This document shows, in pieces, positions 1-64,000 of a DNA stretch of 64,000 nucleotides. The notes under the pieces were generated by a model, which was given only the letters and a program-made list of their open reading frames with translations, did not search any database and was not told the DNA's origin. The DNA comes from Acidobacteriota bacterium (lineage in GTDB: Bacteria; Acidobacteriota; Vicinamibacteria; Vicinamibacterales; UBA2999). The stretch is taken from positions 131,153-195,152 of the forward strand of contig JAEUQR010000005.1 in NCBI GenBank assembly GCA_016789705.1. The letters run 5' to 3'. Position numbers and translations under genes: made by a program. How positions within the stretch are numbered: position 1 is the first letter of the stretch; the number at the start of each line of letters is the position of its first letter.

Positions 1-600
1 GGCAGCGACTGGTTCTGGTGGTATGGCGACGACCATTCGTCGGCGCATGACCGTGACTTCGACGCCTTGTTCCGGCGGCACCTGCGGCGCGCCTGGCGTG
101 CCATGGGCGTCGAGCCGCCCGAAGAGCTGCATCGCACCAACATCACGACCGCCGTGGCCGGCGATGACATCCTGCGGCTGCGCCTCAACGCCGAGCCGAC
201 GGCCGACACGTCCAGTTACTTCGACCGCATCGGCGCGTCGGCACTCGAACGATCGGCCGGGTCGATGCACCGGGTCGGCCGGTCAGCCATCACCCGCTGC
301 GACGCCGGCGCCACGGCAGATGGGCTGGTGCTCTGGGTCGAGGCCGACGCCGGCGTCAGCCTGACGGTCGAGGCGGTGTCGCTCGAGCCGGCCGCTGTGC
401 CGGTCACGCACGAGATTCCGCGGGGCCGGGTGGACATCCCATGGGCGGCGCTCGGCGCCGGTCCCGGCGCGGTCGTGCGGATCCGGATCGTGGCGCGGGA
501 CGGCGCCCGCCGGGTTGTCGAAACGGTGCCGGCAGACGGACTGGCGCGCCGCGTCGAGTTGCCGGCCCAGGCCACCAGCGCGGCCGTCTGGACAGCCTGA
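1..600 (+). CDS. Glycoside hydrolase family 57 protein, C-terminal part (5' truncated by window)
   Basis: The frame is open from the first base and ends at TGA 598-600, leaving about 199 residues. It begins with [14 protein letters not shown], a motif I recognise from the C-terminal region of GH57 alpha-amylase/glucanotransferase-type enzymes, followed by an [13 protein letters not shown] helix and a beta-rich tail. GH57 enzymes cleave or transfer alpha-glucans in the cytoplasm. The catalytic barrel lies upstream of the window, so the substrate cannot be told. A hairpin follows the stop codon directly, so this is probably the end of its transcription unit. Confidence 0.8.
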
Positions 601-604
601 GTCA

Positions 605-621
605 CGGGCGCGGGTCGCCCG
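605..621 (+). terminator. Terminator-like hairpin after the GH57 gene
   Basis: CGGGCG at 605-610 pairs perfectly with CGCCCG at 616-621 around a 5-nt loop, starting 5 nt after the stop codon. There is no T-tract, so intrinsic termination is uncertain. It may only protect the 3' end. Confidence 0.4.
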
Positions 622-936
622 AGTCCGAGGTCGCCGCCGGCCTGCCGCTCGGGCAGGGCAAACCACCCACAAACCATCAACAGCCCATGTTTCGGTCAAT
701 TATCGACAGAGTCTGATAATATATCTTATGTAAACTAAGCCACACAGAGCGCCGGTGACACCCATCAGAACTGCCGGCTTTCAGACGCGAGGTCCGGCCT
801 GCGAGGCTGCAGGATGGCCGCCACTCCGCTGCGACGCGATCTCGCGGCGTCGAGCTACGGCTGGGAATCTGTGGCTGGAATTGCCGACCCGAAGCACGAC
901 TCCATCGCCGTGATTCGGGGGCGTCTCGAGGTGGGC

Positions 937-955
937 TCCGGACGTCGTGTCCGGA
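937..955 (-). terminator. Terminator-like hairpin after parB
   Basis: TCCGGAC at 937-943 pairs with GTCCGGA at 949-955 around 5 nt, immediately after the parB stop codon on the minus strand. No T-run follows. It plausibly ends the parAB transcript. Confidence 0.4.
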
Positions 956-1783
956 TTACTGCTGGTGCCTGAGGTCTTCGATGATGGCCTCGAGGGCGCC
1001 GATGACTTCGTCCTTCGATGCCTGCTTCTTGCTGAACGTCAGGCGCAGATTGAACGCCTTGGTTGGCGGCCGGAAGCTGAACACGAACGCCTTCGGGCGC
1101 CCGGGGCCCGGCTTGGGCTTTTCCTGTTCCTTCCGGAGTTGCTCCCGGGTGACGCCCTGAGTGGCGATCTTCTCGACGAGCGCGGCCATCTTCTTCGGAT
1201 CGCCCTGACGCGCGATCTGCAGCAGGATCGACTTGCTCGAGATGTCCGCCAGGCGGCAAACCTTGCGGACCTCCGGCGGGATGCTGGTGAGCGACAGTGA
1301 CTCGGTGATGGACGTCCGCGACTTCCCCAGACGCTTCGCCAGATCCTCGTGCGTGTAGCCGCACTTCGTGCTCAGGCTGTGCAGCGCTTCGGCTTCTTCG
1401 AACGCCGTCAGGTCCTTCCGCTGGATGTTCTCGACGAGCGCGAGCTCCAGCATCTCGGTGTCGTCGACGTCGCGGACGACCACCGGGAGTTCGACGATGC
1501 CGGCGCGGATGGCGGCCTGATAGCGCCGTTCACCGGCGATGATCTGGTAGCGCTCGCCGCGCTGGCGCACGATCAGGGGCTCGATGATGCCCTTTTCCGT
1601 GAGCGACGAGACGAGGTCCGAGAGGTCGCCCATGGCCTGCCGCGGCTGGTCCGGATTGGGATCGACCTTGTCGATGGGCACGATGCGGCCCACCGGGGTG
1701 GCTGCCGAGGCGGCGAGCGTGTCGACGTAATGCGCGTCGTGGCGCATCTGGAGCGCAGATGGAAGACCGCGTGGTTTAGGCAC
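956..1783 (-). CDS. parB: ParB/Spo0J chromosome-partitioning CTPase
   Basis: ParB binds parS sites, spreads as a CTP-dependent clamp and stimulates ParA to segregate the origin region. The 275-residue product has the ParB N-domain with DPNPDQPR near residue 41, the CTP-binding GERR at 84-87 and ENIQRKDL at 118-125, then a helix-turn-helix at about 145-165 and a basic C-terminal dimerisation region. The start is GTG and overlaps the parA stop by 8 nt, so the pair is translationally coupled. dnaA, gidA and gidB, frequent neighbours of chromosomal parAB, are not next to it here. Confidence 0.93.
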   Translation of the reverse strand: MPKPRGLPSALQMRHDAHYVDTLAASAATPVGRIVPIDKVDPNPDQPRQAMGDLSDLVSSLTEKGIIEPLIVRQRGERYQIIAGERRYQAAIRAGIVELPVVVRDVDDTEMLELALVENIQRKDLTAFEEAEALHSLSTKCGYTHEDLAKRLGKSRTSITESLSLTSIPPEVRKVCRLADISSKSILLQIARQGDPKKMAALVEKIATQGVTREQLRKEQEKPKPGPGRPKAFVFSFRPPTKAFNLRLTFSKKQASKDEVIGALEAIIEDLRHQQ

Positions 1784-2528
1784 GTTCGATGACCTCTTCG
1801 CACAGGCTGTAGTACTCGCTCGCCCCCGACGACTCGGGGGCGAACGTGAAGATGGACTCGCGATACGCCGGACTCTCCTCGAGCCGCACGCTCTTGCTGA
1901 TGACCGTCCTGAACACCTTTTCTCCGAACACCTTGCGGATCTGGGTCAGGATGTCGCGTCCGAGGGCCGTCCTGCGGTCGTGCATCGTGATGACCACGCC
2001 GAGAATCTTCAGTCCGGGGTTGGGCCGCTGCCGGACCTTCTCGATGGTCTCCAGGAGGTCGTCGGTGCCCTCGAGGGCGAAGTACGACGACTGAATGGGA
2101 ATCAGCAGGTGTGTCGCCGCGACGAGCGCATTGACGGTCAGGAGGCCCAGCGCCGGCGGGCAGTCGATGACCACGTGCGTGAAGTCCGTGAGGCGCGCGA
2201 GCTGATCCTTGAGGCGGAACGGCGCGTCGAGTTCGCCGACGAGGCGCGACTCGAGCTTCGCGAGTGAGATGCGCGCAGGTGCCACCGAGAGGTTCGGCAT
2301 CGCGGTTGGCTTGATGACTTCCCGCATCTCGAGCGCGGGATCGACGAACACGTCGTACATCCCCCGTTCGACGTCCCGCAGGTCGAGATACGACATGCTG
2401 CTGTTGGCCTGCGGGTCGAGGTCGATGAGCAAAGTCGACTTGCCTCGTAGTGCCAGCGCGGCCGCCAGGTTGAGGGCGGTCGTGGTCTTGCCGACGCCGC
2501 CTTTCTGATTCGCGATAGCGAGGATCAT
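1776..2528 (-). CDS. parA: ParA/Soj chromosome-partitioning ATPase
   Basis: This is a 250-residue ParA-type ATPase with the deviant Walker A KGGVGKTT at residues 9-16, the LIDLDPQ (A') motif and a Walker B-like VIDCPP. It lacks the N-terminal DNA-binding extension of plasmid type Ia ParA proteins, so it is the Soj-like chromosomal form. It would form nucleoid-bound ATP dimers released by ParB. It is the first gene of parAB. A good sigma-70 promoter lies about 60 nt upstream, and no clear Shine-Dalgarno is seen before the ATG. Confidence 0.94.
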   Translation of the reverse strand: MILAIANQKGGVGKTTTALNLAAALALRGKSTLLIDLDPQANSSMSYLDLRDVERGMYDVFVDPALEMREVIKPTAMPNLSVAPARISLAKLESRLVGELDAPFRLKDQLARLTDFTHVVIDCPPALGLLTVNALVAATHLLIPIQSSYFALEGTDDLLETIEKVRQRPNPGLKILGVVITMHDRRTALGRDILTQIRKVFGEKVFRTVISKSVRLEESPAYRESIFTFAPESSGASEYYSLCEEVIERA

Positions 2529-2565
2529 TGATGACGGATGAGGCTGCAGCGAGATTGGGATCCGG

Positions 2566-2586
2566 GCACTCGAGGGGCGCGAGTGC
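2566..2586. repeat. Inverted repeat in the parAB leader
   Basis: GCACTCG at 2566-2572 and CGAGTGC at 2580-2586 form a perfect 7-bp inverted repeat with a 7-nt spacer. It starts almost exactly at the predicted parAB transcription start (about 2584). It could be an operator for autoregulation, as known for other par operons, or a 5'-end hairpin. The function is inferred. Confidence 0.45.
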
Positions 2587-2590
2587 GGCC

Positions 2591-2620
2591 ATTCTAGGAG
2601 TGCGTGCGCAACCGCGTCAA
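2591..2620 (-). promoter_or_regulatory. Predicted sigma-70 promoter of parAB
   Basis: On the minus strand TTGACG (2620-2615) is followed after 18 nt by TAGAAT (2596-2591). Each hexamer differs from consensus at one position. The predicted start near 2584 gives a leader of about 56 nt before the parA ATG. Confidence 0.6.
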
Positions 2621-2695
2621 GGCGAGGCCGTGGACGATACGTGTGTTGGCGGGAAATCGCTTACGCTAAGTGCCTATAAACGTGCAGGTTAGCGC

Positions 2696-2717
2696 AATTG
2701 TCGGCCGGCCGACAATT
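2696..2717. repeat. Perfect 22-bp palindrome between DUF151 gene and parA
   Basis: Eleven bases, AATTGTCGGCC, are followed at once by their exact reverse complement, with no spacer. It lies 34 bp past the DUF151 stop and about 75 bp before the parAB -35 box. It could be a terminator stem for the recN-miaB-DUF151 unit (no T-tract is seen) or a dimeric-protein binding site. It does not resemble the usual parS sequence. Confidence 0.5.
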
Positions 2718-2751
2718 CCTTGCGTGGCGCCCCGATTCAGGGGACGCGCCT

Positions 2752-3237
2752 CTACATCTTGTACTTGCCGAGGTCTTCGGGGTCGAGGCTCTCGAGCCAC
2801 TGATGGAGGCGTTCGCCATCGACCTTGGCCGTGCTGGCGTCGATGGTCTTGGCGCTGTCGATGACCGACTCCTCCACCCAGATCGGCGACCGCGTGCGCA
2901 GTGCGAGCGCGATGGCGTCGCTCGGGCGGGCGTCCACGGCCACCTTGCCGGCCGGCGTCTCGAGATGGATGAGCGCGAAGAACGTGTTGTCCTTCACGTC
3001 GGACACGACGATGCGCTCGACACTCGCCTGCAGGTCGTGAATCACGTTCCGCAGGAGGTCGTGTGTCATCGGCCGCGGCGTGTGGACGTTCTCGATCTGC
3101 AGCGCGATGGCGTTCGCTTCGAACACGCCGACCCAGATTGGCAGGATGCGCCGGTCCTGGTCGTCGTGCAGGATGACAATGGGCATGTTCGTCACGGGGT
3201 CGACCGTGAGGCCCTTGATCGTCATCTCGATCAGCAC
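2752..3237 (-). CDS. Bifunctional nuclease family protein (DUF151/BFN domain)
   Basis: The product has about 161 residues and reads MTIKGLTVDPVTNMPIVIL from just after the start. WVGVFEANAIAL, a DUF151 signature, follows, and later DARPSDAIALALR. Family members are small proteins reported to have nuclease activity in plants, but the bacterial role is unsettled. I chose the GTG at 3237 because it overlaps the miaB stop (3231-3233) by 7 nt and has GAGG about 7 nt upstream. A longer frame to 3399 lies inside miaB and has no family similarity. It is the last gene of recN-miaB-DUF151. Confidence 0.85.
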   Translation of the reverse strand: MLIEMTIKGLTVDPVTNMPIVILHDDQDRRILPIWVGVFEANAIALQIENVHTPRPMTHDLLRNVIHDLQASVERIVVSDVKDNTFFALIHLETPAGKVAVDARPSDAIALALRTRSPIWVEESVIDSAKTIDASTAKVDGERLHQWLESLDPEDLGKYKM

Positions 3238-4589
3238 GTGGCCGCCTCGGCGTGTCGTGCCTCGCTGGCGGCCGGCCGTCCCCAGACGCCGAACGCGCCG
3301 GCGCGCTCGATGGTGACTGGCACCACCGTGCCCAGCCAGTGGCTTTCGCCCGGGAAGTTCACGACGGTGTTGCCCGACGTGCGCCCGGCGAGTTCCCACG
3401 CGCGACGCCTGCTGGTGGTGTCGACGAGCACGTCGACTGTGCGGCCGACGGACGCCTCGTGCAGTCTGGCCTGGATGCTCTTCTGCAGGGCCTGCAGTTC
3501 CACTATGCGACGGGTCTTCTCCGCTTCCGGCACGTCGTCGGGCATGCGCTGGGCGGCCAGCGTGTTCGGGCGGGGCGAATACTTGAACGAGAACATGCTG
3601 TGATATCCGACGGCCTCGGTGAGAGACAACGTCTCGCGAAAGTCGTCGTCGGTCTCCCCTGGGAATCCAACGATCATATCGGTCGAGAGCTGCAGGTCCG
3701 GGAGGGTCGATTTCAGCTTTTCGACGAGCCGTAGATACTCCTCGCGCGTATGCCGCCGGCGCATCGCCTTCAGCACGCGCGTCGAGCCCGACTGGACCGG
3801 GAGATGCAGATGCCGGCAGACCTTTGAGAGATCGCGCATCGCGGCGATGAGCCGGTCGGAGCAGTGCCGAGGATGCGGGCTGGCGAACCGGATGCGCTCG
3901 ATCCCGCGGACGTCCTGCACGGCTTCGAGCAGGCCGGCGAAGTCGCAGGCCGCGTCGTCGGGGGCCTGGTAGTGATTGACGATCTGCCCGAGCAGCTGCA
4001 CTTCCTTGCGGCCCGAGGCGGCGAGCTCCTCTACCTCCCGGAGGATTTCGGCCTTGGCGCGCATGCGCTCGTGACCGCGGGTGTACGGCACCACGCAGTA
4101 CGAGCAGTAGTCATTGCAGCCTTCGACGATGGTGACGAAGCCCTTCACGGGATCGTCGCGGCGCGTCAGGCCGAGAGGGAACGTTGGTTCGTCGTAGGGC
4201 GTTGCGACGTCCACCAGCGGCTCAGCGGCGGCTTCGGCCCGGGCCACGAGCACCGGCAGCATCTTCACACGCTGCGTGCCGATGACGATGTCCACGAGCT
4301 TCGACTTGGCGAGCACCTGCGCGCCTTCCTGCTGCGCCACGCACCCGGTCACCGCCACCATCGGCGCCCGGCCGGTGCGCCCGGCCAGGCCCTTGATGTG
4401 GCCGAGGCGCGTGTAAAGCTGCTCCTCGGCGCGTTCGCGCACCGAGCAGGTGTTGATGACCACGAGGTCGGCGTCGTCGTCCGTGTCCGTTGCCTCGTAG
4501 CCGGCCTGCTCCAGAAGTCCGGCCATCCGTTCGGAGTCGTGGACGTTCATCTGGCAGCCGTAGGTCTCGATCAGATATTTCCTGGCCAT
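3231..4589 (-). CDS. miaB: tRNA-2-methylthio-N6-dimethylallyladenosine synthase MiaB
   Basis: This radical-SAM methylthiotransferase makes ms2i6A at position 37 of tRNAs reading UNN codons. The 452 residues hold an N-terminal MTTase domain with Cys12, Cys48 and Cys83 for the auxiliary [4Fe-4S] cluster, and the radical-SAM CxxxCxxC at Cys158, Cys162 and Cys165 in EGCNDYCSYC. A TRAM-like C-terminus follows. Length matches the family, and ETYGCQMN near the start is typical of MiaB. The ATG overlaps the recN stop by one base (TAATG), so translation is probably coupled. Confidence 0.95.
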   Translation of the reverse strand: MARKYLIETYGCQMNVHDSERMAGLLEQAGYEATDTDDDADLVVINTCSVRERAEEQLYTRLGHIKGLAGRTGRAPMVAVTGCVAQQEGAQVLAKSKLVDIVIGTQRVKMLPVLVARAEAAAEPLVDVATPYDEPTFPLGLTRRDDPVKGFVTIVEGCNDYCSYCVVPYTRGHERMRAKAEILREVEELAASGRKEVQLLGQIVNHYQAPDDAACDFAGLLEAVQDVRGIERIRFASPHPRHCSDRLIAAMRDLSKVCRHLHLPVQSGSTRVLKAMRRRHTREEYLRLVEKLKSTLPDLQLSTDMIVGFPGETDDDFRETLSLTEAVGYHSMFSFKYSPRPNTLAAQRMPDDVPEAEKTRRIVELQALQKSIQARLHEASVGRTVDVLVDTTSRRRAWELAGRTSGNTVVNFPGESHWLGTVVPVTIERAGAFGVWGRPAASEARHAEAATC

Positions 4590-6283
4590 TATCTGCGCAC
4601 TTTCGCTTTCGCCCCGCGGGCACTTTCGCCTTTCGCTTTCGCCTCGGCGGTGACTCTTGCTTTCGCCTGCAGGAGCGTGCGGGCGGCGGACAATACGTCG
4701 CTCGAGAGGGCGCTCTCCCCTGCCATCATCCGGGCGATCTCATGCTCGCGCGCCCCGTCGTCGAGCCGGGTCACCGAAGTGACCGTGCGCGGCCCCTTCA
4801 CCGTCTTGTCGATGCAGTAATGGGTCGAAGCCAGGGCGGCAATCTGCGGCAGGTGCGTGATGCAGAGCACCTGAGTGCGCTGGCCGAGCGACCGCAGCTT
4901 GTCGCCGACGACCGAGGCGGCGCGGCCGCCGATGCCGGCATCCACCTCATCGAAGATGAGCGTGCGCACCGGGTGTTCTCCTGCAGAGAGCGTCTTGAAA
5001 GCGAGCATGATGCGCGAGAGCTCACCGCCCGAGGCGATACGCGCCAGCGGGCGCAGGTCTTCGCCGGGGTTGGCGGCCAGGAAGAACTCCGCCGTGTCGA
5101 TGCCGCCGCTGTGCCAGCCCTGCGGCGACTCGCTCGTCACGAGCCGCACGTCGAAGCGGGCGCGCGCCATGCCGAGCTCGGCCAGGCCGGCTTCGACAGC
5201 CGTGCCGAGCGCCTTCGCGGCGCCGTGCCGGGCCCTGGACAACGTACGGGCCATTGCGACGAAGGCGGCGCGGGCCTGTTCGAGGGCGGCGCGGGCGGCG
5301 TCCTTGTGCTGGGCGCCGCCGGTGAACGCGTCGAGTTCACGTTCGAGGGCGGCTGCCCTCGCGCGGACGTCGTCGAGCGTCGGGCCGTGTTTGCGCTTCA
5401 GCCGCTCGAGCAGGGCCAGGCGGTCTTCCACCTCCTGCAGGCGGCCCGGGGACGCGTCGAGGCCGTCTGCATAATCGCGCAGCGTCAGCGCCAGGTCGTC
5501 GAGCTGCGCCTTGACGGCCTCGCGCGCGGCGACGTGCGGCGCGAAGGTGGCGTCGATGGACGACAGCTCACCCACCCGCTTCCACACCTGCGCCAGCGTG
5601 CCGAGGGCGGCGTGTTCCTGTTCGTAGAGCAGGCCGTAGGCTTCGCTGCAGAGCGTCTGCAGGCGCCCGGCGTGGCGCAGCACATCGCGGGTGCGTTCGA
5701 GCGCCTCGTCCTCTCCTTCTCTCACCGCCGCCTTGCGGAGCTCCGTCAGGTGGAACTCGACGAGCTCGAGGCGGCTGGCGCGTTCACCGGCGTCGAGTTC
5801 GGCGCGCGCCAGCGCCTGCTCCGCCTCGCTCACGACCGACCACGCCGCGGCCACGGCCGTGGTCTGGTCGCCGAGGTGGGCCCAGGCGTCGAGCATGGGC
5901 AGGTGCGTGGCGGGATCGAGCAGCGCCTGGTGTTCGTGCTGTCCGTGCAGTTCCACGAGGTCGCTGACGAGGGTGCGCAGCGCGGCGGCGTTCACGAGCT
6001 GGCCGTCCACGAAGGCGCGGGAGCGGCCCTGGGCGGTGATCTCGCGGCGCACGACGAGGTCGCGGCCGTCCGGGGTTTCGAGCTGGGCTTCGACGCTGGC
6101 GGTGTCTTCGCCGGTGCGCACCAAGTCCGAGGAGGCGCGTCCGCCGAGCAACAGGCCCACGGCCTCGACCAGCATGGACTTCCCCGCTCCGGTCTCACCG
6201 GTCAGGACATTGAACGATCGTTCAAATTCAATGGCGGCCGACTCGATGACCGCGAGGTTCTTGATCGCCAGATACCGGATCAT
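4589..6283 (-). CDS. recN: DNA repair protein RecN
   Basis: RecN is an SMC-like ATPase acting in double-strand-break repair. The 564-residue protein begins with IRYLAIKNLAVIE and Walker A GETGAGKS at 29-36, has a central coiled coil, and ends with the SGGELSR signature and Walker B LIFDEVDAGIGG. It is close to the usual 550-560 residues, but carries an unusual Ala/Lys-rich basic tail of about 20 residues encoded by repeated CTTTCGC-type heptamers. It heads the recN-miaB-DUF151 unit and is divergent from tolQ. Confidence 0.95.
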   Translation of the reverse strand: MIRYLAIKNLAVIESAAIEFERSFNVLTGETGAGKSMLVEAVGLLLGGRASSDLVRTGEDTASVEAQLETPDGRDLVVRREITAQGRSRAFVDGQLVNAAALRTLVSDLVELHGQHEHQALLDPATHLPMLDAWAHLGDQTTAVAAAWSVVSEAEQALARAELDAGERASRLELVEFHLTELRKAAVREGEDEALERTRDVLRHAGRLQTLCSEAYGLLYEQEHAALGTLAQVWKRVGELSSIDATFAPHVAAREAVKAQLDDLALTLRDYADGLDASPGRLQEVEDRLALLERLKRKHGPTLDDVRARAAALERELDAFTGGAQHKDAARAALEQARAAFVAMARTLSRARHGAAKALGTAVEAGLAELGMARARFDVRLVTSESPQGWHSGGIDTAEFFLAANPGEDLRPLARIASGGELSRIMLAFKTLSAGEHPVRTLIFDEVDAGIGGRAASVVGDKLRSLGQRTQVLCITHLPQIAALASTHYCIDKTVKGPRTVTSVTRLDDGAREHEIARMMAGESALSSDVLSAARTLLQAKARVTAEAKAKGESARGAKAKVRR

Positions 6284-6351
6284 CGACGGGTCGCCAGGGG
6301 TCGGCCACGCGCGTAGGACGGTGGAGACGGAAGTGCCATCGTATCATGGGT

Positions 6352-6381
6352 TTGACAGAATTTCCCAGGGCGTGTTACGTT
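6352..6381 (+). promoter_or_regulatory. Possible sigma-70 promoter of the tol operon
   Basis: A perfect TTGACA at 6352-6357 is followed after 18 nt by the weak TACGTT. It lies 57 nt before the chosen tolQ start in the only intergenic gap upstream of the operon. Just upstream, ATCGTATCAT (6338-6347) offers TACGAT to recN on the minus strand and TATCAT to the plus strand, so the exact boxes are uncertain. Confidence 0.35.
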
Positions 6382-6437
6382 TGCACACCCGCGCTGTTCC
6401 CAGCGGCGCATCTCTCCCCCTGACAGTGGAGGTGTCG

Positions 6438-7196
6438 TTGCGCACGTCTGGATTGTTCTTCCTGGCCCTGCAGGCGCCGGAGGCCGAAGCCCCCGTTCGC
6501 GGGTCGCTCAGCATCCTGCAGCTCGTGGCGGATGCCAGCCTCGTCTCCAAGGTCGCGCTCGGGGTGCTCGTCATCTTCTCGATCGTGTCGTGGGCGATCA
6601 TCTTCTCGAAGTGGCTGGCGCTGCGCCGGGCGCAGCGCCAGTCGAAGTCGTTCCTCGACGTCTTCCGCAAGAGCGCCAAGTTCTCCGAGGTGCAGGGCGT
6701 CTGCAAGTCGCTCGAGCACTCCCCGCTCGTCGGGCTCTTCCAGGCCGGCTACGCGGAGCTGAACCTTCAGCTCCGGGCCGACCCGAAAGCCACGCCGGCC
6801 AGTCCAGGCGTGGCGGCGGCACGTCCAACCCTCAAGAGCCTCGCCGCGGTGGATCGCGCGCTGCTCCGGGCGTCGTCCGTCGAGGTGAACAAACTGGAGC
6901 AGCAGGTCACCTTCCTCGCCACCACCGCCAGCCTTGCGCCGTTCATCGGCCTCTTCGGCACGGTGTGGGGCATCATGTCGGCCTTCGCGGGCATCGGCGC
7001 CCAGGGGTCGACCGATCTCGCCGTGGTCGCGCCGGGCATCGCCGAAGCGCTGGTCGCGACGGCCGTGGGCCTCTTCGCGGCCATGCCGGCCGTCTACTTC
7101 TACAACCACTTCACCTCCACGGTGAAGATCATGGCTTCCGAGATGGATGACTTCGCGCTGGAGTTCCTGAACATCTCGGAGCGGAACTTCACATAG
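6438..7196 (+). CDS. tolQ: Tol-Pal system proton channel subunit TolQ (MotA/TolQ/ExbB family)
   Basis: TolQ forms the inner-membrane proton channel that powers the Tol-Pal link to the outer membrane during division. The 252-residue product has an N-terminal transmembrane helix (VALGVLVIFSIVSWAIIF), a cytoplasmic loop, and two C-terminal helices with the family block LAPFIGLFGTVWGIM and APGIAEALVATAVGLFAA. I chose TTG at 6438 because GGAGG lies 5 nt before it; GTG at 6432 in the same frame is the alternative. It is the first of six collinear genes. Confidence 0.93.
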   Translation: MRTSGLFFLALQAPEAEAPVRGSLSILQLVADASLVSKVALGVLVIFSIVSWAIIFSKWLALRRAQRQSKSFLDVFRKSAKFSEVQGVCKSLEHSPLVGLFQAGYAELNLQLRADPKATPASPGVAAARPTLKSLAAVDRALLRASSVEVNKLEQQVTFLATTASLAPFIGLFGTVWGIMSAFAGIGAQGSTDLAVVAPGIAEALVATAVGLFAAMPAVYFYNHFTSTVKIMASEMDDFALEFLNISERNFT

Positions 7197-7205
7197 GACG
7201 CTGTC

Positions 7206-7673
7206 ATGCCGAAGGTGATGGCGTCTTCGCCGGGCAGTGGCGGCCGGTCGCGCGGGCGGCGGGTCACGACGACGCTCGCCGAGATCAACGTGATTCCGCT
7301 CGTGGACGTGATGCTCGTGCTGCTCATCGTGTTCATGGTGGCAGCGCCGATGCTGCAGAAGGGCATCGAGGTGAACCTGCCGGTGGCAGCCCGGGCCACG
7401 AAGCTGCCCGAGGAGCGGCTCTACGTGACGGTGCCGGCCTCCTACCGCCGCGACAGGCGCGTGCAGATCGGCGACGACCGCGCCGGCATTCCGCTCACGG
7501 CGCTGCGCGAGCGCATGCGTCAGGCCATGGCCGAGCGTGACGAGAAGGAAGTGTTCCTGCGGGGGGACGCCACCGTGCAGCTCCAGGAGCTCACCGAAGT
7601 GATGGACGCGCTCAAGATTGGCGGCGTCGAACGCGTGGGCATCCTCACGGCCACGCCGCCGGGACGGCGCTGA
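7206..7673 (+). CDS. tolR: Biopolymer transport protein TolR (ExbD/TolR family)
   Basis: TolR pairs with TolQ to convert the proton gradient into movement of TolA. The 155 residues have a basic N-terminus, one transmembrane helix in INVIPLVDVMLVLLIVFMV containing the proton-binding Asp of the family, and a periplasmic ExbD domain. It starts 9 nt after the tolQ stop. The order tolQ-R-A-B-pal-cpoB supports TolR rather than ExbD. Confidence 0.93.
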   Translation: MPKVMASSPGSGGRSRGRRVTTTLAEINVIPLVDVMLVLLIVFMVAAPMLQKGIEVNLPVAARATKLPEERLYVTVPASYRRDRRVQIGDDRAGIPLTALRERMRQAMAERDEKEVFLRGDATVQLQELTEVMDALKIGGVERVGILTATPPGRR

Positions 7674-7675
7674 CG

Positions 7676-8458
7676 ATGGACGCCGTCTCGCAGGTCATCG
7701 CCGCCCGCTACGAGGTCGATCGCACGAGCCCGATGCTCGGCGTGTCGGCGCTCGTGCACGCGGTGCTGGCGGCGGCGGTGTTCCTCGTGCCGGCGGCCTG
7801 GATGGGCATCAACGTCGCGCCGGAAGAGCCGGTGATGACGGTGAGCCTTGCCGGGAACGTCGGGCCGCAGACCGGCGGACGTCAGGTCGAGAGCCGGCAG
7901 GCTACCCAGGCCGTCGCGCCGCCGGCGGCGCGGCCGGAGCCCGTCGCGCCCCCCTCGGCGAAGACGCCGGAGATGGTCGAACCCACCAAGGCGCCGCCCC
8001 GCAAGACGCCGCCGCCGAAGGTGGCCCAGGCGCCGAAAGAGGCGGCGCCGCGCACGGCGCCGTCCACCGGCGCCCAGGTGCAGTCGGGAGACGCCATCGC
8101 CAACACCGGCACGACGAGCCGCGTGCCCTTCGGCGGGCTGGCGTCGGGCGGCGGCGGCACCGGTGCCCGCGTGGACGTCGGCAACTTCTGCTGCCCGCAG
8201 TATCTGGCCACCATGCAGGAGCGCATCCTGCGCAACTGGGAGAGCCGTCAGCAGTCGCTCGGCACGACCATCATGGTCTTCAAGGTGCTGCGCGACGGCA
8301 CCCTCACCGACGTCGCCGTCGAAAAGTCGAGCGGCAACAGCACGCTCGACTTCATCGCCACGCGCGCGCTGCGGCTGACGCAGAAGATTCCGCCGCTGCC
8401 GCCGGAATACACCAACGCGTCGCTCACCGTCCATCTGACCTTCGAGTACCAGCGATGA
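7676..8458 (+). CDS. tolA: TolA/TonB-like energy-transducing protein
   Basis: By position this is the TolA of the operon. The 260 residues carry one N-terminal signal-anchor (LVHAVLAAAVFLVPAAW), a Pro/Ala/Lys-rich linker (about residues 75-150) and a C-terminal TonB-type domain with LRDGTLTDVAVEKSSGN. E. coli TolA has a long Ala/Lys helical domain II; here the spacer is short and proline-rich, more like TonB. FCCPQ, with adjacent cysteines, precedes the C-terminal domain. The stop overlaps the tolB ATG (ATGA). Confidence 0.85.
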   Translation: MDAVSQVIAARYEVDRTSPMLGVSALVHAVLAAAVFLVPAAWMGINVAPEEPVMTVSLAGNVGPQTGGRQVESRQATQAVAPPAARPEPVAPPSAKTPEMVEPTKAPPRKTPPPKVAQAPKEAAPRTAPSTGAQVQSGDAIANTGTTSRVPFGGLASGGGGTGARVDVGNFCCPQYLATMQERILRNWESRQQSLGTTIMVFKVLRDGTLTDVAVEKSSGNSTLDFIATRALRLTQKIPPLPPEYTNASLTVHLTFEYQR

Positions 8459-9828
8459 CACCGACCGTTCGCACCTTCGTCTTCCTCGCCGCGGCCGCGA
8501 GCGCCGTTGTGGCCGGCCGCGCGCAGACGCCGGCGCCGGCCCAGCCACCGCAGCAGCCGTCCGAAGTGGTCTCGAAGATCACCGGCGACTCCGGCGCGCC
8601 GCCGCGTATCGCCGTGCCCGACTTCCTCGTCGCCGGCGGCGACAAGGACACCGCCGAGATCGCGAAGCTGCTCGCCCAGGTGCTCTACGACGACCTGACG
8701 TTCGAGGCCGAGTTCGACCTGATCCCGCGCGATACCTATGCGTCGATTCCGGTGGCGCGGTCGCTGTCGGAGGCCCCCTTCGATCGCTGGCGCGAACTCG
8801 GCGCCGACGGTCTGCTCATGGGCACCGTGAACAAGAGCGGCCAGAACATCAAGGTGGAGATTCGGCTCTTCGACGTGCGCACCCGCCGGCAGCTCCTCGG
8901 CCGCGAGTACAGCGGCGCCGCGTCGAATCCGCGGCTCTACGCCCACACCATGGCCGACGAGGTGCATCTGACGCAGGCGAACCTCAAGGGGGTCGCGCGG
9001 ACCAAGCTCACCTTCTCGTCCGACCGCGTGCGCGATCGCGCCACCGCCACCATCGAGCAGCGTAACGTGAAGGAGATCTTCATCGCCGACTACGACGGCT
9101 TCAACCAGCGGCGCGTCACCGTCAACCGTCAGCTCAACGTGTTCCCGTCGTGGTCGCCCGACGGCCGCGCCATCGCCTACACCTCGTATCGCCGCGGCTA
9201 TCCCGACATCTTCATCTCGCTCATCTACCAGGGCACGATGGAGACGCCGACGAACGGCACCGGCCAGAACTGGCTGCCCGCCTTCTCGCCCGACGGCACG
9301 CGCATCGCGTTCACGTCGAACCGCGACGGCAACTCCGAGATCTACGTGATGAACCGCGACGGGTCGAGTCTGCGCCGGCTCACCACGCATCCGGCCATCG
9401 ACTCCACGCCCACCTGGTCGCCCTCGGGCGCGCAGGTCGCCTTCACGTCCGACCGGACCGGTGCGCCGCAGATCTGGGTCGTCGGTGCCGACGGCCTGAA
9501 CCTGCGCCGCCTCACCTCGGAGTCGTACGCCGATCGGCCCACCTGGTCGCCGGCGCCCTATAACGAGATCGCGTTCTCGGTGCGCACCGGCTCGCGGTTC
9601 GACATCAAGATCTATCAGGTGGACAACGGCGCCACGCGCCAGATCACCTTCGGCGAAGGCACGAACGAAAGCCCGGCCTGGGCGCCCAACGGCAAGCACC
9701 TGGCGTTCATGTCGACGCGCACCGGCCGCGCCAGTCAGATCTTCATCGCGCGGCGCGATGGGAAGGACGTGCGGCAGGTGACGCGCGACGGCAACAACTT
9801 CACGCCGAACTGGTCCCCGGCGCAGTAG
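8455..9828 (+). CDS. tolB: Tol-Pal system beta-propeller protein TolB
   Basis: TolB is the periplasmic propeller that binds Pal and is displaced by TolA. The product has 457 residues: a signal peptide with an AxA-like end (VVAGRAQ), the N-terminal TolB domain (ADGLLMGTVNKSGQNIKVEIRLFDV) and six PD40-type blades with SPDG repeats such as FSPDGTRIAFTSNRDGN. The start overlaps the tolA stop as ATGA. Its size is slightly above the 430 residues of E. coli TolB. Confidence 0.95.
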   Translation: MTPTVRTFVFLAAAASAVVAGRAQTPAPAQPPQQPSEVVSKITGDSGAPPRIAVPDFLVAGGDKDTAEIAKLLAQVLYDDLTFEAEFDLIPRDTYASIPVARSLSEAPFDRWRELGADGLLMGTVNKSGQNIKVEIRLFDVRTRRQLLGREYSGAASNPRLYAHTMADEVHLTQANLKGVARTKLTFSSDRVRDRATATIEQRNVKEIFIADYDGFNQRRVTVNRQLNVFPSWSPDGRAIAYTSYRRGYPDIFISLIYQGTMETPTNGTGQNWLPAFSPDGTRIAFTSNRDGNSEIYVMNRDGSSLRRLTTHPAIDSTPTWSPSGAQVAFTSDRTGAPQIWVVGADGLNLRRLTSESYADRPTWSPAPYNEIAFSVRTGSRFDIKIYQVDNGATRQITFGEGTNESPAWAPNGKHLAFMSTRTGRASQIFIARRDGKDVRQVTRDGNNFTPNWSPAQ

Positions 9829-9876
9829 CGGCGGGTGCACGGGATCGGCGACGGACAGGACGACGACAGGAGTCAG

Positions 9877-10470
9877 ATGATGCAGCGCATGCGCACGTGG
9901 ACGACGATGGTGGCGGTAACGATGATGGCGGTGGCTGGCGCGTCGTGCTCGAAGAAGACGCCGCCGGTCGTCCGGCCCGCGCCGCCGCCGGCCGCGACGG
10001 CCGATGCCGGGATGGGGTCGACCCCAGCGCCCCCGGCGCCGCCGCCGCCGGTGCGCGACGAACCGGTCTCGGTGGCGCTCGCGCCGCCGGACCCGGCGAT
10101 CGGCAGCAAGAACCTCGACGACCTCAATCGCGAGTCGCCGCTCGCGCCGGTGTTCTTCGCGCTCGACAGCTACGAGCTCTCGGCCGACGCGCGCACCCAG
10201 CTCCAGGGCAGCGCCCAGGTGCTCAAGACCAACGCCACCTGGCAGGTCACGGTCGAGGGCCACTGCGACGAACGCGGCACGGCCGAATACAACCTGTCGC
10301 TCGGTGAACGCCGCGCGCTCTCCGCCAAGGCCTACCTGGTGTCGCTCGGTGTCGCCGCCGATCGCCTCCGCACGGTGAGCTACGGCAAGGAATTCCCGTT
10401 CGATCCCGGCCACGACGACGCCGCCTGGGCGAAGAATCGCCGCGCCCATTTCGTCATCACCGCGAAGTGA
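9877..10470 (+). CDS. pal: Peptidoglycan-associated lipoprotein Pal
   Basis: Pal anchors the outer membrane to peptidoglycan. The 197-residue product has a lipoprotein signal with lipobox VAGASC (Cys at about residue 24), a proline/alanine-rich linker and a C-terminal OmpA-like domain with [22 protein letters not shown], where the Asp and Arg that bind meso-diaminopimelate in this family are found. The ATG at 9877 has AGGAG 5 nt upstream, so I prefer it over an in-frame start at 9835. Confidence 0.94.
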
Positions 10471-10521
10471 GACGTGCGCGGCCGCCCGTGCTCGATCAGG
10501 TATGCTGACAACAGGTGCACT

Positions 10522-11424
10522 ATGACCGTGACTGCCCTCCGCATGGCCCTGGTGGCCGGCTTCGTGGCGTGCGCTGTCTCTCCGGCTTCCGCCCAGCGGC
10601 GTGAGCTGCAGCAGATGGCGGCTGACATCCGCATCCTGCAGGAACAGACGCAGCTGCTCCAGAACGCACTCCTCGGGCTGACCGACGCGCTCAAGGCCGT
10701 CAACCAGCGCATCGACGAGCAGACCGGCGTGACGCGGAAGACGTTTGCCGACGCGAAGCTCCAGTCGGAGACGATGGGCAGCGACATCCGCGTCGTGCGC
10801 GAGCGGGTCGATGACACGAACGTACGCATCACGTCGCTCTCGCAGGAGGTGGAGTCGCTGCGTGACGCCATCGCCGCGATGCCCGTGCCCGCGCCGACGA
10901 CCGACCCCGCGCTGACCGCCGCCGGTGTGCCCGGCGATCCGGCGGCCGCGCCCGGCGCCACGCCGCCGCCCACAGCAGGCGGCGCGCCCGCTCCCGTCAC
11001 AACCGCCCCGGCGCCCACGGCCGGTCCGAATGCGATGTCGCCGAGCCGGCTCTACGACCTGGCGTGGGCCGACTACACGGCCGGCAACTACGACCTCGCC
11101 GTCGAAGGGTTCTCGAGCTACGTGCGGTCGTTCCCGAAGAGCGAATTCGCCGACAACGCGCAGTACTACATCGGCGAGAGTTACTACCAGCGGGGCAAAC
11201 TGGCCGAGGCCGTGGATGCCTTCGGCCGGCTCATCTCGACCTATCCCCGCAGTGATGTGGCCGGCCAGGCGTACTACAAGCGCGGCCTCGTCTACGAACG
11301 GATGAACCAGCCGGATCGCGCCCGCGAAGCCTACGACTACCTGGTCAAGACACTCGGCGACACCGACGCGGGCCGCCTCGCCAAGCAGCGGCTCGACGCG
11401 CTCAACCGCGCCCGGCCACAGTAA
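10522..11424 (+). CDS. cpoB: Tol-Pal associated cell-division coordinator CpoB (YbgF)
   Basis: CpoB links peptidoglycan synthesis to Tol-driven outer-membrane constriction. The 300-residue product has a signal peptide ending near ASAQ, an N-terminal coiled-coil trimerisation segment with many Gln and Leu, a Pro/Ala linker and C-terminal TPR repeats (YDLAWADYTAGNYDLAVEGF and two similar). The ATG at 10522 has AGGTG upstream. TATGCT at 10501-10506 could be an internal -10. It closes the tol operon. Confidence 0.92.
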   Translation: MTVTALRMALVAGFVACAVSPASAQRRELQQMAADIRILQEQTQLLQNALLGLTDALKAVNQRIDEQTGVTRKTFADAKLQSETMGSDIRVVRERVDDTNVRITSLSQEVESLRDAIAAMPVPAPTTDPALTAAGVPGDPAAAPGATPPPTAGGAPAPVTTAPAPTAGPNAMSPSRLYDLAWADYTAGNYDLAVEGFSSYVRSFPKSEFADNAQYYIGESYYQRGKLAEAVDAFGRLISTYPRSDVAGQAYYKRGLVYERMNQPDRAREAYDYLVKTLGDTDAGRLAKQRLDALNRARPQ

Positions 11425-11476
11425 CGACCCGGCGCAGCGTGCGCCTCAACGCCTTTCTCCTCGAGGACATCGACAC

Positions 11477-11902
11477 ATGGGCAGCGTGAATAAAGTGATT
11501 CTGGTGGGCAATCTGGGCCGCGACGCCGAACTGCGCGCCACACCGAGCGGCGCGTCCGTCGCGAACTTCAGCATCGCGACCACCGAGAACTGGACCGGCA
11601 AGGACGGCCAGAAGCAGGAAAAGACAGAGTGGCACCGGATCGTGCTGTGGGGCAAGACGGCCGACACGCTGCAGCCCTACCTGACCAAGGGCAAGCAGAT
11701 CTATGTCGAGGGCCGGCTCGAGACGCGCCAGTGGGAAAAGGAAGGCCAGAAGCACTACACCACCGAGATCAAGGCCGACAAGGTGGTGCTGCTCGGCGGC
11801 GGGCGCGGCGGCGACCGCGGTGATCGCGGCGACGGCGGCGGCTACAACGAGCCGATGGGCCAGTCGGCCGGCGCCATCACCGACGACGACATTCCGTTCT
11901 GA
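11477..11902 (+). CDS. ssb: Single-stranded DNA-binding protein
   Basis: SSB coats single-stranded DNA in replication and repair. The 141-residue product begins MGSVNKVILVGNLGRDAELR, has one OB fold (about 1-105), a Gly/Arg/Asp-rich linker and the conserved acidic tip DDDIPF, which recruits partner proteins. It follows cpoB by 52 nt and may have its own expression. The stop codon lies within a strong hairpin. Confidence 0.97.
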   Translation: MGSVNKVILVGNLGRDAELRATPSGASVANFSIATTENWTGKDGQKQEKTEWHRIVLWGKTADTLQPYLTKGKQIYVEGRLETRQWEKEGQKHYTTEIKADKVVLLGGGRGGDRGDRGDGGGYNEPMGQSAGAITDDDIPF

Positions 11903-11928
11903 GCGGCGCTCGACGCACCGCTCAGAAC
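11896..11928 (+). terminator. Terminator hairpin overlapping the ssb stop codon
   Basis: GTTCTGAGCGG (11896-11906) pairs perfectly with CCGCTCAGAAC (11918-11928) around an 11-nt loop. The ssb TGA is inside the left arm. There is no T-tract. ssb and the cupin gene converge here, so it may serve both strands. Confidence 0.6.
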
Positions 11929-11930
11929 AG

Positions 11931-11955
11931 GGCGGGGCTCGGGTCCCGGGTCCCG
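11931..11955. repeat. Single half copy of a GC-rich dispersed repeat
   Basis: These 25 bases, beginning GGCGGGGCTCGGGTCCCGGG, are identical to 27428-27452, the outer part of the left arm of the inverted repeat between dnaE and guaA. It lies between ssb and the cupin gene, directly after the ssb hairpin. No transposase is nearby, so it resembles a REP-like or non-autonomous palindromic element. Confidence 0.6.
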
Positions 11956-11958
11956 CCG

Positions 11959-12315
11959 TTACGTCCCCTGCCGTCCGTAGCGGTCTTCGAGGCGCACCAC
12001 ATCGTCGGTTTCGGGTGTGGAGACTTCGAAGATGTCGCTGTCTTCGAGCGCCGTCATGCGGTGCACGGTGGGCGGCGTGACGTGCACGGCGTCGCCCTTC
12101 ACGAGCTCGCGTCCCACGAGCTGCTCCCCTTCCTGACGTTCGAAGAGAATCTTTCCCGACCAGACGAAGATCGTCTCGTCCTTGCGGTTGTGATACTGCA
12201 GGCTCAGCGCGTGGCCCTTGTTCACGTGAATGACCTTGCCGACGTACTTGTCGGTCACGGCCCACCACAGTTCGTAGCCCCACGGCTTCTCTACCCGCTT
12301 GAGCGGCTCGGTCAC
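11959..12315 (-). CDS. Cupin-domain protein, type II mannose-6-phosphate isomerase-like
   Basis: The product has 118 residues in one cupin barrel. It begins VEKPWGYELWWA and contains GHALSLQYHNRKDE and HVTPPTVHRM, the two metal-binding cupin motifs with their His residues. This matches the C-terminal sugar-phosphate isomerase half of bifunctional GMP/PMI enzymes, often found alone. It may bind or isomerise a sugar phosphate, but the substrate is unknown. AAGGAG lies well placed upstream. It is the last gene after the PTS cluster, 42 nt past ptsI. Confidence 0.8.
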   Translation of the reverse strand: MTEPLKRVEKPWGYELWWAVTDKYVGKVIHVNKGHALSLQYHNRKDETIFVWSGKILFERQEGEQLVGRELVKGDAVHVTPPTVHRMTALEDSDIFEVSTPETDDVVRLEDRYGRQGT

Positions 12316-12357
12316 GATGCGAATCTCCTTCTCGTCCTGATTGTCACACGAGCGCGG

Positions 12358-14103
12358 TCAACGCGGCACGGAGCCGCGGCTGGCCGCCGCCAGCGCGTCG
12401 AAGAGATGGTGTTCGATGTCGGCCGCCGTCGCCAGACGCAGCACCTCCCCGGCGGTGCGACGGGCATCGGCGGCGCGGACATCCTGAATGAGGCGGCGGG
12501 CGACCGGAATCGCCGACGGGGTCATGCTGAACTCGCGGAAGCCGAGGCCGATGAGCAGGCCGATCATGGCCGGATCCGAGGCCATCTCACCGCACACCGA
12601 AGCGTCGATCTTCGAGCGCGCGGCGGCGCGCCGCACGAGGCGCAGGAGCCGCACCACGGCCGGATGCAGGGGTTCGTACAGATCCGACACGCGTTCGTCG
12701 GTGCGGTCGACGGCCAGCGTGTACTGGATGAGGTCGTTCGTCCCCACCGTGAAGAACGCGGACTCGCGCGCCAGCAGGTCCGCCGCCAGCGCCGCCGACG
12801 GCACTTCCACCATCGCGCCCACCGGCACGGCGCCCGGGCGGCCGAGTTCGTCGGCCACCTCGCGCACGACGGCCGTCGCCATGCGCATTTCCTCGACCGA
12901 GGTCACGAACGGGAACATGACGCGGAGCTGGCCGAGTGGCGCCGCGCGCAACAGGGCGCGCAGCTGCGTGCGGAGGACGTCCGGATGCGCCAGGCCGAGG
13001 CGCAGGCCGCGGCGTCCCGGACGCGTGTCCCGGCGATCTCGGCCGGCCCAACGGGAGAGCTGGCGTTCGTCGAGGTCGAAGGTGCGCACCGTGACGCGGC
13101 GCGGCGCCACCGACATCAGCAGATCGCGGTAGATCGCATACTGGCGTTCTTCGGTGAGCCGTTCGGGTGAGCGCTCGGCCAGCAGGAATTCGGAGCGGAA
13201 GAGCCCGATGCCCTCGGCGCCCGCTTCGAGCAGCGCCGACACGTCTTCGAGCCGCTCGAGATTCGCCTCGAGGCGGATGGCCACGCCGTCGGCCGTGAGC
13301 GTCGGGACCGGCGACGCCGCAGCCGCCGCACCCGCCGTGGCTGCCGGCCGCCGGCGCGCCGGCGCCTGCCGCCGCGCGTCCTCGACGTCGGCCGGCGACG
13401 GGTCCAGCGTGACGGTGCCGGCCGTGCCATCGATGACCACCGCGGTGCCGGGACTCACCCGTCGGCTCAGATCGCGCAGGCCGACGACGGCCGGCACCTT
13501 GAGCGAGCGCGCGAGGATGGCGGTGTGATGCGTGCGGCCGCCGGCGTCGGTGGCGAAGCCGAGCACACGCGACCAGTCCATCTGCGCGGCGAGCGACGCC
13601 GTGAGTTCGTCGGCGATGAGCACCGCCGGTCCGTCGACGTCACGCAGCAGGTCGGCCGCCCAGCCGCCGGCGCGGCGCAGGTTCATCCTGATGCGCCCGG
13701 CCACGTCGGCGAGATCGCTGTCGCGCTCGCGGAGGTACGGGTCTTCGACGGTGGCGAAGACCGCGCAGAGTTCCTCGTAGGCGCGATGCACGGCCCACGC
13801 CGCATTCACCCGGTCGTGGCGCACGATGTCGCGCGCCCGGCCCATGAACATCGAGTCATCGAGGATGAGGAGTTGCGCGTCGAAGAGCGGCGCCAGGTCA
13901 TGTCCTGGCCCGCTGGCGAGGCGCGCGCGGATTTCCTCGAGTTGCGCGTGCGACCGCGCCCGCGCCTGATCGAGCTGCTCCAGCTCGTGCTCGACCCGGT
14001 CGGGCGGGATCGGAAACCGGACCACGTCGGCGTGGCCGGTGAGCACCACGGCCCGCCCGACGACGATGCCGGGCGAGACGGGAATACCCGTCAGTCGCTG
14101 CAC
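12358..14103 (-). CDS. ptsI: Phosphoenolpyruvate-protein phosphotransferase (PTS Enzyme I)
   Basis: Enzyme I takes phosphate from PEP and passes it to HPr. The 581-residue product has the N-terminal HPr-binding/phospho-His domain with active-site His193 in GGRTHHTAI, then a PEP-binding TIM barrel with EGIGLFRSEFLL and SVCGEMASDP. There is no GAF domain, so it is EI rather than EI-Ntr (PtsP). The GTG start overlaps ptsH by 13 nt and has GAGG just upstream. No sugar-specific EIIB or EIIC gene is nearby. Confidence 0.94.
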   Translation of the reverse strand: MQRLTGIPVSPGIVVGRAVVLTGHADVVRFPIPPDRVEHELEQLDQARARSHAQLEEIRARLASGPGHDLAPLFDAQLLILDDSMFMGRARDIVRHDRVNAAWAVHRAYEELCAVFATVEDPYLRERDSDLADVAGRIRMNLRRAGGWAADLLRDVDGPAVLIADELTASLAAQMDWSRVLGFATDAGGRTHHTAILARSLKVPAVVGLRDLSRRVSPGTAVVIDGTAGTVTLDPSPADVEDARRQAPARRRPAATAGAAAAASPVPTLTADGVAIRLEANLERLEDVSALLEAGAEGIGLFRSEFLLAERSPERLTEERQYAIYRDLLMSVAPRRVTVRTFDLDERQLSRWAGRDRRDTRPGRRGLRLGLAHPDVLRTQLRALLRAAPLGQLRVMFPFVTSVEEMRMATAVVREVADELGRPGAVPVGAMVEVPSAALAADLLARESAFFTVGTNDLIQYTLAVDRTDERVSDLYEPLHPAVVRLLRLVRRAAARSKIDASVCGEMASDPAMIGLLIGLGFREFSMTPSAIPVARRLIQDVRAADARRTAGEVLRLATAADIEHHLFDALAAASRGSVPR

Positions 14104-14369
14104 GTATCCTCGCCGAAGCCCGTGCGCACGAGCGCCGCCAGCGACTGCAGGGCATCGGCCTCATCGAGCCCATCGGCGCTGATGGTGATGACCGCGCCCC
14201 TGGCCGCGGCGAGCAGCAGGATGCCCATGATGCTCTTGCCGTCCACCTGGCGGCCGTCGCGGCTCACCCGCACTTTCGAACGGAAGCGGCCGGCGAGCTG
14301 CACGAAGCGGGCGGCCGCGCGGGCGTGCAGGCCCAGGGCGTTCACGATGGTCACGTCTTCACGTATCAC
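14091..14369 (-). CDS. ptsH: Phosphocarrier protein HPr
   Basis: The 92-residue HPr has catalytic His15 in GLHARAA and the regulatory Ser46 in GKSIMGIL, both at canonical positions, so it can take phosphate from EI and be phosphorylated by the HprK encoded upstream. The GTG start overlaps the EIIA stop (GTGA). It acts in the cytoplasm as the hub of the phosphorelay. Confidence 0.95.
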   Translation of the reverse strand: MIREDVTIVNALGLHARAAARFVQLAGRFRSKVRVSRDGRQVDGKSIMGILLLAAARGAVITISADGLDEADALQSLAALVRTGFGEDTCSD

Positions 14370-14782
14370 GCGCTCGTTCCTCCGGCACCGCTCAACAGGT
14401 CGGAAGCGACCCAGATGGCGTTGCGTCCGTGCTCCCGGATCTGGCGAGCCGCGTCGAGGACGTTCGACGTGTCGCGCAGGCCGGCCAGCTTGATGAGCAT
14501 GGGCAGATTCACGCCCGTCACCACTTCGATCTTCCCGGTCTCGAGAAACGTGATCCCGAGATTCGCCGGCGTGCCGCCGAACATGTCGGTGGCGATGATG
14601 ACGCCCTCGGGGGCCGACACCGCTGTGATGGCCGCCGCGATCTCCTGGCGGGCATCATGCACGTCTTCGTGCCAGCCGATCGAGACGGCCTTCATCTGCG
14701 GCAGATCGCCGACGATGGTCTCGGCGGCGCTCACGAGTTCGGCGGCGAGCTGGCCATGGGTGACGACGACGACGCCGATCAT
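14366..14782 (-). CDS. PTS EIIA component, mannose family
   Basis: This is a stand-alone 138-residue EIIA of the mannose/fructose/sorbose family, with the phospho-acceptor His9 in VVVTHG and DMFGGTPANL, the family's second block. No EIIB, EIIC or EIID is encoded next to it, so it probably has a regulatory output, as proposed for the EIIA-Man of proteobacterial PTS clusters near rpoN. It starts with ATGA overlap on rapZ. Confidence 0.92.
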   Translation of the reverse strand: MIGVVVVTHGQLAAELVSAAETIVGDLPQMKAVSIGWHEDVHDARQEIAAAITAVSAPEGVIIATDMFGGTPANLGITFLETGKIEVVTGVNLPMLIKLAGLRDTSNVLDAARQIREHGRNAIWVASDLLSGAGGTSA

Positions 14783-15693
14783 GCGCCTGTCCTTTCGCGG
14801 CCAAGATCCCGGTGCCGCGCGCGCGCCGTGACGCCGCGCGTGCCGCCGAGGGCCCGCCGCAACGCCTCAGCGATGTACACCGAGCGGTGGCGCCCGCCGG
14901 TGCAGCCGATGGCCACAGTGAGGTAACTCTTCCCCTCCGCGATGTACTGCGGCACGAGGAACTTGAGGAGCGAGGTGAGGCGCTTCAGCAGCTGCCCCGC
15001 GGCCGCCTGCTGCTCGAGGAAGGCGGCCACCGGACGGTCGCGCCCGGTCTGCGGGCGCAGCGCCGGGATGAAGTGCGGATTCGGCAGGAAACGCACATCG
15101 AACACCAGGTCGGCGCCGAGCGGCAGCCCGTGCTTGAAGCCGAAGCTTTCGAACGTGAGCACCAGCGTGGCGCGCTGCTTGCGGTCGCGCGAGAGGTCGA
15201 GGAACACGTGCCGGAGTTCGTGCACCGTGAGGTCGGACGTGTCGACGATTTCGTCCGCCATCGCCCGGATGCGCGCCATCTTGCGGCGCTCGAGCGCGAT
15301 GGCATCGGCGATGGGCTCCTCGGGGGCGATGGGATGCGGCCGGCGCGTCTCGCTGAAGCGCCGGTGCAGCGCCGCGGCGCTCGCCTCGAGGAAGATGAGC
15401 GACGGCGACACGTCGGCCGCCGCGCGCAGCCGCGCGTAGACGGGCGGGAATGCCGTCAGGAACCGCTTCTCCCGGATATCGACCACCACCGCGACGCGCG
15501 CCAGCGCCTCGTCGGTGCGGTGCAGGGCGTGCAGTTCGGGGAGCAGTTCCACCGGCAGGTTGTCGACGCAGTAGTAGCCGAGGTCCTCGACCGCGTGAAT
15601 CGCCTGCGACTTGCCGGCGCCCGAGAGGCCCGTGATGACGAGGAAGTCGGCGCGCGACGGCCGCGCGGTGAGCCGGGGCGTGCGCTTGGTCAT
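14779..15693 (-). CDS. rapZ: RapZ family nucleotide-binding protein (RNase adapter)
   Basis: The 304-residue product has P-loop GLSGAGKS at 22-29, the AVEDLGYYCVDNLP block and the C-terminal IGCTGGRHRSV motif. In E. coli RapZ controls GlmS levels through small RNAs and RNase E; in Gram-positives the homologue YvcJ has nucleotidase activity. Which role holds here is unknown. The start is ATG with ATGA overlap on hprK. The rpoN-hprK-rapZ-PTS order is conserved in many bacteria. Confidence 0.94.
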   Translation of the reverse strand: MTKRTPRLTARPSRADFLVITGLSGAGKSQAIHAVEDLGYYCVDNLPVELLPELHALHRTDEALARVAVVVDIREKRFLTAFPPVYARLRAAADVSPSLIFLEASAAALHRRFSETRRPHPIAPEEPIADAIALERRKMARIRAMADEIVDTSDLTVHELRHVFLDLSRDRKQRATLVLTFESFGFKHGLPLGADLVFDVRFLPNPHFIPALRPQTGRDRPVAAFLEQQAAAGQLLKRLTSLLKFLVPQYIAEGKSYLTVAIGCTGGRHRSVYIAEALRRALGGTRGVTARARHRDLGRERTGA

Positions 15694-16694
15694 GCGGCGC
15701 CTCCGGCCTCGAGTTCGTCGGAGTCGTCGGGATCGTCGTGACCGCTCGCCATGCGGGCGAGCCGCGCCTCGAGGGCGCTCACGAAATCGCGCGCCGTGTG
15801 GATGCCGCGGGCCCGCAGGAGCTGGTTGCGGGCCGCCACCTCGACCAGCGTCGCCACGGTGCGGCCCGGCGCCACCGGCATCGTCACCTTCGGCACGCGC
15901 AGCCCCAGCAGGTCGTGGTGGATATCGTCGAGCCCGAGGCGATCGTAGTTGCGCGCCGTGTCCCAGCGTTCGAGTTCGACGACGAACTCCACGCGCTTCG
16001 ACGTGCGGGTCGAAGCGACGCCGAAGAGGTCGCGGACGTTCACCAGGCCGAGACCGCGGATTTCCATCACGTAGCGCGTGGCGGCGGGCGCCGTGCCGAT
16101 GATGACCGTCTCGGCGCGGCGGCGCACCTCCACGGTGTCGTCGGCGACCAGGCGATGACCGCGGCCGATGAGGTCGAGTGCGCACTCGCTCTTGCCGATG
16201 CCGCTCTCGCCGATGAGCAGCACACCCAGGCCGAGCACGTCCATGAGCACGCCGTGCACCACCTCGCGCGAGGCCAGGCGGTCCTCGAGCATCGACATCA
16301 GCTTGCCGATGGCGAGCGGTGTCGAGATGGCCGTGCGCAGCAGCGGCACGCTGGCGGCGTCGGCGGTGGTGGCGATCTCGGGCGGCAGCGGGAGGTCGGT
16401 CGAGATGAGCACGCAGGGAACGCCGGCGGCGAACGACCGGGTGAGCGCTTCGCTGCGGGCCTCGGACGTCAGGCTCATCAGGTAGCGGATCTCGCTGTCG
16501 CCGTAGATGAGCACGCGGCCCGGGCGCAGGTACTCGTGGTAGCCGGCAAGCGCGAGTCCGGTCTTCTGGATGTACGGGCTCGTGATCGATCGGTCGAGTC
16601 CGCTCGCACCGGCGATGAGCTCCAGGCCGAGCCCGTAGGCGTCGGCCCGGCCGCGCAGCAGATGTCCCACCGTGACGACGGGCGGAGGCGGCAT
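15690..16694 (-). CDS. hprK: HPr kinase/phosphorylase
   Basis: HprK phosphorylates or dephosphorylates Ser46 of HPr according to metabolic state. The 334 residues show an N-terminal HprK domain and a catalytic domain with VHGVLMDVLG (His148), Walker A GESGIGKS at 162-169 and the HprK signature EIRGLGLVNVRDL near 211. The target Ser46 is present in the adjacent HPr. It lies 15 nt downstream of rpoN. Confidence 0.95.
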   Translation of the reverse strand: MPPPPVVTVGHLLRGRADAYGLGLELIAGASGLDRSITSPYIQKTGLALAGYHEYLRPGRVLIYGDSEIRYLMSLTSEARSEALTRSFAAGVPCVLISTDLPLPPEIATTADAASVPLLRTAISTPLAIGKLMSMLEDRLASREVVHGVLMDVLGLGVLLIGESGIGKSECALDLIGRGHRLVADDTVEVRRRAETVIIGTAPAATRYVMEIRGLGLVNVRDLFGVASTRTSKRVEFVVELERWDTARNYDRLGLDDIHHDLLGLRVPKVTMPVAPGRTVATLVEVAARNQLLRARGIHTARDFVSALEARLARMASGHDDPDDSDELEAGGAA

Positions 16695-16709
16695 GGCTCG
16701 TGGGCGCGC

Positions 16710-18143
16710 CTAGTACAGGACCTTGCGTTGGTTCGAGGTCGGGATGCGAAGTTCTTCGCGATACTTCGCGATGGTCCGGCGCGCCAGCACGAGACCTTCC
16801 CGCTGCAGGATGCTGACGATCTTCGAATCGCTGAGCGGCTTCCTGGGGTCCTCGGCCTCGATGATCTTCTTGATGCGCTGCTTGATGGTGACCGACGACA
16901 CCGCGTCTCCGTAGGAGCTGCTGATGCCGCTGTGGAAGAAGTACTTCATCTCGAACACGCCCTGGGGCGTGTGCATGTACTTGTTGGTCACGACGCGGCT
17001 CACCGTCGATTCGTGCATGCCGATGTCGTTGGCGACGTCGCGCAGCACGAGCGGTCGCAGGTGTTCGATGCCGTGGTCGAGGAAGTCGCGCTGGAAGTTG
17101 ATGATGCTGGTCGCGACCTTCTGGATGGTCTTCTGCCGCTGCTCGACCGACTTCAGCAGCCAGCGCGCGGCGTTGAAGCGCTCCTTGACGTAGGAGCGGG
17201 TGTCGGCATCGGCCTGATCCTTGTCGAGCAGCCGCTTGTACGATGAGCTGATGCGCAGCTGCGGCAGGCCGTCGTCGTTGAGCACCGCCACGTACTGGTC
17301 GTCCACCTTCAGGATGTAGACGTCCGGCATGACGTACTCGGGCTGACGCGCGTTGTAGCGGGCACCGGGCTTCGGGTCGAGGTGGCGGATGATCTCGATG
17401 TGCTCGCGCAGGTCGTCGATGCTCATGCCCATCTTGCGGGAGAGCTCGGGGATCTGGTGGTTCTGCAGTAGCCGCAGATGTTCGGTGACGATGCGTTCGG
17501 TGGGCGTGCCTTCGAGACCGAGCGCGCGCAGCTGCAGCGTGAGGCACTCCTGGAGGTCGCGGGCGGCGACGCCGGTCGGGTCGAAGCCCTGGACGAGCCG
17601 CAGCACCTGCTCCACCGTGTCGATCGGCCAGGGGCCCATCTGGGCGATCTCGCTCACCGAGGCGACGAGCTCCCCGTTGTCGTCGAGGTTGCCGATGATG
17701 GCCGAGCCGATGGCGCGTTCGGTCGGATCGTCGGATTTGAGCGAGAGCTGCCACTCGAGGTGGTCGGTCAGCGAGGAGCCGGTCGACAGGGTGTTCTCGA
17801 TCGGCGGGAGTTCCTTGACCTCGGTGGGCACGCGCGACCGGTAGCCGTCGTCGAGATACTCGCTGAAGAAGTACTCGTAGTCGTTGTCTTCCCAGTTGTC
17901 GGCCTTGCCCTCGGTGCGCTGGGCATCCTGCTCGTCGGCCTTGTCGGTCGCCGGCTGGGCCTCGGCGGCCTGCAGGTCCTCACTGGGAATCTCTTCGAGG
18001 AGGGGGTTCTCGACCACCTCCTGGTTGAGCATGTCCGCGAGCTCGAGCGTCGACATCGGCAGCAGCTTGATCGCCTGCTGGAGCGACGGCGTCAGGATGA
18101 GCTTCTGCGAGAGCTTCGCTTGGAGCTTCTGGTGAATGGCCAT
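16710..18143 (-). CDS. rpoN: RNA polymerase sigma-54 factor
   Basis: Sigma-54 directs RNA polymerase to -24/-12 promoters and needs AAA+ activators. The 477-residue product has the glutamine/leucine-rich region I (QKLQAKLSQKLILTPSLQQAIKLL), an acidic region II, the core-binding domain and a C-terminal RpoN box ARRTIAKYRE at about 454-463. I chose the ATG at 18143, which fits the family N-terminus; an in-frame start at 18212 would add 23 unrelated residues. It lies between lptB and hprK as in many bacteria, but the usual hpf gene is absent. Confidence 0.96.
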   Translation of the reverse strand: MAIHQKLQAKLSQKLILTPSLQQAIKLLPMSTLELADMLNQEVVENPLLEEIPSEDLQAAEAQPATDKADEQDAQRTEGKADNWEDNDYEYFFSEYLDDGYRSRVPTEVKELPPIENTLSTGSSLTDHLEWQLSLKSDDPTERAIGSAIIGNLDDNGELVASVSEIAQMGPWPIDTVEQVLRLVQGFDPTGVAARDLQECLTLQLRALGLEGTPTERIVTEHLRLLQNHQIPELSRKMGMSIDDLREHIEIIRHLDPKPGARYNARQPEYVMPDVYILKVDDQYVAVLNDDGLPQLRISSSYKRLLDKDQADADTRSYVKERFNAARWLLKSVEQRQKTIQKVATSIINFQRDFLDHGIEHLRPLVLRDVANDIGMHESTVSRVVTNKYMHTPQGVFEMKYFFHSGISSSYGDAVSSVTIKQRIKKIIEAEDPRKPLSDSKIVSILQREGLVLARRTIAKYREELRIPTSNQRKVLY

Positions 18144-18155
18144 GGACGTTGCCGG

Positions 18156-18198
18156 GGGAGCCCGCACGTGGGCTCCCAGGGCCCGAACTGAGATTCTA
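18156..18198 (-). promoter_or_regulatory. Possible rpoN promoter and leader hairpin
   Basis: On the minus strand TAGAAT (18198-18193) is a good -10 with no recognisable -35. Downstream, in the predicted leader, GGGAGCCC and GGGCTCCC (18156-18163 and 18170-18177) form a perfect 8-bp stem with a 6-nt loop ending 12 nt before the rpoN ATG. It could act as an operator or a translational hairpin; its role is inferred. Confidence 0.45.
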
Positions 18199-18238
18199 GC
18201 AGCCCTTTGCAAGAATCGTGACAGGCAAAACGACTGGC

Positions 18239-19018
18239 TCAGTCGAGACGGAAGTCCTGACCGAGGTAGATTCGCCGGACTTCGTCGTCCGAGGCCAGGG
18301 CCTGGGGCGTGCCGGCCTTGAAGATCGTGCCGTCGGTGACGATGTAGGCGCGGTCGGTAATCCGCAGCGTCTCCCGCACGTTGTGATCGGTGATGAGCAC
18401 GCCGATCCCCCGCGCCTTGAGCTGGAAGATGATCTGCTGGATGTCGCTGATGGCGATGGGGTCGATGCCGGCAAACGGCTCGTCGAGCAGGATGAACCGC
18501 GGCGACATCACGAGCGCGCGGGTGATCTCGGCGCGCCGGCGTTCGCCGCCCGAGAGCGTATAGGCGGCGGATTTCGCCAGGTGGGTCAGGCCCAGTTCGG
18601 CAAGCAGGTCGGCCAGCCGCGTGCGCCGCTCGGCGGCGGAAATCGGCAGCGTCTCGAGGATCGCCAGCAGGTTCTGTTCGACGGTGAGCCCGCGGAAGAT
18701 CGACGGCTCCTGCGGCAGGTAGCCGACGCCCTTCCTGGCGCGGATGTACATCGGGTCGTCCGTGACGTCGTGTTCGTCGAGCAGCACGCGGCCGCTGTCG
18801 GGCGCCACGAGGCCGACGGTCATGTAAAACGTCGTGGTCTTGCCGGCGCCGTTCGGACCGAGCAGCCCGACCACTTCCCCGGCCGAGATCTGGAGGCTCA
18901 CACCGCGCACGACGGTGCGTCCGTTGTAGCTCTTGGTCAGCGCGTCGGTGCGCAGCGTCGCCGTCGCGGCGGCAGCCGGCGTGGCGGTGGCGGAACCAGG
19001 GGGCGGGGGTGGGGTCAC
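18239..19018 (-). CDS. lptB: LPS export ABC transporter ATP-binding protein LptB
   Basis: LptB powers extraction of LPS from the inner membrane by the LptFG permease. The 259 residues hold Walker [10 protein letters not shown], the Q-loop ([21 protein letters not shown], typical of LptB), the signature [11 protein letters not shown] and Walker [15 protein letters not shown] low-complexity Pro/Ala N-terminus of about 20 residues precedes the domain, so the true start could be inside. The GTG overlaps the stop of the LptC/A gene (GTGA). lptF and lptG are not in the window. Confidence 0.94.
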
Positions 19019-21108
19019 GGCGGCGGTGGCACGCAGGCGCCGCCGCCCGTGGTCACGGTGCGGGCCGCCTCGTTGCCGTCGACGATGAGCTTACCGGCCG
19101 TGCCGAAGAAGGTCAACGTGCGGCCGGTGGTGACGCGGCAGGCTTCGGTGAAGCGCACGGGCGAACCCGTGAGCACGTAGCGCTCGTCGCCGGCGTGATA
19201 GACGAGTTTGGCGCCGCGGGCATCCCGCGCGGCGACGCGGGCTTCGACCGCGCCGTCGCCGTCGATGCGTTCGAGCGTGCGAGTGGCCGACGCGAGCACG
19301 AGCGCAATCCGGTCGGCTTTCAGGTCGCCCTGTGGTCCGCTCATCTGGGCGCCGGTGGTGTAGACGGCAGTGCGGGCGGCATCGTCGTAGCGCAGCGTCT
19401 GGCCGCGTGCGATCGTGCCTCGCGACGGCGCGCCGGCGCCGCCGGCCGCGGCGAGGTTCAGCGTGGACGTCACGCCGCCTGTGGCCGTGAGGTCGCCGCG
19501 CTGTTCGTCGAGGGTCACCGACTCGGCGCGGATGTCGGTCGCGCCCTGCCACAGCCGCGCCCGGCCCGTGTAGGTCGCCTTGCGCGCCTGGCTGTCGTAC
19601 TCGAACGCGGCGGCGCTCGCAAAGAGCGGCTGGTCGTCGGCGAGCAGCGCCGGCGTCCGCGCGGTGCCGGTGCCGCCGCGCGTGGCGGCCGGCTGCATCA
19701 CGCTTGCGACGGCGCCTGAGGCCGACACGGCGTTGGTGGCAAGACCGATGGCGATGTCCGTGGCTTCCACCTGCAGGCCCGTGTCGGTCACGCGCGGCGC
19801 GGTGCCCGGTTTCCCCACGAGCACCAGCCGGTCCTCGGCCATCAGGTAGCGGGCTTCCGCGGCGGTGGCCCGGAGTGAGCCGTCCTCGAAAATGGTGTCG
19901 CCGCCGAAGTTCGCGCGTTCGGGCGCGCCGGCCGCCGAAAGCGCCAGCGTGAGCGTGGCCGACTTCGCCAGCCGCGTCGGCGGCGTGCGCGCGGTGCCGC
20001 CCTCGAGGAAGTCCACGTTGCCACTGAAGCGCATCGCCGTCAGGCCGGCGCCGGCGGCACCATCGCCGGTGAGTTCGTCGGCGCGGACCGTGCGCGCCGG
20101 CGCGCTGCCGGCGGCGGGCAGTGTGACCTGCAGGCGCTCGCGCGCCACCAGGTTCGTGATGGCGCCGTCGGGCCCGAGCGCGAGATCCACGAACTCGGCG
20201 GCGAGGCGCTGGCCCGGTTGTCCTGGTGCGGCCCCGGCGAGTGTGATGCTCGCCTTGCCCGAGAGCGTCACGTGCTGGATGGTGCGTCCGTCATCGGCAT
20301 AGTCGAGGTTGATGTCGCGCGCCTCCATGGCACGCAGGCTGCCGAAACCCGTGCCGCCGCTGATACGGGCGCGGCCGCGCAGCTCCATCGCATCGGGCTC
20401 GTCGCGGTCCGGCAGCAGGTAGACCATCATGTCGTCGGCGGCGAAGGTCTGGCCGGGCCGTGTCACGTGCGCCTGCCGCTCGAGCCGGATGTAGCGGTCG
20501 CGGCGGGCTTCGCCGAAGGCGCCGGCGGTGACGTCCATGTCGCCGGTGGTGTCGCTGCCGGCCACGTGCGCCACGGCCTTGTCGAGCACCCACATCGTGT
20601 CCCGCTGCTTGTCGTAGGTGAAGCCGACGCCGCTGCCCCGCGTCTTGCCGCGTTCGAAGGTGACCGGCCCGGGCGCGCGCAGGATGCCCTCGCCGTTCGA
20701 GTAGCTCGCCGTGGGGGTTGTCGCCACGAGTCCGTCGGCCGCCTGCAGCCGCACGTCGCCGTTCATGTCGAGCGAGGCCTGTCCGGGGCCCACCGTGCCT
20801 TCTTTCGCGGTGATGACGAAGCGGCGGTTGCCGGGGCGTGTCACCGTCGCCGTGAGGTCGTGGGCCACCGAACGGCCGTCGGAGTATTGCACCTGTTCTC
20901 GGAACTCGAGCGCGAAGTCCTGGCGCTGGCCGCTCGTCTGTTCGGCCTCGCCCGCCGTGACCCTTGCGGTGACCGTGGGCGCGAGCGGCGTCACCGGCGG
21001 CGCCGGCGGCGGCGTGCGGCGGGCGCTCGTCAGCCAGTACGCGCTCACCGCGACCCCCAGGGCCACGGCTCCCGCGATGAGGCGCCCTCGGCGCTGCCAC
21101 GACCTCAC
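19015..21108 (-). CDS. LptC-LptA fusion-like LPS transport protein
   Basis: The 697-residue product has one N-terminal transmembrane anchor ([17 protein letters not shown]), an LptC-like domain, then several OstA/LptA-type beta-jellyroll repeats with [19 protein letters not shown] and [22 protein letters not shown]. In E. coli LptC (191 residues) and LptA (185) are separate, so this is far longer and seems to supply inner-membrane anchor and periplasmic bridge in one chain. The GTG at 21108 has GAGGA 8 nt upstream. lptB follows with overlap, which supports the role. Confidence 0.8.
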
Positions 21109-21199
21109 GACACGTGTCCTCGTCTCATGGTGACGGATAGGCGGCAGGGGCGCAAGCCGCGCCGCCGGGAAGGCACGCGGGCGCCACCGGCGCCGGTCG

Positions 21200-22915
21200 T
21201 CACGCGCGGCGCGCGTCCGAGAGGCGAAGCTCGGTGTAGGTGTTGCCGTTGAACTCGTTCTGTTCGAGCGCGTAGGCCACTTCGAGACCGCCGTCGGCGC
21301 CGGCAATCACACTCTCCTTCTCCACGGCGTTCCAGGCGATGGCACGGAAGGTGCGGCCGCGCTGCCGCAGCGACATCTTGAGGTGCCGTTCCTTCAGGCG
21401 GCGCGGGCCGTCCACCACCTCGACGCCCGCCGCCGTGAACAGCGGCTTCGGGTTGGCGAGCCCGAAGGGCGCCATCGCCATCAGATCGCTCACCACCTTC
21501 GGCGTGAGCGCGTCGAAGTCGAGCGGCCCGTCGAGCGACAGATTCGGCCGCAGATCGTCAGGGCCGAGCACGGCGTGCGCGAAGTCGTTCACGGCACGCC
21601 GGAACTCGGGAATGCGCGCGGCGTCGAGCTGCAGGCCGGCCGCCTGCTTGTGGCCGCCGAAGCGCTGCAGCATCGGCGCGCACGACTCGAGCGCGGCGAG
21701 GATGTCGAAGCCCGGGATGCTGCGGCACGAGCCGTGCGCCACGCCGTGTTCCACCGAGAGCACGATCGCCGGCCGGTAGTAGGCGTCCACGAGCTTGGAG
21801 GCGACGATGCCGATGACGCCGCGATGCCAGCCTTCGCCGCCGACGACGAGCACCGTGTGCGCGCCGATGTCGGGATCGGTCTCGACCGCCTTCTTCGCGG
21901 CGGTCACGATGTCCTGCTCCTCGCTGCGGCGCTTCGTGTTCTCGGCGTCGAGCTGCTGCGCCAGCGCCTGCGCCTCCTCGGCGAGCGACTCATCGGCGGC
22001 GAGCAGCAGCCGGGTCGCGATGTCGGCGCTGGCCATGCGGCCGGCGGCGTTCACGCGCGGCGCCACCATGAAGGCGATGTGATACGCGTCGATGGACTTG
22101 CCGGCCAGCCCCGAGACGTCGAGCAGCGCCCGCAGGCCCACCTTGTGAGGGCCGCGGGTGAGCTGCTCGAGGCCGAGCTTGGCGATGACGCGGTTCTCGC
22201 CGACGAGCGGCACGACGTCGGCCAGCGTGCCGATGGCGGCGATCTTCACGAACGCCTGCAGCCAGCCGTTCTTGCCGGCCTTCTGGCAGAGGCCCTGCAC
22301 GACCTTGAGCGCCACGCCCACGCCGGCCAGGTGCTTGTCGGGATACCGGCAGTCGTGGCGTTTCGGATTCACGACGGCGACGGCCTTCGGCAGTTCGGTG
22401 TCGGGCTCGTGGTGGTCGGTGATGATGAGGTCGATGCCGAGCTCGGTCGCGCGCCGCGCCGCTTCCGGCGCCCGGATGCCGCAGTCGACCGACACGATGA
22501 CGCGGGCGCCCTCGGCATGCAGCCGATCGATCGTGGCCGGCTGCAGGCCGTAGCCGTCGCGCAGCCGCTCGGGGATGAAGTGCGTCACATCGGCGCCGAG
22601 CAGTTCGAGCGTGCGGCGCAGGATGACCGTGGATGTCACGCCGTCGACGTCGTAGTCGCCGTGCACCACGATCCGCTCGCGGCGCGCCGCGGCGGCGAGC
22701 AGCCGGTCCACGGCCGGCGCCAGGTCCGTCATGAGCCATGGATCGTGCAGGTGCGAGAGGGCCGGCCGCAGGAACCGGTCGGCGAGCTCCGGGTCGTGAA
22801 GGCCGCGGATGGCGAGCAGCCGCGCCACCACCGGCGACAGGCCGAGTTCGCGCTCGAGGCGCGTCGCGGCGGTCTCGTCGCAGGGGCGCGGTTTCCAGAC
22901 GAGCGGAGGGGCCAC
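21200..22915 (-). CDS. recJ: Single-stranded-DNA-specific exonuclease RecJ
   Basis: RecJ is a 5'-3' exonuclease in recombination and mismatch repair. The 571-residue product carries the DHH phosphoesterase motifs VHGDYDVDGVTSTVIL, SVDCGI and DLIITDHHEPD, followed by the DHHA1 domain with GGHKQAAGLQL and a C-terminal OB-like domain. The length is typical. The start is GTG, 3 nt after the accA stop, so it is cotranscribed. Confidence 0.95.
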   Translation of the reverse strand: MAPPLVWKPRPCDETAATRLERELGLSPVVARLLAIRGLHDPELADRFLRPALSHLHDPWLMTDLAPAVDRLLAAAARRERIVVHGDYDVDGVTSTVILRRTLELLGADVTHFIPERLRDGYGLQPATIDRLHAEGARVIVSVDCGIRAPEAARRATELGIDLIITDHHEPDTELPKAVAVVNPKRHDCRYPDKHLAGVGVALKVVQGLCQKAGKNGWLQAFVKIAAIGTLADVVPLVGENRVIAKLGLEQLTRGPHKVGLRALLDVSGLAGKSIDAYHIAFMVAPRVNAAGRMASADIATRLLLAADESLAEEAQALAQQLDAENTKRRSEEQDIVTAAKKAVETDPDIGAHTVLVVGGEGWHRGVIGIVASKLVDAYYRPAIVLSVEHGVAHGSCRSIPGFDILAALESCAPMLQRFGGHKQAAGLQLDAARIPEFRRAVNDFAHAVLGPDDLRPNLSLDGPLDFDALTPKVVSDLMAMAPFGLANPKPLFTAAGVEVVDGPRRLKERHLKMSLRQRGRTFRAIAWNAVEKESVIAGADGGLEVAYALEQNEFNGNTYTELRLSDARRA

Positions 22916-22918
22916 CCG

Positions 22919-23875
22919 CTACGCCTCGATGATGCCGACGCGGCCCATCGTGCGGAACTTCTGGTAGCGCCGCTCCAGCCGTTCGTCGGAGCCAAGGGCG
23001 CCGATCTCGGCGAGCGCCTTCGACAGCGCCACGTCGAGGAACTGTCCGGCGGCGGCCGGATCCGTGTGGGCGCCGCCGGCCGGCTCCTTCACGATCTCGT
23101 CGATGATGTCGAGGCCGATGAGGTCCGGCGCCGTGATCTTGAGCGCCTCGGCGGCCTGGATCTTGCGATTGGTGTCGCGCCAGAGCAGCGCCGCGCAGCC
23201 TTCGGGTGGAATCACGCTGTAGACGGCGAACTCGTGCATGAGGATGCGGTCGCCCACGGCGATGCCGAGGGCGCCGCCGCTGCCGCCCTCACCATGCACG
23301 ACGACGATGATCGGCACGTCGAGCACGGCCATCTCGCGCAGGTTCACGGCGATGGCCTCGGCGACGCCGCGTTCCTCCGACTCGATGCCGGGATAGGCCG
23401 CCGGCGTGTCCACGAAGCACACGATCGGCCGGCCGAACTTCTCGGCGAGCTGCATGGCACGCAGCGCCTTGCGGTACCCCTCGGGGCGCGCGTAGCCGAA
23501 GTTCCGGTAGATCTTCTGCTTGGTGTCGCTGCCCTTCTGGTGCCCGACCACCATCAGTGGCGTGCCGTGGTACACGGCCGGCCCGGCCACGATCGCGTGG
23601 TCGTCGGCGAAGCGGCGGTCGCCGCGGATCTCGACGAAATCGGTGAAGAGCTGCTCGACGTAGTCGAGGGTGGTCGGCCGCGCCGGATGGCGGGCCACCA
23701 GCACCCGCTGCCACGGTGTGAGCGACTCGTAGAGCTCTTCGCGGATGGACTGGATGCGATCGCGCAGCCGGGCGATGTCGCGCTGGCGGTCGGCCGTCGA
23801 GGGCAACATCGACAGCGCCTCGATTTCCTTCTGGAGGACGCCGATCGGTTCTTCGAATTCGAGGAGGTCAGCCAT
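22919..23875 (-). CDS. accA: Acetyl-CoA carboxylase carboxyltransferase subunit alpha
   Basis: AccA with AccD transfers the carboxyl group from biotin to acetyl-CoA, the first step of fatty-acid synthesis. The 318-residue product begins with the acidic FEEPIGVLQKEIEAL helix and has the crotonase-like core with GRPIVCFVDTPAAYPG and the oxyanion region EGGSGGALGIAVGDRI. accD is not in the window. It sits directly after dnaE, the order also known from E. coli. Confidence 0.96.
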   Translation of the reverse strand: MADLLEFEEPIGVLQKEIEALSMLPSTADRQRDIARLRDRIQSIREELYESLTPWQRVLVARHPARPTTLDYVEQLFTDFVEIRGDRRFADDHAIVAGPAVYHGTPLMVVGHQKGSDTKQKIYRNFGYARPEGYRKALRAMQLAEKFGRPIVCFVDTPAAYPGIESEERGVAEAIAVNLREMAVLDVPIIVVVHGEGGSGGALGIAVGDRILMHEFAVYSVIPPEGCAALLWRDTNRKIQAAEALKITAPDLIGLDIIDEIVKEPAGGAHTDPAAAGQFLDVALSKALAEIGALGSDERLERRYQKFRTMGRVGIIEA

Positions 23876-23887
23876 CGGTCTTCCAGT

Positions 23888-26800
23888 CTATTGCAGCACG
23901 ACCGAACCGGCGCCACAGACCCGTTCCACCGCCGTGATGAGCTGTTCGGAGGGCTTGACCCGGATCTGCGGCGTGACGTTCGCCTTCACCCGCAGCCGGC
24001 GCCTGTCGTGCGCCACTTCCAGTTCCAGGACGATCGGCCGGTCGCCCTGGTGCTGGGCCAGGACGTCCCACAACGCTTCAAGCGTGGACCGCGAGGCGGT
24101 GGCATTCAGGTGGATGCTGACCGAGCGGGCCATCCGCTCGCGCAGCCCTTCGAGCGGCGCCAGCTCGTTGGCCTGGAACCGCGTGGAGTCCTCGTCGCGC
24201 TCGAACTTGCCCTTCACGAGCAGCAGCGCGCCGCTTTCGATGAGGTGCCGGAAGCGTCCGTAGGTCTCCGGAAACACGACGGTTTCAATCGAGCCCTGGG
24301 CGTCTTCGAGCGTGAGGACGGCCATCGGGTCGCCCTTCTTCGTCTTGAGCGCGCGCACGGCCGCCACGACGCCGCCGACAGCGACGTCCTCGAGCAGCAG
24401 TCGGCCGGGTTGCCCCTCCTCGGCTTCGGGCATCTCGAGGCCCAGCAGGTCACCCACGGTGCGCGCACCGAACGCCCGCAGGTCTGGCGTGTGGCGGTCC
24501 ACGGGGTGGCCGCTCAGATACAGCCCGAGCGCCTCCTTCTCGTTGGCGAGCCACTCCATCTCGGTCCACGGCGGACCGTCGGGCACGGCCCCGTCGGGGG
24601 CGCCCGGCGCCGAGGGCACGGCTTCGCCAAAGAGATTCGCCTGGCCCTGCTCGCGGTCGCGCTGCACGCGGGCGCCGTGTTCGAGGGCCAGGTCGAGGCC
24701 GCGCATGAGGCGCGCCCGGCCCACGGCCGGGGGCAACCGCGCGCCGTCGGGCCCGGGCAGGATCAGGCTGTCGCACGCGCCGCTCTTGACCAGGGCTTCG
24801 AACACCCGCCGGTTGGCGATGCGCAGGTCCAGTTCCTCGGCGAGCTGATGCAGGGCCGTGATGCGGCCGGTGCGGGCGCGCACGTCGAGGATGGCCTGGA
24901 TGGCGCCTTCGCCCAGGCCCTTGATGGCGGTGAGTCCGAAGCGCACACCCTCGGGCACGACCGAGAAGTGCATCTGGCTCTCGTTCACGTCGGGCGGCAG
25001 CACGGCGATGCCGCGGTCGCGGCACTCGGTGATGTAGAGCGCGAGTTTGTCGGTGTTCGCGGCCTCGATCGTCAGCAGCGCCGCCGCGAAGTGCCGCGGA
25101 TAGTTCGCCTTGAGGTAAGCCGTCTGATAGGCCAGGAACGCGTAGGCCGTCGAGTGCGACTTGTTGAAGCCGTAGCCGGCGAAGTACTCCATCAGCTCGA
25201 AGATCTTGGTGGCCTTCTTCTCGCTGATGCCTTTCTTCTTCGTCCCCTCGAGGAAGGCCTCGCGCTGCTTGGCCATGACCTTGGGGTCCTTCTTGCCCAT
25301 GGCCTTGCGCAGCACGTCCGACTGCCCGAGCGTGAAGCCGGCGAGCACCGCCGCGATCCGCATCACCTGTTCCTGGTAGGCGATGACCCCGTAGGTGTCG
25401 GCCAGGATCGGTTCGAGCGCGGCGAGGTCGTACTTCACCTCCGTCTTGCCCTGCTTGCGGGCCACGTAGTCGTCCACCATGCCGCTCTTGAGCGGGCCGG
25501 GACGGTAGAGGGCGTTGAGGGCGATGAGGTCGTCGAGCCGCTGCGGTTTCGACTTGCGCAGCAACTCGCGCATGCCCGAGCTCTCAAACTGGAAGATGCC
25601 GAAGGTCTGGCCTTCGCAGAACACCTGGTAGGTCTTCGCGTCGTCGAGCGGCACGCCGTCGATGTCGAGAACGAGCTCTTCGGTGCGCTTGATCTCGGCG
25701 AGCGCGTCCTGGATGAGCGTGAGCGTGCTCAGGCCGAGGAAGTCCATCTTGAGGAGGCCGACGCGCTCGACCTCCTTCATGGCCCACTGGGTCGTGATTT
25801 CGTCGCGGTTGCTCTTGTAGAGCGGCGCGTAGTCGGTGATCGGTCCCGGCGCGATGACGACGCCGGCGGCGTGCACGCCGGCGTTGCGCGACATGCCCTC
25901 GAGGCGCTGCCCCATGTCGAGCACGTCCTTGACCCGCGGGTCCTTGTCGCGCATTTCGCGCAGCACGGGGTTCTCGGTGAGCGCCTTGGCGAGCGTCATG
26001 TCGAGCGCCGGCGGGATCTGCTTGGCGATGCGGTCGACGTCGGCGTAGGCCATGTCGAGGACGCGGCCGACGTCGCGGATGACGGCCTTGGCCTTCATCG
26101 TGCCGAACGTGATGATCTGCGAGACGTTCTCGCGGCCGTACTTGCGGGTCACGTAGTCGATGACCTCGCCGCGGCGCCGCTCGCAGAAGTCGACGTCGAT
26201 ATCGGGCATCGACACGCGTTCGGGGTTCAGGAAGCGCTCGAAGAGCAGGTCGTAGTCGATCGGGTCGACGTCGGTGATACGCAGGCAGTAGGCCACGAGG
26301 CTGCCGGCGGCCGAGCCACGGCCGGGGCCCACCGGGATGCCGTGTTCGCGGGCATAGCGGATGAAGTCCCAGACGATCATGAAGTACCCGGTGTACCCCA
26401 TGCGCTTGATCATCGCGATCTCGTAGTCGAGCCGCGCGTCGTATTCCTCGAGCGAATGCCGCAGCTTGCCCTCGGCGGCGAGCTGGCGCAGCCGCGGCAG
26501 GCGCTCGGCATACCCCTGGCGCGACACGTGCTCGAAGTAATCGTCGAGCGAGTACGGCGACGGCACCTCGAACTTCGGCACGTGCAGCGTGCCCGAGGGG
26601 ATGACGACGTTGCAGCGCTCGGCGATGGCGAGCGTGTTCCTCATCGCCTCCGGGTAGTCGCCGAAGACCGCGGCCATCTGGGCGGCGGTCTTCAGGAAGA
26701 ACTGGTCGCCGTGGTACTTGAGTCGCTTCTCGTCGTGCACCGACTTGCCGGTGCCGATGCAGAGCAGCAGGTCGTGCGGCTTGCTGTCGTGCTGGTGCAG

Positions 26801-27427
26801 ATAGTGCACGTCGTTGGTGACGACGAGCGGCATGTCGAGATCGCGGGCGATCGGCAGCAGGCCGTTGTTGACGATGCGCTGCTCCTCGATGCCCTGATAC
26901 TGCATCTCGAGGAAGAAGTTGCCGGCGCCGAGGATGTCGCGGAAGGTGGCGGCGGCGGCTACCGCACGTTTCGCGTGTTCGGTGCGGATCTCACTCGCCA
27001 CTTCCCCCTTGAGGCAGCTGCTGAGGCCGATGAGACCCTCGCTGTGCTGCGCCAGGAGCTGTTTGTCGATGCGCGGCTTGTAGTAGAAGCCCTCCGTGTA
27101 GCCCGACGACACCAGTTTGATCAGGTTGCGGAAGCCGGTCTCGTTCTCGGCCAGGAGCACGAGATGGTTCGCCGTCTCCCCGGGCGTGCCCGACTTGTCG
27201 CGGCGGTCGCCGGGCGCGACGTAGACCTCGCAACCGAGGATCGGGTTGATGCCGCGCTTCCTGGCCGCGTCGTGGAAGACCACCGACGAGAACATGTTGC
27301 CGTGTTCGGTCACGGCGAGCGCGGGCATCTTGAGCGCCGCGGCCTGGTCGAGCAGCTCGTCGATGCGGCAGGCGCCGTCGAGCAGCGAGAACTCGGTGTG
27401 GCAGTGGAGATGGACGAAGTCAGACAT
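23888..27427 (-). CDS. dnaE: DNA polymerase III subunit alpha
   Basis: This is the replicative polymerase, 1179 residues. It has an N-terminal PHP domain (VHLHCHTEFSLLDG), the catalytic palm with PDIDVDF, the fingers with GRGSAAGSLVAYCL and GFNKSHSTAYA, an HhH region and a C-terminal OB fold (GGVVAAVRALKTKKGDPMAVL). It is the DnaE1 type without a proofreading exonuclease insert. I chose ATG 27427 because the PHP motif follows at once; the in-frame extension to 27469 runs into the GC-rich repeat. Confidence 0.97.
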   Translation of the reverse strand: MSDFVHLHCHTEFSLLDGACRIDELLDQAAALKMPALAVTEHGNMFSSVVFHDAARKRGINPILGCEVYVAPGDRRDKSGTPGETANHLVLLAENETGFRNLIKLVSSGYTEGFYYKPRIDKQLLAQHSEGLIGLSSCLKGEVASEIRTEHAKRAVAAAATFRDILGAGNFFLEMQYQGIEEQRIVNNGLLPIARDLDMPLVVTNDVHYLHQHDSKPHDLLLCIGTGKSVHDEKRLKYHGDQFFLKTAAQMAAVFGDYPEAMRNTLAIAERCNVVIPSGTLHVPKFEVPSPYSLDDYFEHVSRQGYAERLPRLRQLAAEGKLRHSLEEYDARLDYEIAMIKRMGYTGYFMIVWDFIRYAREHGIPVGPGRGSAAGSLVAYCLRITDVDPIDYDLLFERFLNPERVSMPDIDVDFCERRRGEVIDYVTRKYGRENVSQIITFGTMKAKAVIRDVGRVLDMAYADVDRIAKQIPPALDMTLAKALTENPVLREMRDKDPRVKDVLDMGQRLEGMSRNAGVHAAGVVIAPGPITDYAPLYKSNRDEITTQWAMKEVERVGLLKMDFLGLSTLTLIQDALAEIKRTEELVLDIDGVPLDDAKTYQVFCEGQTFGIFQFESSGMRELLRKSKPQRLDDLIALNALYRPGPLKSGMVDDYVARKQGKTEVKYDLAALEPILADTYGVIAYQEQVMRIAAVLAGFTLGQSDVLRKAMGKKDPKVMAKQREAFLEGTKKKGISEKKATKIFELMEYFAGYGFNKSHSTAYAFLAYQTAYLKANYPRHFAAALLTIEAANTDKLALYITECRDRGIAVLPPDVNESQMHFSVVPEGVRFGLTAIKGLGEGAIQAILDVRARTGRITALHQLAEELDLRIANRRVFEALVKSGACDSLILPGPDGARLPPAVGRARLMRGLDLALEHGARVQRDREQGQANLFGEAVPSAPGAPDGAVPDGPPWTEMEWLANEKEALGLYLSGHPVDRHTPDLRAFGARTVGDLLGLEMPEAEEGQPGRLLLEDVAVGGVVAAVRALKTKKGDPMAVLTLEDAQGSIETVVFPETYGRFRHLIESGALLLVKGKFERDEDSTRFQANELAPLEGLRERMARSVSIHLNATASRSTLEALWDVLAQHQGDRPIVLELEVAHDRRRLRVKANVTPQIRVKPSEQLITAVERVCGAGSVVLQ

Positions 27428-27564
27428 GGCGGGGCTCGGGTCCCGGGTCCCGGGGCTCGGGGCCGGCAATTCGGCAGGCGCGCGCTGCGCGGCAGATTCG
27501 TGGACTCCGTGACGCTGGCATTCGTTCTTCCCCGAGCCCCGGGACCGGAGTCCCGAGCCCCGCC
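27428..27564. repeat. Long GC-rich inverted repeat between guaA and dnaE
   Basis: The left arm 27428-27462 and right arm 27530-27564 are 35 nt each and match as inverted repeats at 32 of 35 positions, with a 67-nt spacer. Each arm contains GGGGCTCGGG-type blocks. The outer 25 nt of the left arm recur exactly at 11931-11955. It occupies nearly the whole gap between the two genes and could form a very stable stem. It has no ORF and looks like a REP/BIME-type or MITE-like element. Confidence 0.7.
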
Positions 27565-27571
27565 AAGCATG

Positions 27572-29191
27572 CTACTCCCACTCGATAGTGGAAGGCGGCT
27601 TGGAGCTGATGTCGTAGGTGACGCGGTTGATGCCGCGCACTTCGTTGATGATGCGGCGCGACACGGTCTTGAGCAGGCCGTACGGCAGCTCCGCCCAGTC
27701 GGCGGTCATGAAGTCGGAGGTCTGCACGGCGCGCAGCGCGACGACGTAGTCGTAGGTGCGGCCATCCCCCATCACGCCGACGCTCTTCACCGGCAGGAAC
27801 ACCGCGAAGGCCTGGCTCGTGAGGTCGTACCAGCTGCGGCCGGTCGCGTCGTCATGCCAGCGGCGGAGTTCCTCGATGAAGATCGCATCGGCCTTGCGCA
27901 GCAGGTCCGCGTACTCGCGCTTCACCTCGCCGAGGATGCGCACGCCGAGGCCGGGACCGGGGAATGGATGGCGCTGCACCATCTCGGCCGGCAGTCCGAG
28001 CGCGATGCCGAGTTCGCGCACTTCGTCCTTGAAGAGATCGCGCAGCGGCTCGAGCAGCTTCAGGCCGAGTTCCGCCGGCAGGCCGCCGACGTTGTGGTGA
28101 CTCTTGATCGTGACGGCCTTCTTCGTCTTCGCGCCGCCCGACTCGATGACGTCCGGATAGATCGTGCCCTGGGCGAGGAACGTCGCGCCCTTGTGACCGC
28201 CGGTGCCGGCCTTGAGCGTCGCGGCTTCGGCCTTGAAGACCTCGACGAACTCGCGGCCTATGATCCTGCGCTTCTGCTCCGGGTCGGTCACGCCGGCGAG
28301 CTGGCCGAGGAACTGCGCGCTCGCATCCACGTGGATGACACGCGCGTGCAGGCGGCCGACGAACATCTCCATGACGTGCCGCGCCTCGTCGAGGCGGAGC
28401 AGGCCGTGATCGACGAACACGCAGGTGAGCTGATCGCCGATGGCGCGATGGATGAGCGCGGCGGCGACGCTCGAGTCGACGCCGCCCGAGAGACCGAGAA
28501 TCACTTCCTCGTCGCCCACCTGGCGCCGGATTGCCTCGACCGCCTCGGTGATGTGATCGCGCATCACCCAGTCGGGCGTCGCGCCGCAGATGTCGACGAC
28601 GAACCGCCGCAGGATCGCCGCGCCCTGACGGGTGTGGGTCACCTCGGGGTGGAACTGCACGCCGTAGAAGCGGCGCGTGTCATCGGCCATCGCGGCAATC
28701 GGGCAGCTCGGCGTGGACGCCATGAGTGTGAAGCCCGGCGGCAGCGCCGTCACCTTGTCGCCGTGGCTCATCCACACGTTCAGCACGGCGTCGCCGGCGG
28801 CGTCGCGGCCGTCTTCGATGCCGGCAAGCAGCGCCGCGTGGCCGTGGGCGCGCACTTCGGCGAAGCCGAACTCGCGATGGCTGCTCGGTTCGACCTGTCC
28901 CCCCTGCTGCACGGCCATGGTGAACATGCCGTAGCAGATGCCAAGCACCGGCACGCCCAGCTCGAAGACGGCCTGTGGCGCCCTGAGATCCTGCGCCTCG
29001 TAGGTGCTCGCGTGGCTGCCCGAGAGGATGACGCCCTTCACGGCGTGCTCGCGGGCGTAGTTGCGCACCCAGTCGTCGGTCACGTCGCAGGGATGCACTT
29101 CGCTGTAGACATGGGCGTCGCGCACGCGCCGCGCGATGAGCTGGGTGACCTGTGAGCCGAAATCGAGAACGAGGATGGTCTGGTGTGCCAC
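27572..29191 (-). CDS. guaA: GMP synthase (glutamine-hydrolysing)
   Basis: GuaA converts XMP to GMP with glutamine nitrogen. The 539 residues hold an N-terminal class I amidotransferase with Cys86 in GICYGM and the His/Glu pair in [10 protein letters not shown], an ATP pyrophosphatase domain with [10 protein letters not shown], and the C-terminal dimer domain ending PPSTIEWE. Oddly, residue 90 after CYGM is Phe where Gln is nearly invariant. I chose GTG 29191; a longer frame upstream lacks homology. A TATAAT -10 lies at 29253-29248. Confidence 0.94.
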
Positions 29192-29245
29192 GGGTATCGG
29201 GTCGGGATGCGGGGACGGACGCGGCGCGGACGCGCGCGTCGCCGG

Positions 29246-29253
29246 TATTATAT
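29246..29253. promoter_or_regulatory. Overlapping divergent -10 elements, guaA / propeller gene
   Basis: The plus strand reads TATTAT at 29246-29251, 6 nt before the GTG of the propeller gene. The minus strand reads TATAAT at 29253-29248, a perfect -10 for guaA with a leader of about 50 nt. No strong -35 is seen on either side. The plus-strand transcript would start at the GTG itself. Confidence 0.5.
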
Positions 29254-29257
29254 CGGG

Positions 29258-30508
29258 GTGAAGCGTGTCGCCGTCGCGCGAAGTCGGGCCAGCGCGGGTG
29301 CTCTGCTGGCGCTGCTGGTCCTGTCGCCGCCGCGCGCCCTCGCGCAGGGGCCGCCGGCCGCGCCATTGGCCACGCCCGCTTCCCCGCCGGTCGCCGCGCC
29401 CGCCGCCCCGTCCGCGCACCTCAGTCTGCTCTCCGGTGGAGTCATGGACGTGCGCTGGGCCACGGCGCAGGACGTGGCGCTCACGACCGCGCCCGGCTTC
29501 GATGCCACGACCGCCTACGTGCCGACACGCGACGGCGCGCTCACGGCGCGCGACCTCGAAACCGGCGCCGCGCGCTGGCGCGTCGAGGCGCCCACGCCCT
29601 ACGCCCCGGCCGTCGGCGGCGACCTCGTCTTCGTCGTCGTGAGCGGCGGGGTGCGGGCGCTGGCCGCGACGAGCGGCGCGGTGCGCTGGCAGCGTCCGCT
29701 GCCGGGCACGGTCGCGGCGCCGCCCTACTGGGACACCGGGTGGCTCATCCTGTCGTTCGAGGGCGGCGATCTCGCGGCGTTCCGCGCCGCCGACGGCGAA
29801 CTCGTGTGGCGCGTGTCGCTCGGCGCCGTGGCGCACGTGGCCCCGGCCCCGGCACTCGACAACCTGTATCTCGGGCTCGACGACGGCCGCACGGTCGCGC
29901 TCGCGCTCGCGTCGGGCCAGACCGTGTGGACGCGCACGACGGAAGGCCGGGCGACCGGCGTCACCGCGCTGGACGACCAGGTGTTCGTCGGCACGTCAGC
30001 GGGTGTGCTCTGGAGCCTCGATCCGCGCAGCGGGCGCGTCCGCTGGCGCTGGCGCACGGGGGCGGCGGTCGTCGCGTCGGCCGCGGCCGACGAGGCGCGC
30101 ATCTACGTGCTCGCCTACGACCACATCCTGCGCGCGCTCGATCGCGGCAACGGCAACCTGCGCTGGCGTCGCGCGCTGCCGCATCGCCCGGCCGGCTCGC
30201 CGATTGTCGTCGACGGCACGGTCATCGTGCCCTCGTTCTCGACTGAACTCGCCGGCTACGACGCCGTCAAGGGCACGCCCACGCTGTCGATGGCGAGCAC
30301 GAGCGAAGTGGCCGGCTCGACACGGTTCCGTGTCGGCGGACGCGTGACCGGCACGCGCCTCACGGCCGTCTCGACCGACGGGCAACTCATCGCCTTCGGG
30401 CCGCGCGTCGAACCGCCCGTCGAGCCGCTCGGCGCGCTGCCCGGCACGCCCAGTCCGGAACCGCCGCCGTCGCCGCCTCAGGCGCCGGTGCCGCCGCCCT
30501 CGCGGTAG
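29258..30508 (+). CDS. PQQ-type beta-propeller protein, BamB-like, exported
   Basis: The 416-residue product has a signal peptide ([25 protein letters not shown]) and repeated propeller blades with GAxRW / GxxxW motifs such as [22 protein letters not shown] and [11 protein letters not shown]. This is the PQQ-binding-like fold of BamB, the BAM accessory lipoprotein, but no lipobox is seen, so the exact role is unassigned. The C-terminus is Pro-rich. It starts at GTG 29258 without Shine-Dalgarno and overlaps the convergent membrane-protein gene by 31 nt. Confidence 0.75.
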
Positions 30509-31434
30509 AGCCGCAGGTAGGCGACGAGCGCGGTCAGGCCGAGGAACTGGAAGACCAGGCCGCGCACCATCCACGCGCCGACCTGCAGCGGCAGCGCCGC
30601 GAGTCCCACGAACGGCACGAAGGCGATGAGGCCCAGGGCGGCCGTGGCGAGGAACGACGCCGCCGTGCCGAGGGCGACGAGCGTCGAGACGACGCCGAAC
30701 ACGATGCCGACCTCGCACGGCCGCCGCACGAGGAACGCCGTCGTGCGCGCCACCGCCGTGCCGGCGTCGCAGTCGTCGACGGCCACGGCAATCTGCATCA
30801 GCAGATACAGCAGGTTCACGACCGTCACGGCGACGATGACGGCGACGGTCACGGCGAAGATGCGCGCCGCGTCCCAGGCGGAATCCGGCGTGCCGAGCGA
30901 CACGACGGTGGCGAGTGAGGCCGTGCCGATGAGGCCGTAGGCCACGAAGAGGCCCACGCCGAGGCGCGCGAACCGTCCGAAGAGGCGCTGCGCCCCGGCG
31001 GTCGCCGTCTCGAGCCGGAAACGTCCGGTACGGCCGACCGCGCTCAGGTGCAGCGGCGGATGTTCGATCGGGCCGGCCTCGCCCTCGGCCAGCGCCAGCA
31101 CGGCGATCGTTCCGCCCTTGACGAACGCCATGAAGAGCGCGCCGCCGAGCAGCACCACGAGCATGGCGGCGAGGAAGGCGGCGAGGGCGATCGGATGGGC
31201 CAGGAGCGCCGCTGCCACGGCCGGCACCGCTCGCCGCAGGCCCTGATCGAAGAGGTCCTGCGGCGCCAGATCCGAGGTCAGCACGACGAGGGCGGCGCCG
31301 CCCACGACGGGCACAGCGAGGAGGGCCGTGAAGACCGAATCGGCCACCCACTGCAGCACGACGACCTGCCAGTTCGCGGCCGTGAGCAGTGCTCCGCGCT
31401 TCAGCGCCAGCTTGGGAGAGGCGAAGAGCGCCAT
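30478..31434 (-). CDS. Hypothetical polytopic membrane protein
   Basis: The 318-residue protein has about six hydrophobic segments, for example VVGGAALVVLT, LAAFLAAMLVVLLGGALFMAF and LGLIAFVPFVGLAALPL, in a layout like the DUF4013/YIP1-type families. I do not recognise a catalytic motif. The ATG at 31434 follows TATAGT (31458-31453) by 18 nt. Its 3' end overlaps the convergent propeller gene. Confidence 0.7.
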   Translation of the reverse strand: MALFASPKLALKRGALLTAANWQVVVLQWVADSVFTALLAVPVVGGAALVVLTSDLAPQDLFDQGLRRAVPAVAAALLAHPIALAAFLAAMLVVLLGGALFMAFVKGGTIAVLALAEGEAGPIEHPPLHLSAVGRTGRFRLETATAGAQRLFGRFARLGVGLFVAYGLIGTASLATVVSLGTPDSAWDAARIFAVTVAVIVAVTVVNLLYLLMQIAVAVDDCDAGTAVARTTAFLVRRPCEVGIVFGVVSTLVALGTAASFLATAALGLIAFVPFVGLAALPLQVGAWMVRGLVFQFLGLTALVAYLRLYREGGGTGA

Positions 31435-31452
31435 CGGTGGTGGGTGTCGAGC

Positions 31453-31460
31453 ACTATACC
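31453..31460. promoter_or_regulatory. Overlapping divergent -10 elements, membrane protein / histidine kinase
   Basis: ACTATACC gives TATAGT on the minus strand for the membrane-protein gene (leader about 11 nt) and TATACC on the plus strand for the kinase gene (leader about 60 nt). No -35 stands out. Confidence 0.4.
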
Positions 31461-31525
31461 AAACGCGTTCGGGCGGGATTCGCCTTGTCGGCGCGCGGAG
31501 CGGCCTGCAAGAATGGGCAGCGTCC

Positions 31526-34500
31526 ATGTCCTGTCCCCCGCTCGTCAGGCGCGCGCTCGTCAGGGTGGGTGCGCTGCTCCTCGTGGCGCTCGCGGTCGTC
31601 TGGGGCGGCGGCTGGCAGTGGTCGCGCCAGCGGCTCGGGCCCACACCTGCCGACACACGGAAGCTGGTCGAGGCCGAAACGCGGGCGCGGATGTCGCGGC
31701 TCACGGGCGCCCTCGATGCCGCGGTGGCTGACGTCACGGCCGACGGTGCGCTGGTCGAACGGGCGGCCGGTGGCGATGGCCCGAGCATCACGCACCTCTT
31801 TGCCGCCGTGGCCCTCGACGAGCGCCGGGACGCCGGGCGGATTGCGGCACTCACCATGTACGGGGTGGATGGCGCGCCGCTCGCCTGGGACGGCCGCCCA
31901 TCGACGCTCCCGGCGTCACGCCTGAGTGCCGGCGACGCCACGTTCCTGCTGCCCACGCCGCTCGGCGTGCGGCTGGCCCGGGTGGCGCCGGTCTTCTCGA
32001 CGGAGAACGCCGGCCGCCGCATCGGCAGTGTCGTGGCCGAGGCCACCGTGTCGACGGCCACACCGGGCGATCCGGTGGGGTTGGCGCAGTGGGCCACTGA
32101 GGTTGCGCCGGTCGTGGTCGGGCCGCCCGTGCCGCACGACGCCGATCCCGACGCCTTCGACGTCACCACTGACGGTGGCGCGCTCGTCGGCACCGCGCGT
32201 CTGGCGCCCGACGCCCTGGCCGCCGCCCGCGCGCGTGCCGACGCCACCGTGGGCGCGCTCCTCTGGTTCACGGCGGCGCTGGGGCTGGCCATGCTGCTCG
32301 GCCCGCTGGCTGACTGGCGCACGCTCGCGCGCACGACGAGCGCCTTCCTTGGGGTGAGCGGGCTCATGGCCGCGGTGGTCCTCGCCGCCGGCGTCATGGC
32401 GGCGCGCGGCCTCGACATCGCGGCGCCGGTGTGGGCGCGCGAGGGCCGCTTCGCGGGGGCGGCGCTCGTGGCCTTCGCGCTCTCGGCGCTGCTGGCCACC
32501 GTCGTGGACCGCTGGCGGACGCTCCGGTGTGGCGCCCGGACCGGCCAGGCGGTGTGTCTGCTCACCCACGTCGTGGCCGGCGCCCTGCTTGGCGCCGCGG
32601 CCCTCCGTCACGACCGGCTCCTCGCGGCCGCGCTGCCGGTCGATCTCGGCGACGCCGCGCGCTTCGCGCTCGCCCCGTTCGAACCGGCGCGACTTGCCGC
32701 GACCGCGGGTCTCGTGTTCCTGCACGCCGCCGCCGCGCTCGTCGCGGTCACGCTCATCCGGGCCCTGACGGCCTTGACATGCGCGCGCCGCCGCGGTGTG
32801 TATGGCGCGGGTCTGATCGCGGCCGGCGTCGCGGCCGCGACCGTGGCATGGGCCGGGGCGACCGGCCCGGCCCCCGCGGTCGATCTCGGACTCGTGGCCG
32901 GCGTGCTCGGGCTCCTGGCCGCCTTCGATGCGGCCTTCCGCACGTTGCGCCGGGGGTCGCAGCCGGCGCGGCTCGTCGTGGCTTTTGCGGCACTGGCCGT
33001 GCCGTCGCTGGCGGCCTATCCGTCGCTCGCCGTGTCGGCCGCGTCGAGCCGCCAGGACGTGATCGCGCGCGATATCGCCCGCCAGGTCGCCGACCAACGT
33101 CAGGACCTGCAGCGCTCGCTGCGCACGGCGCTCGACGAACTCGATCGCTCCGCCGATCTGGCCGATCTCGTCGGTGCGTCGGCGCCGGGGCCGAGCGGTC
33201 TCGTGCCGACCGATGCCGCCTTCCTGGTCTGGTCGCGCACCACACTCGCCACCCGCCGCCTCACCTCGTCGGTCGAACTCTACGACGGCGGCGGGCGGAT
33301 GGTGAGCCGTTTCGCGCTCAATCTGCCGGAGACGTCGGTCGATCAGGCGTGGCAGGAAACCACCTGCGGCTGGGAGCTCTTCGAGGAAGTCTCGCCGTTC
33401 TTCGCCGAGGAGCGACGGCTGCTCCATGCCGGGCGCGGCGTGTGCGTCGATGGGCGCGTCGTCGGCTCGATCGTGGTGCATGTCGTGCTCGACTACGCGA
33501 ACCTCCCGTTCCTCGCCGCGCAGAATCCCTATGTGGCGCTGCTCGGCGCGTCGGAAGCGGCGGTCGCCGCCGGTGAGGCCCGCGCCCGTGACGACGTGGC
33601 CTTCGTGGTCTACGGCTGGAGCCGCCGGCCGCTCTACGTGTCGGGCGGCGAGGCGTGGACGCTGCCCGAGCCGCTCTTCGCACGCCTGGCGGCATCGCGC
33701 GAGCCGTTCTGGGCGGCCATCGACGATCACGGCGTGGTCTCCGACGTCTATCTGCTGAGCGATCGCGGCGCCATCTACGCCATCGGCTATCCGCGGCCGT
33801 CGCTGCTCGCCCACCTTTCGAACGTCGCCGAACTCGTCGCCCTCACGAGCGTCATCTTCGCCCTGCTGCTCGTGGCGGTGTCGATGGGCGCCCGCATCGG
33901 CGGCCGCTCGCCCGTCTCCGGCCGCGCGCTCTTCCGCGAGGTGCGGGCGAGTTTCTCGCGCACGCTCTTCCTGGCCTTCGTCGCCGCCGTCGTCGTGCCG
34001 GTCGTCGCCCTCGCGCTCGTGACCCGCGCCTACATGGCCACGTCGCTCAGGCAGGACATCGAACGCGAGGCCACGCGCACGGTGCTCTCGGCCAGCCGCG
34101 TCGTCGAGGACTTCGCCGCCATCGAGTCGCGTGGTGCCACCAATCTGCCGGTGCTCGACGACAGCCTGCTCGTGTGGCTGAGCCGAGTCATCGGTGAAGA
34201 CATCAACGTCTTTGCCGGCACGGGGCTGCTCGCCTCGAGCGAACGCACGCTGTTCGCGTCGGGACTGCTGCCCACGCGCACGCCGGGCGACACCTACCGC
34301 GCGCTCGTGCTCGAGGGCCGGCCCACCTACCTCGCCCGCGAGTCGGTCGGTGACTACGAGTACCAAGTGGTGTCGGCGCTCGTGCGCGTGGACGACGAGC
34401 AGGCGATCGTGAGCGTGCCGCTCACGCTGCGGCAGCGCGGCATCGAACGCCAGGTGGACGAACTGGACCGCCGCGTGCTGCTGGCCGCCATCGCCTTCAT

Positions 34501-35377
34501 CCTGCTCGGCTCGGCCATCGGCTACTGGGCCGCCGAACGCATCTCGGACCCGGTGAGCCGGTTGACGCGGGCCACCCGGCGACTCGCCGCCGGCGATCTC
34601 GAGGCCCACGTGCTCGTGCGCACGAGCGACGAGCTGGGCCGCCTCGTCGAGGCGTTCAACGGCATGGCCGACGACCTGCGGCGCCAGCGCACGCAGCTCG
34701 AACGCACGAACCGCCTCGAAGCCTGGGCGGAGATGGCGCGCCAGGTCGCCCACGACATCAAGAACCCGCTCACGCCGATCCAGTTGAACGCCGAGCATCT
34801 GCGTCGCGTGCACGTCGATCGCGGCCGCCCGCTCGGCGCGCTCGTCGACGACTGCGTGAACAACATCCTGCTGCAGGTGCGGCTGCTCCGGCAGCTCGCC
34901 TCGGAGTTCTCGAGCTTCGCGAGCGCCCCGCAGGCGCGGCCGGCGGCGACGCCGCTCGCGCCGCTCCTCGAAGAGATTCTGGCGCCCTACGTGCCGGCGC
35001 TCGCCGGCCGCATCACGCTGACGCACGAAGGCGCCGAGGCGCTGACGCTGCACGTCGACCGCGTGCTGCTGGCGCGGGCGCTGACGAATGTCATCGAGAA
35101 CGCGCTCCACGCGATGCCCGGCGAGGGCCGGCTCGTCGTGCGTGCCGAGGTGACGGGCGACGGCCGTGTGCGCATCGACGTCGTGGATTCCGGTGTCGGG
35201 ATGGATGCGGAGGCGCTCGGCCGCATCTTCGAGCCCTACTTCTCGACCAAAGCGACTGGCACCGGCCTCGGACTCACGATCGCGCGACGGAACGTGGAGC
35301 TGAACGGCGGCACGATCGCGGTCGCGAGCACCCAGGGCGTGGGCACGACCGTGTCGATGTGGCTGCCGGCGGCCTGA
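31526..35377 (+). CDS. Very large membrane sensor histidine kinase, NtrY-like
   Basis: The product has about 1283 residues. After an N-terminal helix and an extracytoplasmic segment comes a block of seven or eight transmembrane helices, a second extracytoplasmic region, two more helices, another periplasmic loop and a last helix leading to HAMP (ISDPVSRLTRATRRLAAGD). The kinase core has QVAHDIKNPLTPIQ (phospho-His), the N box VIENALHAM, and G boxes DSGVGM and GTGLGL. The core resembles NtrY; the sensor part is unusually long. No response regulator gene is adjacent, so the partner is unknown. Confidence 0.88.
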   Translation: MSCPPLVRRALVRVGALLLVALAVVWGGGWQWSRQRLGPTPADTRKLVEAETRARMSRLTGALDAAVADVTADGALVERAAGGDGPSITHLFAAVALDERRDAGRIAALTMYGVDGAPLAWDGRPSTLPASRLSAGDATFLLPTPLGVRLARVAPVFSTENAGRRIGSVVAEATVSTATPGDPVGLAQWATEVAPVVVGPPVPHDADPDAFDVTTDGGALVGTARLAPDALAAARARADATVGALLWFTAALGLAMLLGPLADWRTLARTTSAFLGVSGLMAAVVLAAGVMAARGLDIAAPVWAREGRFAGAALVAFALSALLATVVDRWRTLRCGARTGQAVCLLTHVVAGALLGAAALRHDRLLAAALPVDLGDAARFALAPFEPARLAATAGLVFLHAAAALVAVTLIRALTALTCARRRGVYGAGLIAAGVAAATVAWAGATGPAPAVDLGLVAGVLGLLAAFDAAFRTLRRGSQPARLVVAFAALAVPSLAAYPSLAVSAASSRQDVIARDIARQVADQRQDLQRSLRTALDELDRSADLADLVGASAPGPSGLVPTDAAFLVWSRTTLATRRLTSSVELYDGGGRMVSRFALNLPETSVDQAWQETTCGWELFEEVSPFFAEERRLLHAGRGVCVDGRVVGSIVVHVVLDYANLPFLAAQNPYVALLGASEAAVAAGEARARDDVAFVVYGWSRRPLYVSGGEAWTLPEPLFARLAASREPFWAAIDDHGVVSDVYLLSDRGAIYAIGYPRPSLLAHLSNVAELVALTSVIFALLLVAVSMGARIGGRSPVSGRALFREVRASFSRTLFLAFVAAVVVPVVALALVTRAYMATSLRQDIEREATRTVLSASRVVEDFAAIESRGATNLPVLDDSLLVWLSRVIGEDINVFAGTGLLASSERTLFASGLLPTRTPGDTYRALVLEGRPTYLARESVGDYEYQVVSALVRVDDEQAIVSVPLTLRQRGIERQVDELDRRVLLAAIAFILLGSAIGYWAAERISDPVSRLTRATRRLAAGDLEAHVLVRTSDELGRLVEAFNGMADDLRRQRTQLERTNRLEAWAEMARQVAHDIKNPLTPIQLNAEHLRRVHVDRGRPLGALVDDCVNNILLQVRLLRQLASEFSSFASAPQARPAATPLAPLLEEILAPYVPALAGRITLTHEGAEALTLHVDRVLLARALTNVIENALHAMPGEGRLVVRAEVTGDGRVRIDVVDSGVGMDAEALGRIFEPYFSTKATGTGLGLTIARRNVELNGGTIAVASTQGVGTTVSMWLPAA

Positions 35378-35392
35378 GCCGCGGTGGTGCGT

Positions 35393-36217
35393 CTAGAGCT
35401 CGCGGTGCGAGGCCGCCTCGGGCGGAGCCTCACCGGGCGGGACGTCCACGAGCGCCGGCGCGGCCGCCGGCGCCGCCTTGCGGCTGCCGCGCGTGGCCGC
35501 CCACTCTATGATCGGCGACACCAGGTAGCCGTAGGCGAGCACGAGCAGCACGACGTCAGGCGAGGTGGTGAAGAGCGCGATGGCCGCGGCCACCACGATG
35601 AGCACCTTCGAGTTCACGGGCGACGACAGGTTCATCGTCTTCAGGCTGCGGAAGCGGAACGTGCTCACCATCAGCAGCGCCGGCACGACCAGCATCACGA
35701 GCGCCAGCAGCGCCGGGCCGCGCTCGGTGAGGCCGTCGCCCACGAAGAAGATCGTCGCGGCCGGCACGCCGGCCGCCGACGGACTCGGCATGCCGACGAA
35801 GTAGCGTTTGTCGGTCACGTGCTGGATGTTGAAGCGCGCCAGGCGCACGGCGGCGGCGGCGAGATACAGGAACCCCACGGCCCAGCCCAGGCGGCCGAGT
35901 GGCTGCAGGCCCCACTGGAACGTGAGCGCGGCCGGCGCCATGCCGAACGAGATGAGATCGGCCATGGAGTCGAACTCGACGCCGAAGGCACTCGACGACC
36001 CGGTCATGCGGGCGATGCGGCCATCGAGCATGTCGAGCACGACGGCAAAGCCGATGAAGGGCGCCGCGGTATGGAACTCGCCCCGCATGGCGTAGACGAC
36101 ACACGCCCAGCCGCAGAACAGATTCGCGACCGTGAAGAGGCTCGGCAGCAGGAAGACGCCGCGGCGCAGGCCGCGCCGCTCGGGCACCGGCGTCGTCGGC
36201 ACGTCGTGCAGGCTCAT
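35393..36217 (-). CDS. pssA: CDP-diacylglycerol-serine O-phosphatidyltransferase
   Basis: This membrane enzyme makes phosphatidylserine from CDP-DAG and serine. The 274 residues carry the CDP-alcohol phosphotransferase motif D-x2-DG-x2-AR-x8-G-x3-D-x3-D in DMLDGRIARMTG...FDSMAD and about eight transmembrane helices. The ATG at 36217 overlaps the psd stop (ATGA); an in-frame start 12 nt upstream is less likely. With psd it forms the complete route to phosphatidylethanolamine. Confidence 0.94.
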   Translation of the reverse strand: MSLHDVPTTPVPERRGLRRGVFLLPSLFTVANLFCGWACVVYAMRGEFHTAAPFIGFAVVLDMLDGRIARMTGSSSAFGVEFDSMADLISFGMAPAALTFQWGLQPLGRLGWAVGFLYLAAAAVRLARFNIQHVTDKRYFVGMPSPSAAGVPAATIFFVGDGLTERGPALLALVMLVVPALLMVSTFRFRSLKTMNLSSPVNSKVLIVVAAAIALFTTSPDVVLLVLAYGYLVSPIIEWAATRGSRKAAPAAAPALVDVPPGEAPPEAASHREL

Positions 36218-36846
36218 GCCGGGGTCCACCGTCCCAGGATGGTCTGCGCGGCGACGACACGGTCGCCCTTCTTCACCGACACCGGAATCCCTGGTGGCAG
36301 GAAGACGTCCATGCGCGAGCCGAACTTCATGACGCCCACGCGCTGGCCGACGACCAGCACCTCACCCTCCTTCACACGCGCCACGACACGGCGCGCCAGG
36401 AGGCCGACGACCTGGCGGTAGACGGCGGTGCGGCCGTCGTGATCCACCCAGACCTCCGACTGCTCGTTCACGGCGCCGCTCTCGGGTTTGTAGGCGGGCA
36501 GGAACTGCCCCGCCTTGTGTGTGACCTTCGTGACGCGGCCCGAGACCGGCGCGCGATTCACGTGCACGTCGAGCGGCGACAGGAAGATCGTGATCTGTGT
36601 CCAGACGCCGGGCGGCGCGCCTTCACCGGCGGGCCCCACCGCCATCACCAGGCCATCGGCCGGCGAGACGATGAGCGACTGGTCGGACGGCAGCGGCCGT
36701 TCCGGATCGCGGAAGAAGAACAGGAACGTCAGGGCGAGAGCCACGCCCGGCAGTGACCACCAGCGGCCGCCGAGCCAGGCGCCCGCGAGCGCCAGCACCA
36801 GGGCGCCGAGGAGGAACGGCCAGCCGGCGCGATCGAATCCGAACAT
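36214..36846 (-). CDS. psd: Phosphatidylserine decarboxylase, short type
   Basis: Psd converts phosphatidylserine to phosphatidylethanolamine. The 210-residue proenzyme has two N-terminal hydrophobic segments, the conserved SPADG and HVNRAPVSG blocks, and the self-cleavage motif FGSRMD near the end, where the Ser becomes the pyruvoyl group. This is the short PSD-A type. I chose ATG 36846: it lacks a Shine-Dalgarno, but TACAAT lies 7 nt upstream, suggesting a leaderless start. A GTG at 36909 is the alternative. Confidence 0.92.
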   Translation of the reverse strand: MFGFDRAGWPFLLGALVLALAGAWLGGRWWSLPGVALALTFLFFFRDPERPLPSDQSLIVSPADGLVMAVGPAGEGAPPGVWTQITIFLSPLDVHVNRAPVSGRVTKVTHKAGQFLPAYKPESGAVNEQSEVWVDHDGRTAVYRQVVGLLARRVVARVKEGEVLVVGQRVGVMKFGSRMDVFLPPGIPVSVKKGDRVVAAQTILGRWTPA

Positions 36847-36853
36847 AGAAGGG

Positions 36854-36859
36854 ATTGTA
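36854..36859 (-). promoter_or_regulatory. -10 element of a predicted leaderless psd transcript
   Basis: TACAAT on the minus strand ends 7 nt before the psd ATG. There is no purine-rich ribosome site between them and no clear -35 upstream. Confidence 0.45.
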
Positions 36860-36935
36860 CTGTTGCCCGAGACCGGGCGTGAGGGGGGCGACGCCGGCGT
36901 GGTCGCCACCGGCGTCGCCGAGATCGACGGAGACC

Positions 36936-37175
36936 TCAGTTCGGCCGCGTGCTGACGGGGGCCTGGTGGCGACGGACGATCGCCTCCATCTGGTCCTTGA
37001 GGCGCAGTTTCTCCTTCTTCAAACGCACTTCTTCGAGCTGTTCGTCGTCGCTGAGATGGGGCTTGCCGGCCAGGAGCTTGAGTCGATCGTCGAGTGTGTG
37101 GTGGTCGGAGGTGAGCTGACGGTAGACATCGCTGCTCTGGAGCAGCAGGCGGCGTGTTTCCTCGGTGTCGGTCAT
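36936..37175 (-). CDS. YdcH/DUF465 family small coiled-coil protein
   Basis: The 79-residue product is a charged helical hairpin (SDVYRQLTSDHHTLDDRL, then LKKEKLRLKDQMEAIVRRH), the pattern of the DUF465/YdcH family. The function of the family is unknown. AAGGGG lies 9 nt before the ATG. It stands alone between psd and rimI on the minus strand. Confidence 0.8.
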   Translation of the reverse strand: MTDTEETRRLLLQSSDVYRQLTSDHHTLDDRLKLLAGKPHLSDDEQLEEVRLKKEKLRLKDQMEAIVRRHQAPVSTRPN

Positions 37176-37256
37176 GACATCCGCCCCTTTCCCGTTCCCC
37201 GGCGCCCTACGCGCCCGGGGTCATTGGGGCGACTCTAGCACCGTGCCCCTGGCGGT

Positions 37257-37712
37257 TCAAGACGGTCCGGGCCGGCCTCGCCACAGGATGAGCGCATCTT
37301 CGACGGGATGGGTGTAGTAGGCGCGGCGCAGCCCGGCGCGCACGAAGCCGCCGGCGTGATAGAGCGCGAGGGCCGCGGTGTTCGAGGCCCGCACCTCGAG
37401 CGTGGCGTTCGGGGCGCCGATGGCCTCGGCTTCCGCCAGCACGTGCGCCAGCAGGGAGCGTCCGAGGCCCTGGCGGCGGTGCGACGGATGCAGGGCGAAG
37501 TTGTTCAGGTGGATCTCGTCGAAGATTCGCCAGAACGAGCAGTAGCCGACCACCACGCCGTGCACCTTCAGCACGTACAGAAAGCACCGCGCCGGATCCT
37601 GCAGTTCGCGCTCGTAGTCGGCGCGGGTCCATGGGTGATGGAAGCACACGTCGTCGAGCGCCAGGATGGCGTCGAGCTCGGCGGTCGAGGTCACACGGGC
37701 GAACGTCGTCAT
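37257..37712 (-). CDS. rimI: Ribosomal-protein-alanine N-acetyltransferase RimI
   Basis: RimI acetylates the N-terminal alanine of ribosomal protein S18. The 151 residues form a GNAT domain with the acetyl-CoA-binding motif HRRQGLGRSLL and the C-terminal ALYHAGGFVRAGLRRAYY typical of RimI. The start overlaps tsaB by 4 nt; the tsaB-rimI pair is conserved in many bacteria, which supports RimI over other GNATs. Confidence 0.92.
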   Translation of the reverse strand: MTTFARVTSTAELDAILALDDVCFHHPWTRADYERELQDPARCFLYVLKVHGVVVGYCSFWRIFDEIHLNNFALHPSHRRQGLGRSLLAHVLAEAEAIGAPNATLEVRASNTAALALYHAGGFVRAGLRRAYYTHPVEDALILWRGRPGPS

Positions 37713-38440
37713 CCGGTGCGCTCGGCCGTGCGCCTGCGGTCGCGTTCGATCTCCACGTCGGGCCGGCGCACGTATTCAGGCGCGAGGCGGGCAGGCGGCC
37801 CGGTGTGGCCGAGCTGGTGCAGCCGCCAGGCAAGGCGCCCGACCACGGCCGCGAGATGCACGGCCGGCGTCGTCGTCACGTATCCCGCCGCGCCCGCCTC
37901 GGCGGCCGCCGCCGGCAGGCAGGTCGCGGCGATCGCGGTCCCGGCCGGCACCAGTGCACGCCAGGCCGTGAGCGTGGCGGCGGGTGACGCGGCGGTGGCC
38001 GGCGCCGACGGCGTGAGCGGCCAGCCCGGCGGGGTCGTGGCATCAGGACGGGTGAAGGCGGCGGCGAAGACCTCGCCGCGCGAGGCGTCCATCCAGGCGC
38101 CGGCCGCGGCGGCTTCGGGCATGCGGTCGAGCACGTCCCAGGCGAGCGCGTCGAGCGAGGGCACACCGGCCGTGGGGCGGTCGAGCGCGAGGGCCAGACC
38201 CTGCACGGCGGCCAGGCCGATGCGGAGGCCCGTGAAGCCGCCGGGGCCGGTGGCCACGGCGAAGACGTCCACGGCGTGCAGGCCGAGTCCCGCATCGGCG
38301 AGGATCGCGCGCAGGTCGGCGGGAATCCGTTCGGCGTGGGAGACGCCGGCGTCACCGGGACGCGCCAGCACCACCGCGTCGTCGCGAATGAGGGCGACGC
38401 TGCCGTCGCGGGAAGTCGTGTCGAGGGCCAGCACCCACAT
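37709..38440 (-). CDS. tsaB: tRNA threonylcarbamoyladenosine biosynthesis protein TsaB
   Basis: TsaB is the partner of TsaD and TsaE in making t6A37 on ANN-decoding tRNAs. The 243-residue product has the ASKHA fold start VLALDTTSRDGSVALI and the block GPGGFTGLRIGLAAVQGLALA, which identifies TsaB. tsaD and tsaE are not in the window. It diverges from mutS. Confidence 0.93.
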   Translation of the reverse strand: MWVLALDTTSRDGSVALIRDDAVVLARPGDAGVSHAERIPADLRAILADAGLGLHAVDVFAVATGPGGFTGLRIGLAAVQGLALALDRPTAGVPSLDALAWDVLDRMPEAAAAGAWMDASRGEVFAAAFTRPDATTPPGWPLTPSAPATAASPAATLTAWRALVPAGTAIAATCLPAAAAEAGAAGYVTTTPAVHLAAVVGRLAWRLHQLGHTGPPARLAPEYVRRPDVEIERDRRRTAERTG

Positions 38441-38466
38441 GCGTGCGCCGCGTCCGCGGCAACCCG

Positions 38467-38474
38467 ACTATACT
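38467..38474. promoter_or_regulatory. Overlapping divergent -10 elements, tsaB / mutS
   Basis: ACTATACT gives TATACT (38469-38474) on the plus strand for mutS and TATAGT (38472-38467) on the minus strand for tsaB. It sits between the tsaB start and the likely mutS start. If used for mutS, the upstream GTG at 38443 cannot be the start. Confidence 0.45.
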
Positions 38475-38586
38475 CGACGGCGCGACGGCCGGCGCCCGCC
38501 GGTCGCGTCCCGTCGAGGTATCCCTGTCTCCCGCGCCTGATTCCGCCCCTCCCCTGCCCACGCTCGGTGCGTCGACGACGCCGGCC

Positions 38587-41193
38587 ATGCGGCAGTACCT
38601 CGAGGCGAAGCGGCAGTATCCCCTGGCGCTCATGCTCTTCCGCATGGGCGACTTCTACGAGCTCTTCTATGAAGACGCGCTCGTTGCCGCGCGCGCGCTC
38701 GACCTGACGCTGACGTCGCGCTCGAAGGACCCGAGCGGCGCCGCGGTGCCGATGTGCGGCGTGCCGTTCCACGCCGCCGACGGCTACATCACGCGGCTCG
38801 TGAAGCTCGGGCACCGGGTCGCCGTCTGTGAGCAGATCGAAGACCCGAAGAAGGCCAAGGGTGTCGTGAAGCGCGACGTCGTGCGGGTCATCACGCCGGG
38901 CACGCTGGCGGATGCCTCGTATCTCGACGCCCGTGAGCCAGCCTTCCTGCTCGCCGTGACCGGGCTCGAGGCGGCGCCCGGGCCTCAGCAGCGCCTCGGG
39001 GTCGCGCTGCTGGATCTCTCGACGGGCGAGTTCCAGGCCACCGAGTTCGTCGGCCCGGCCGCCCGCCAGACGCTCGACGACGAAATCGCCGTGCTGCGGC
39101 CGCGCGAGATCGTCGTGGCGTCCGGGATCGACGTGGCCGCGGCGCTACCCTCGGCGGCTGCCGCGAAGATTGCCGTGACGCCGGTGGACGGCTGGACGTT
39201 CGACCAGGCGCGCGCGCGCGCGACCCTGTGCGAGCAGCTGCGCGTGGCCGGCCTCCAGGGCTTCGGCCTCGACACGCGACCGGTGGCCGTGGCCGCGGCG
39301 GGGGCGCTTGTGCACTACCTGCGCGAGACGCAGAAGGCGGATCTGGCGCACGTGCGCACCATCCGCCTGCGCGAGACGGCCGACCGCCTGCTCGTCGACC
39401 CGACCACCCTGCAGCACCTAGAGGTGGTCGAGTCGTCGAAGGGCGGCCGGAGCGGCTCGCTGCTCGACGAGATCGATCGCACCGTCACGCCGATGGGCGG
39501 ACGGCTCCTGCGCAGCTGGCTCATCGCCCCGCTCGTCTCGCTCGACCGCATCCGCGAGCGGCTCGATGCCGTCGAGGAACTCGCCTTCCGCGCCGCCGAT
39601 CGCGGCAAGGTGCGCGACACGCTGAAGGTGGTGCTCGATCTCGAGCGGCTCGTCTCCAAGGTTGCGCTTGCCACCGCCAGCCCGCGCGACCTCGTGGCGC
39701 TCGCCCGCTCGCTCGCCGCCGTGCCGCGCACGCGTCTGCTGCTCGGCGAGTGCCAGGCGCCGCTCATCAGCGCGCTCGTCGCTGCGCTCGACGATTTGCC
39801 CGAGGTGCGTGGGGCCATCGACGCCACGCTCGTGGACGAGCCGCCGGCCCTCGCCCGCGACGGCGACGCCATCCGCGACGGCGTGGACGCGGAACTCGAC
39901 GAGCTGCGCCGGATCAGCCGCTCCGGCAAGCAGATCATCGCCGAACTCGAGGCGGCCGAACGCACGCGCACCGGCATCCAGTCGCTCAAGGTGCGCTTCA
40001 ATCGGGTCTTCGGCTACTACATCGAAATCTCGAAGTCGAACCTGCACGCGGTGCCCGACGACTACATCCGCAAGCAGACGATCGCCGGCGGGGAACGCTT
40101 CGTGACGCCGGCCCTCAAGTCGCACGAAGAAAAGGTGCTCGGCGCCGACGAACGCAGCGTCGAACGTGAGCTCGAGCTCTTCGAGACGCTGCGCCGCGAG
40201 GTGTCGGCCGCCTCGGCCCGCGTGCTCGAAACGGCCCGGGCGGTGGCGGCGCTCGACGTCCTCGCCGGCCTCGCCGAAACGGCCGCACTGGGCAACTTCA
40301 CCAAGCCGCACGTGCACGATGGCGACGAGTTGAGTGCCACCGACGTGCGGCACCCCGTGGTCGAGCGCCTTGCCGGCGGCACGTTCGTGCCGAATGACGT
40401 CATGCTGAACGGCTCGACGCACCAGCTCGTCGTGCTGACCGGGCCGAACATGGGCGGCAAGTCCACCTACCTGCGACAGGTCGCCCTGCTGTCGCTGCTC
40501 GCCCAGGCCGGCTCGTTCGTGCCGGCGCGCGACGCCAAGCTCGGCCTGGTCGATCGCATCTACGCGCGCGTCGGTGCCGCCGACAACATCGCCCGCGGCC
40601 AGTCGACGTTCATGGTCGAGATGCAGGAAACGGCGCTCATCCTGAACGGCGCCACCTCACGCAGCCTCGTCGTGCTCGACGAAGTGGGACGCGGCACGGC
40701 AACCTTCGACGGACTGAGCATCGCCTGGGCGGTCGCCGAACACCTGGCGACCAACCACCGGGCCCGGCCAAAGACGCTCTTCGCCACGCACTACCACGAA
40801 CTCACGGACCTGGCGGATGGCGTGCCGGGCGTGGTGAACGCGCACGTCGCCGTGCAGGAGTGGAAGGACGACATCGTCTTCCTGCACAAGATCAAGCCGG
40901 GACGCTCCGACCGCAGCTACGGGATTCACGTGGCACGCCTCGCGGGGCTGCCCGGATCGGTGCTGGGACGGGCGCGGGAGATCCTGACGGCGCTCGAACG
41001 CGACGAGCTGGCGCGTGGCGGCAAACCGGCCATCAGCGGCGCCGCGCCGGTGGCGCAGCAGCAGCTCGGGCTCTTCCAGGTGGCCGCGGATGACGTACTG
41101 CGCGAGCGCCTCAGGGCGATCGACGTGAACCAGACGACGCCGCTCGACGCGCTGCGGCTGCTGGCCGATCTGAAACGCGAGGCCGACGACTAG
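38587..41193 (+). CDS. mutS: DNA mismatch repair protein MutS
   Basis: MutS recognises mismatches and recruits MutL. Domains in order: mismatch-binding domain with GDFYELFYEDA (the Phe-x-Glu wedge), connector, core and clamp, then the ATPase with Walker A GPNMGGKST, Walker B VVLDEVGRGTATFDG and the HYHEL block. From ATG 38587 it has 868 residues, close to the usual length. The start is uncertain: the frame is open to a GTG at 38443, and a CTG at 38524 has GAGG 5 nt before it. mutL is not in the window. Confidence 0.96.
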   Translation: MRQYLEAKRQYPLALMLFRMGDFYELFYEDALVAARALDLTLTSRSKDPSGAAVPMCGVPFHAADGYITRLVKLGHRVAVCEQIEDPKKAKGVVKRDVVRVITPGTLADASYLDAREPAFLLAVTGLEAAPGPQQRLGVALLDLSTGEFQATEFVGPAARQTLDDEIAVLRPREIVVASGIDVAAALPSAAAAKIAVTPVDGWTFDQARARATLCEQLRVAGLQGFGLDTRPVAVAAAGALVHYLRETQKADLAHVRTIRLRETADRLLVDPTTLQHLEVVESSKGGRSGSLLDEIDRTVTPMGGRLLRSWLIAPLVSLDRIRERLDAVEELAFRAADRGKVRDTLKVVLDLERLVSKVALATASPRDLVALARSLAAVPRTRLLLGECQAPLISALVAALDDLPEVRGAIDATLVDEPPALARDGDAIRDGVDAELDELRRISRSGKQIIAELEAAERTRTGIQSLKVRFNRVFGYYIEISKSNLHAVPDDYIRKQTIAGGERFVTPALKSHEEKVLGADERSVERELELFETLRREVSAASARVLETARAVAALDVLAGLAETAALGNFTKPHVHDGDELSATDVRHPVVERLAGGTFVPNDVMLNGSTHQLVVLTGPNMGGKSTYLRQVALLSLLAQAGSFVPARDAKLGLVDRIYARVGAADNIARGQSTFMVEMQETALILNGATSRSLVVLDEVGRGTATFDGLSIAWAVAEHLATNHRARPKTLFATHYHELTDLADGVPGVVNAHVAVQEWKDDIVFLHKIKPGRSDRSYGIHVARLAGLPGSVLGRAREILTALERDELARGGKPAISGAAPVAQQQLGLFQVAADDVLRERLRAIDVNQTTPLDALRLLADLKREADD

Positions 41194-41197
41194 GCCG

Positions 41198-41217
41198 CCG
41201 GGGCCGTGCGGCCCCGG
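41198..41217. terminator. Bidirectional terminator-like hairpin between mutS and TPR gene
   Basis: CCGGGGCC (41198-41205) pairs perfectly with GGCCCCGG (41210-41217) around a 4-nt loop, 4 nt after the mutS stop. The two genes converge here. No T-tract is seen on either strand. Confidence 0.55.
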
Positions 41218-41231
41218 TGAGGCGGACGCGC

Positions 41232-41969
41232 CTAGCTCTTGAGCTTGTCGAGCTCGGCGCGCGCCTCGGCGGCAAACGGCGACTCGGCGTGCTTCTCGAC
41301 GATCTCGTTCAGGGTCTTCCGGGCGTCGTCTACCTTGCCGGCGCCGCGGTAGGCCCGCGCCAGCTCCATCAGCACCCCTTCCACCGGCATGCCGGCGGCG
41401 GTCTGCGTGCTGAGCGCCTTCAGGCCTTCGATGGCCGGATCGAACTGCCCGGCGCGAACCTGGGCCTGCGCCTTGCCGAGCGCCGCGCCCTTCGCGACGA
41501 TGTCGGTGCCGCTCGCCAGCTGCTCGTAGTGCGTCTTCGCTTCGTCGAAGCGGCCGAGCGCCACGAGGATCGAGGCGGCGTTCAGGCGGGCCAGGCGGCC
41601 CGGCGTGCTCGAGGGCGACGAGTCGGCCGCCGCGATGAACTTCGGCAGCGCGGCTTCGAGCTTCGCCTTTTCGGTGGGATAGGTGCCGGGTGCCTGCGCC
41701 GGCACGCCCGTGCCGCCTTCCATTCCTGGCGGCGCCGGCGCCTGGACGGGGGCCTCGTAGACCACCATCGCGTCGGCCAGCAGGCCGCTCACCGCGGAGT
41801 CCTTGGTGCGTTGCCAGGTCAGGAAGCCGCCGACGGCCACGAGCACCGCCAGCACGGCGCCGCCGATGGCGAGGACCTGCGAACGGTTTCGACCGAACGT
41901 CTCGGAGGCCGCGGCCAGGGCGTGGGCCACTTCGTTTTCCTTCAGGTGCTCTTTCTCGGAGTGCTTCAT
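41232..41969 (-). CDS. Membrane-anchored TPR protein (YfgM-like)
   Basis: The 245-residue protein has a cytoplasmic N-terminus, one transmembrane helix (VLAIGGAVLAVLVAVGGFL) followed by WQRTKDS, a Pro/Ala-rich stretch and C-terminal TPR-like repeats (RLARLNAASILVALGRFDEAKTHYEQL, AQAQVRAGQFDPAIEGLKAL). The layout resembles YfgM/BamB-region ancillary proteins of the SecYEG-periplasmic chaperone network, but this is fold-level similarity only. Confidence 0.7.
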   Translation of the reverse strand: MKHSEKEHLKENEVAHALAAASETFGRNRSQVLAIGGAVLAVLVAVGGFLTWQRTKDSAVSGLLADAMVVYEAPVQAPAPPGMEGGTGVPAQAPGTYPTEKAKLEAALPKFIAAADSSPSSTPGRLARLNAASILVALGRFDEAKTHYEQLASGTDIVAKGAALGKAQAQVRAGQFDPAIEGLKALSTQTAAGMPVEGVLMELARAYRGAGKVDDARKTLNEIVEKHAESPFAAEARAELDKLKS

Positions 41970-42009
41970 AAGTCTCTGCCGTTCGGGGACGTGGCGACCC
42001 CTCAGTGTA

Positions 42010-43128
42010 TCAGCGGGTGGAGTCGGCCGTCACGTCGTAGCGAAAGGCCTCCCAGCGGGGGCCGCAGTGGGCTTCGGCCCGCACGCGGAGCAGGCGGACG
42101 CCGGCGGCGGCGAGCAGCGCCTCGACGTCTTCGCGCGGCACGGCATGCATTTCCATGACGGGCGCGAAGGCCGGTGCGGCGGGCGTCGTGGCGGGCGGGG
42201 CTGGCACCGTGGCGGTGGCCGGCGCCGCGGCCGCCACGCCCACATCGAGGCGCACGGTCGGCGAGCCGTGCCAGGCGAACCAGGCGACGCCCTCGTGCAC
42301 GAGGTCCAGTTCGAGGACGTCGGCGTCGGCCACGGTGGACCGTGGCGCGGTGAAGGTGACCGTCGCCGTGTCGCCCGGCGCCAGCGGGCGCGGCACGGCC
42401 ACACGCCGATCGTCGGCCACGACGACCGCGCCGTCGCGCGTCAGCCAGTGGTTGCCCAGGTTCAGGGGCGCGTCGTCCGGCCACGTCTCCGCCCCGGCAT
42501 TGGTGATGGCCACCTCGACGACGACCGTGGCGGCATCGGTGGCGAGCAGCCGCCGGGCCGTGAGCTCGGCGTGGTAGGCGCCGATCGGCAGCGCGCCCTC
42601 GGGCAACACGGGAGCATCGAGCCAGCGGCTCGGCACGTCGAACGAGAGGAAACCGCCGGGCGCCACGACGCGCGCCAGCTCGCGGATGTACTCGCGGGCG
42701 TAGACCGGCGCGATGTGCTGCAGCACGCGCCCGGTGTAGACGACGTCGATCGAGCGCGACGCGATCTGGTGGAACGGCGGTGCCGTCTGCACCGCGTACC
42801 GCACGCGCGCGCCGTGGCGGTTGAACGTGGCGGCCTGCGCGATCATCGACGGCGCCACGTCGAGTCCGAGCGCCTCGTCGCAATGGTCCGCCAGCGCCTG
42901 CGTGAGGCGGCCCAGACCGCAACCGAAATCGAGCGCGCGACGGCGGGCCATCGGCCGGCCGAAGCCGCGCGCCTCGTCCATCAGAGCCTCGATCTCCGCC
43001 ACGCCGGTGGCGAAGAACTCCTCCGCCGTCCAGCGGCGGCCCTTGCGCGCCGGGTCGGTCAGGATCGCCCACATCGGGTCCTGCTCGCCGAAGGCGTCCC
43101 AGTGGCGCTGGAGGTCGTGGAGGTTCAT
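42010..43128 (-). CDS. Class I SAM methyltransferase with an inserted beta-sandwich domain
   Basis: Residues 1-180 form a SAM methyltransferase: motif I ALDFGCGLGRLTQALA, DVAPSMIAQA, and the post-motif block VLQHI...ELARVVAPGGFLSFDVP. From about 205 to 310 there is an immunoglobulin-like sandwich (VVVEVAITNAGAETWP, HWLTRDGAVVV, DLVHEGVAWFAWHG), a domain I know mostly from polysaccharide-modifying enzymes. A Pro/Ala linker and a short C-terminal domain (VPREDVEALLAAAGVRLL) follow, which looks like the end of the methyltransferase fold. Substrate unknown; a cell-surface glycan is a guess. Confidence 0.75.
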   Translation of the reverse strand: MNLHDLQRHWDAFGEQDPMWAILTDPARKGRRWTAEEFFATGVAEIEALMDEARGFGRPMARRRALDFGCGLGRLTQALADHCDEALGLDVAPSMIAQAATFNRHGARVRYAVQTAPPFHQIASRSIDVVYTGRVLQHIAPVYAREYIRELARVVAPGGFLSFDVPSRWLDAPVLPEGALPIGAYHAELTARRLLATDAATVVVEVAITNAGAETWPDDAPLNLGNHWLTRDGAVVVADDRRVAVPRPLAPGDTATVTFTAPRSTVADADVLELDLVHEGVAWFAWHGSPTVRLDVGVAAAAPATATVPAPPATTPAAPAFAPVMEMHAVPREDVEALLAAAGVRLLRVRAEAHCGPRWEAFRYDVTADSTR

Positions 43129-43144
43129 CGGGATCGAGGTGACG

Positions 43145-43220
43145 TGGCGCGCCCGGTTGGAATTGAACCAACGACCTTCCGCTTAGGAGGCGGACGCTCT
43201 ATCCCCTGAGCTACGGGCGC
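43145..43220 (-). tRNA. tRNA-Arg (anticodon CCT)
   Basis: A full cloverleaf is readable on the minus strand: acceptor GCGCCCG paired with CGGGCGC, D arm GCTC/GAGC, anticodon stem with loop containing CCT flanked by C-T and A-A, and T arm GGTTCAATTCC. The anticodon reads AGG. The 3' CCA is encoded at 43145-43147. It lies between apt and the methyltransferase gene. Confidence 0.95.
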
Positions 43221-43277
43221 ACGCGAGGCGACTGGGTTAGGGTATCAGAGCCGGAGCCGCCGCCCTTCGTGAGGCGC

Positions 43278-43793
43278 TCAGTAACGCAGGGCCGAGGTGA
43301 CCGCCACGTCCGTCAGCTTGTCGCGCCCCTTGAGGAACTCGAGTTCGATGAGGAACGCGGCGGCGTGGAGCGTGCTGCCGAGCCGCTGCACGAGGTTCAC
43401 CGCGGCGCGCGCCGTGCCGCCGGTGGCGAGCACGTCGTCCACGACCAGCACGCGGTGGCCCGGCCCGAGCGCGTCGTCGTGGATCTCGAGGCTGTCGGTG
43501 CCGTATTCGAGCGCGTACGACTCGCCGAGCGTGGTCGAGGGCAGCTTGCCGGGCTTGCGAATGGGCACGAAGCCGGCGCCAAGCCGGTCGGCCACCGCCG
43601 ACGCCAGGATGAAGCCGCGGCTCTCGATGCCGACGACGCGGTCGATCCCCTGCCCCGCGTGCGGCGCCGTCAGCGCGTCGATGGTCTCCCGGAAGCCGGC
43701 CGGGTCGGCCAGCAGCGTCGTGATGTCGTAGAAAAGGATGCCCGGCTTCGGGAAGTCGGGGACATGGCGGATACGTGCCTTCAGGTGTTCCAT
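43278..43793 (-). CDS. apt: Adenine phosphoribosyltransferase
   Basis: Apt salvages adenine to AMP with PRPP. The 171 residues show the family start [19 protein letters not shown], the ESRGFI block and the PRPP-binding motif [15 protein letters not shown] chose ATG 43793, which fits the family N-terminus and has GGGG just upstream; the frame extends to 43865 without homology and into acyP. Confidence 0.94.
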
Positions 43794-43806
43794 GCGCCCC
43801 CAGAGG

Positions 43807-44079
43807 TTACCGTATCGCGAAGCCATCCGCGAGACCGAGCGGCGCGAGGTCTTCGCTGACGACATCGTCCACGCGGGCGCGTGAGGGCCCGCGCCAGAGT
43901 GCGGCTTCGAAGCGCGAGAGGCTCTCCAGGTCCCCGTCGGCCACAGCCTCCACGCGTCCGTCGGGCAGATTGCGAACGGTGCCGTGGAGACCCTCGCGGC
44001 GGGCGCAGTCGGCGGCGAAGTAGCGGAAGCCGACGCCCTGCACCCGGCCGGTCACGAGGTAACGGCGCGTGAGACGCAT
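43807..44079 (-). CDS. acyP: Acylphosphatase
   Basis: The 90-residue product has the catalytic Arg19 in [11 protein letters not shown] and Asn37 in [14 protein letters not shown], both invariant in acylphosphatases, which hydrolyse carboxyl-phosphate bonds. It is 13 nt upstream of apt and may be cotranscribed. There is no Shine-Dalgarno before the ATG, but TACACT lies 6 nt upstream. Confidence 0.92.
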
Positions 44080-44085
44080 GCGGCG

Positions 44086-44091
44086 AGTGTA
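44086..44091 (-). promoter_or_regulatory. -10 element of a predicted leaderless acyP transcript
   Basis: TACACT on the minus strand, then CGCCGC, then ATG. Spacing and hexamer are the same as at the SGNH gene (61839-61844). No clear -35 was found. Confidence 0.45.
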
Positions 44092-44116
44092 GCAGCCGCC
44101 ACGCGGCCGGACCGCG

Positions 44117-45190
44117 TTACTGGTGCGGTGCCCACACGCCGGCCTCGACGCTGGCGGCCACGTGTGACAGGTCAGCTGCGAGTTCGCTGACGCCGGCGGG
44201 CGTCTCGGCTACGACGCCGCGGTACTTCTCGAGCGCGCCGCTCTGCACGAGCGTGGCGAACGCCTCGACCAGTTCGGGCTGCCGCCAGCCCATGGTGGTC
44301 TCGTGCCGCAACACCGTGATCGCGTCCGCCGCGCTGCGCGGCGCCACGTACTCGCGGCCCATCGTGATGGCCTCGAAGAGGTCCACGATGCTGACGATTT
44401 GCGCGAGCAGCGGCACGGCGTCACCCTTCAGCCGATCGGGATAGCCCGATCCGTCGAGCCGTTCGTGATGGTGCCGCACGATCGGGCGCACCGGCGCCAG
44501 CGTGCGGAGGTTGGCGCACAGCGCGTCGCCGATGACCGGGTGCGACTTGATGACCTCGTATTCTTCCGGTTCGAGGCGACCGCCCTTGTGCAGGATGCCG
44601 TCGGGAATCGACAGCATGCCGATGTCGTGCAGGAAGGCGCCGCGGTAGAGGGCCTTCAGGTCGGCGGCGCTCAGGTGGATGGCGCGGCCGAGGGCGGTCG
44701 CGTAGTTGGCCATCCGGTAGCAGTGGCCCGGCGACGACTCGCGCGCCTCGATCATCGCGGTGACGGTCATGATGATCGACGCCGCCGAGTCGAGGTCGCT
44801 CGTGTACTGGCTGACGCGGCTCGCCACCCGCACCCGGGCCAGCAGCTCATCGGGATCGAACGGCTTGGCCAGCACCGCCTCGGCGCCGGCCTCGATGCCG
44901 GCCAGCCGGTGGTCCTTGCGGCGGTCGTCCGAGAGCAGCACGATCGGCACGAGCCGCGTGGCGCTGTCGCGCTTGACCTGGCGGCAGAGGTCCACGGCGT
45001 CGCCGTGTGCCTCGTCGACGTCGATCACGATGACGCTCGCGCCTGTCGTCTCCAGCACCCCGCTCGCCGCGGCCGCCGCGGCGACATGCGTGCACGGCAG
45101 GCCCTCGCGGTCGAGGAACCGCTGCACGGCCGTCGCTTCCGATGACTCTCCGACGACGAGTGCGGGCAGGCCTGCGGGGGACTCGGACAT
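44117..45190 (-). CDS. Receiver-HD-GYP protein, cyclic-di-GMP phosphodiesterase-like
   Basis: The 357-residue product joins an N-terminal receiver domain to an HD-GYP domain, which usually hydrolyses c-di-GMP. The HD-GYP site is intact: HDIG at 188-191 and HHHERLDGSGYP at 240-251. The receiver keeps the phospho-acceptor Asp57 and Lys109, but the acidic pair after beta-1 is Gly14-Glu15, so Mg2+ binding may be weak. The ATG at 45190 has GGAG upstream. No histidine kinase is adjacent. Confidence 0.87.
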   Translation of the reverse strand: MSESPAGLPALVVGESSEATAVQRFLDREGLPCTHVAAAAAASGVLETTGASVIVIDVDEAHGDAVDLCRQVKRDSATRLVPIVLLSDDRRKDHRLAGIEAGAEAVLAKPFDPDELLARVRVASRVSQYTSDLDSAASIIMTVTAMIEARESSPGHCYRMANYATALGRAIHLSAADLKALYRGAFLHDIGMLSIPDGILHKGGRLEPEEYEVIKSHPVIGDALCANLRTLAPVRPIVRHHHERLDGSGYPDRLKGDAVPLLAQIVSIVDLFEAITMGREYVAPRSAADAITVLRHETTMGWRQPELVEAFATLVQSGALEKYRGVVAETPAGVSELAADLSHVAASVEAGVWAPHQ

Positions 45191-45272
45191 CTGGGGCTCC
45201 ACAGGGTCAATCGGCAATGGTGTGCCGGGCTTGACCCCTGCCGGAGGGCCGGATGGCGAGCGTCCCGCCGGC

Positions 45273-48200
45273 TCAGGCGGGTGGACGCGCCCCGGCCGGC
45301 GGCGCGGCGGGGGTGGACGGCTTCGCCGCCGGATCGACCGGCGCCAGTTTCTCGCGCCGCAGGGCGTTGTTGAGGCGCGGCAGGTCGGCGTCGAGCGTCT
45401 TCTTCATCGTGCCGAGCTGGGCGTCGAGCGCCTGGCTGAGCTCGGTGAAGACGTCGTAGCTCTGTGTGGTGGGCTTGTGGTCCGCGCTCTCCACCACCCC
45501 TGCCAGGGCCGCGATCTTGTTGTTGAGCATGATCGGGTAGTTGAGCGGGTCCTGACTGCTCCGGTTCTTCACCTGATAGACCTGCGCCTCGACCGTGGCG
45601 AGTGTCGTCAGCAGCGAGTCGGCGAGCTTCTGGATCTCGGCTTTGCGGCGCGGCGGGATCTTCTGCATGCGTTCGTTCACCTGGTCGCGCAGCGCCCGGA
45701 TGGTGATGACGGCCTGGTTGGCCTCGGTGACCTTGTCGCGAATCTTCGCCGAGAGCGCGAACTGCTCGCGCAGATCCTCCACCGTGATGCCGTCGGCGCC
45801 GAGCCGCGGGTCGAGGCCGATCTCGAAGGCCATCGTCTTCGTCTCGCCGTTCGCCGTGATCCGGGCGGCGTACTTTCCGGGAGGCGCGGCGGGCCCGCGC
45901 TGCGGCTGCGCCGCCCACATGATCATCCCGGGGAAGACGACCGCCCCTTCGTAGCGCATGTCCCACGTGAAACGGTTCATGCCCGTGGCCACGCCCACGC
46001 GCGAGCGTCCCATGCCGAAGAACGCGGCCATGTCGGGGTCCACGCCCGGCGGCAGGCCGGCGTTCGGATCGTCTTTCGGCGTGCCGGTGAAGCTGCGCAG
46101 CACGGTGCCGGCGCCATCGAGGAATTCGATCTTCACTTCGTCGGCGGCGCGGCCCAGGTAGTAGTCCACCGTGACGTTCCGGTCACGGCCCCTGAGCGGG
46201 GTGAAGGTGTTGAAGACGTGCAGGTTCGCCGTCGAGATCTCGGGCGTGGCCTGGCGCAGCACGCCGATGTTGTCGAGGACGTAGAAGCCGCGGCCGTGCG
46301 TGCCGATGACGAGGTCGCGCTCTTCGACGACGATGCCGTGCACGGGCGTGTCGGGGAGGTTCAGGCGCAGCGACTGCCAGCTCGCGCCGTCGTTGAACGA
46401 GACGTAGACACCGTGTTCGGTGCCGGCATAGAGCAGGCCGCGCCGCTTCGGGTCTTCGCGCACGGTGCGCAGGAAGTCGTCGGCGGGGATGCCGCTCGTG
46501 ATCGACGTCCAGCTCCTGCCGAAGTCCGCGGTCTTGTAGAGATAGGGCCGGCGGTCGCCGAGCTGGTAGCGGTTGGCCGCCAGATACGCGACGCCGTTCT
46601 GATGCGGCGATGCCTCGATGAGGCTGATGCGCGCGAATTCGGGCAGGTCCGGCGGCGTGACCTTCTCCCACGTCTTCGCGCCGTCGCGGGTCACGTGGGC
46701 CCAGCCGTCGTCCGATCCCGTCCAGATGGTGTTGCCGTCCTGCAGCGACGGCGCAATCGTGAAGATGACGGCATAGGTTTCAACGCCGGTCTGGTCCCGG
46801 GTGATTGGGCCGCCGGAGGCCTGCATCGTCTTCGGATCGGACCGCGTCAGGTTCGGGCTGATCTTCTCCCAGCTCTGGCCACCGTTGGTCGTGCGCCACA
46901 GGTGCTGCGACGACGCGTACAGCACCTTCGTGTCGGTGGGCGCGAAGACGATCGGAAAGGTCCACTGGAAGCGTTCCTTGATGTCGATCGACGAATACCC
47001 CATCGGGTTGTTCGGGTAGATGTTCACGGCCCGCTGCTGCCCCGTCTCGCGATCGAGGCGTGACAGGAAGCCGCCGTAGCTGCCCGCGAAGAACACGTTC
47101 GGATCGAGCGGGTCAGGCGCGATGTAGCCGCTCTCGCCGCCGCCGACGGCGTAGAAGATCGGCGGCAAGCTGCCTTCACCGGCGCCGGCCTGCGCCTGGC
47201 TGCCCACGCAGGCGGTCGAGTTGTCCTGCTGCGCGCCGCAGATGTGGTACGGCACGTGTTTGGTGGTGAAGACGTTGTAGAACTGGCCGGTCGGGATGTC
47301 CTGCCCCGTCCAGGTCTGGCCGCGGTTCACGGTGACGTTGGCGCTGCCGTCGTTGCTCTGGATCATCCGCTGGTGGTCGGTCATCGAGATCCAGAGGTCG
47401 TGGTTGTCGCCGTGCGGCACGCGGATGTTCGTCAGGGTCTTGCCGGCATCCGTCGAGCGGTAGAACTGCACGTTGAGGATGTAGAGCGTGTCCTTCTCCT
47501 TCGTGTCGGCCACGAGGCGCGTGTAGTAAAAGGCGCGTTGGCGGATGTTGCGGTTGTCGGAGATCTTCGTCCACGTGGCGCCGAAGTCGTCGGTCATGTA
47601 GAGACCGCCCTCGAGCTCGTTTTCGATGAGGGCCCAGGCGCGGTTGCCGTCGACCGGCGAGATCGTGACGCCGACCTTGCCCCACAGGCCGGTGGGCAGC
47701 CCCGGGTTCTTCGTGATCTCGGTCCACGTGTCGCCGCCGTCGGTCGAGCGGAAGAGGCCACTGCCGGGGCCACCGCTCGACATCGACCACGGCGTGCGGA
47801 ACGCCTCCCAGGTCGAGGCCAGCAGATGATTCGGATTGTTCGGGTCGAGGCTCAGGTCCACCGCGCCGCTCTTCGCGTCGCGATAGAGCGTCTTCCGCCA
47901 CGTCTTGCCGCCGTCTGTGGACTTGAAGACGCCGCGTTCGGGGTGATCGTTGTAGGTCTGCCCGAGCACCGCCGCATAGACGGTGTCGCAGTTCGTGGGA
48001 TGCACGCGCAGCCGCGCCACGGCCTGCGAGTCCCTGAGGCCCAGGTGAGTCCACGTCTTGCCGCCGTCGGTGGTGCGGTAGACGCCGTCGCCCTGGATGA
48101 TGTTGCCGCGGAAGGCCACTTCCCCGCCGCCGATGTAGACGACATCCGGGTTGCTCTGGCAGACGCCGAGCGCGCCCACCGACGACATCGTGATCTTGCC

Positions 48201-48479
48201 GTCGGTCATCGGCGCCCACGTCGTGCCGCCGTCGGTGGTCTTCCAGGCGCCGCCGCCCACGGCGCCGAACCAGTACTCGTTCGGCCGGGCGTCGCTGCCG
48301 CCGACCGCAATCGAGCGGCCACCACGGGCCGGACCGACGCTGCGCCACTGCATGCCGCTGTAGAGCACCGGATCGACCGTGGGGGTCTGCGCGGCCACAC
48401 GGCTGAACGTCAGCGGCGCGGTGGCGACGAGCGCGGCGATGAGGAGGACGAGGGCGGGAATCGAGCGGCGGGCAGTCAT
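45273..48479 (-). CDS. Secreted sortilin/VPS10-type beta-propeller protein (glycosyl hydrolase-like)
   Basis: The 1068-residue product has a signal peptide (PALVLLIAALVATAPLTFSRVAAQ) and many Asp-box/BNR repeats (STDGGKTW, TTDGGKTWTHLG, SFNDGASWQSL). A C-terminal region holds a beta-sandwich and a helical tail ending in a Pro-rich tip. Such proteins are abundant in Acidobacteriota genomes and are often named VPS10 or xyloglucanase-like, but enzymatic activity is not shown. It is monocistronic as far as can be seen, with CTGGAG before the ATG. Confidence 0.8.
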   Translation of the reverse strand: MTARRSIPALVLLIAALVATAPLTFSRVAAQTPTVDPVLYSGMQWRSVGPARGGRSIAVGGSDARPNEYWFGAVGGGAWKTTDGGTTWAPMTDGKITMSSVGALGVCQSNPDVVYIGGGEVAFRGNIIQGDGVYRTTDGGKTWTHLGLRDSQAVARLRVHPTNCDTVYAAVLGQTYNDHPERGVFKSTDGGKTWRKTLYRDAKSGAVDLSLDPNNPNHLLASTWEAFRTPWSMSSGGPGSGLFRSTDGGDTWTEITKNPGLPTGLWGKVGVTISPVDGNRAWALIENELEGGLYMTDDFGATWTKISDNRNIRQRAFYYTRLVADTKEKDTLYILNVQFYRSTDAGKTLTNIRVPHGDNHDLWISMTDHQRMIQSNDGSANVTVNRGQTWTGQDIPTGQFYNVFTTKHVPYHICGAQQDNSTACVGSQAQAGAGEGSLPPIFYAVGGGESGYIAPDPLDPNVFFAGSYGGFLSRLDRETGQQRAVNIYPNNPMGYSSIDIKERFQWTFPIVFAPTDTKVLYASSQHLWRTTNGGQSWEKISPNLTRSDPKTMQASGGPITRDQTGVETYAVIFTIAPSLQDGNTIWTGSDDGWAHVTRDGAKTWEKVTPPDLPEFARISLIEASPHQNGVAYLAANRYQLGDRRPYLYKTADFGRSWTSITSGIPADDFLRTVREDPKRRGLLYAGTEHGVYVSFNDGASWQSLRLNLPDTPVHGIVVEERDLVIGTHGRGFYVLDNIGVLRQATPEISTANLHVFNTFTPLRGRDRNVTVDYYLGRAADEVKIEFLDGAGTVLRSFTGTPKDDPNAGLPPGVDPDMAAFFGMGRSRVGVATGMNRFTWDMRYEGAVVFPGMIMWAAQPQRGPAAPPGKYAARITANGETKTMAFEIGLDPRLGADGITVEDLREQFALSAKIRDKVTEANQAVITIRALRDQVNERMQKIPPRRKAEIQKLADSLLTTLATVEAQVYQVKNRSSQDPLNYPIMLNNKIAALAGVVESADHKPTTQSYDVFTELSQALDAQLGTMKKTLDADLPRLNNALRREKLAPVDPAAKPSTPAAPPAGARPPA

Positions 48480-48537
48480 GACGGCACTCCAGTGAGGCCA
48501 TCTAGCGTCGGTCCGGCCTCGCCGGCAATTGTACGCC

Positions 48538-49536
48538 TCAGCGGCGGGCGCGGGCTAGCACGACCAGGCCGCAGGCGTTCCAGACGAGGATGCGCAGCTT
48601 ACGCACGAGCGCGAGCGCCACGCCGTGGCTCGGCGGAATGCCGAGGGCCGTGGCGACCACCGCCGCCCCCGCCTCGTCGACGCCCATCCGGAACGGGATG
48701 ACCTTGAACAGCACGGTCACGAGGCGGCCGGCCGACTCGAGCACGAACGCATCGGCCAGGGTGGTATGGCCGCCCGACAAGGCCCGCAGCACGATCCACA
48801 CTTCCAGCACGGCGCCCAGATGGAAGGCCGCCTGCCAGGCCGCCGCCGTCCAGAGCGCCGCCGGCGGCCACGCGAACACCCCGTAGAACCGCTGCTCGAT
48901 CTCCTGCAGGGTCTCGGGCGAGCGCGCTTCCCGTCCCACGATCCGTGCGGTCACCTGCGCCAGGCGCGAAAGAATGGCCGGCCGCGTCAGGGCCACCCAC
49001 GTGGCCACGACGACGGCCGCGACGACGGCGGCGAGCACGCCCTCGGCGACCAGGCGAAGCGAGGGGTCGAGCGCCACCTGCCGGACCAGCGCCCACGCGC
49101 CGGCGGCGATCATCACGAGCACGGAGGCCGTATAGAAGCCGTTGTCGAGGGCCACGGAGGTGAGCGCGGGACTTGTGGCCAGCACCCGCCGCACGAGCAG
49201 CACCTTCGTCGGTTCCGAGGCTAGAAGACCCAGCGGCGTGAGGTTGCCGACGGCGTCGCCGGCCAGTACGGCGTCGAAGGCCGTGCCTGGCGTGAGGCCG
49301 CGCGCGCCGATCTGGTCGGCGCAGAGAATCCAGGACTTCGCGCGGGCGAAGAAGCGGGCGCCGCCGAGTGCGACGACGACGAGGAACCAGGCACCCACGG
49401 CGCCCACGCCCTGCCGAATCTCGACCCAGCCCACCTGGCGGATGGTGGCCACGAGCAGCGCCACGCCGACGAGGGCCGCGACGAGGCCAACGAGCGGGGC
49501 GCGGGGCGAGGTCCTGGACGGCGCGGGCGAAGACAC
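48538..49536 (-). CDS. Lysylphosphatidylglycerol synthase TM-type membrane protein (flippase-like)
   Basis: The 332-residue protein has about eight transmembrane helices, starting VGLVAALVGVALLVATIRQVGW. Blocks such as GDAVGNLTPLGLLASEPTKVLLV and IPFRMGVDEAGAAVVATALG fit the LPG_synthase_TM/UPF0104 family. No MprF aminoacyltransferase domain is present, so a lipid-flippase role is inferred. The GTG start follows TACAAT (49552-49547) by 10 nt. Confidence 0.8.
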   Translation of the reverse strand: MSSPAPSRTSPRAPLVGLVAALVGVALLVATIRQVGWVEIRQGVGAVGAWFLVVVALGGARFFARAKSWILCADQIGARGLTPGTAFDAVLAGDAVGNLTPLGLLASEPTKVLLVRRVLATSPALTSVALDNGFYTASVLVMIAAGAWALVRQVALDPSLRLVAEGVLAAVVAAVVVATWVALTRPAILSRLAQVTARIVGREARSPETLQEIEQRFYGVFAWPPAALWTAAAWQAAFHLGAVLEVWIVLRALSGGHTTLADAFVLESAGRLVTVLFKVIPFRMGVDEAGAAVVATALGIPPSHGVALALVRKLRILVWNACGLVVLARARR

Positions 49537-49546
49537 GGAGTCCCCA

Positions 49547-49600
49547 ATTGTAATCGGGGCCGCGGATCGCTTGACTCGTGCACCGGCTGCTCCTTAGGCT
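49547..49600. promoter_or_regulatory. Divergent promoter region, flippase / amidohydrolase
   Basis: For the plus strand, TTGACT (49571-49576) and TAGGCT (49595-49600) are 18 nt apart and end 10 nt before the amidohydrolase ATG. For the minus strand, TACAAT (49552-49547) ends 10 nt before the flippase GTG. ATTGTAAT (49547-49554) also offers TGTAAT to the plus strand. Confidence 0.5.
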
Positions 49601-49610
49601 ACGCACCATC

Positions 49611-52607
49611 ATGCGCGTCCCCGCCGCTGCTCTTCTCGCCGTCAGTTTCGTCAGCACGATCGCGCTCGTCGCGTCGCAGGGCCGTGCCGCGGCCGGTCAG
49701 GCGCGGCCGCGTCCGGGCGCGACCGCGCCCGTCGTGAAGGACGTGACCGTGCACGAAGGCACGTCAATGTCCGTGGCGGCCTCACCTGACGGCCGCCGGC
49801 TCGCGGTGGACTTCCAGGGCAGCATCTGGGTGCTGCCGGCCACCGGCGGCACGGCCACGCGCATCACCGACGTCTTCAACGACGCGCGCCAGCCGGCGTG
49901 GGCGCCTGATGGCCGGACGATCGCCTTCTTCGCGTATCGCGACGGCGGGTACGACCTGTGGGCGGTGGCGCCCGACGGCACCAACCAGCGCAAGCTCACG
50001 ACCGGCGCCTACGACGACCGCGAGCCGGTCTGGTCGCACGATGGCCGGCGTATCGCGTTCTCGTCGGACCGCGGCGACCCGCTCGGCAGCAACTACAACA
50101 TCTGGACGCTCGAGGTTGGAACCGGCGCGCTCGTGCAGCTCACGAGTCACGCGGCGGAGGATTCGATGCCGAGCTGGTCGGCCAACGACGCGGATATTTC
50201 ATTCATCTCGACGCGCGACGGCGGCCGGCACGTGTGGGCCGTGCCATCGACCGGTGGCCAGGAGCGCCAGGTGGCCTCCTCCACCGGCGTCATCGATGCG
50301 GCCTCGTGGGGGCCGGCCGGGCAGATCGTGGCGCATGCCGTGCAGGGCCCGTCGAGCCGCCTCGAGCTGGCCGCCGCGAACATCACCGGCACGGAGAACG
50401 TGTTTCCGTTCCGCCCCAGCTGGGCGAGCGCCACCGAGTTCTACTACACGGCCGACGGCAAGATCCGGAAGCGGACGCTCGGCACGGCTGCGTTCACCGA
50501 CGTGCCGTTCACGATTACGGTGCAGGCCACGCAGGCCCGCGGCACCTACACGCGCGCGAAACGTGACTTCGATTCGCGCACGCCGCGCAAGACGCTCGGC
50601 CTCGTCCGCCCGGTGCTCTCACCCGACGGCGCACAGGTGGCGTTCGCTGCTGTCGGCGACATCTGGGTGATGCCGGTCGGGGGCGCGGCCATGAACATCA
50701 CGAAGGATCGCTTCCTCGACACCGATCCCGCCTGGTCGCCCGATGGCTCGAAGCTCGTCTACTCCTCGGACAAGGGTGGCAACCTGCTGCAGCTCTGGGT
50801 GCGCGACATGGCCACCGGGCAGGAGCGGCAGCTCACCTCGCTCACGACGCAGCCGCAGGGCGCGAGCTGGTCGAACGACGGCACGAAGATCGCGTTCTTC
50901 GACGTGGACGGCATGTGGCGGCGCGCGCAGATCTCGGTCGTGGACGTGGCCTCGGGCCAGGTGACGCGCATCCACGACGCGCTCTTCTCGCCCGGCAACA
51001 CCACCTGGTCGCCGGATGGCACGCGCGTGGCCGTGGCGATGGTGTCGAGCTACTCCTCGCGCTTCCGCGAGGGCACCAACCAGGTGCTCACGATGTCGTC
51101 GAAGGGCGGAGACGACCGGTGGTTCGTGCCCGATCCGAATCTGTCGATCGACTCGCGCGGCGGCGGCGGCGTGGTGTGGTCGCCCGACGGCACGAAGATG
51201 GCGGCCATCTACGAAGGGCTGCTCAAGGTGTGGCCGGTCTCGAAGACGGGCGAGCCGCTCGGCCCGCCGCGCCGGGTCACGACCGAGATGGCGCATTCGC
51301 CGAGCTGGGCGGGTGACTCGAAGCGGCTGCTCTACCAGTCCATGGACCAGCTCCGCATTGTGAACATCGAGACGGGCGAGACCACGAGCGTGCCGCTCGA
51401 CCTCACCTGGACGCCGGCCGTGCCGACGGGCCGCATGACACTGCGCGTCGGCAGACTCGTGGACGGCGTGGCGGAGACGGCGCGCGAGAAGGTGGACATC
51501 GTCATCGAGGGCAACCGCATCCGCAGCATCAGTCCGGCCGCGGCGACCCGGCCGGCCGGCACGTTCGTGGATGCCTCGACGCTCACGGCGATGCCGGGGC
51601 TCATCGAGTTCCACTCGCACCTGCAGAAGGACTTCGGCGAGGCGCAGGGGCGGGCCTGGCTGGCCTTCGGCGTGACCACTGTGCGCAGCCCCGGCAACAC
51701 GCCCTACGAGGCCGTGGAAGACAAGGAAGCGAACGAAGCCGGCGTGCGCATCGGGCCGCGTGTCTACGGCACCGGATACCTGATGGAATGGCAGCGCGTC
51801 TACTACAAGATGGGCGTCGCCATCTCGAGTGTCGCCCATCTGGAGATGGAACTGCAGCGCGCCAAGGTGCTGCAGCACGACCTCATCAAGAGCTACGTGC
51901 GGCTGCCCGACCTGCAGCAGAAGCGCATGGTGGAGTTCGCGCACTCCATTGGCGTGCCGGTCGCCACGCACGAGATCTTCCCCGCCGCCCTCGTGGGCGT
52001 CGACAACACCGAACACACCGCCGCCACGAGCCGCCGCGGCTACTCGCCGAAGCAGGCGCCGAATCAGCGCGCCTACGAAGACGTGGTGCAGCTCTTCGGG
52101 CAGAGCGAACGTTACTGGTGCCCGATGATGTCGGGCGGCGGGGTGCGCCGGTTGCTCGAAGGGGCGCCGTCGCTGCGTCAGGATCCGCGCTTCAACCTGT
52201 ATCCGCAGTGGATGCAGAGCCAGGTGCGCAACCCCGGCGCCGGCGGCAACCCCGGCGGCGGCGCCGACAGCCCCGGCAATGACCAGATGCTGATGGAGAT
52301 CTTCAAGGCCGGTGGCAAGGTGGTGGCCGGCACCGACACGCCGAACGCGTTCAACCTGCACGGCGAGCTGAACGCCTACGTGATGGCCGGGATGACGCCC
52401 TACCAGGCGCTGCGCGCGGCCACGGTGACGCCGGCCGAGGCGCTCAATCTGGATGCGGGTCAGCTCAGCGTGGGCAAGCTCGCCGATATCGTGCTCGTCG
52501 AGGGCAATCCGCTCGTGAACATCGGCGATGCGCTGAACGTGAAGCGGGTCATCGCGAACGGCCGCGCCTACATGCTCGAGGAACTGCTCAAGGGGCGTCA
52601 GCCGTAA
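49611..52607 (+). CDS. Amidohydrolase fused to a TolB-type beta-propeller, secreted
   Basis: The 998-residue protein has a signal peptide (VPAAALLAVSFVSTIALVAS), a propeller of PD40/WD40-like blades (SPDGRRLAVDF, APDGRTIAFF, SPDGSKLVYSS; residues about 40-600) and a C-terminal metal-dependent amidohydrolase domain (about 610-998) with EFHSHL as the HxH motif, ATHEIF and AGTDTPNAF. It probably cleaves a peptide-like or cyclic amide outside the cytoplasm; the substrate is unknown. A sigma-70-like promoter with a very short leader precedes it. Confidence 0.85.
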   Translation: MRVPAAALLAVSFVSTIALVASQGRAAAGQARPRPGATAPVVKDVTVHEGTSMSVAASPDGRRLAVDFQGSIWVLPATGGTATRITDVFNDARQPAWAPDGRTIAFFAYRDGGYDLWAVAPDGTNQRKLTTGAYDDREPVWSHDGRRIAFSSDRGDPLGSNYNIWTLEVGTGALVQLTSHAAEDSMPSWSANDADISFISTRDGGRHVWAVPSTGGQERQVASSTGVIDAASWGPAGQIVAHAVQGPSSRLELAAANITGTENVFPFRPSWASATEFYYTADGKIRKRTLGTAAFTDVPFTITVQATQARGTYTRAKRDFDSRTPRKTLGLVRPVLSPDGAQVAFAAVGDIWVMPVGGAAMNITKDRFLDTDPAWSPDGSKLVYSSDKGGNLLQLWVRDMATGQERQLTSLTTQPQGASWSNDGTKIAFFDVDGMWRRAQISVVDVASGQVTRIHDALFSPGNTTWSPDGTRVAVAMVSSYSSRFREGTNQVLTMSSKGGDDRWFVPDPNLSIDSRGGGGVVWSPDGTKMAAIYEGLLKVWPVSKTGEPLGPPRRVTTEMAHSPSWAGDSKRLLYQSMDQLRIVNIETGETTSVPLDLTWTPAVPTGRMTLRVGRLVDGVAETAREKVDIVIEGNRIRSISPAAATRPAGTFVDASTLTAMPGLIEFHSHLQKDFGEAQGRAWLAFGVTTVRSPGNTPYEAVEDKEANEAGVRIGPRVYGTGYLMEWQRVYYKMGVAISSVAHLEMELQRAKVLQHDLIKSYVRLPDLQQKRMVEFAHSIGVPVATHEIFPAALVGVDNTEHTAATSRRGYSPKQAPNQRAYEDVVQLFGQSERYWCPMMSGGGVRRLLEGAPSLRQDPRFNLYPQWMQSQVRNPGAGGNPGGGADSPGNDQMLMEIFKAGGKVVAGTDTPNAFNLHGELNAYVMAGMTPYQALRAATVTPAEALNLDAGQLSVGKLADIVLVEGNPLVNIGDALNVKRVIANGRAYMLEELLKGRQP

Positions 52608-52640
52608 GGGGCGTCGCTGGCGTGCCAAAATCGCAGCGCC

Positions 52641-52901
52641 ATGCCGAACGCCATCATGCATCGCCTGCCCGACGGGCGGTTCCGGGTCACGAATGCGCCG
52701 GACGGCTGGGTGAACGACGGGCGCGACTATCCCCCGCCGAATCCGTCGGACGCGGTCTACGAGTTCCAGGTGGATGCCGTGCGTGACTATCTCGAGCGCA
52801 CGACGCCGCGGGATCCGTCGGATGACATCTCCGGTCCGGACGACGACGACCCGGATGACGAACTGGCGGGCTGGGGCTCGGGCGGCGGGCGCGGGCGCTA
52901 G
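52641..52901 (+). CDS. Small acidic hypothetical protein
   Basis: The 86-residue product begins MPNAIMHRLPDGRFRVTNAP, has a central FQVDAVRDYLERT helix and ends in a run of Asp and a Gly/Arg tail. I do not recognise a family. It is 33 nt downstream of the amidohydrolase gene and could be cotranscribed; CAAAAT lies 9 nt before the ATG. No signal peptide is visible. Confidence 0.6.
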   Translation: MPNAIMHRLPDGRFRVTNAPDGWVNDGRDYPPPNPSDAVYEFQVDAVRDYLERTTPRDPSDDISGPDDDDPDDELAGWGSGGGRGR

Positions 52902-52928
52902 ACGGAGTTCGCGAGTCGGCAAAATGAA

Positions 52929-52960
52929 AAAGCCCGGTGATGTCGCTATCACCGGGCTTT
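52929..52960 (-). terminator. Rho-independent terminator of tRNA-Pro
   Basis: On the minus strand a perfect 13-bp stem (AAAGCCCGGTGAT with ATCACCGGGCTTT) and a 6-nt loop are followed by TTCATTTT. It lies 7 nt past the CCA of tRNA-Pro. This is the clearest intrinsic terminator in the window. Confidence 0.9.
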
Positions 52961-52967
52961 GAAATTC

Positions 52968-53044
<77 letters not shown>

Positions 53045-53055
53045 ACTGAGGGAGC

Positions 53056-53061
53056 ATCATA
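53056..53061 (-). promoter_or_regulatory. -10 element for tRNA-Pro
   Basis: TATGAT on the minus strand ends 11 nt before the mature tRNA 5' end, giving a 5' leader of about 5 nt. It is enclosed by the 6-bp inverted repeat CTGAGG / CCTCAG (53046-53051 and 53062-53067). No consensus -35 was found. Confidence 0.45.
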
Positions 53062-53135
53062 CCTCAGATGGCGTCCGCGCCACCAGAAACTGCGCCGGTG
53101 CCCCGCGTTTTCCTGCGGCACCGTCGCTTCGGCAC

Positions 53136-53888
53136 CTAGCCGTCGGTTTCGAGCCGTCCCAGCCACGCCGGGGCGCCGGAATGGGCGGTCATGTCGGGCT
53201 GGAGTGGCGTAATCGACACGTAGCCTTCGCGGCACGCCACGTGGTCGCTCCTGTCGTGGGCGTGCCAGTCGTCCTGCCCTTCCTCGATCCAGTAGTAGGT
53301 CTGGCCGCGCGGGTCGAGGCGTTCGGCGATGGTGGTCACGTGGTTGCGCTTGCCCTGCACCGTCAGGCGCACACCCTTCGGCAGGCCGCGCGGCACGTTC
53401 ACGTTGAGGAACACGCGCTCCGGCAGGCCCTCTTTGAGCACGTGCGCGGCGACGTCCTGCGCGACGGCGGCGGACGGGCCGAAGTCGAACGTCCGGTCGC
53501 GCGTGCGCATGAGCGAGACGGCGATGGCCGGCGCGCCGAGGAGGGCGGCTTCGAGGGCTCCGGACACCGTGCCCGAATACGTGATGTCGTCGCCCAGGTT
53601 CCAGCCGGTGTTGATGCCCGAGACCACCAGGTCGGGCAACTGGCCCTTGAAGAGCACGGCCACGGCGATGTTCACGCAGTCGGTGGGCGTGCCGTCCACG
53701 GCGTAGATCTGCGGGCCGAAGGTCTCGAGCCGCAGGGGACGCCGCAGCGTGAGGGCGTGGCCGATGGCGCTCGATTCCTGGTGCGGCGCGACCACCACGA
53801 CATCGCCGAGCAGACGCATGGCGTCGGCCAGGGCCCTGATGCCCGGGGCGTGCACGCCGTCGTCGTTGGTGACAAGGATTCTGGGCAT
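53136..53888 (-). CDS. surE: 5'/3'-nucleotidase SurE
   Basis: SurE is a metal-dependent phosphatase acting on nucleoside monophosphates in stationary phase. The 250-residue product begins MPRILVTNDDG with the metal-binding Asp9-Asp10 pair and has the NTGWNLGDDITYSGTVSGALE block carrying the ligand Asn. I chose ATG 53888; the frame extends 7 codons further without homology. TAGGAT lies 11 nt upstream. It diverges from nfeD. Confidence 0.94.
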   Translation of the reverse strand: MPRILVTNDDGVHAPGIRALADAMRLLGDVVVVAPHQESSAIGHALTLRRPLRLETFGPQIYAVDGTPTDCVNIAVAVLFKGQLPDLVVSGINTGWNLGDDITYSGTVSGALEAALLGAPAIAVSLMRTRDRTFDFGPSAAVAQDVAAHVLKEGLPERVFLNVNVPRGLPKGVRLTVQGKRNHVTTIAERLDPRGQTYYWIEEGQDDWHAHDRSDHVACREGYVSITPLQPDMTAHSGAPAWLGRLETDG

Positions 53889-53899
53889 GTGAGCCTTGG

Positions 53900-53909
53900 A
53901 TCCTACCAT
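53900..53909. promoter_or_regulatory. Overlapping -10-like elements upstream of surE
   Basis: ATCCTACCAT gives TAGGAT on the minus strand (53905-53900), 11 nt before the surE ATG, and TACCAT on the plus strand, about 80 nt before nfeD. The surE assignment is the more likely. Confidence 0.35.
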
Positions 53910-53973
53910 CCGGCCGCCGCCCCACGGCCCGGCCGGCGCGGCCGAATGTCCGGTGCGGCAGGCCGAGACCCGC

Positions 53974-53979
53974 TATGAT
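53974..53979 (+). promoter_or_regulatory. -10 element of a predicted leaderless nfeD transcript
   Basis: TATGAT is followed by 7 nt and the nfeD ATG at 53987. The ATG pair at 53975-53980 belongs to this box and is therefore not a good start. Confidence 0.45.
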
Positions 53980-53986
53980 GCCTCCC

Positions 53987-54415
53987 ATGGAATGGTGGAT
54001 GTGGCTGGCGGGAGGCTTCGTGCTGCTCGTGGCCGAACTGGTCACGCCGAGCGGCTTCTTCATCATGTTCTTCGGCGTGGGGGCCATCCTGACCGGGGTG
54101 GCGGCCTCGGCCGGCCTCGTGACGGCGCCTGTCACGCAGTGGTTCCTGTTCACCGTGATCTCGGTGTCGAGCCTGCTGCTCTTCCGCGGCAAGATTCAGG
54201 CGCGCGTCGAGCCCGACACGCGGCCGCCGGTCGATTCACTCGTGGGCGAAATCGCCCTTCCCGTCGAGGCGATGGCGCCGGGCGCCGTCGGCCGGGTGGC
54301 GCTGCGCGGCTCGAACTGGGAAGCGAGAAACGAAGGCGACACCGCGCTCGGCGCGAATCAACGCTGCCGGGTGACGCGGGTGTCGGGATTACAGCTCGGC
54401 GTCGTCGCCGAGTAA
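53987..54415 (+). CDS. NfeD family membrane protein
   Basis: The 142-residue short NfeD has an N-terminal set of three or four helices (MEWWMWLAGGFVLLVAELVTPSGFFIMFFGVGAIL) and a C-terminal OB-fold with ALPVEAMAPGAVGRVALRGSNWEA. It lacks the ClpP-like serine protease domain of long forms. NfeD proteins work with the SPFH protein encoded next (16 nt downstream), a conserved pair linked to membrane microdomains. Start chosen at 53987 for the MEWW family N-terminus. Confidence 0.9.
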   Translation: MEWWMWLAGGFVLLVAELVTPSGFFIMFFGVGAILTGVAASAGLVTAPVTQWFLFTVISVSSLLLFRGKIQARVEPDTRPPVDSLVGEIALPVEAMAPGAVGRVALRGSNWEARNEGDTALGANQRCRVTRVSGLQLGVVAE

Positions 54416-54430
54416 CGAAGGACACGACCC

Positions 54431-55369
54431 ATGGAAGGCGGATTCATCGTCATCGTGCTGCTCGCGATCATGGCGCTCATCGTCATCGCCAAGACCGCCA
54501 TCGTCGTACCGCAGCAGAGCGCGTTCGTCGTCGAGCGGCTGGGCCGCTATTCCGGCACGCTCGACGCCGGCTTCCACATCCTGCTGCCGTTCGTGGACGT
54601 CATCCGCTACAGGCACTCGCTCAAGGAAGCGGCGCTCGACATCCCCGCCCAGGTCTGCATCACCCGCGACAACGTGCAGGTGGGTGTGGACGGTGTGCTC
54701 TATCTCAAGATCTTGAACCCCGAGCGCGCGAGCTACGGCATCCAGGACTACCTCTTCGCCATCTCGCAGCTCGCCCAGACGACGCTGCGTTCGGAAGTCG
54801 GCAAGATCGATCTCGACCGCACCTTCGAGGAACGCACCAACATCAACATCGCCGTCGTCGCCGAGCTCGACAAGGCCAGCGAGCCGTGGGGCGTGAAGGT
54901 GCTCCGCTACGAGATCAAGAACATCACGCCGCCGGCCGACGTGCTCGCGGCCATGGAAAAGCAGATGCGCGCCGAACGCGAAAAGCGCGCCGTGATCCTG
55001 ACGTCCGAGGGCCAGCGCGACGCCGCGATCAACAGCGCCGAAGGCGAAAAGCAGCAGACCATCAAGGCGTCGGAAGCGCGCAAGCAGCAGCAGATCAACG
55101 AGGCCGAAGGCCAGGCGGCGGCCATCCTCGCCGTGGCCACGGCCACGGCTGAAGGCATCAAGCGGGTGGCCGAAGCCACGCAGGCGCCCGGCGGCCAGGA
55201 GGCGATTCAGTTGCGCGTCGCCGAGCAGTACATCGGCGAGTTCGGCAAGGTCATCAACAACGCCGACACGATCATCCTGCCGAGCAACGTGGCCGACGTC
55301 GCCTCGATGATCACGACCGCGATGTCGGTCGTGAGCCAGCAGACCCCGTCGGCGCAGGTGCGGCGCTAG
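54431..55369 (+). CDS. SPFH/band 7 family protein (stomatin/QmcA-like)
   Basis: The 312 residues have one N-terminal hydrophobic helix, the SPFH domain (AFVVERLGRYSGTLDAGFHILLPFVD, SLKEAALDIPAQ) and a helical C-terminal region rich in Ala/Glu/Lys (AEREKRAVILTSEGQRDAAINSAEGEKQ split by short gaps), matching QmcA/stomatin proteins. GAAGGA stands about 9 nt before the ATG. Its TAG stop and that of convergent ridA share the tetranucleotide CTAG. Confidence 0.92.
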   Translation: MEGGFIVIVLLAIMALIVIAKTAIVVPQQSAFVVERLGRYSGTLDAGFHILLPFVDVIRYRHSLKEAALDIPAQVCITRDNVQVGVDGVLYLKILNPERASYGIQDYLFAISQLAQTTLRSEVGKIDLDRTFEERTNINIAVVAELDKASEPWGVKVLRYEIKNITPPADVLAAMEKQMRAEREKRAVILTSEGQRDAAINSAEGEKQQTIKASEARKQQQINEAEGQAAAILAVATATAEGIKRVAEATQAPGGQEAIQLRVAEQYIGEFGKVINNADTIILPSNVADVASMITTAMSVVSQQTPSAQVRR

Positions 55370-55758
55370 GGCACGTAGGCGATGCAGTCGATCTCGACGC
55401 GCAGCCCCTTGCCGGGCAGCTTCGCGGCCTGGATCGTCGTGCGCGCCGGGCGGTGATCGCCGAACATCCGCTGGTAGACGGCGTTCATCTCCTGGAAGTC
55501 GTCCATGTCCACGAGAAAGACGCCGCAGCGCAGCACGTGCTGCAGGTCGGTGCCGGCCGCGGCGAGAATTGCCGCCACGTTCTTCAAGCACTGTTCGGTC
55601 TGGGCGGCCGCGGTGTGCCCAGCCAGCTCGCCGGTGGCAGGATCGGTGGCGCCCTGGCCCGAGACGAAGACGAGGCGCTCGAAGCCCATGCCGGGCGAGT
55701 ACGGGCCCACGGGTTTCGGCAGGTTGGCGGCGTGCACGGGACGATGCGACTGGGACAT
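55366..55758 (-). CDS. ridA: RidA family enamine/imine deaminase
   Basis: RidA hydrolyses reactive 2-aminoacrylate-type intermediates from PLP enzymes. The 130-residue product has PVGPYSPG at the start, GQGATDPATGEL, and the active-site Arg in RPARTTIQAAKLP with the final VEIDCIAYV. The ATG at 55758 has no Shine-Dalgarno; TAGAAT lies 8 nt upstream. Confidence 0.94.
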   Translation of the reverse strand: MSQSHRPVHAANLPKPVGPYSPGMGFERLVFVSGQGATDPATGELAGHTAAAQTEQCLKNVAAILAAAGTDLQHVLRCGVFLVDMDDFQEMNAVYQRMFGDHRPARTTIQAAKLPGKGLRVEIDCIAYVP

Positions 55759-55765
55759 GGGCTGG

Positions 55766-55772
55766 TATTCTA
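55766..55772. promoter_or_regulatory. Shared bidirectional -10 of ridA and truA
   Basis: TATTCTA gives TATTCT on the plus strand (8 nt before the truA GTG) and TAGAAT on the minus strand (8 nt before the ridA ATG). The gap between the two start codons is only 21 nt, so any -35 contacts would fall inside the opposite coding sequence. Confidence 0.5.
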
Positions 55773-55779
55773 GCCCTGC

Positions 55780-56565
55780 GTGCCACGATTCAAACTCACC
55801 ATCGAGTACGCCGGCACGCGCTACAGCGGCTGGCAGGCCCAGCGGAACGCGCGGACGGTCCAGGGCGAACTGAACCGCGCCATCGTCGAGGCGATCGGCG
55901 ACGGCGCGCTCGTCGACTCCCAGGGCTCCGGGCGCACCGACGCCGGCGTGCATGCGCTGGCGCAGGTCGCGCACATCGACGTCACCCGCGCGCCCGCGCC
56001 GGAGCAGTTGCGGCGGCGTATCAACGACGGCCTCCCCGCCGACATCCACGTCATCGACGTCACGCCCGTGAGCCGTGGATTCCACGCGCGGCACAGCGCC
56101 GAGCGGCGCAGCTATCTCTACCAGATCTCGCGGCGGCGCAGTGCCTTCGCAAAGCCGTTCGTGTGGTGGGTCAAGGAGCCGCTCGAGGCCAGCCGGATGA
56201 CGGCGGCGGCGGCCCGCTTCACCGGGCTCCACGACTTCCGCGCCTTTTCGGACGACGACCCGCGCGAGAAGTCGACCAAAGTGCTGCTCGACGAGGTGAC
56301 GATCGCCGAGGATGGCGCGCTGCTGCTCGTGCGCGTGGCCGGCTCGCACTTCCTATGGAAGATGGTGCGGCGGATGGTGGGCGTATTCGTCGCCATCGGC
56401 ACGGGCGACCTCGTGGACGACGACATCCCGTACCTGCTCGCCGGTGACGGTGGCGACGTCGTCGCGCAACTCACCGCGCCGTCGGCCGGGCTCTTCCTCG
56501 AGCACGTGCTCTATCCCGGCGACGCGTGGCCTCGGCCGATCGTGGCGGCCGTGCCCGTGCGTTGA
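55780..56565 (+). CDS. truA: tRNA pseudouridine(38-40) synthase TruA
   Basis: TruA makes pseudouridine at tRNA positions 38-40. The 261 residues begin with FKLTIEYAGTRYSGWQ and hold the catalytic Asp54 in GRTDAGVHALAQVAH, then YLYQI and FLWKMVRRMVG. The length is typical. The GTG at 55780 lacks a Shine-Dalgarno. Confidence 0.95.
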   Translation: MPRFKLTIEYAGTRYSGWQAQRNARTVQGELNRAIVEAIGDGALVDSQGSGRTDAGVHALAQVAHIDVTRAPAPEQLRRRINDGLPADIHVIDVTPVSRGFHARHSAERRSYLYQISRRRSAFAKPFVWWVKEPLEASRMTAAAARFTGLHDFRAFSDDDPREKSTKVLLDEVTIAEDGALLLVRVAGSHFLWKMVRRMVGVFVAIGTGDLVDDDIPYLLAGDGGDVVAQLTAPSAGLFLEHVLYPGDAWPRPIVAAVPVR

Positions 56566-56585
56566 GCGCGGGGACACTCGCCCAG

Positions 56586-57587
56586 CTACGCGCGTCGCGT
56601 CGTGTCGCGGCCGAGGCGGGCGTCCACGGCGGCGCGGATCCGCCGGGCATCGTCGTGCACCAGCGGGCCGTGCGTGTCCACCCCGCGCCAGCTCCACGGC
56701 CAGGCGCCGGCATAGCCCAGGGCGACGGCCTCCTCGGCGAGCCGCACGGCCGAGATTGCCGGCCGGTGTCGCGACAGGTCCTCGGCATCGCCGCGGGCCG
56801 AACACTCGCCGATGACAATAGGCCGCGTCAGACCGAGCGCGCCTGCCGGCGTCGCCAGCAGGTCGAAGTCGTGGTCGGGGTCGTAGTACGTGTGCGCCTG
56901 CAGGAAGTCGAGTCCGAATGCGGGATCGTCCCACCAGGACACAAAGCGCAGCCGCGCGTTGCCGATCGTGACGGCGCCGGCGCGTTGCTCGCGCACCGTC
57001 GCACTGGCCGCCCGCACCCACGCGGCCAGCACGTCGAACGGAACCGGCGCCGGGACGCGACGGTTCGGATGGTGTTCCGCGACGATCCAGTCGGGTTCGT
57101 TCAGCAGATCCCAGGCGAACACGGCGGGGCCGAGATGGCCGTGCGAGCCCCGCGCGCCGTAGCGGGCGAAGAGCGGAGTGATGACGCACTCGAGCAGCCG
57201 CGCCTGCCCTTCCGGGTCGGCGAGCCAGGCGTAGTGGCCGCCCACGCGGGCGCCGCCGGTCTCGGTGGGCGCGAAGACGAGCGTGTGGTCGAAGAGCACG
57301 GGCACCACGCGGAGGCCGGCGTCGAGCGCGAGCGTGAAGAGCGCGTCGAGGTCGTCGAGAGCGCCGTCGAGAAAGCCGGCCGGCCAGCCCTGCGCGTCCA
57401 CCCGTAGCCCGCCGCGCGCGTCCGTGAAGAGGAACCAGCGCACCACGTCCACGCCGGCCGCCGCCATGGCGGCGAAGTCGCCGGCAATCGCGGCGTGGTC
57501 GGCGCGAACGCCGTGTGTCGTCCCCCAGATGGTCGGGCCGAAGTCGCCGCCGTAACGCCGCCACGGGTAATTGACGCCTGCCGTCAT
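56586..57587 (-). CDS. Glycoside hydrolase family 5-like (beta/alpha)8 enzyme
   Basis: The product has about 333 residues and no signal peptide. VNYPWRRYGGDFG opens a TIM barrel; WDLLNEPD supplies the likely acid/base Glu and VIGECSARG the likely nucleophile Glu, the clan GH-A pattern. Specificity (mannanase-like or other) cannot be told. I chose ATG 57587, which has GACAAT 6 nt upstream; an in-frame start at 57638 is possible. It converges with truA. Confidence 0.78.
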   Translation of the reverse strand: MTAGVNYPWRRYGGDFGPTIWGTTHGVRADHAAIAGDFAAMAAAGVDVVRWFLFTDARGGLRVDAQGWPAGFLDGALDDLDALFTLALDAGLRVVPVLFDHTLVFAPTETGGARVGGHYAWLADPEGQARLLECVITPLFARYGARGSHGHLGPAVFAWDLLNEPDWIVAEHHPNRRVPAPVPFDVLAAWVRAASATVREQRAGAVTIGNARLRFVSWWDDPAFGLDFLQAHTYYDPDHDFDLLATPAGALGLTRPIVIGECSARGDAEDLSRHRPAISAVRLAEEAVALGYAGAWPWSWRGVDTHGPLVHDDARRIRAAVDARLGRDTTRRA

Positions 57588-57593
57588 CCCTGC

Positions 57594-57599
57594 ATTGTC
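57594..57599 (-). promoter_or_regulatory. Possible -10 of a leaderless GH5-like transcript
   Basis: GACAAT on the minus strand ends 6 nt before the ATG at 57587. It deviates at two positions from TATAAT, including the first T, so it is weaker than the other examples. Confidence 0.3.
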
Positions 57600-57641
57600 G
57601 CTTACCGCCCTACCGCCCTGTCGCGGCGGGCGGGTCACGGG

Positions 57642-57647
57642 TAGACT
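57642..57647 (+). promoter_or_regulatory. -10 element of a predicted leaderless DUF2277 transcript
   Basis: TAGACT is followed by 6 nt and ATG 57654, the same hexamer and spacing as at hspR. There is no Shine-Dalgarno and no convincing -35. Confidence 0.45.
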
Positions 57648-57653
57648 GGGCGG

Positions 57654-57929
57654 ATGTGCCGCAACATCCGCACCCTGTTCAATTTCGAGCCGCCCGCGAC
57701 CGACGATGAGGTGCGTGCCGCCTCCCTGCAGTTCGTCCGCAAGCTGAGCGGCTTCGCGGTGCCGTCGAAGGCGAACCAGGTGGCCTTCGACGCGGCCGTG
57801 GATGACGTCGCAGTCGTCGCGCGCCGTCTCATCGACGCGCTCGTCACCACCGCCGAGCCGAAGAATCGCGAGATCGAGGCGGCACGGGCGCGGGCGCGAA
57901 ACGCCGAGCGCTACGGTCGGGGCGCGTAA
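57654..57929 (+). CDS. DUF2277 family protein
   Basis: The 91-residue product begins MCRNIRTLFNFEPPATDDEV and continues LQFVRKLSGF, the signature of DUF2277. The family is small, helical and of unknown function. The first residues are conserved, so the ATG at 57654 is well supported. It converges with the terC gene. Confidence 0.88.
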   Translation: MCRNIRTLFNFEPPATDDEVRAASLQFVRKLSGFAVPSKANQVAFDAAVDDVAVVARRLIDALVTTAEPKNREIEAARARARNAERYGRGA

Positions 57930-57950
57930 CCGCGCCGACCGCCCTCGCGG

Positions 57951-58676
57951 CTAGACGTGCGGCAGTTCGTCGCCGGTATCTTCCACCGGGCCGAGCTTGC
58001 GGGCGTAGAGGTACGACCCGCCGAAGATCACGATGATGAGGCCGAGCGACAGCCACTTCGGAATCTCGAAGTGCACCCAGCCGATCGAGTGTCCGTATTC
58101 GAGGAGCAGCTTGATACCCACCCACGCGATGATGACGAAGGCGCCGTCGACGAGCACCGGGTAGCGCCGGATGAGCCCGAGCAGCTTGCCGATCACCATG
58201 CGCATCATCAGGATGCCCAGGATGCCGCCGGTGATGACCACCCAGAGCTTGTCCGAGACCGCGACGGCCACGAGGATCGAGTCGATCGCGAAGACGATGT
58301 CGGTCAGTTCGACCTTGACCACGGTGGCCCAGAACGGCGACATCCCGAGCCACGGTTCCGCGGGCTTGATGGTGTGGCGTGACTCGCCGTCGCCGCCGGC
58401 GTGCTGGCTGAAGTGCTGGAACGGCAGATACAGCAGGTAGAGCCCGCCGACGAGCTTCACCCAGCCGAGCGCGATGAGATACGCCGCCGCCGCGGTCGCG
58501 GCCGCGCGGAACGTGAAGGCGCTCGCCATGCCGTAGCGCAGCGCCTTGGTCTGGAGTTCCTTGGGCAGACTGAGCACACGAATCGCCAGGACCATGGCGT
58601 TGTCGGCGCTGAGCACGCCCTCGAGGAGGACCAGCAGCAGGATGGTGACGAGATCGGACGTGGAGATGTCGGGCAC
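57951..58676 (-). CDS. TerC family integral membrane protein
   Basis: The 241-residue protein has seven or so transmembrane helices. The TerC blocks EGVLSADNAMVLAIRV and ELTDIVFAIDSILVAVAV hold the acidic residues thought to bind metal. Relatives (TerC, Alx, YkoY) export Mn2+ or load it onto secreted proteins. There is no room upstream for a yybP-ykoY riboswitch, because the AlkD-like gene ends 9 nt before the GTG start. Confidence 0.9.
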   Translation of the reverse strand: MPDISTSDLVTILLLVLLEGVLSADNAMVLAIRVLSLPKELQTKALRYGMASAFTFRAAATAAAAYLIALGWVKLVGGLYLLYLPFQHFSQHAGGDGESRHTIKPAEPWLGMSPFWATVVKVELTDIVFAIDSILVAVAVSDKLWVVITGGILGILMMRMVIGKLLGLIRRYPVLVDGAFVIIAWVGIKLLLEYGHSIGWVHFEIPKWLSLGLIIVIFGGSYLYARKLGPVEDTGDELPHV

Positions 58677-58685
58677 GAGCGGCTT

Positions 58686-59399
58686 CTAAGTATGACGCCG
58701 CTCGGCGGCTCTTGTCACGCGCGCGCGGCGCGCCGCGATCCGGCGACGGGTGGCGGCGGATGTCAGCTCCCGGAGCGCGTCGCGGGCAATCCATCGGGCG
58801 GCCGGCGTGTCACGCGCGAGCATGTTGCGGGCGCACGCCATGGCGGCGGCGTGGAGCGCGGCGTTGCGCTTGCCAATCTGGCGCAGCGCCCAGTTGACGC
58901 CTTTGCGCACGTACGGGCGCTCGTCGCCGGCCGCGGCCACGAGGAGCGGCAATGCCGCGATGAAGCGCGCATCGGGCGACGTCCGGTCATGCACGGCGAG
59001 CGCGGCGAGCAGAGCGAAGGCGGCGCGGCGCTGGTACTCTCCGCGGCGCCGGCACCAGGCGGCCACGCGGCCCCACGCCGGCGCGGCGTGGCAGAAGAGG
59101 TGGAGGCACGTGCTGTCGGTCACCGCCCAGTTGTCGAAACCGCGCGCCCAGTGGTCCATCAGCGCGGCCGTCACCCGGCCCGGCTCGGCGACGTGTCCGG
59201 CCACGAGGCGCGCTTCCAGCCACCCGGTCTCCCACAGCGCCACGGCCAGGGCGTGATCGCGGCCCAGGCGGGTGACGAGCGGACGCATTGCCGCCATCGA
59301 CACGCCGAAGACCTGCGGCGACGTGATGCCGAACCGCGCCATGCCCTCGCGGTCGCGCGCCCGTCCGCGGCGCGATAGCCACGACAGCACGGCCGCCAC
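58686..59399 (-). CDS. DNA alkylation repair protein, HEAT-repeat (AlkD-like)
   Basis: The 237-residue product is helical and repeated: VFGVSMAAMRPLVTRLG, ALAVALWETGWLEARLVAG, GFDNWAVTDSTCLHLF and KGVNWALRQIGKRNAAL, matching the AlkC/AlkD superfamily whose ALK repeats hold alkylated DNA for base removal. I chose GTG 59399, 14 nt after the MBOAT stop; the extended frame beyond overlaps MBOAT and has no homology. The C-terminus is Arg-rich. Confidence 0.82.
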   Translation of the reverse strand: MAAVLSWLSRRGRARDREGMARFGITSPQVFGVSMAAMRPLVTRLGRDHALAVALWETGWLEARLVAGHVAEPGRVTAALMDHWARGFDNWAVTDSTCLHLFCHAAPAWGRVAAWCRRRGEYQRRAAFALLAALAVHDRTSPDARFIAALPLLVAAAGDERPYVRKGVNWALRQIGKRNAALHAAAMACARNMLARDTPAARWIARDALRELTSAATRRRIAARRARVTRAAERRHT

Positions 59400-59412
59400 G
59401 CGGGCGGCGGGC

Positions 59413-60828
59413 TCAGAACTGGAAGTAGATGAACTCGCTCGTGCCGCCATGGAGCGTGATGATCGCGTACGCCATCGCCGCGGCGAGCGCCGCCCGTGCC
59501 GTGGCGCCGAGGGCCGGGGCGCGGCCGCGTTCGTCGAGCCACGTCCATGCGTGCACGACGACGAGCGGCGCCACGAACAGCAGCGCCTGCACCATCCAGA
59601 CGTCGGGCAGCCGCCAGGCGCCGACGACGAGATTGGCCACGAAGGTCGTCGCCCCGCCGACACTGGTGCTGCGGAAGTAGATCCACGCGACGAGTACCGC
59701 CATCTGCACCACGGCGAACCACGCGGCGCGCACCACCCACGGACGCGGGAGCGGGCGATGCAGCCCGAGCACGCGCTCGCCCGCCAGGCACAGACCGTGG
59801 ATCGCGCCCCAGACGATGAAGGTGTAGGCGGCGCCGTGCCACAGTCCGCCGAGCAGCATCACGAGCAGCAGGTTCAGGAGCGTGCGCTGTCGCGAACCGC
59901 GATTGCCGCCGAGCGGCACGTAGAGGTAGTCGCGCAGCCAGCGCGAGAGCGTGATGTGCCAGCGCTCCCAGAAGTTCTTGAACGTCGCGGCGAGGTACGG
60001 GGCGTTGAAATTGTCGGGAAACCGGTAGCCGAGCAGGTAGCCGAGGCCCCGGGCGATGGTCGAGTAGCCGGCGAAGTCGGCGAAGATCTGCCCGGAGAAC
60101 ATCACGCCGAGCCAGACGACGAAGGTCGCATCGGCGCCCTCGCGGTAGCCGCGGTCCCAGTGTTCGTCCACGTAGGCGGCCAGGTTGTCGGCGCACACCA
60201 TCTTCAGGAAGAAGCCGACGATGAGCAGCCACGCACCCTGATAGAACACCCGCGCGTGCAGCCGGCGCGGCCGCGGGATCTGCGGCAGGAACTCGCTGGC
60301 GCGGACGATCGGGCCGGCGACGAGCTGCGGGAAGAAGCTGATGAAGAGCAGGAAGCGCGGGAAGTTGCGCACCGGCGCGAGTTCGCCGCGGTAGACGTCG
60401 ATCGTGTACGACAGTGTCTGGAAGGTATAGAAGCTGATGCCCATCGGCAGCACCAGCGAGAACTCGGGGAGGCGCAGCGTGGTCCCGAAGGCCGCCGCCG
60501 CTTCTTCGGCGGAGCGCACGGCGAAGGTGCCGTACTTGAAGAACGCAAGCAGGCTCAGGTTCATCACGAGCGACGCGATGAGCCAGGCCCGACGGCCCCC
60601 GCGCTGCTGCGGCGCGAGGTTGCCGATCGCAATCGCCGCCACGTAGTCGATCGACGCGGCGCCGACCAGCACGGCGAGGTAGGCCGGAACGTGCCAGCCG
60701 TAGAAGACGAGGCTCGACAGCAGGAGCACGCCCACGTACGGCGATTCAATCTTGCGCCGCCCCACGGTCAGGCGGGCGGCGAACACCACGACGAAGAGGG
60801 CGACGAACGCCCACGAGACGAAGTTCAT
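59413..60828 (-). CDS. MBOAT family O-acyltransferase (AlgI/DltB-like)
   Basis: The 471-residue protein has about ten transmembrane helices. PMGISFYTFQTLSY, FPQLVAGPIVRASEF, FADFAGYSTIARGLG and WERWHITLSRWLRDY are MBOAT blocks, and the catalytic His is in GGLWHGAAYTF. Members acylate exported polysaccharides or teichoic acids with help from a periplasmic partner; the preceding SGNH gene overlaps it by 4 nt (ATGA). The ATG is at 60828. Confidence 0.92.
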   Translation of the reverse strand: MNFVSWAFVALFVVVFAARLTVGRRKIESPYVGVLLLSSLVFYGWHVPAYLAVLVGAASIDYVAAIAIGNLAPQQRGGRRAWLIASLVMNLSLLAFFKYGTFAVRSAEEAAAAFGTTLRLPEFSLVLPMGISFYTFQTLSYTIDVYRGELAPVRNFPRFLLFISFFPQLVAGPIVRASEFLPQIPRPRRLHARVFYQGAWLLIVGFFLKMVCADNLAAYVDEHWDRGYREGADATFVVWLGVMFSGQIFADFAGYSTIARGLGYLLGYRFPDNFNAPYLAATFKNFWERWHITLSRWLRDYLYVPLGGNRGSRQRTLLNLLLVMLLGGLWHGAAYTFIVWGAIHGLCLAGERVLGLHRPLPRPWVVRAAWFAVVQMAVLVAWIYFRSTSVGGATTFVANLVVGAWRLPDVWMVQALLFVAPLVVVHAWTWLDERGRAPALGATARAALAAAMAYAIITLHGGTSEFIYFQF

Positions 60829-61832
60829 CGCGGCGGGCCGGCGTCGCCGAGATGCGGCGTGAGGGCCTCGAGAAAGGCGCGCGACCAGTCGTGGGCACTC
60901 GCCTGGTCGAGGTGACTCCGATCGCCGCTCGTGAGCCCCGGCGGCGCCACCATGACGAGCGGCACCTGCAGCAGGTCGGCGAACCGCGCCGGACCGGCGC
61001 CGCCGTGCGGTTCGGGCGTCGGCACGCGGGTGACCACGAGCCGCGTGCCGCGGGCGTCCATCTCGGACTTGAAGGCGCGCGCGGCGGCAATCTCGCCCCG
61101 CGAGAGCGGCGGTCCGTCGACCGGCGGTGGGGCGAACGCCGTGTGCGACTCGGGCCAGGGTGACACCTGCCAGGTGCCGTCGAAGCGTGAGCGGTACATG
61201 TTGAGCTCGCGGGCGTGACCGAGTCCGGGCCGGCCGAAGAGCGCGAGCCAGTTCGGTGCCACGATGTGGACGGCGCGGCGCACGTCGTGGGCCGTCTCGG
61301 CCTCCCACCGCAGCTTGCGCGCCGCGAATGCGGTGTCCCGGTTGACCACTTCGGCCCAGGCGCTCAGTCCCCCGCCGAAGAAGCCGTCGGCGTTCACGAC
61401 GACGAGGCGCGGGCGCAGGTCGAAGCGGCGGATGATGGCGAGGGGAAAGCGGTCGGCCTCGCGGAACCCGAAGCCCATCGCGTAGTACGAGCGGCCGAGG
61501 GCCGCGAACCCCGGCCGCAGCACCTCGGGCCGCAGCGCGAACATCAGCCGCGAGTTGCCGAGGAAGAGGACCTCGGCGGCCTGCAGCCGCGACTGCGCGT
61601 CGGCATCGATGCCGAAGAACAGCACGTGGTGGTCCACCTGCCCGCCGATGTCACCGGCGAGGTAGTGGTCGGCGTCGCCCGGCCGCTCGGCTTCGAGCAG
61701 CCCCGAGGCCGCGGCGCGCAGCGACGGCAGGTGGTCCACCACCACGACCGTGGCGGCCAGCAGCGCGGCGAGCCCCATCGCGAACACGGCCGCCGGCCAC
61801 AGGGCGGGCGGGGCTGGGCGCGCGGACGACAT
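60825..61832 (-). CDS. SGNH/GDSL-like membrane-anchored partner of MBOAT (AlgX/DltD-like)
   Basis: The 335-residue product has an N-terminal anchor (LWPAAVFAMGLAALLAATVVVV) and an extracytoplasmic SGNH-like fold with FLGNSRLMFAL carrying the nucleophile Ser and GDRSHLDQASAHDW carrying the Asp/His end. I think it takes acyl groups from the MBOAT and passes them to a surface polymer. I chose ATG 61832, with TACACT 6 nt upstream and no Shine-Dalgarno. Confidence 0.8.
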   Translation of the reverse strand: MSSARPAPPALWPAAVFAMGLAALLAATVVVVDHLPSLRAAASGLLEAERPGDADHYLAGDIGGQVDHHVLFFGIDADAQSRLQAAEVLFLGNSRLMFALRPEVLRPGFAALGRSYYAMGFGFREADRFPLAIIRRFDLRPRLVVVNADGFFGGGLSAWAEVVNRDTAFAARKLRWEAETAHDVRRAVHIVAPNWLALFGRPGLGHARELNMYRSRFDGTWQVSPWPESHTAFAPPPVDGPPLSRGEIAAARAFKSEMDARGTRLVVTRVPTPEPHGGAGPARFADLLQVPLVMVAPPGLTSGDRSHLDQASAHDWSRAFLEALTPHLGDAGPPR

Positions 61833-61838
61833 TTTTCG

Positions 61839-61844
61839 AGTGTA
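61839..61844 (-). promoter_or_regulatory. -10 element of a predicted leaderless SGNH-MBOAT-AlkD transcript
   Basis: TACACT on the minus strand ends 6 nt before ATG 61832. A TTGACA is present upstream (61874-61869), but the 24-nt spacing is too long for standard pairing. Confidence 0.45.
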
Positions 61845-61950
61845 ATTCAGAACAGTCCCGGGAAATCCTGTCAACAGACCGTCGAGTGCGCCAGCTCAGC
61901 CAGCGCCCGGGCACGCCCGGCTTCTCGCTATACGCCGTATCGAATCATGG

Positions 61951-61981
61951 CATTGACACGAATCGTATCAATGCTTAGACT
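61951..61981 (+). promoter_or_regulatory. HAIR-like operator and sigma-70 promoter of hspR-cbpA-clpB
   Basis: TTGACA (61953-61958), 17 nt, TAGACT (61976-61981) is the best promoter in the window, with start predicted at 61988, the hspR GTG itself. The -35 lies in a near-perfect 23-bp palindrome (61951-61973): CATTGA, 11 nt, TCAATG, with ACGA/TCGT inside. TTGA-N11-TCAA is the exact half-site spacing of the HspR inverted repeat HAIR (CTTGAGT-N7-ACTCAAG). Binding of HspR here would block the polymerase. Confidence 0.7.
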
Positions 61982-61987
61982 CTTGGT

Positions 61988-62329
61988 GTGGCAACGTCCG
62001 ATCTCATCTTCATCAGCGTGGCGGCGCGGATGCTCAGCATGCACCCGCAGACCCTGCGCAAATACGAGCGTCTGGGACTGGTGCAGCCAGCCCGCACGAT
62101 CGGCAGCATGCGGCTCTACTCGGATGCGGAGATCGAGCGCCTGCGGCTCATCAAGGTGCTCGTCGAGGACGCCGGCGTGAATCTGGCCGGCGTGCAGCGG
62201 CTGCTCGCCGTCGCCGAGGGACTGCAGCGGCTGGAGCCCCTCGTCGACGATCCGGCCCTCGGACGTCCGGAGGGCCGCCGCCGTCTGGCGCGTGAGGTGC
62301 AGCGGCTCAAGGACGTCGTGGGGTTGTGA
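61988..62329 (+). CDS. hspR: MerR-family heat-shock repressor HspR
   Basis: The 113-residue protein has the MerR winged helix (SVAARMLSMHPQTLRKYERLGLVQPARTIGSMRLYS split over helix and wing) and a C-terminal helix with a hydrophobic end (DVVGL). HspR represses chaperone genes with DnaK as co-repressor in actinobacteria. Here it heads hspR-cbpA-clpB. The GTG at 61988 falls on the predicted transcription start, so the mRNA may be leaderless. Confidence 0.9.
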   Translation: MATSDLIFISVAARMLSMHPQTLRKYERLGLVQPARTIGSMRLYSDAEIERLRLIKVLVEDAGVNLAGVQRLLAVAEGLQRLEPLVDDPALGRPEGRRRLAREVQRLKDVVGL

Positions 62330-62331
62330 CC

Positions 62332-63264
62332 ATGGATTTTCGCGACTATTACGCCACGCTCGGCGTGCCGAAGACCGCCACCGAGAAAGAAATCAAGCAG
62401 GCCTACCGGCGGCTGGCGCGCAAGCACCATCCCGATGTGAACCCCGGGGACCGCTCGGCCGAGGCGCGCTTCAAGGAGCTGAACGAAGCCTACGAAGTGC
62501 TCGGCACGCCCGAGACGAGGAAGAAATACGACGAACTCGGCGCCAACTGGCGGCAGTACGAACAGACGGGCGCGCCTGGTGGCGGTCCGTGGACGGCGCC
62601 GGGCGGCCAGGCCGGCGCGGGCGGTTACCGCACGATGACGCCTGAGGAAATGGAAGAGATGTTCGGCGCCGGCGGGTCGCCGTTCTCCGACTTCTTCAAC
62701 ACCTTCTTCGGCGGCGGTCAGGCGCCGTCCGGCGGACGCGGCCGGCGCACGAACGCCGGCGGGCGGCAGCGCCGGGCGCCCGAGGTCGAGTACGAGATCC
62801 CGCTCGATCTCGCCAGCACGCTCGGCGGCCATGTCGAGCGCGTGCAGGTGCAGCCGCAGGATGGCCCGCCGCGCACGCTCGAGGTGCGTATCCCGGCAGG
62901 CGTGACCGACGGCACCCGCCTCAAGGCCGGCGACGTGCACCTGCGGGTCCGGCTGCGGCCGCATCCGCGCTTCGAGCGCACGGGACGCGACCTGCAGACG
63001 ACGCTGGCGGTGCCGGTGACGACCGCGGTACTCGGCGGCAGCGCCGAGGTCGTGACCCTGAGCGGCAGCCGCCTCACCGTGAAGCTGCCGCCCGGCACGC
63101 AGCCAGGCCAGCGGCTGCGCCTGCGCGGCCACGGGCTCCCCTCCCCCGGCGCCGCGGACGACCGTGGGGATTTGTTCGCGAAGGTGGAGGTGCGCGTGCC
63201 GGTCACGCTCAGCGACGAACAGAAGGCCCATTACGAGGCCCTGAGGGCATTGGAATCGAAATAG
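62332..63264 (+). CDS. DnaJ-class co-chaperone CbpA-like
   Basis: The 310-residue product has an N-terminal J domain with HPD in [11 protein letters not shown], a Gly/Pro-rich linker and the two C-terminal substrate-binding domains ([45 protein letters not shown]). The Cys-rich zinc domain of DnaJ is missing, so it is the CbpA/DjlA-like type II class. A GTG at 62326 overlapping the hspR stop is an alternative start. dnaK and grpE are not in the window. Confidence 0.92.
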
Positions 63265-63319
63265 CAGCAGACAGTACGGCCCGCGGCTGGCGGGCGCACG
63301 GCAGGAAGGACGGACGGAC

Positions 63320-64000
63320 ATGAATCTCAACACGTTCACCGAGAAGGCCCAGGAAGCGATCGTGGCCGCCCCGCGGCTGGCGGCCTCGTTGTCGCACGCG
63401 CAGGTCGAGCCCGAGCATCTGCTCGTGACGCTCGGCGAGCAGGCGGGCGGCATCGTGCCGGCGCTCTTCCAGAAGCTGGGTCAGCCGGCGGCGCCGATCG
63501 CGCTCGCGCTCAAGGATAAGCTCGGCCGCCTGCCGAAAGCCCATGGCGGCGCCGAACCCGGCGTGTCGCCGCGCCTGCGGGCCGTGCTCGAGCAGGCGCA
63601 GGCCGAAGCGACGGCCATGCAGGACCAGTACGTCAGCACGGAGCATCTCTTCCTCGCCATCGTGAGCGAGGGCGGACGGGCGCCGGCCGCCGAACTGCTG
63701 CGCGGCCGCGGTGTCACGCGCGAGGCTGTCGTCGGCGCCATCACGGCCGTGCGCGGCAGCCAGAAGGTCACCGACCAGAACCCCGAGGGCAAGTACCAGG
63801 CGCTCGAGAAGTACGGCCGCGATCTCACGGAACTCGCGCAGCGTGGCAAGCTCGATCCGGTCATCGGCCGCGACGAGGAAGTGCGGCGTGTCATCCAGGT
63901 GCTGGCCCGGCGCACCAAGAACAACCCGGTGCTCATCGGCGAACCCGGCGTCGGCAAGACCGCCATCGTCGAGGGCCTCGCCCAGCGCATCGTGCGTGGC
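63320..64000 (+). CDS. clpB: ATP-dependent disaggregase ClpB, N-terminal part (3' truncated by window)
   Basis: The visible 227 residues begin [14 protein letters not shown], hold the two Clp N-domain repeats ([25 protein letters not shown]) and reach NBD1 with Walker A GEPGVGKT at 207-214. ClpB dissolves aggregates with DnaK. AGGAAGGA stands 9 nt before the ATG. It is third after hspR and cbpA, so it is probably under HspR control. Confidence 0.96.

Follow-up and report, generated by a model that had tools for sequence, protein, structure and literature searches.

Can a gap of 21 bp between two divergent genes hold a promoter for each of them? The question is raised by ridA and truA, which lie back to back in the window, the 64,000-nt stretch of DNA analysed here. 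RidA is an imine/enamine hydrolase and TruA is a tRNA modification enzyme; we know of no functional link between them, and none is needed. We consider it probable, at roughly 0.7, that the gap is a bidirectional promoter in which one core would produce two leaderless or near-leaderless mRNAs. A second TruA paralogue, ~40% identical, is encoded elsewhere in the window's genome (G000:C119:48843-49622, locus L002) and in most relatives.

Geometry of the ridA-truA gap

The ridA start codon, ATG, appears as CAT on the plus strand at 55756-55758, and the truA GTG occupies 55780-55782. The layout is divergent, with ridA on the minus strand and truA on the plus strand, at a distance of 22 bp from start codon to start codon. 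On direct reading, the separation between the ridA ATG (55758) and the truA GTG (55780) is exactly the 21 bp reported by the first-pass annotation (55759-55779, GGGCTGGTATTCTAGCCCTGC). Our home-made gene caller had put the ridA start at 55737, not 55758, and the upstream start is supported by a homologous ATG in two relatives (G001 and G002) that is preceded, a few nucleotides off, by a Shine-Dalgarno-like motif of the GAGGAG/GAGGAG type. The truA start is supported by family orthologues that align from their first codons (GTG or ATG). Features of the region are collected in the table.

Table. Coordinates of features at the ridA-truA locus (positions in the window)
Feature	Position	Strand	Remarks
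ridA, Rid family detoxifying hydrolase	55366..55758	-	TIGR00004 129.9 bits, cut-off 106.25; PF01042
truA, tRNA pseudouridine 38-40 synthase	55780..56565	+	TIGR00071 175.3 bits, cut-off 142.85
Putative bidirectional promoter	55759..55779	.	7 + TANNNTA + 7; same length in G003 and G004
Symmetric core TATTCTA	55766..55772	.	two putative -10 hexamers with one-base offset; invariant across the genus's five genomes
Putative truA -10 hexamer TATTCT	55766..55771	+	8 nt before GTG; TANNNT 6-9 nt upstream in many truA genes of the family
Putative ridA -10 hexamer TAGAAT	55767..55772	-	8 nt before ATG
Putative extended -10 (TGn) of truA, TGG	55763..55765	+	immediately 5' of TATTCT
Weak -35-like TTGAAT inside truA, doubtful	55788..55793	-	15 nt from TAGAAT
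Inverted repeat GGGCT-N8-AGCCC, doubtful operator or hairpin	55759..55776	.	overlaps core

The exact middle of the gap is the heptamer TATTCTA, which had been read earlier as TATTCT toward truA and TAGAAT toward ridA, with a distance of 8 nt between each hexamer and its start codon; the coordinates (55766-55771 and 55772-55767) agree with this reading. The heptamer has the TANNNTA symmetry, with reciprocal -11A and -7T, of promoters that share one -10 between two directions, and both genes have a TANNNT at spacer 8, as in a leaderless class that occurs throughout this genome (see below). Direct reading of both strands of the gap revealed no Shine-Dalgarno motif. No TTGACA-like hexamer was found at the distance typical of canonical sigma-70 promoters, 16-18 nt further upstream than the -10, and a consensus -35/-10 scan of 54300-57600 returned no sigma-70-like site, which is expected for promoters that lack a -35. 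The weak TTGAAT lies within truA and is codon-constrained.

A putative leaderless class in the window's genome

Genome statistics were drawn from ~720 kb of stretches sampled from the 5.03-Mb, 199-contig genome (G000, GC ~70%) of a Vicinamibacterales-type acidobacterium whose nearest named hits are Acidobacteria MAGs, using a simple, home-made gene caller that relies on codon usage and is blind to upstream signals, and start calls that were likewise home-made. Among 597 starts in this sample, TANNNT peaked just before the gene, with 20, 16 and 14 genes at spacers 6, 7 and 8 over a background of about 2 genes at each position past spacer 20. Under a slightly looser definition of the start, 81 of ~600 genes (~13%) were leaderless candidates, and a Shine-Dalgarno-like motif accompanied only 7/81 of these versus 187/522 of the other genes. 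No -35 signal was seen in the 81 candidates. The leaderless motif was found at 39/188 (21%) divergent-side genes versus 17/391 (4%) co-directional ones (Fisher 2e-9). From this positional peak, the scarcity of Shine-Dalgarno motifs and the excess on divergent sides, we conclude that putative leaderless promoters are habitual in this genome and often stand back to back. The ~13% found here is close to the 13.3% that leaderless genes average over three Acidobacteria genomes (PMC3160421).

The two hexamers of the gap fit this class to different degrees. The ridA TAGAAT is a good match to the genome's leaderless consensus, with GAA the second commonest middle triplet of its leaderless -10s. The truA TATTCT is poor at position 4, where T occurs in only 4% of leaderless -10s, and the TGn that precedes it is found before only 12% of them. 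Both genes have a spacing of 8, the upper end of a 6-8 peak whose mode in this genome is 6-7.

Conservation of the core and probable loss of a leader

The first-pass annotation had made its proposal depend on conservation of the AT-rich core in relatives. The outcome favoured the proposal: TATTCTA is invariant at 7/7 bases in five congeners, with four-fold silent sites only 54-72% identical. The base that serves the minus hexamer alone, A55772, is invariant in the genus, and the TGn before TATTCT is kept in 5/5 congeners as TGG, TGA, TGG, TGC and TGG. The whole gap is identical in the window's genome and G003, and its 21-bp length is also found in G004.

The gaps of G001 and G002 are 62 and 61 bp long and carry the same TATTCTA 8-9 nt before truA. 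Their leaders are homologous and include a Shine-Dalgarno motif before the ridA ATG, a motif also present in G010. In a concatenated RidA+TruA tree the 21-bp genomes are nested within the Shine-Dalgarno-led ones (nodes 99, 85, 100), and because of this nesting the window's lineage most likely lost ~40 bp between the core and the ridA ATG, bringing TAGAAT beside the ATG. Gain of a leader, with 21 bp ancestral in the genus, was set aside, because the leaders of these two genomes are homologous to each other and both genomes are basal. Congeners that keep a Shine-Dalgarno leader on the same core would provide a natural experiment on the leader's contribution.

ridA and truA in other genera

A survey of 43 family genomes and GTDB contigs found ridA and truA as divergent neighbours in four genera (g1, the window's own, and g2, g7 and g11). 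The 21-bp gap recurs in 5/8 cases in g2, with the core TATCATA in G028 and G063 and TATCATG in G005, G059 and G060. The minus strand of the TATCATG gaps offers CATGAT, or GATAAT at N5, neither of which is a TANNNT. The g2 gap is apparently of separate origin from that of the window's genus.

All five g11 genomes have TAGAAT or TACAAT-N6-ATG at ridA; the truA element in this genus is TATGAT-N8/9-start, and the two -10s are separate or partly overlapping, with a two-base overlap in the 23-bp gap of G014. Across the family truA often has a TANNNT 6-9 nt upstream, even where ridA is not adjacent, and ridA genes that lack an adjacent truA have TAGAAT or TACAAT at N7-8 in loci L075, L077 and L080. 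This series of separate, touching and fused elements is as expected if each gene owned a leaderless -10 and the gap shrank to a single core.

Several loci in the survey depart from these patterns. In L077 (CANIII010000004.1), where ridA stands without truA, the hexamers TACAAT and TAAGAT overlap (ATTGTATAAGAT) and face a second possible start, an arrangement that resembles the 23-bp gap of G014. In g2, insertions interrupt the 21-bp arrangement in two genomes. That of G035 (L061) consists of 'agttaag' heptamers in tandem, which lie between ridA and the truA -10. In G062 (L065) an extended, nearly perfect inverted repeat (aaggaaccgggttgattttcc ... ggaaaatcaacccggttcctt) takes the place of the usual core region; it might be a small mobile element or a terminator-like hairpin. 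RidA of G032 (L060), also in g2, keeps an in-frame ATG at the 21-bp position and has a second one 27 nt further in behind GGAGGA, and leaderless and Shine-Dalgarno-led starts may coexist there.

A proposed shared core and its alternatives

On the reading we prefer, RNA polymerase with the housekeeping sigma factor would bind the core in either orientation, one at a time, and melt the same heptamer, using TATTCT for truA and the one-base-offset TAGAAT for ridA. The weaker truA hexamer would be backed by the TGn extended -10, and ridA would have the better hexamer. Each mRNA would begin at its start codon or within ~2 nt of it, and both would be translated leaderless or nearly so, without a Shine-Dalgarno motif; ridA would have come to this state in the window's lineage by the ~40-bp deletion of its Shine-Dalgarno leader, which left the core intact. 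With no leader on either side, polymerase orientation would be the main shared control point, and initiation should therefore be mutually exclusive, without effects from a 5' UTR.

Some parts of the original proposal need revision under this mechanism. Its shared two-way core and a leaderless or near-leaderless reading are well supported by comparison. Strictly leaderless genes are less secure, since a spacing of 8 combined with the 7-bp rule predicts starts at 55778 and 55760, 18 bp apart, and thus 2-nt leaders. Small shifts of the start, allowed by PMC12825309 and PMC10268837, might make the mRNAs truly leaderless; on the minus strand, the first purine in reach would be A55758, in the ridA ATG. 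The -35 contacts that had been placed inside the opposite ORF need not matter, as the leaderless class has no -35 signal and truA has a TGn instead. Nor is the gap about as small as a divergent promoter can be: E. coli commonly has divergent start pairs with a distance of only 10 bp (PMC12825309), which makes a still tighter overlap of hexamers conceivable.

The core could instead belong to one gene only. The poor fourth base of TATTCT and the better match of the ridA hexamer would suit a core used by ridA as TAGAAT, with the truA promoter inside ridA and TATTCT incidental. We consider this unlikely, because in many family members a TANNNT is retained 6-9 nt from truA whatever its neighbour, the TGn is kept in all five congeners, and the consensus scan around the locus was empty. 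Conversely, truA alone might use the core, with ridA starting inside truA and translated from a leader that has no Shine-Dalgarno motif. The three 21-bp relatives with TATCATG (G005, G059 and G060), which have no minus-strand TANNNT at N6-9, would agree with such an arrangement; the genus-wide invariance of A55772 and the TAGAAT or TACAAT found before ridA, at N6 in g11 and at N7-8 in the three loci without adjacent truA, argue against it, and we regard it as quite improbable.

Readings that take promoter function out of the gap fare worse. A gap that is mainly an operator, in which GGGCT-N8-AGCCC binds a repressor or forms a hairpin and the promoters lie elsewhere, would draw on 5-bp arms that are reached in 3.4% of shuffles and on G001, where another inverted repeat, of 6 bp, occupies the same register. 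G002 has disrupted arms, no such arms were seen in the g2 or g11 gaps, and the background is 70% GC; with p ~0.03 and no conservation, the repeat was set aside as an operator, and we give this reading very little credence. The last reading, that a short gap happens to contain an AT-rich 7-mer without promoter function, would be compatible with a 27-mer pattern that alone is unenriched over reversed or AT-swapped controls, yet the invariance of the core amid diverged silent sites, the positional peak of TANNNT and the enrichment at real gene pairs make coincidence scarcely believable.

Comparison with known promoters

Divergent transcription in E. coli and Salmonella is driven by near-symmetric -10 elements in which -11A and -7T are reciprocal between the two directions, with starts most often 18 bp apart (PMC12825309, PMC10268837). 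Promoters of this class have mapped starts on opposite strands at distances of 7-25 bp. The ridA-truA gap resembles these shared, symmetric -10 promoters (Warman et al. 2021, via PMC12825309; PMC10268837) in its TANNNTA core, one-base offset and reciprocal -7T/-11A, as well as in its position between divergent genes with predicted starts 18-22 bp apart. It differs in that the ridA and truA start codons sit at the predicted start sites, with no room for leaders. Term searches of the E. coli and Salmonella papers (PMC12825309, PMC10268837) found no mention of leaderless genes.

The second likeness is to leaderless genes with an ORF-adjacent -10, as described in the portions of Zheng 2011 (PMC3160421) and of a study of Deinococcus-Thermus (PMC12340547) used here, where TANNNT lies ~6-8 nt before the start and no Shine-Dalgarno motif is present. 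Genes are treated singly in those portions of PMC3160421 and PMC12340547, whereas here two divergent leaderless genes would share one hexamer pair.

By comparison, then, the view that the ridA-truA gap would be a compact combination of two known kinds is well supported. The divergent ermE/eryCI promoter region of Saccharopolyspora erythraea is likewise compact and yields a leaderless mRNA, although it uses separate promoters, unlike the single TANNNTA core proposed at ridA-truA. The gap offers a compact test case, on sequence evidence, that joins two ideas usually studied apart, bidirectional promoters built on -10 symmetry and leaderless translation. Its interest lies in recurrence and in the clean comparison provided by led congeners on the same core.

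The same geometry at other gene pairs

The 43 genomes were searched for the 27-mer frame CAY-N7-TANNNTA-N7-RTG, and 26 loci were examined. Coding sequence flanked the frame on both sides at 11/26 loci, four of them ridA-truA and seven unrelated divergent pairs, compared with 0/17 for the control ATNNNAT and 32/575 for a sample of unconstrained frames (Fisher 2e-7). When ridA-truA was excluded, 7/22 loci still had coding sequence on both sides (Fisher 2e-4). The unrelated pairs include an aroB-like gene beside one for an FAD-binding protein, a gene of the exonuclease/endonuclease family beside an M14 peptidase gene, and a CMD-family gene beside a DUF4440 gene. Counted alone across the 43 genomes, the 27-mer pattern was not enriched over reversed or AT-swapped controls, and any claim of a module therefore rests on its association with gene pairs.

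We see an even chance that these loci represent a minimal module that recurs across the family, in which exactly 21 bp (7 + TANNNTA + 7) between start codons would drive two leaderless genes from one core. Such a module would have arisen repeatedly, at ridA-truA in two genera and at seven unrelated pairs, and at least once the route would have been deletion of a Shine-Dalgarno leader with the core untouched. If true, deletions or insertions between the start codon and a fixed two-way core could switch genes between led and leaderless translation.

Within the window's genome itself, a putative core shared by both starts is rare. In the ~720-kb sample, 1/46 TANNNTA sites had called gene starts on both sides, that of ridA-truA, and the same was true of 0/763 sites for three symmetric 7-mers matched in composition. 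Two copies of the exact 27-mer frame are present in the 5.03-Mb genome, with coding sequence on both sides only at ridA-truA; the second match (contig C178) was rejected, having a real ORF on one side only. Another 21-bp divergent gap is present on contig C91 near position 122050 (L157), where CAC-GCGCCAGTATAAGCTTCAGAG-GTG, with uncertain start calls, has possible leaderless hexamers on both sides.
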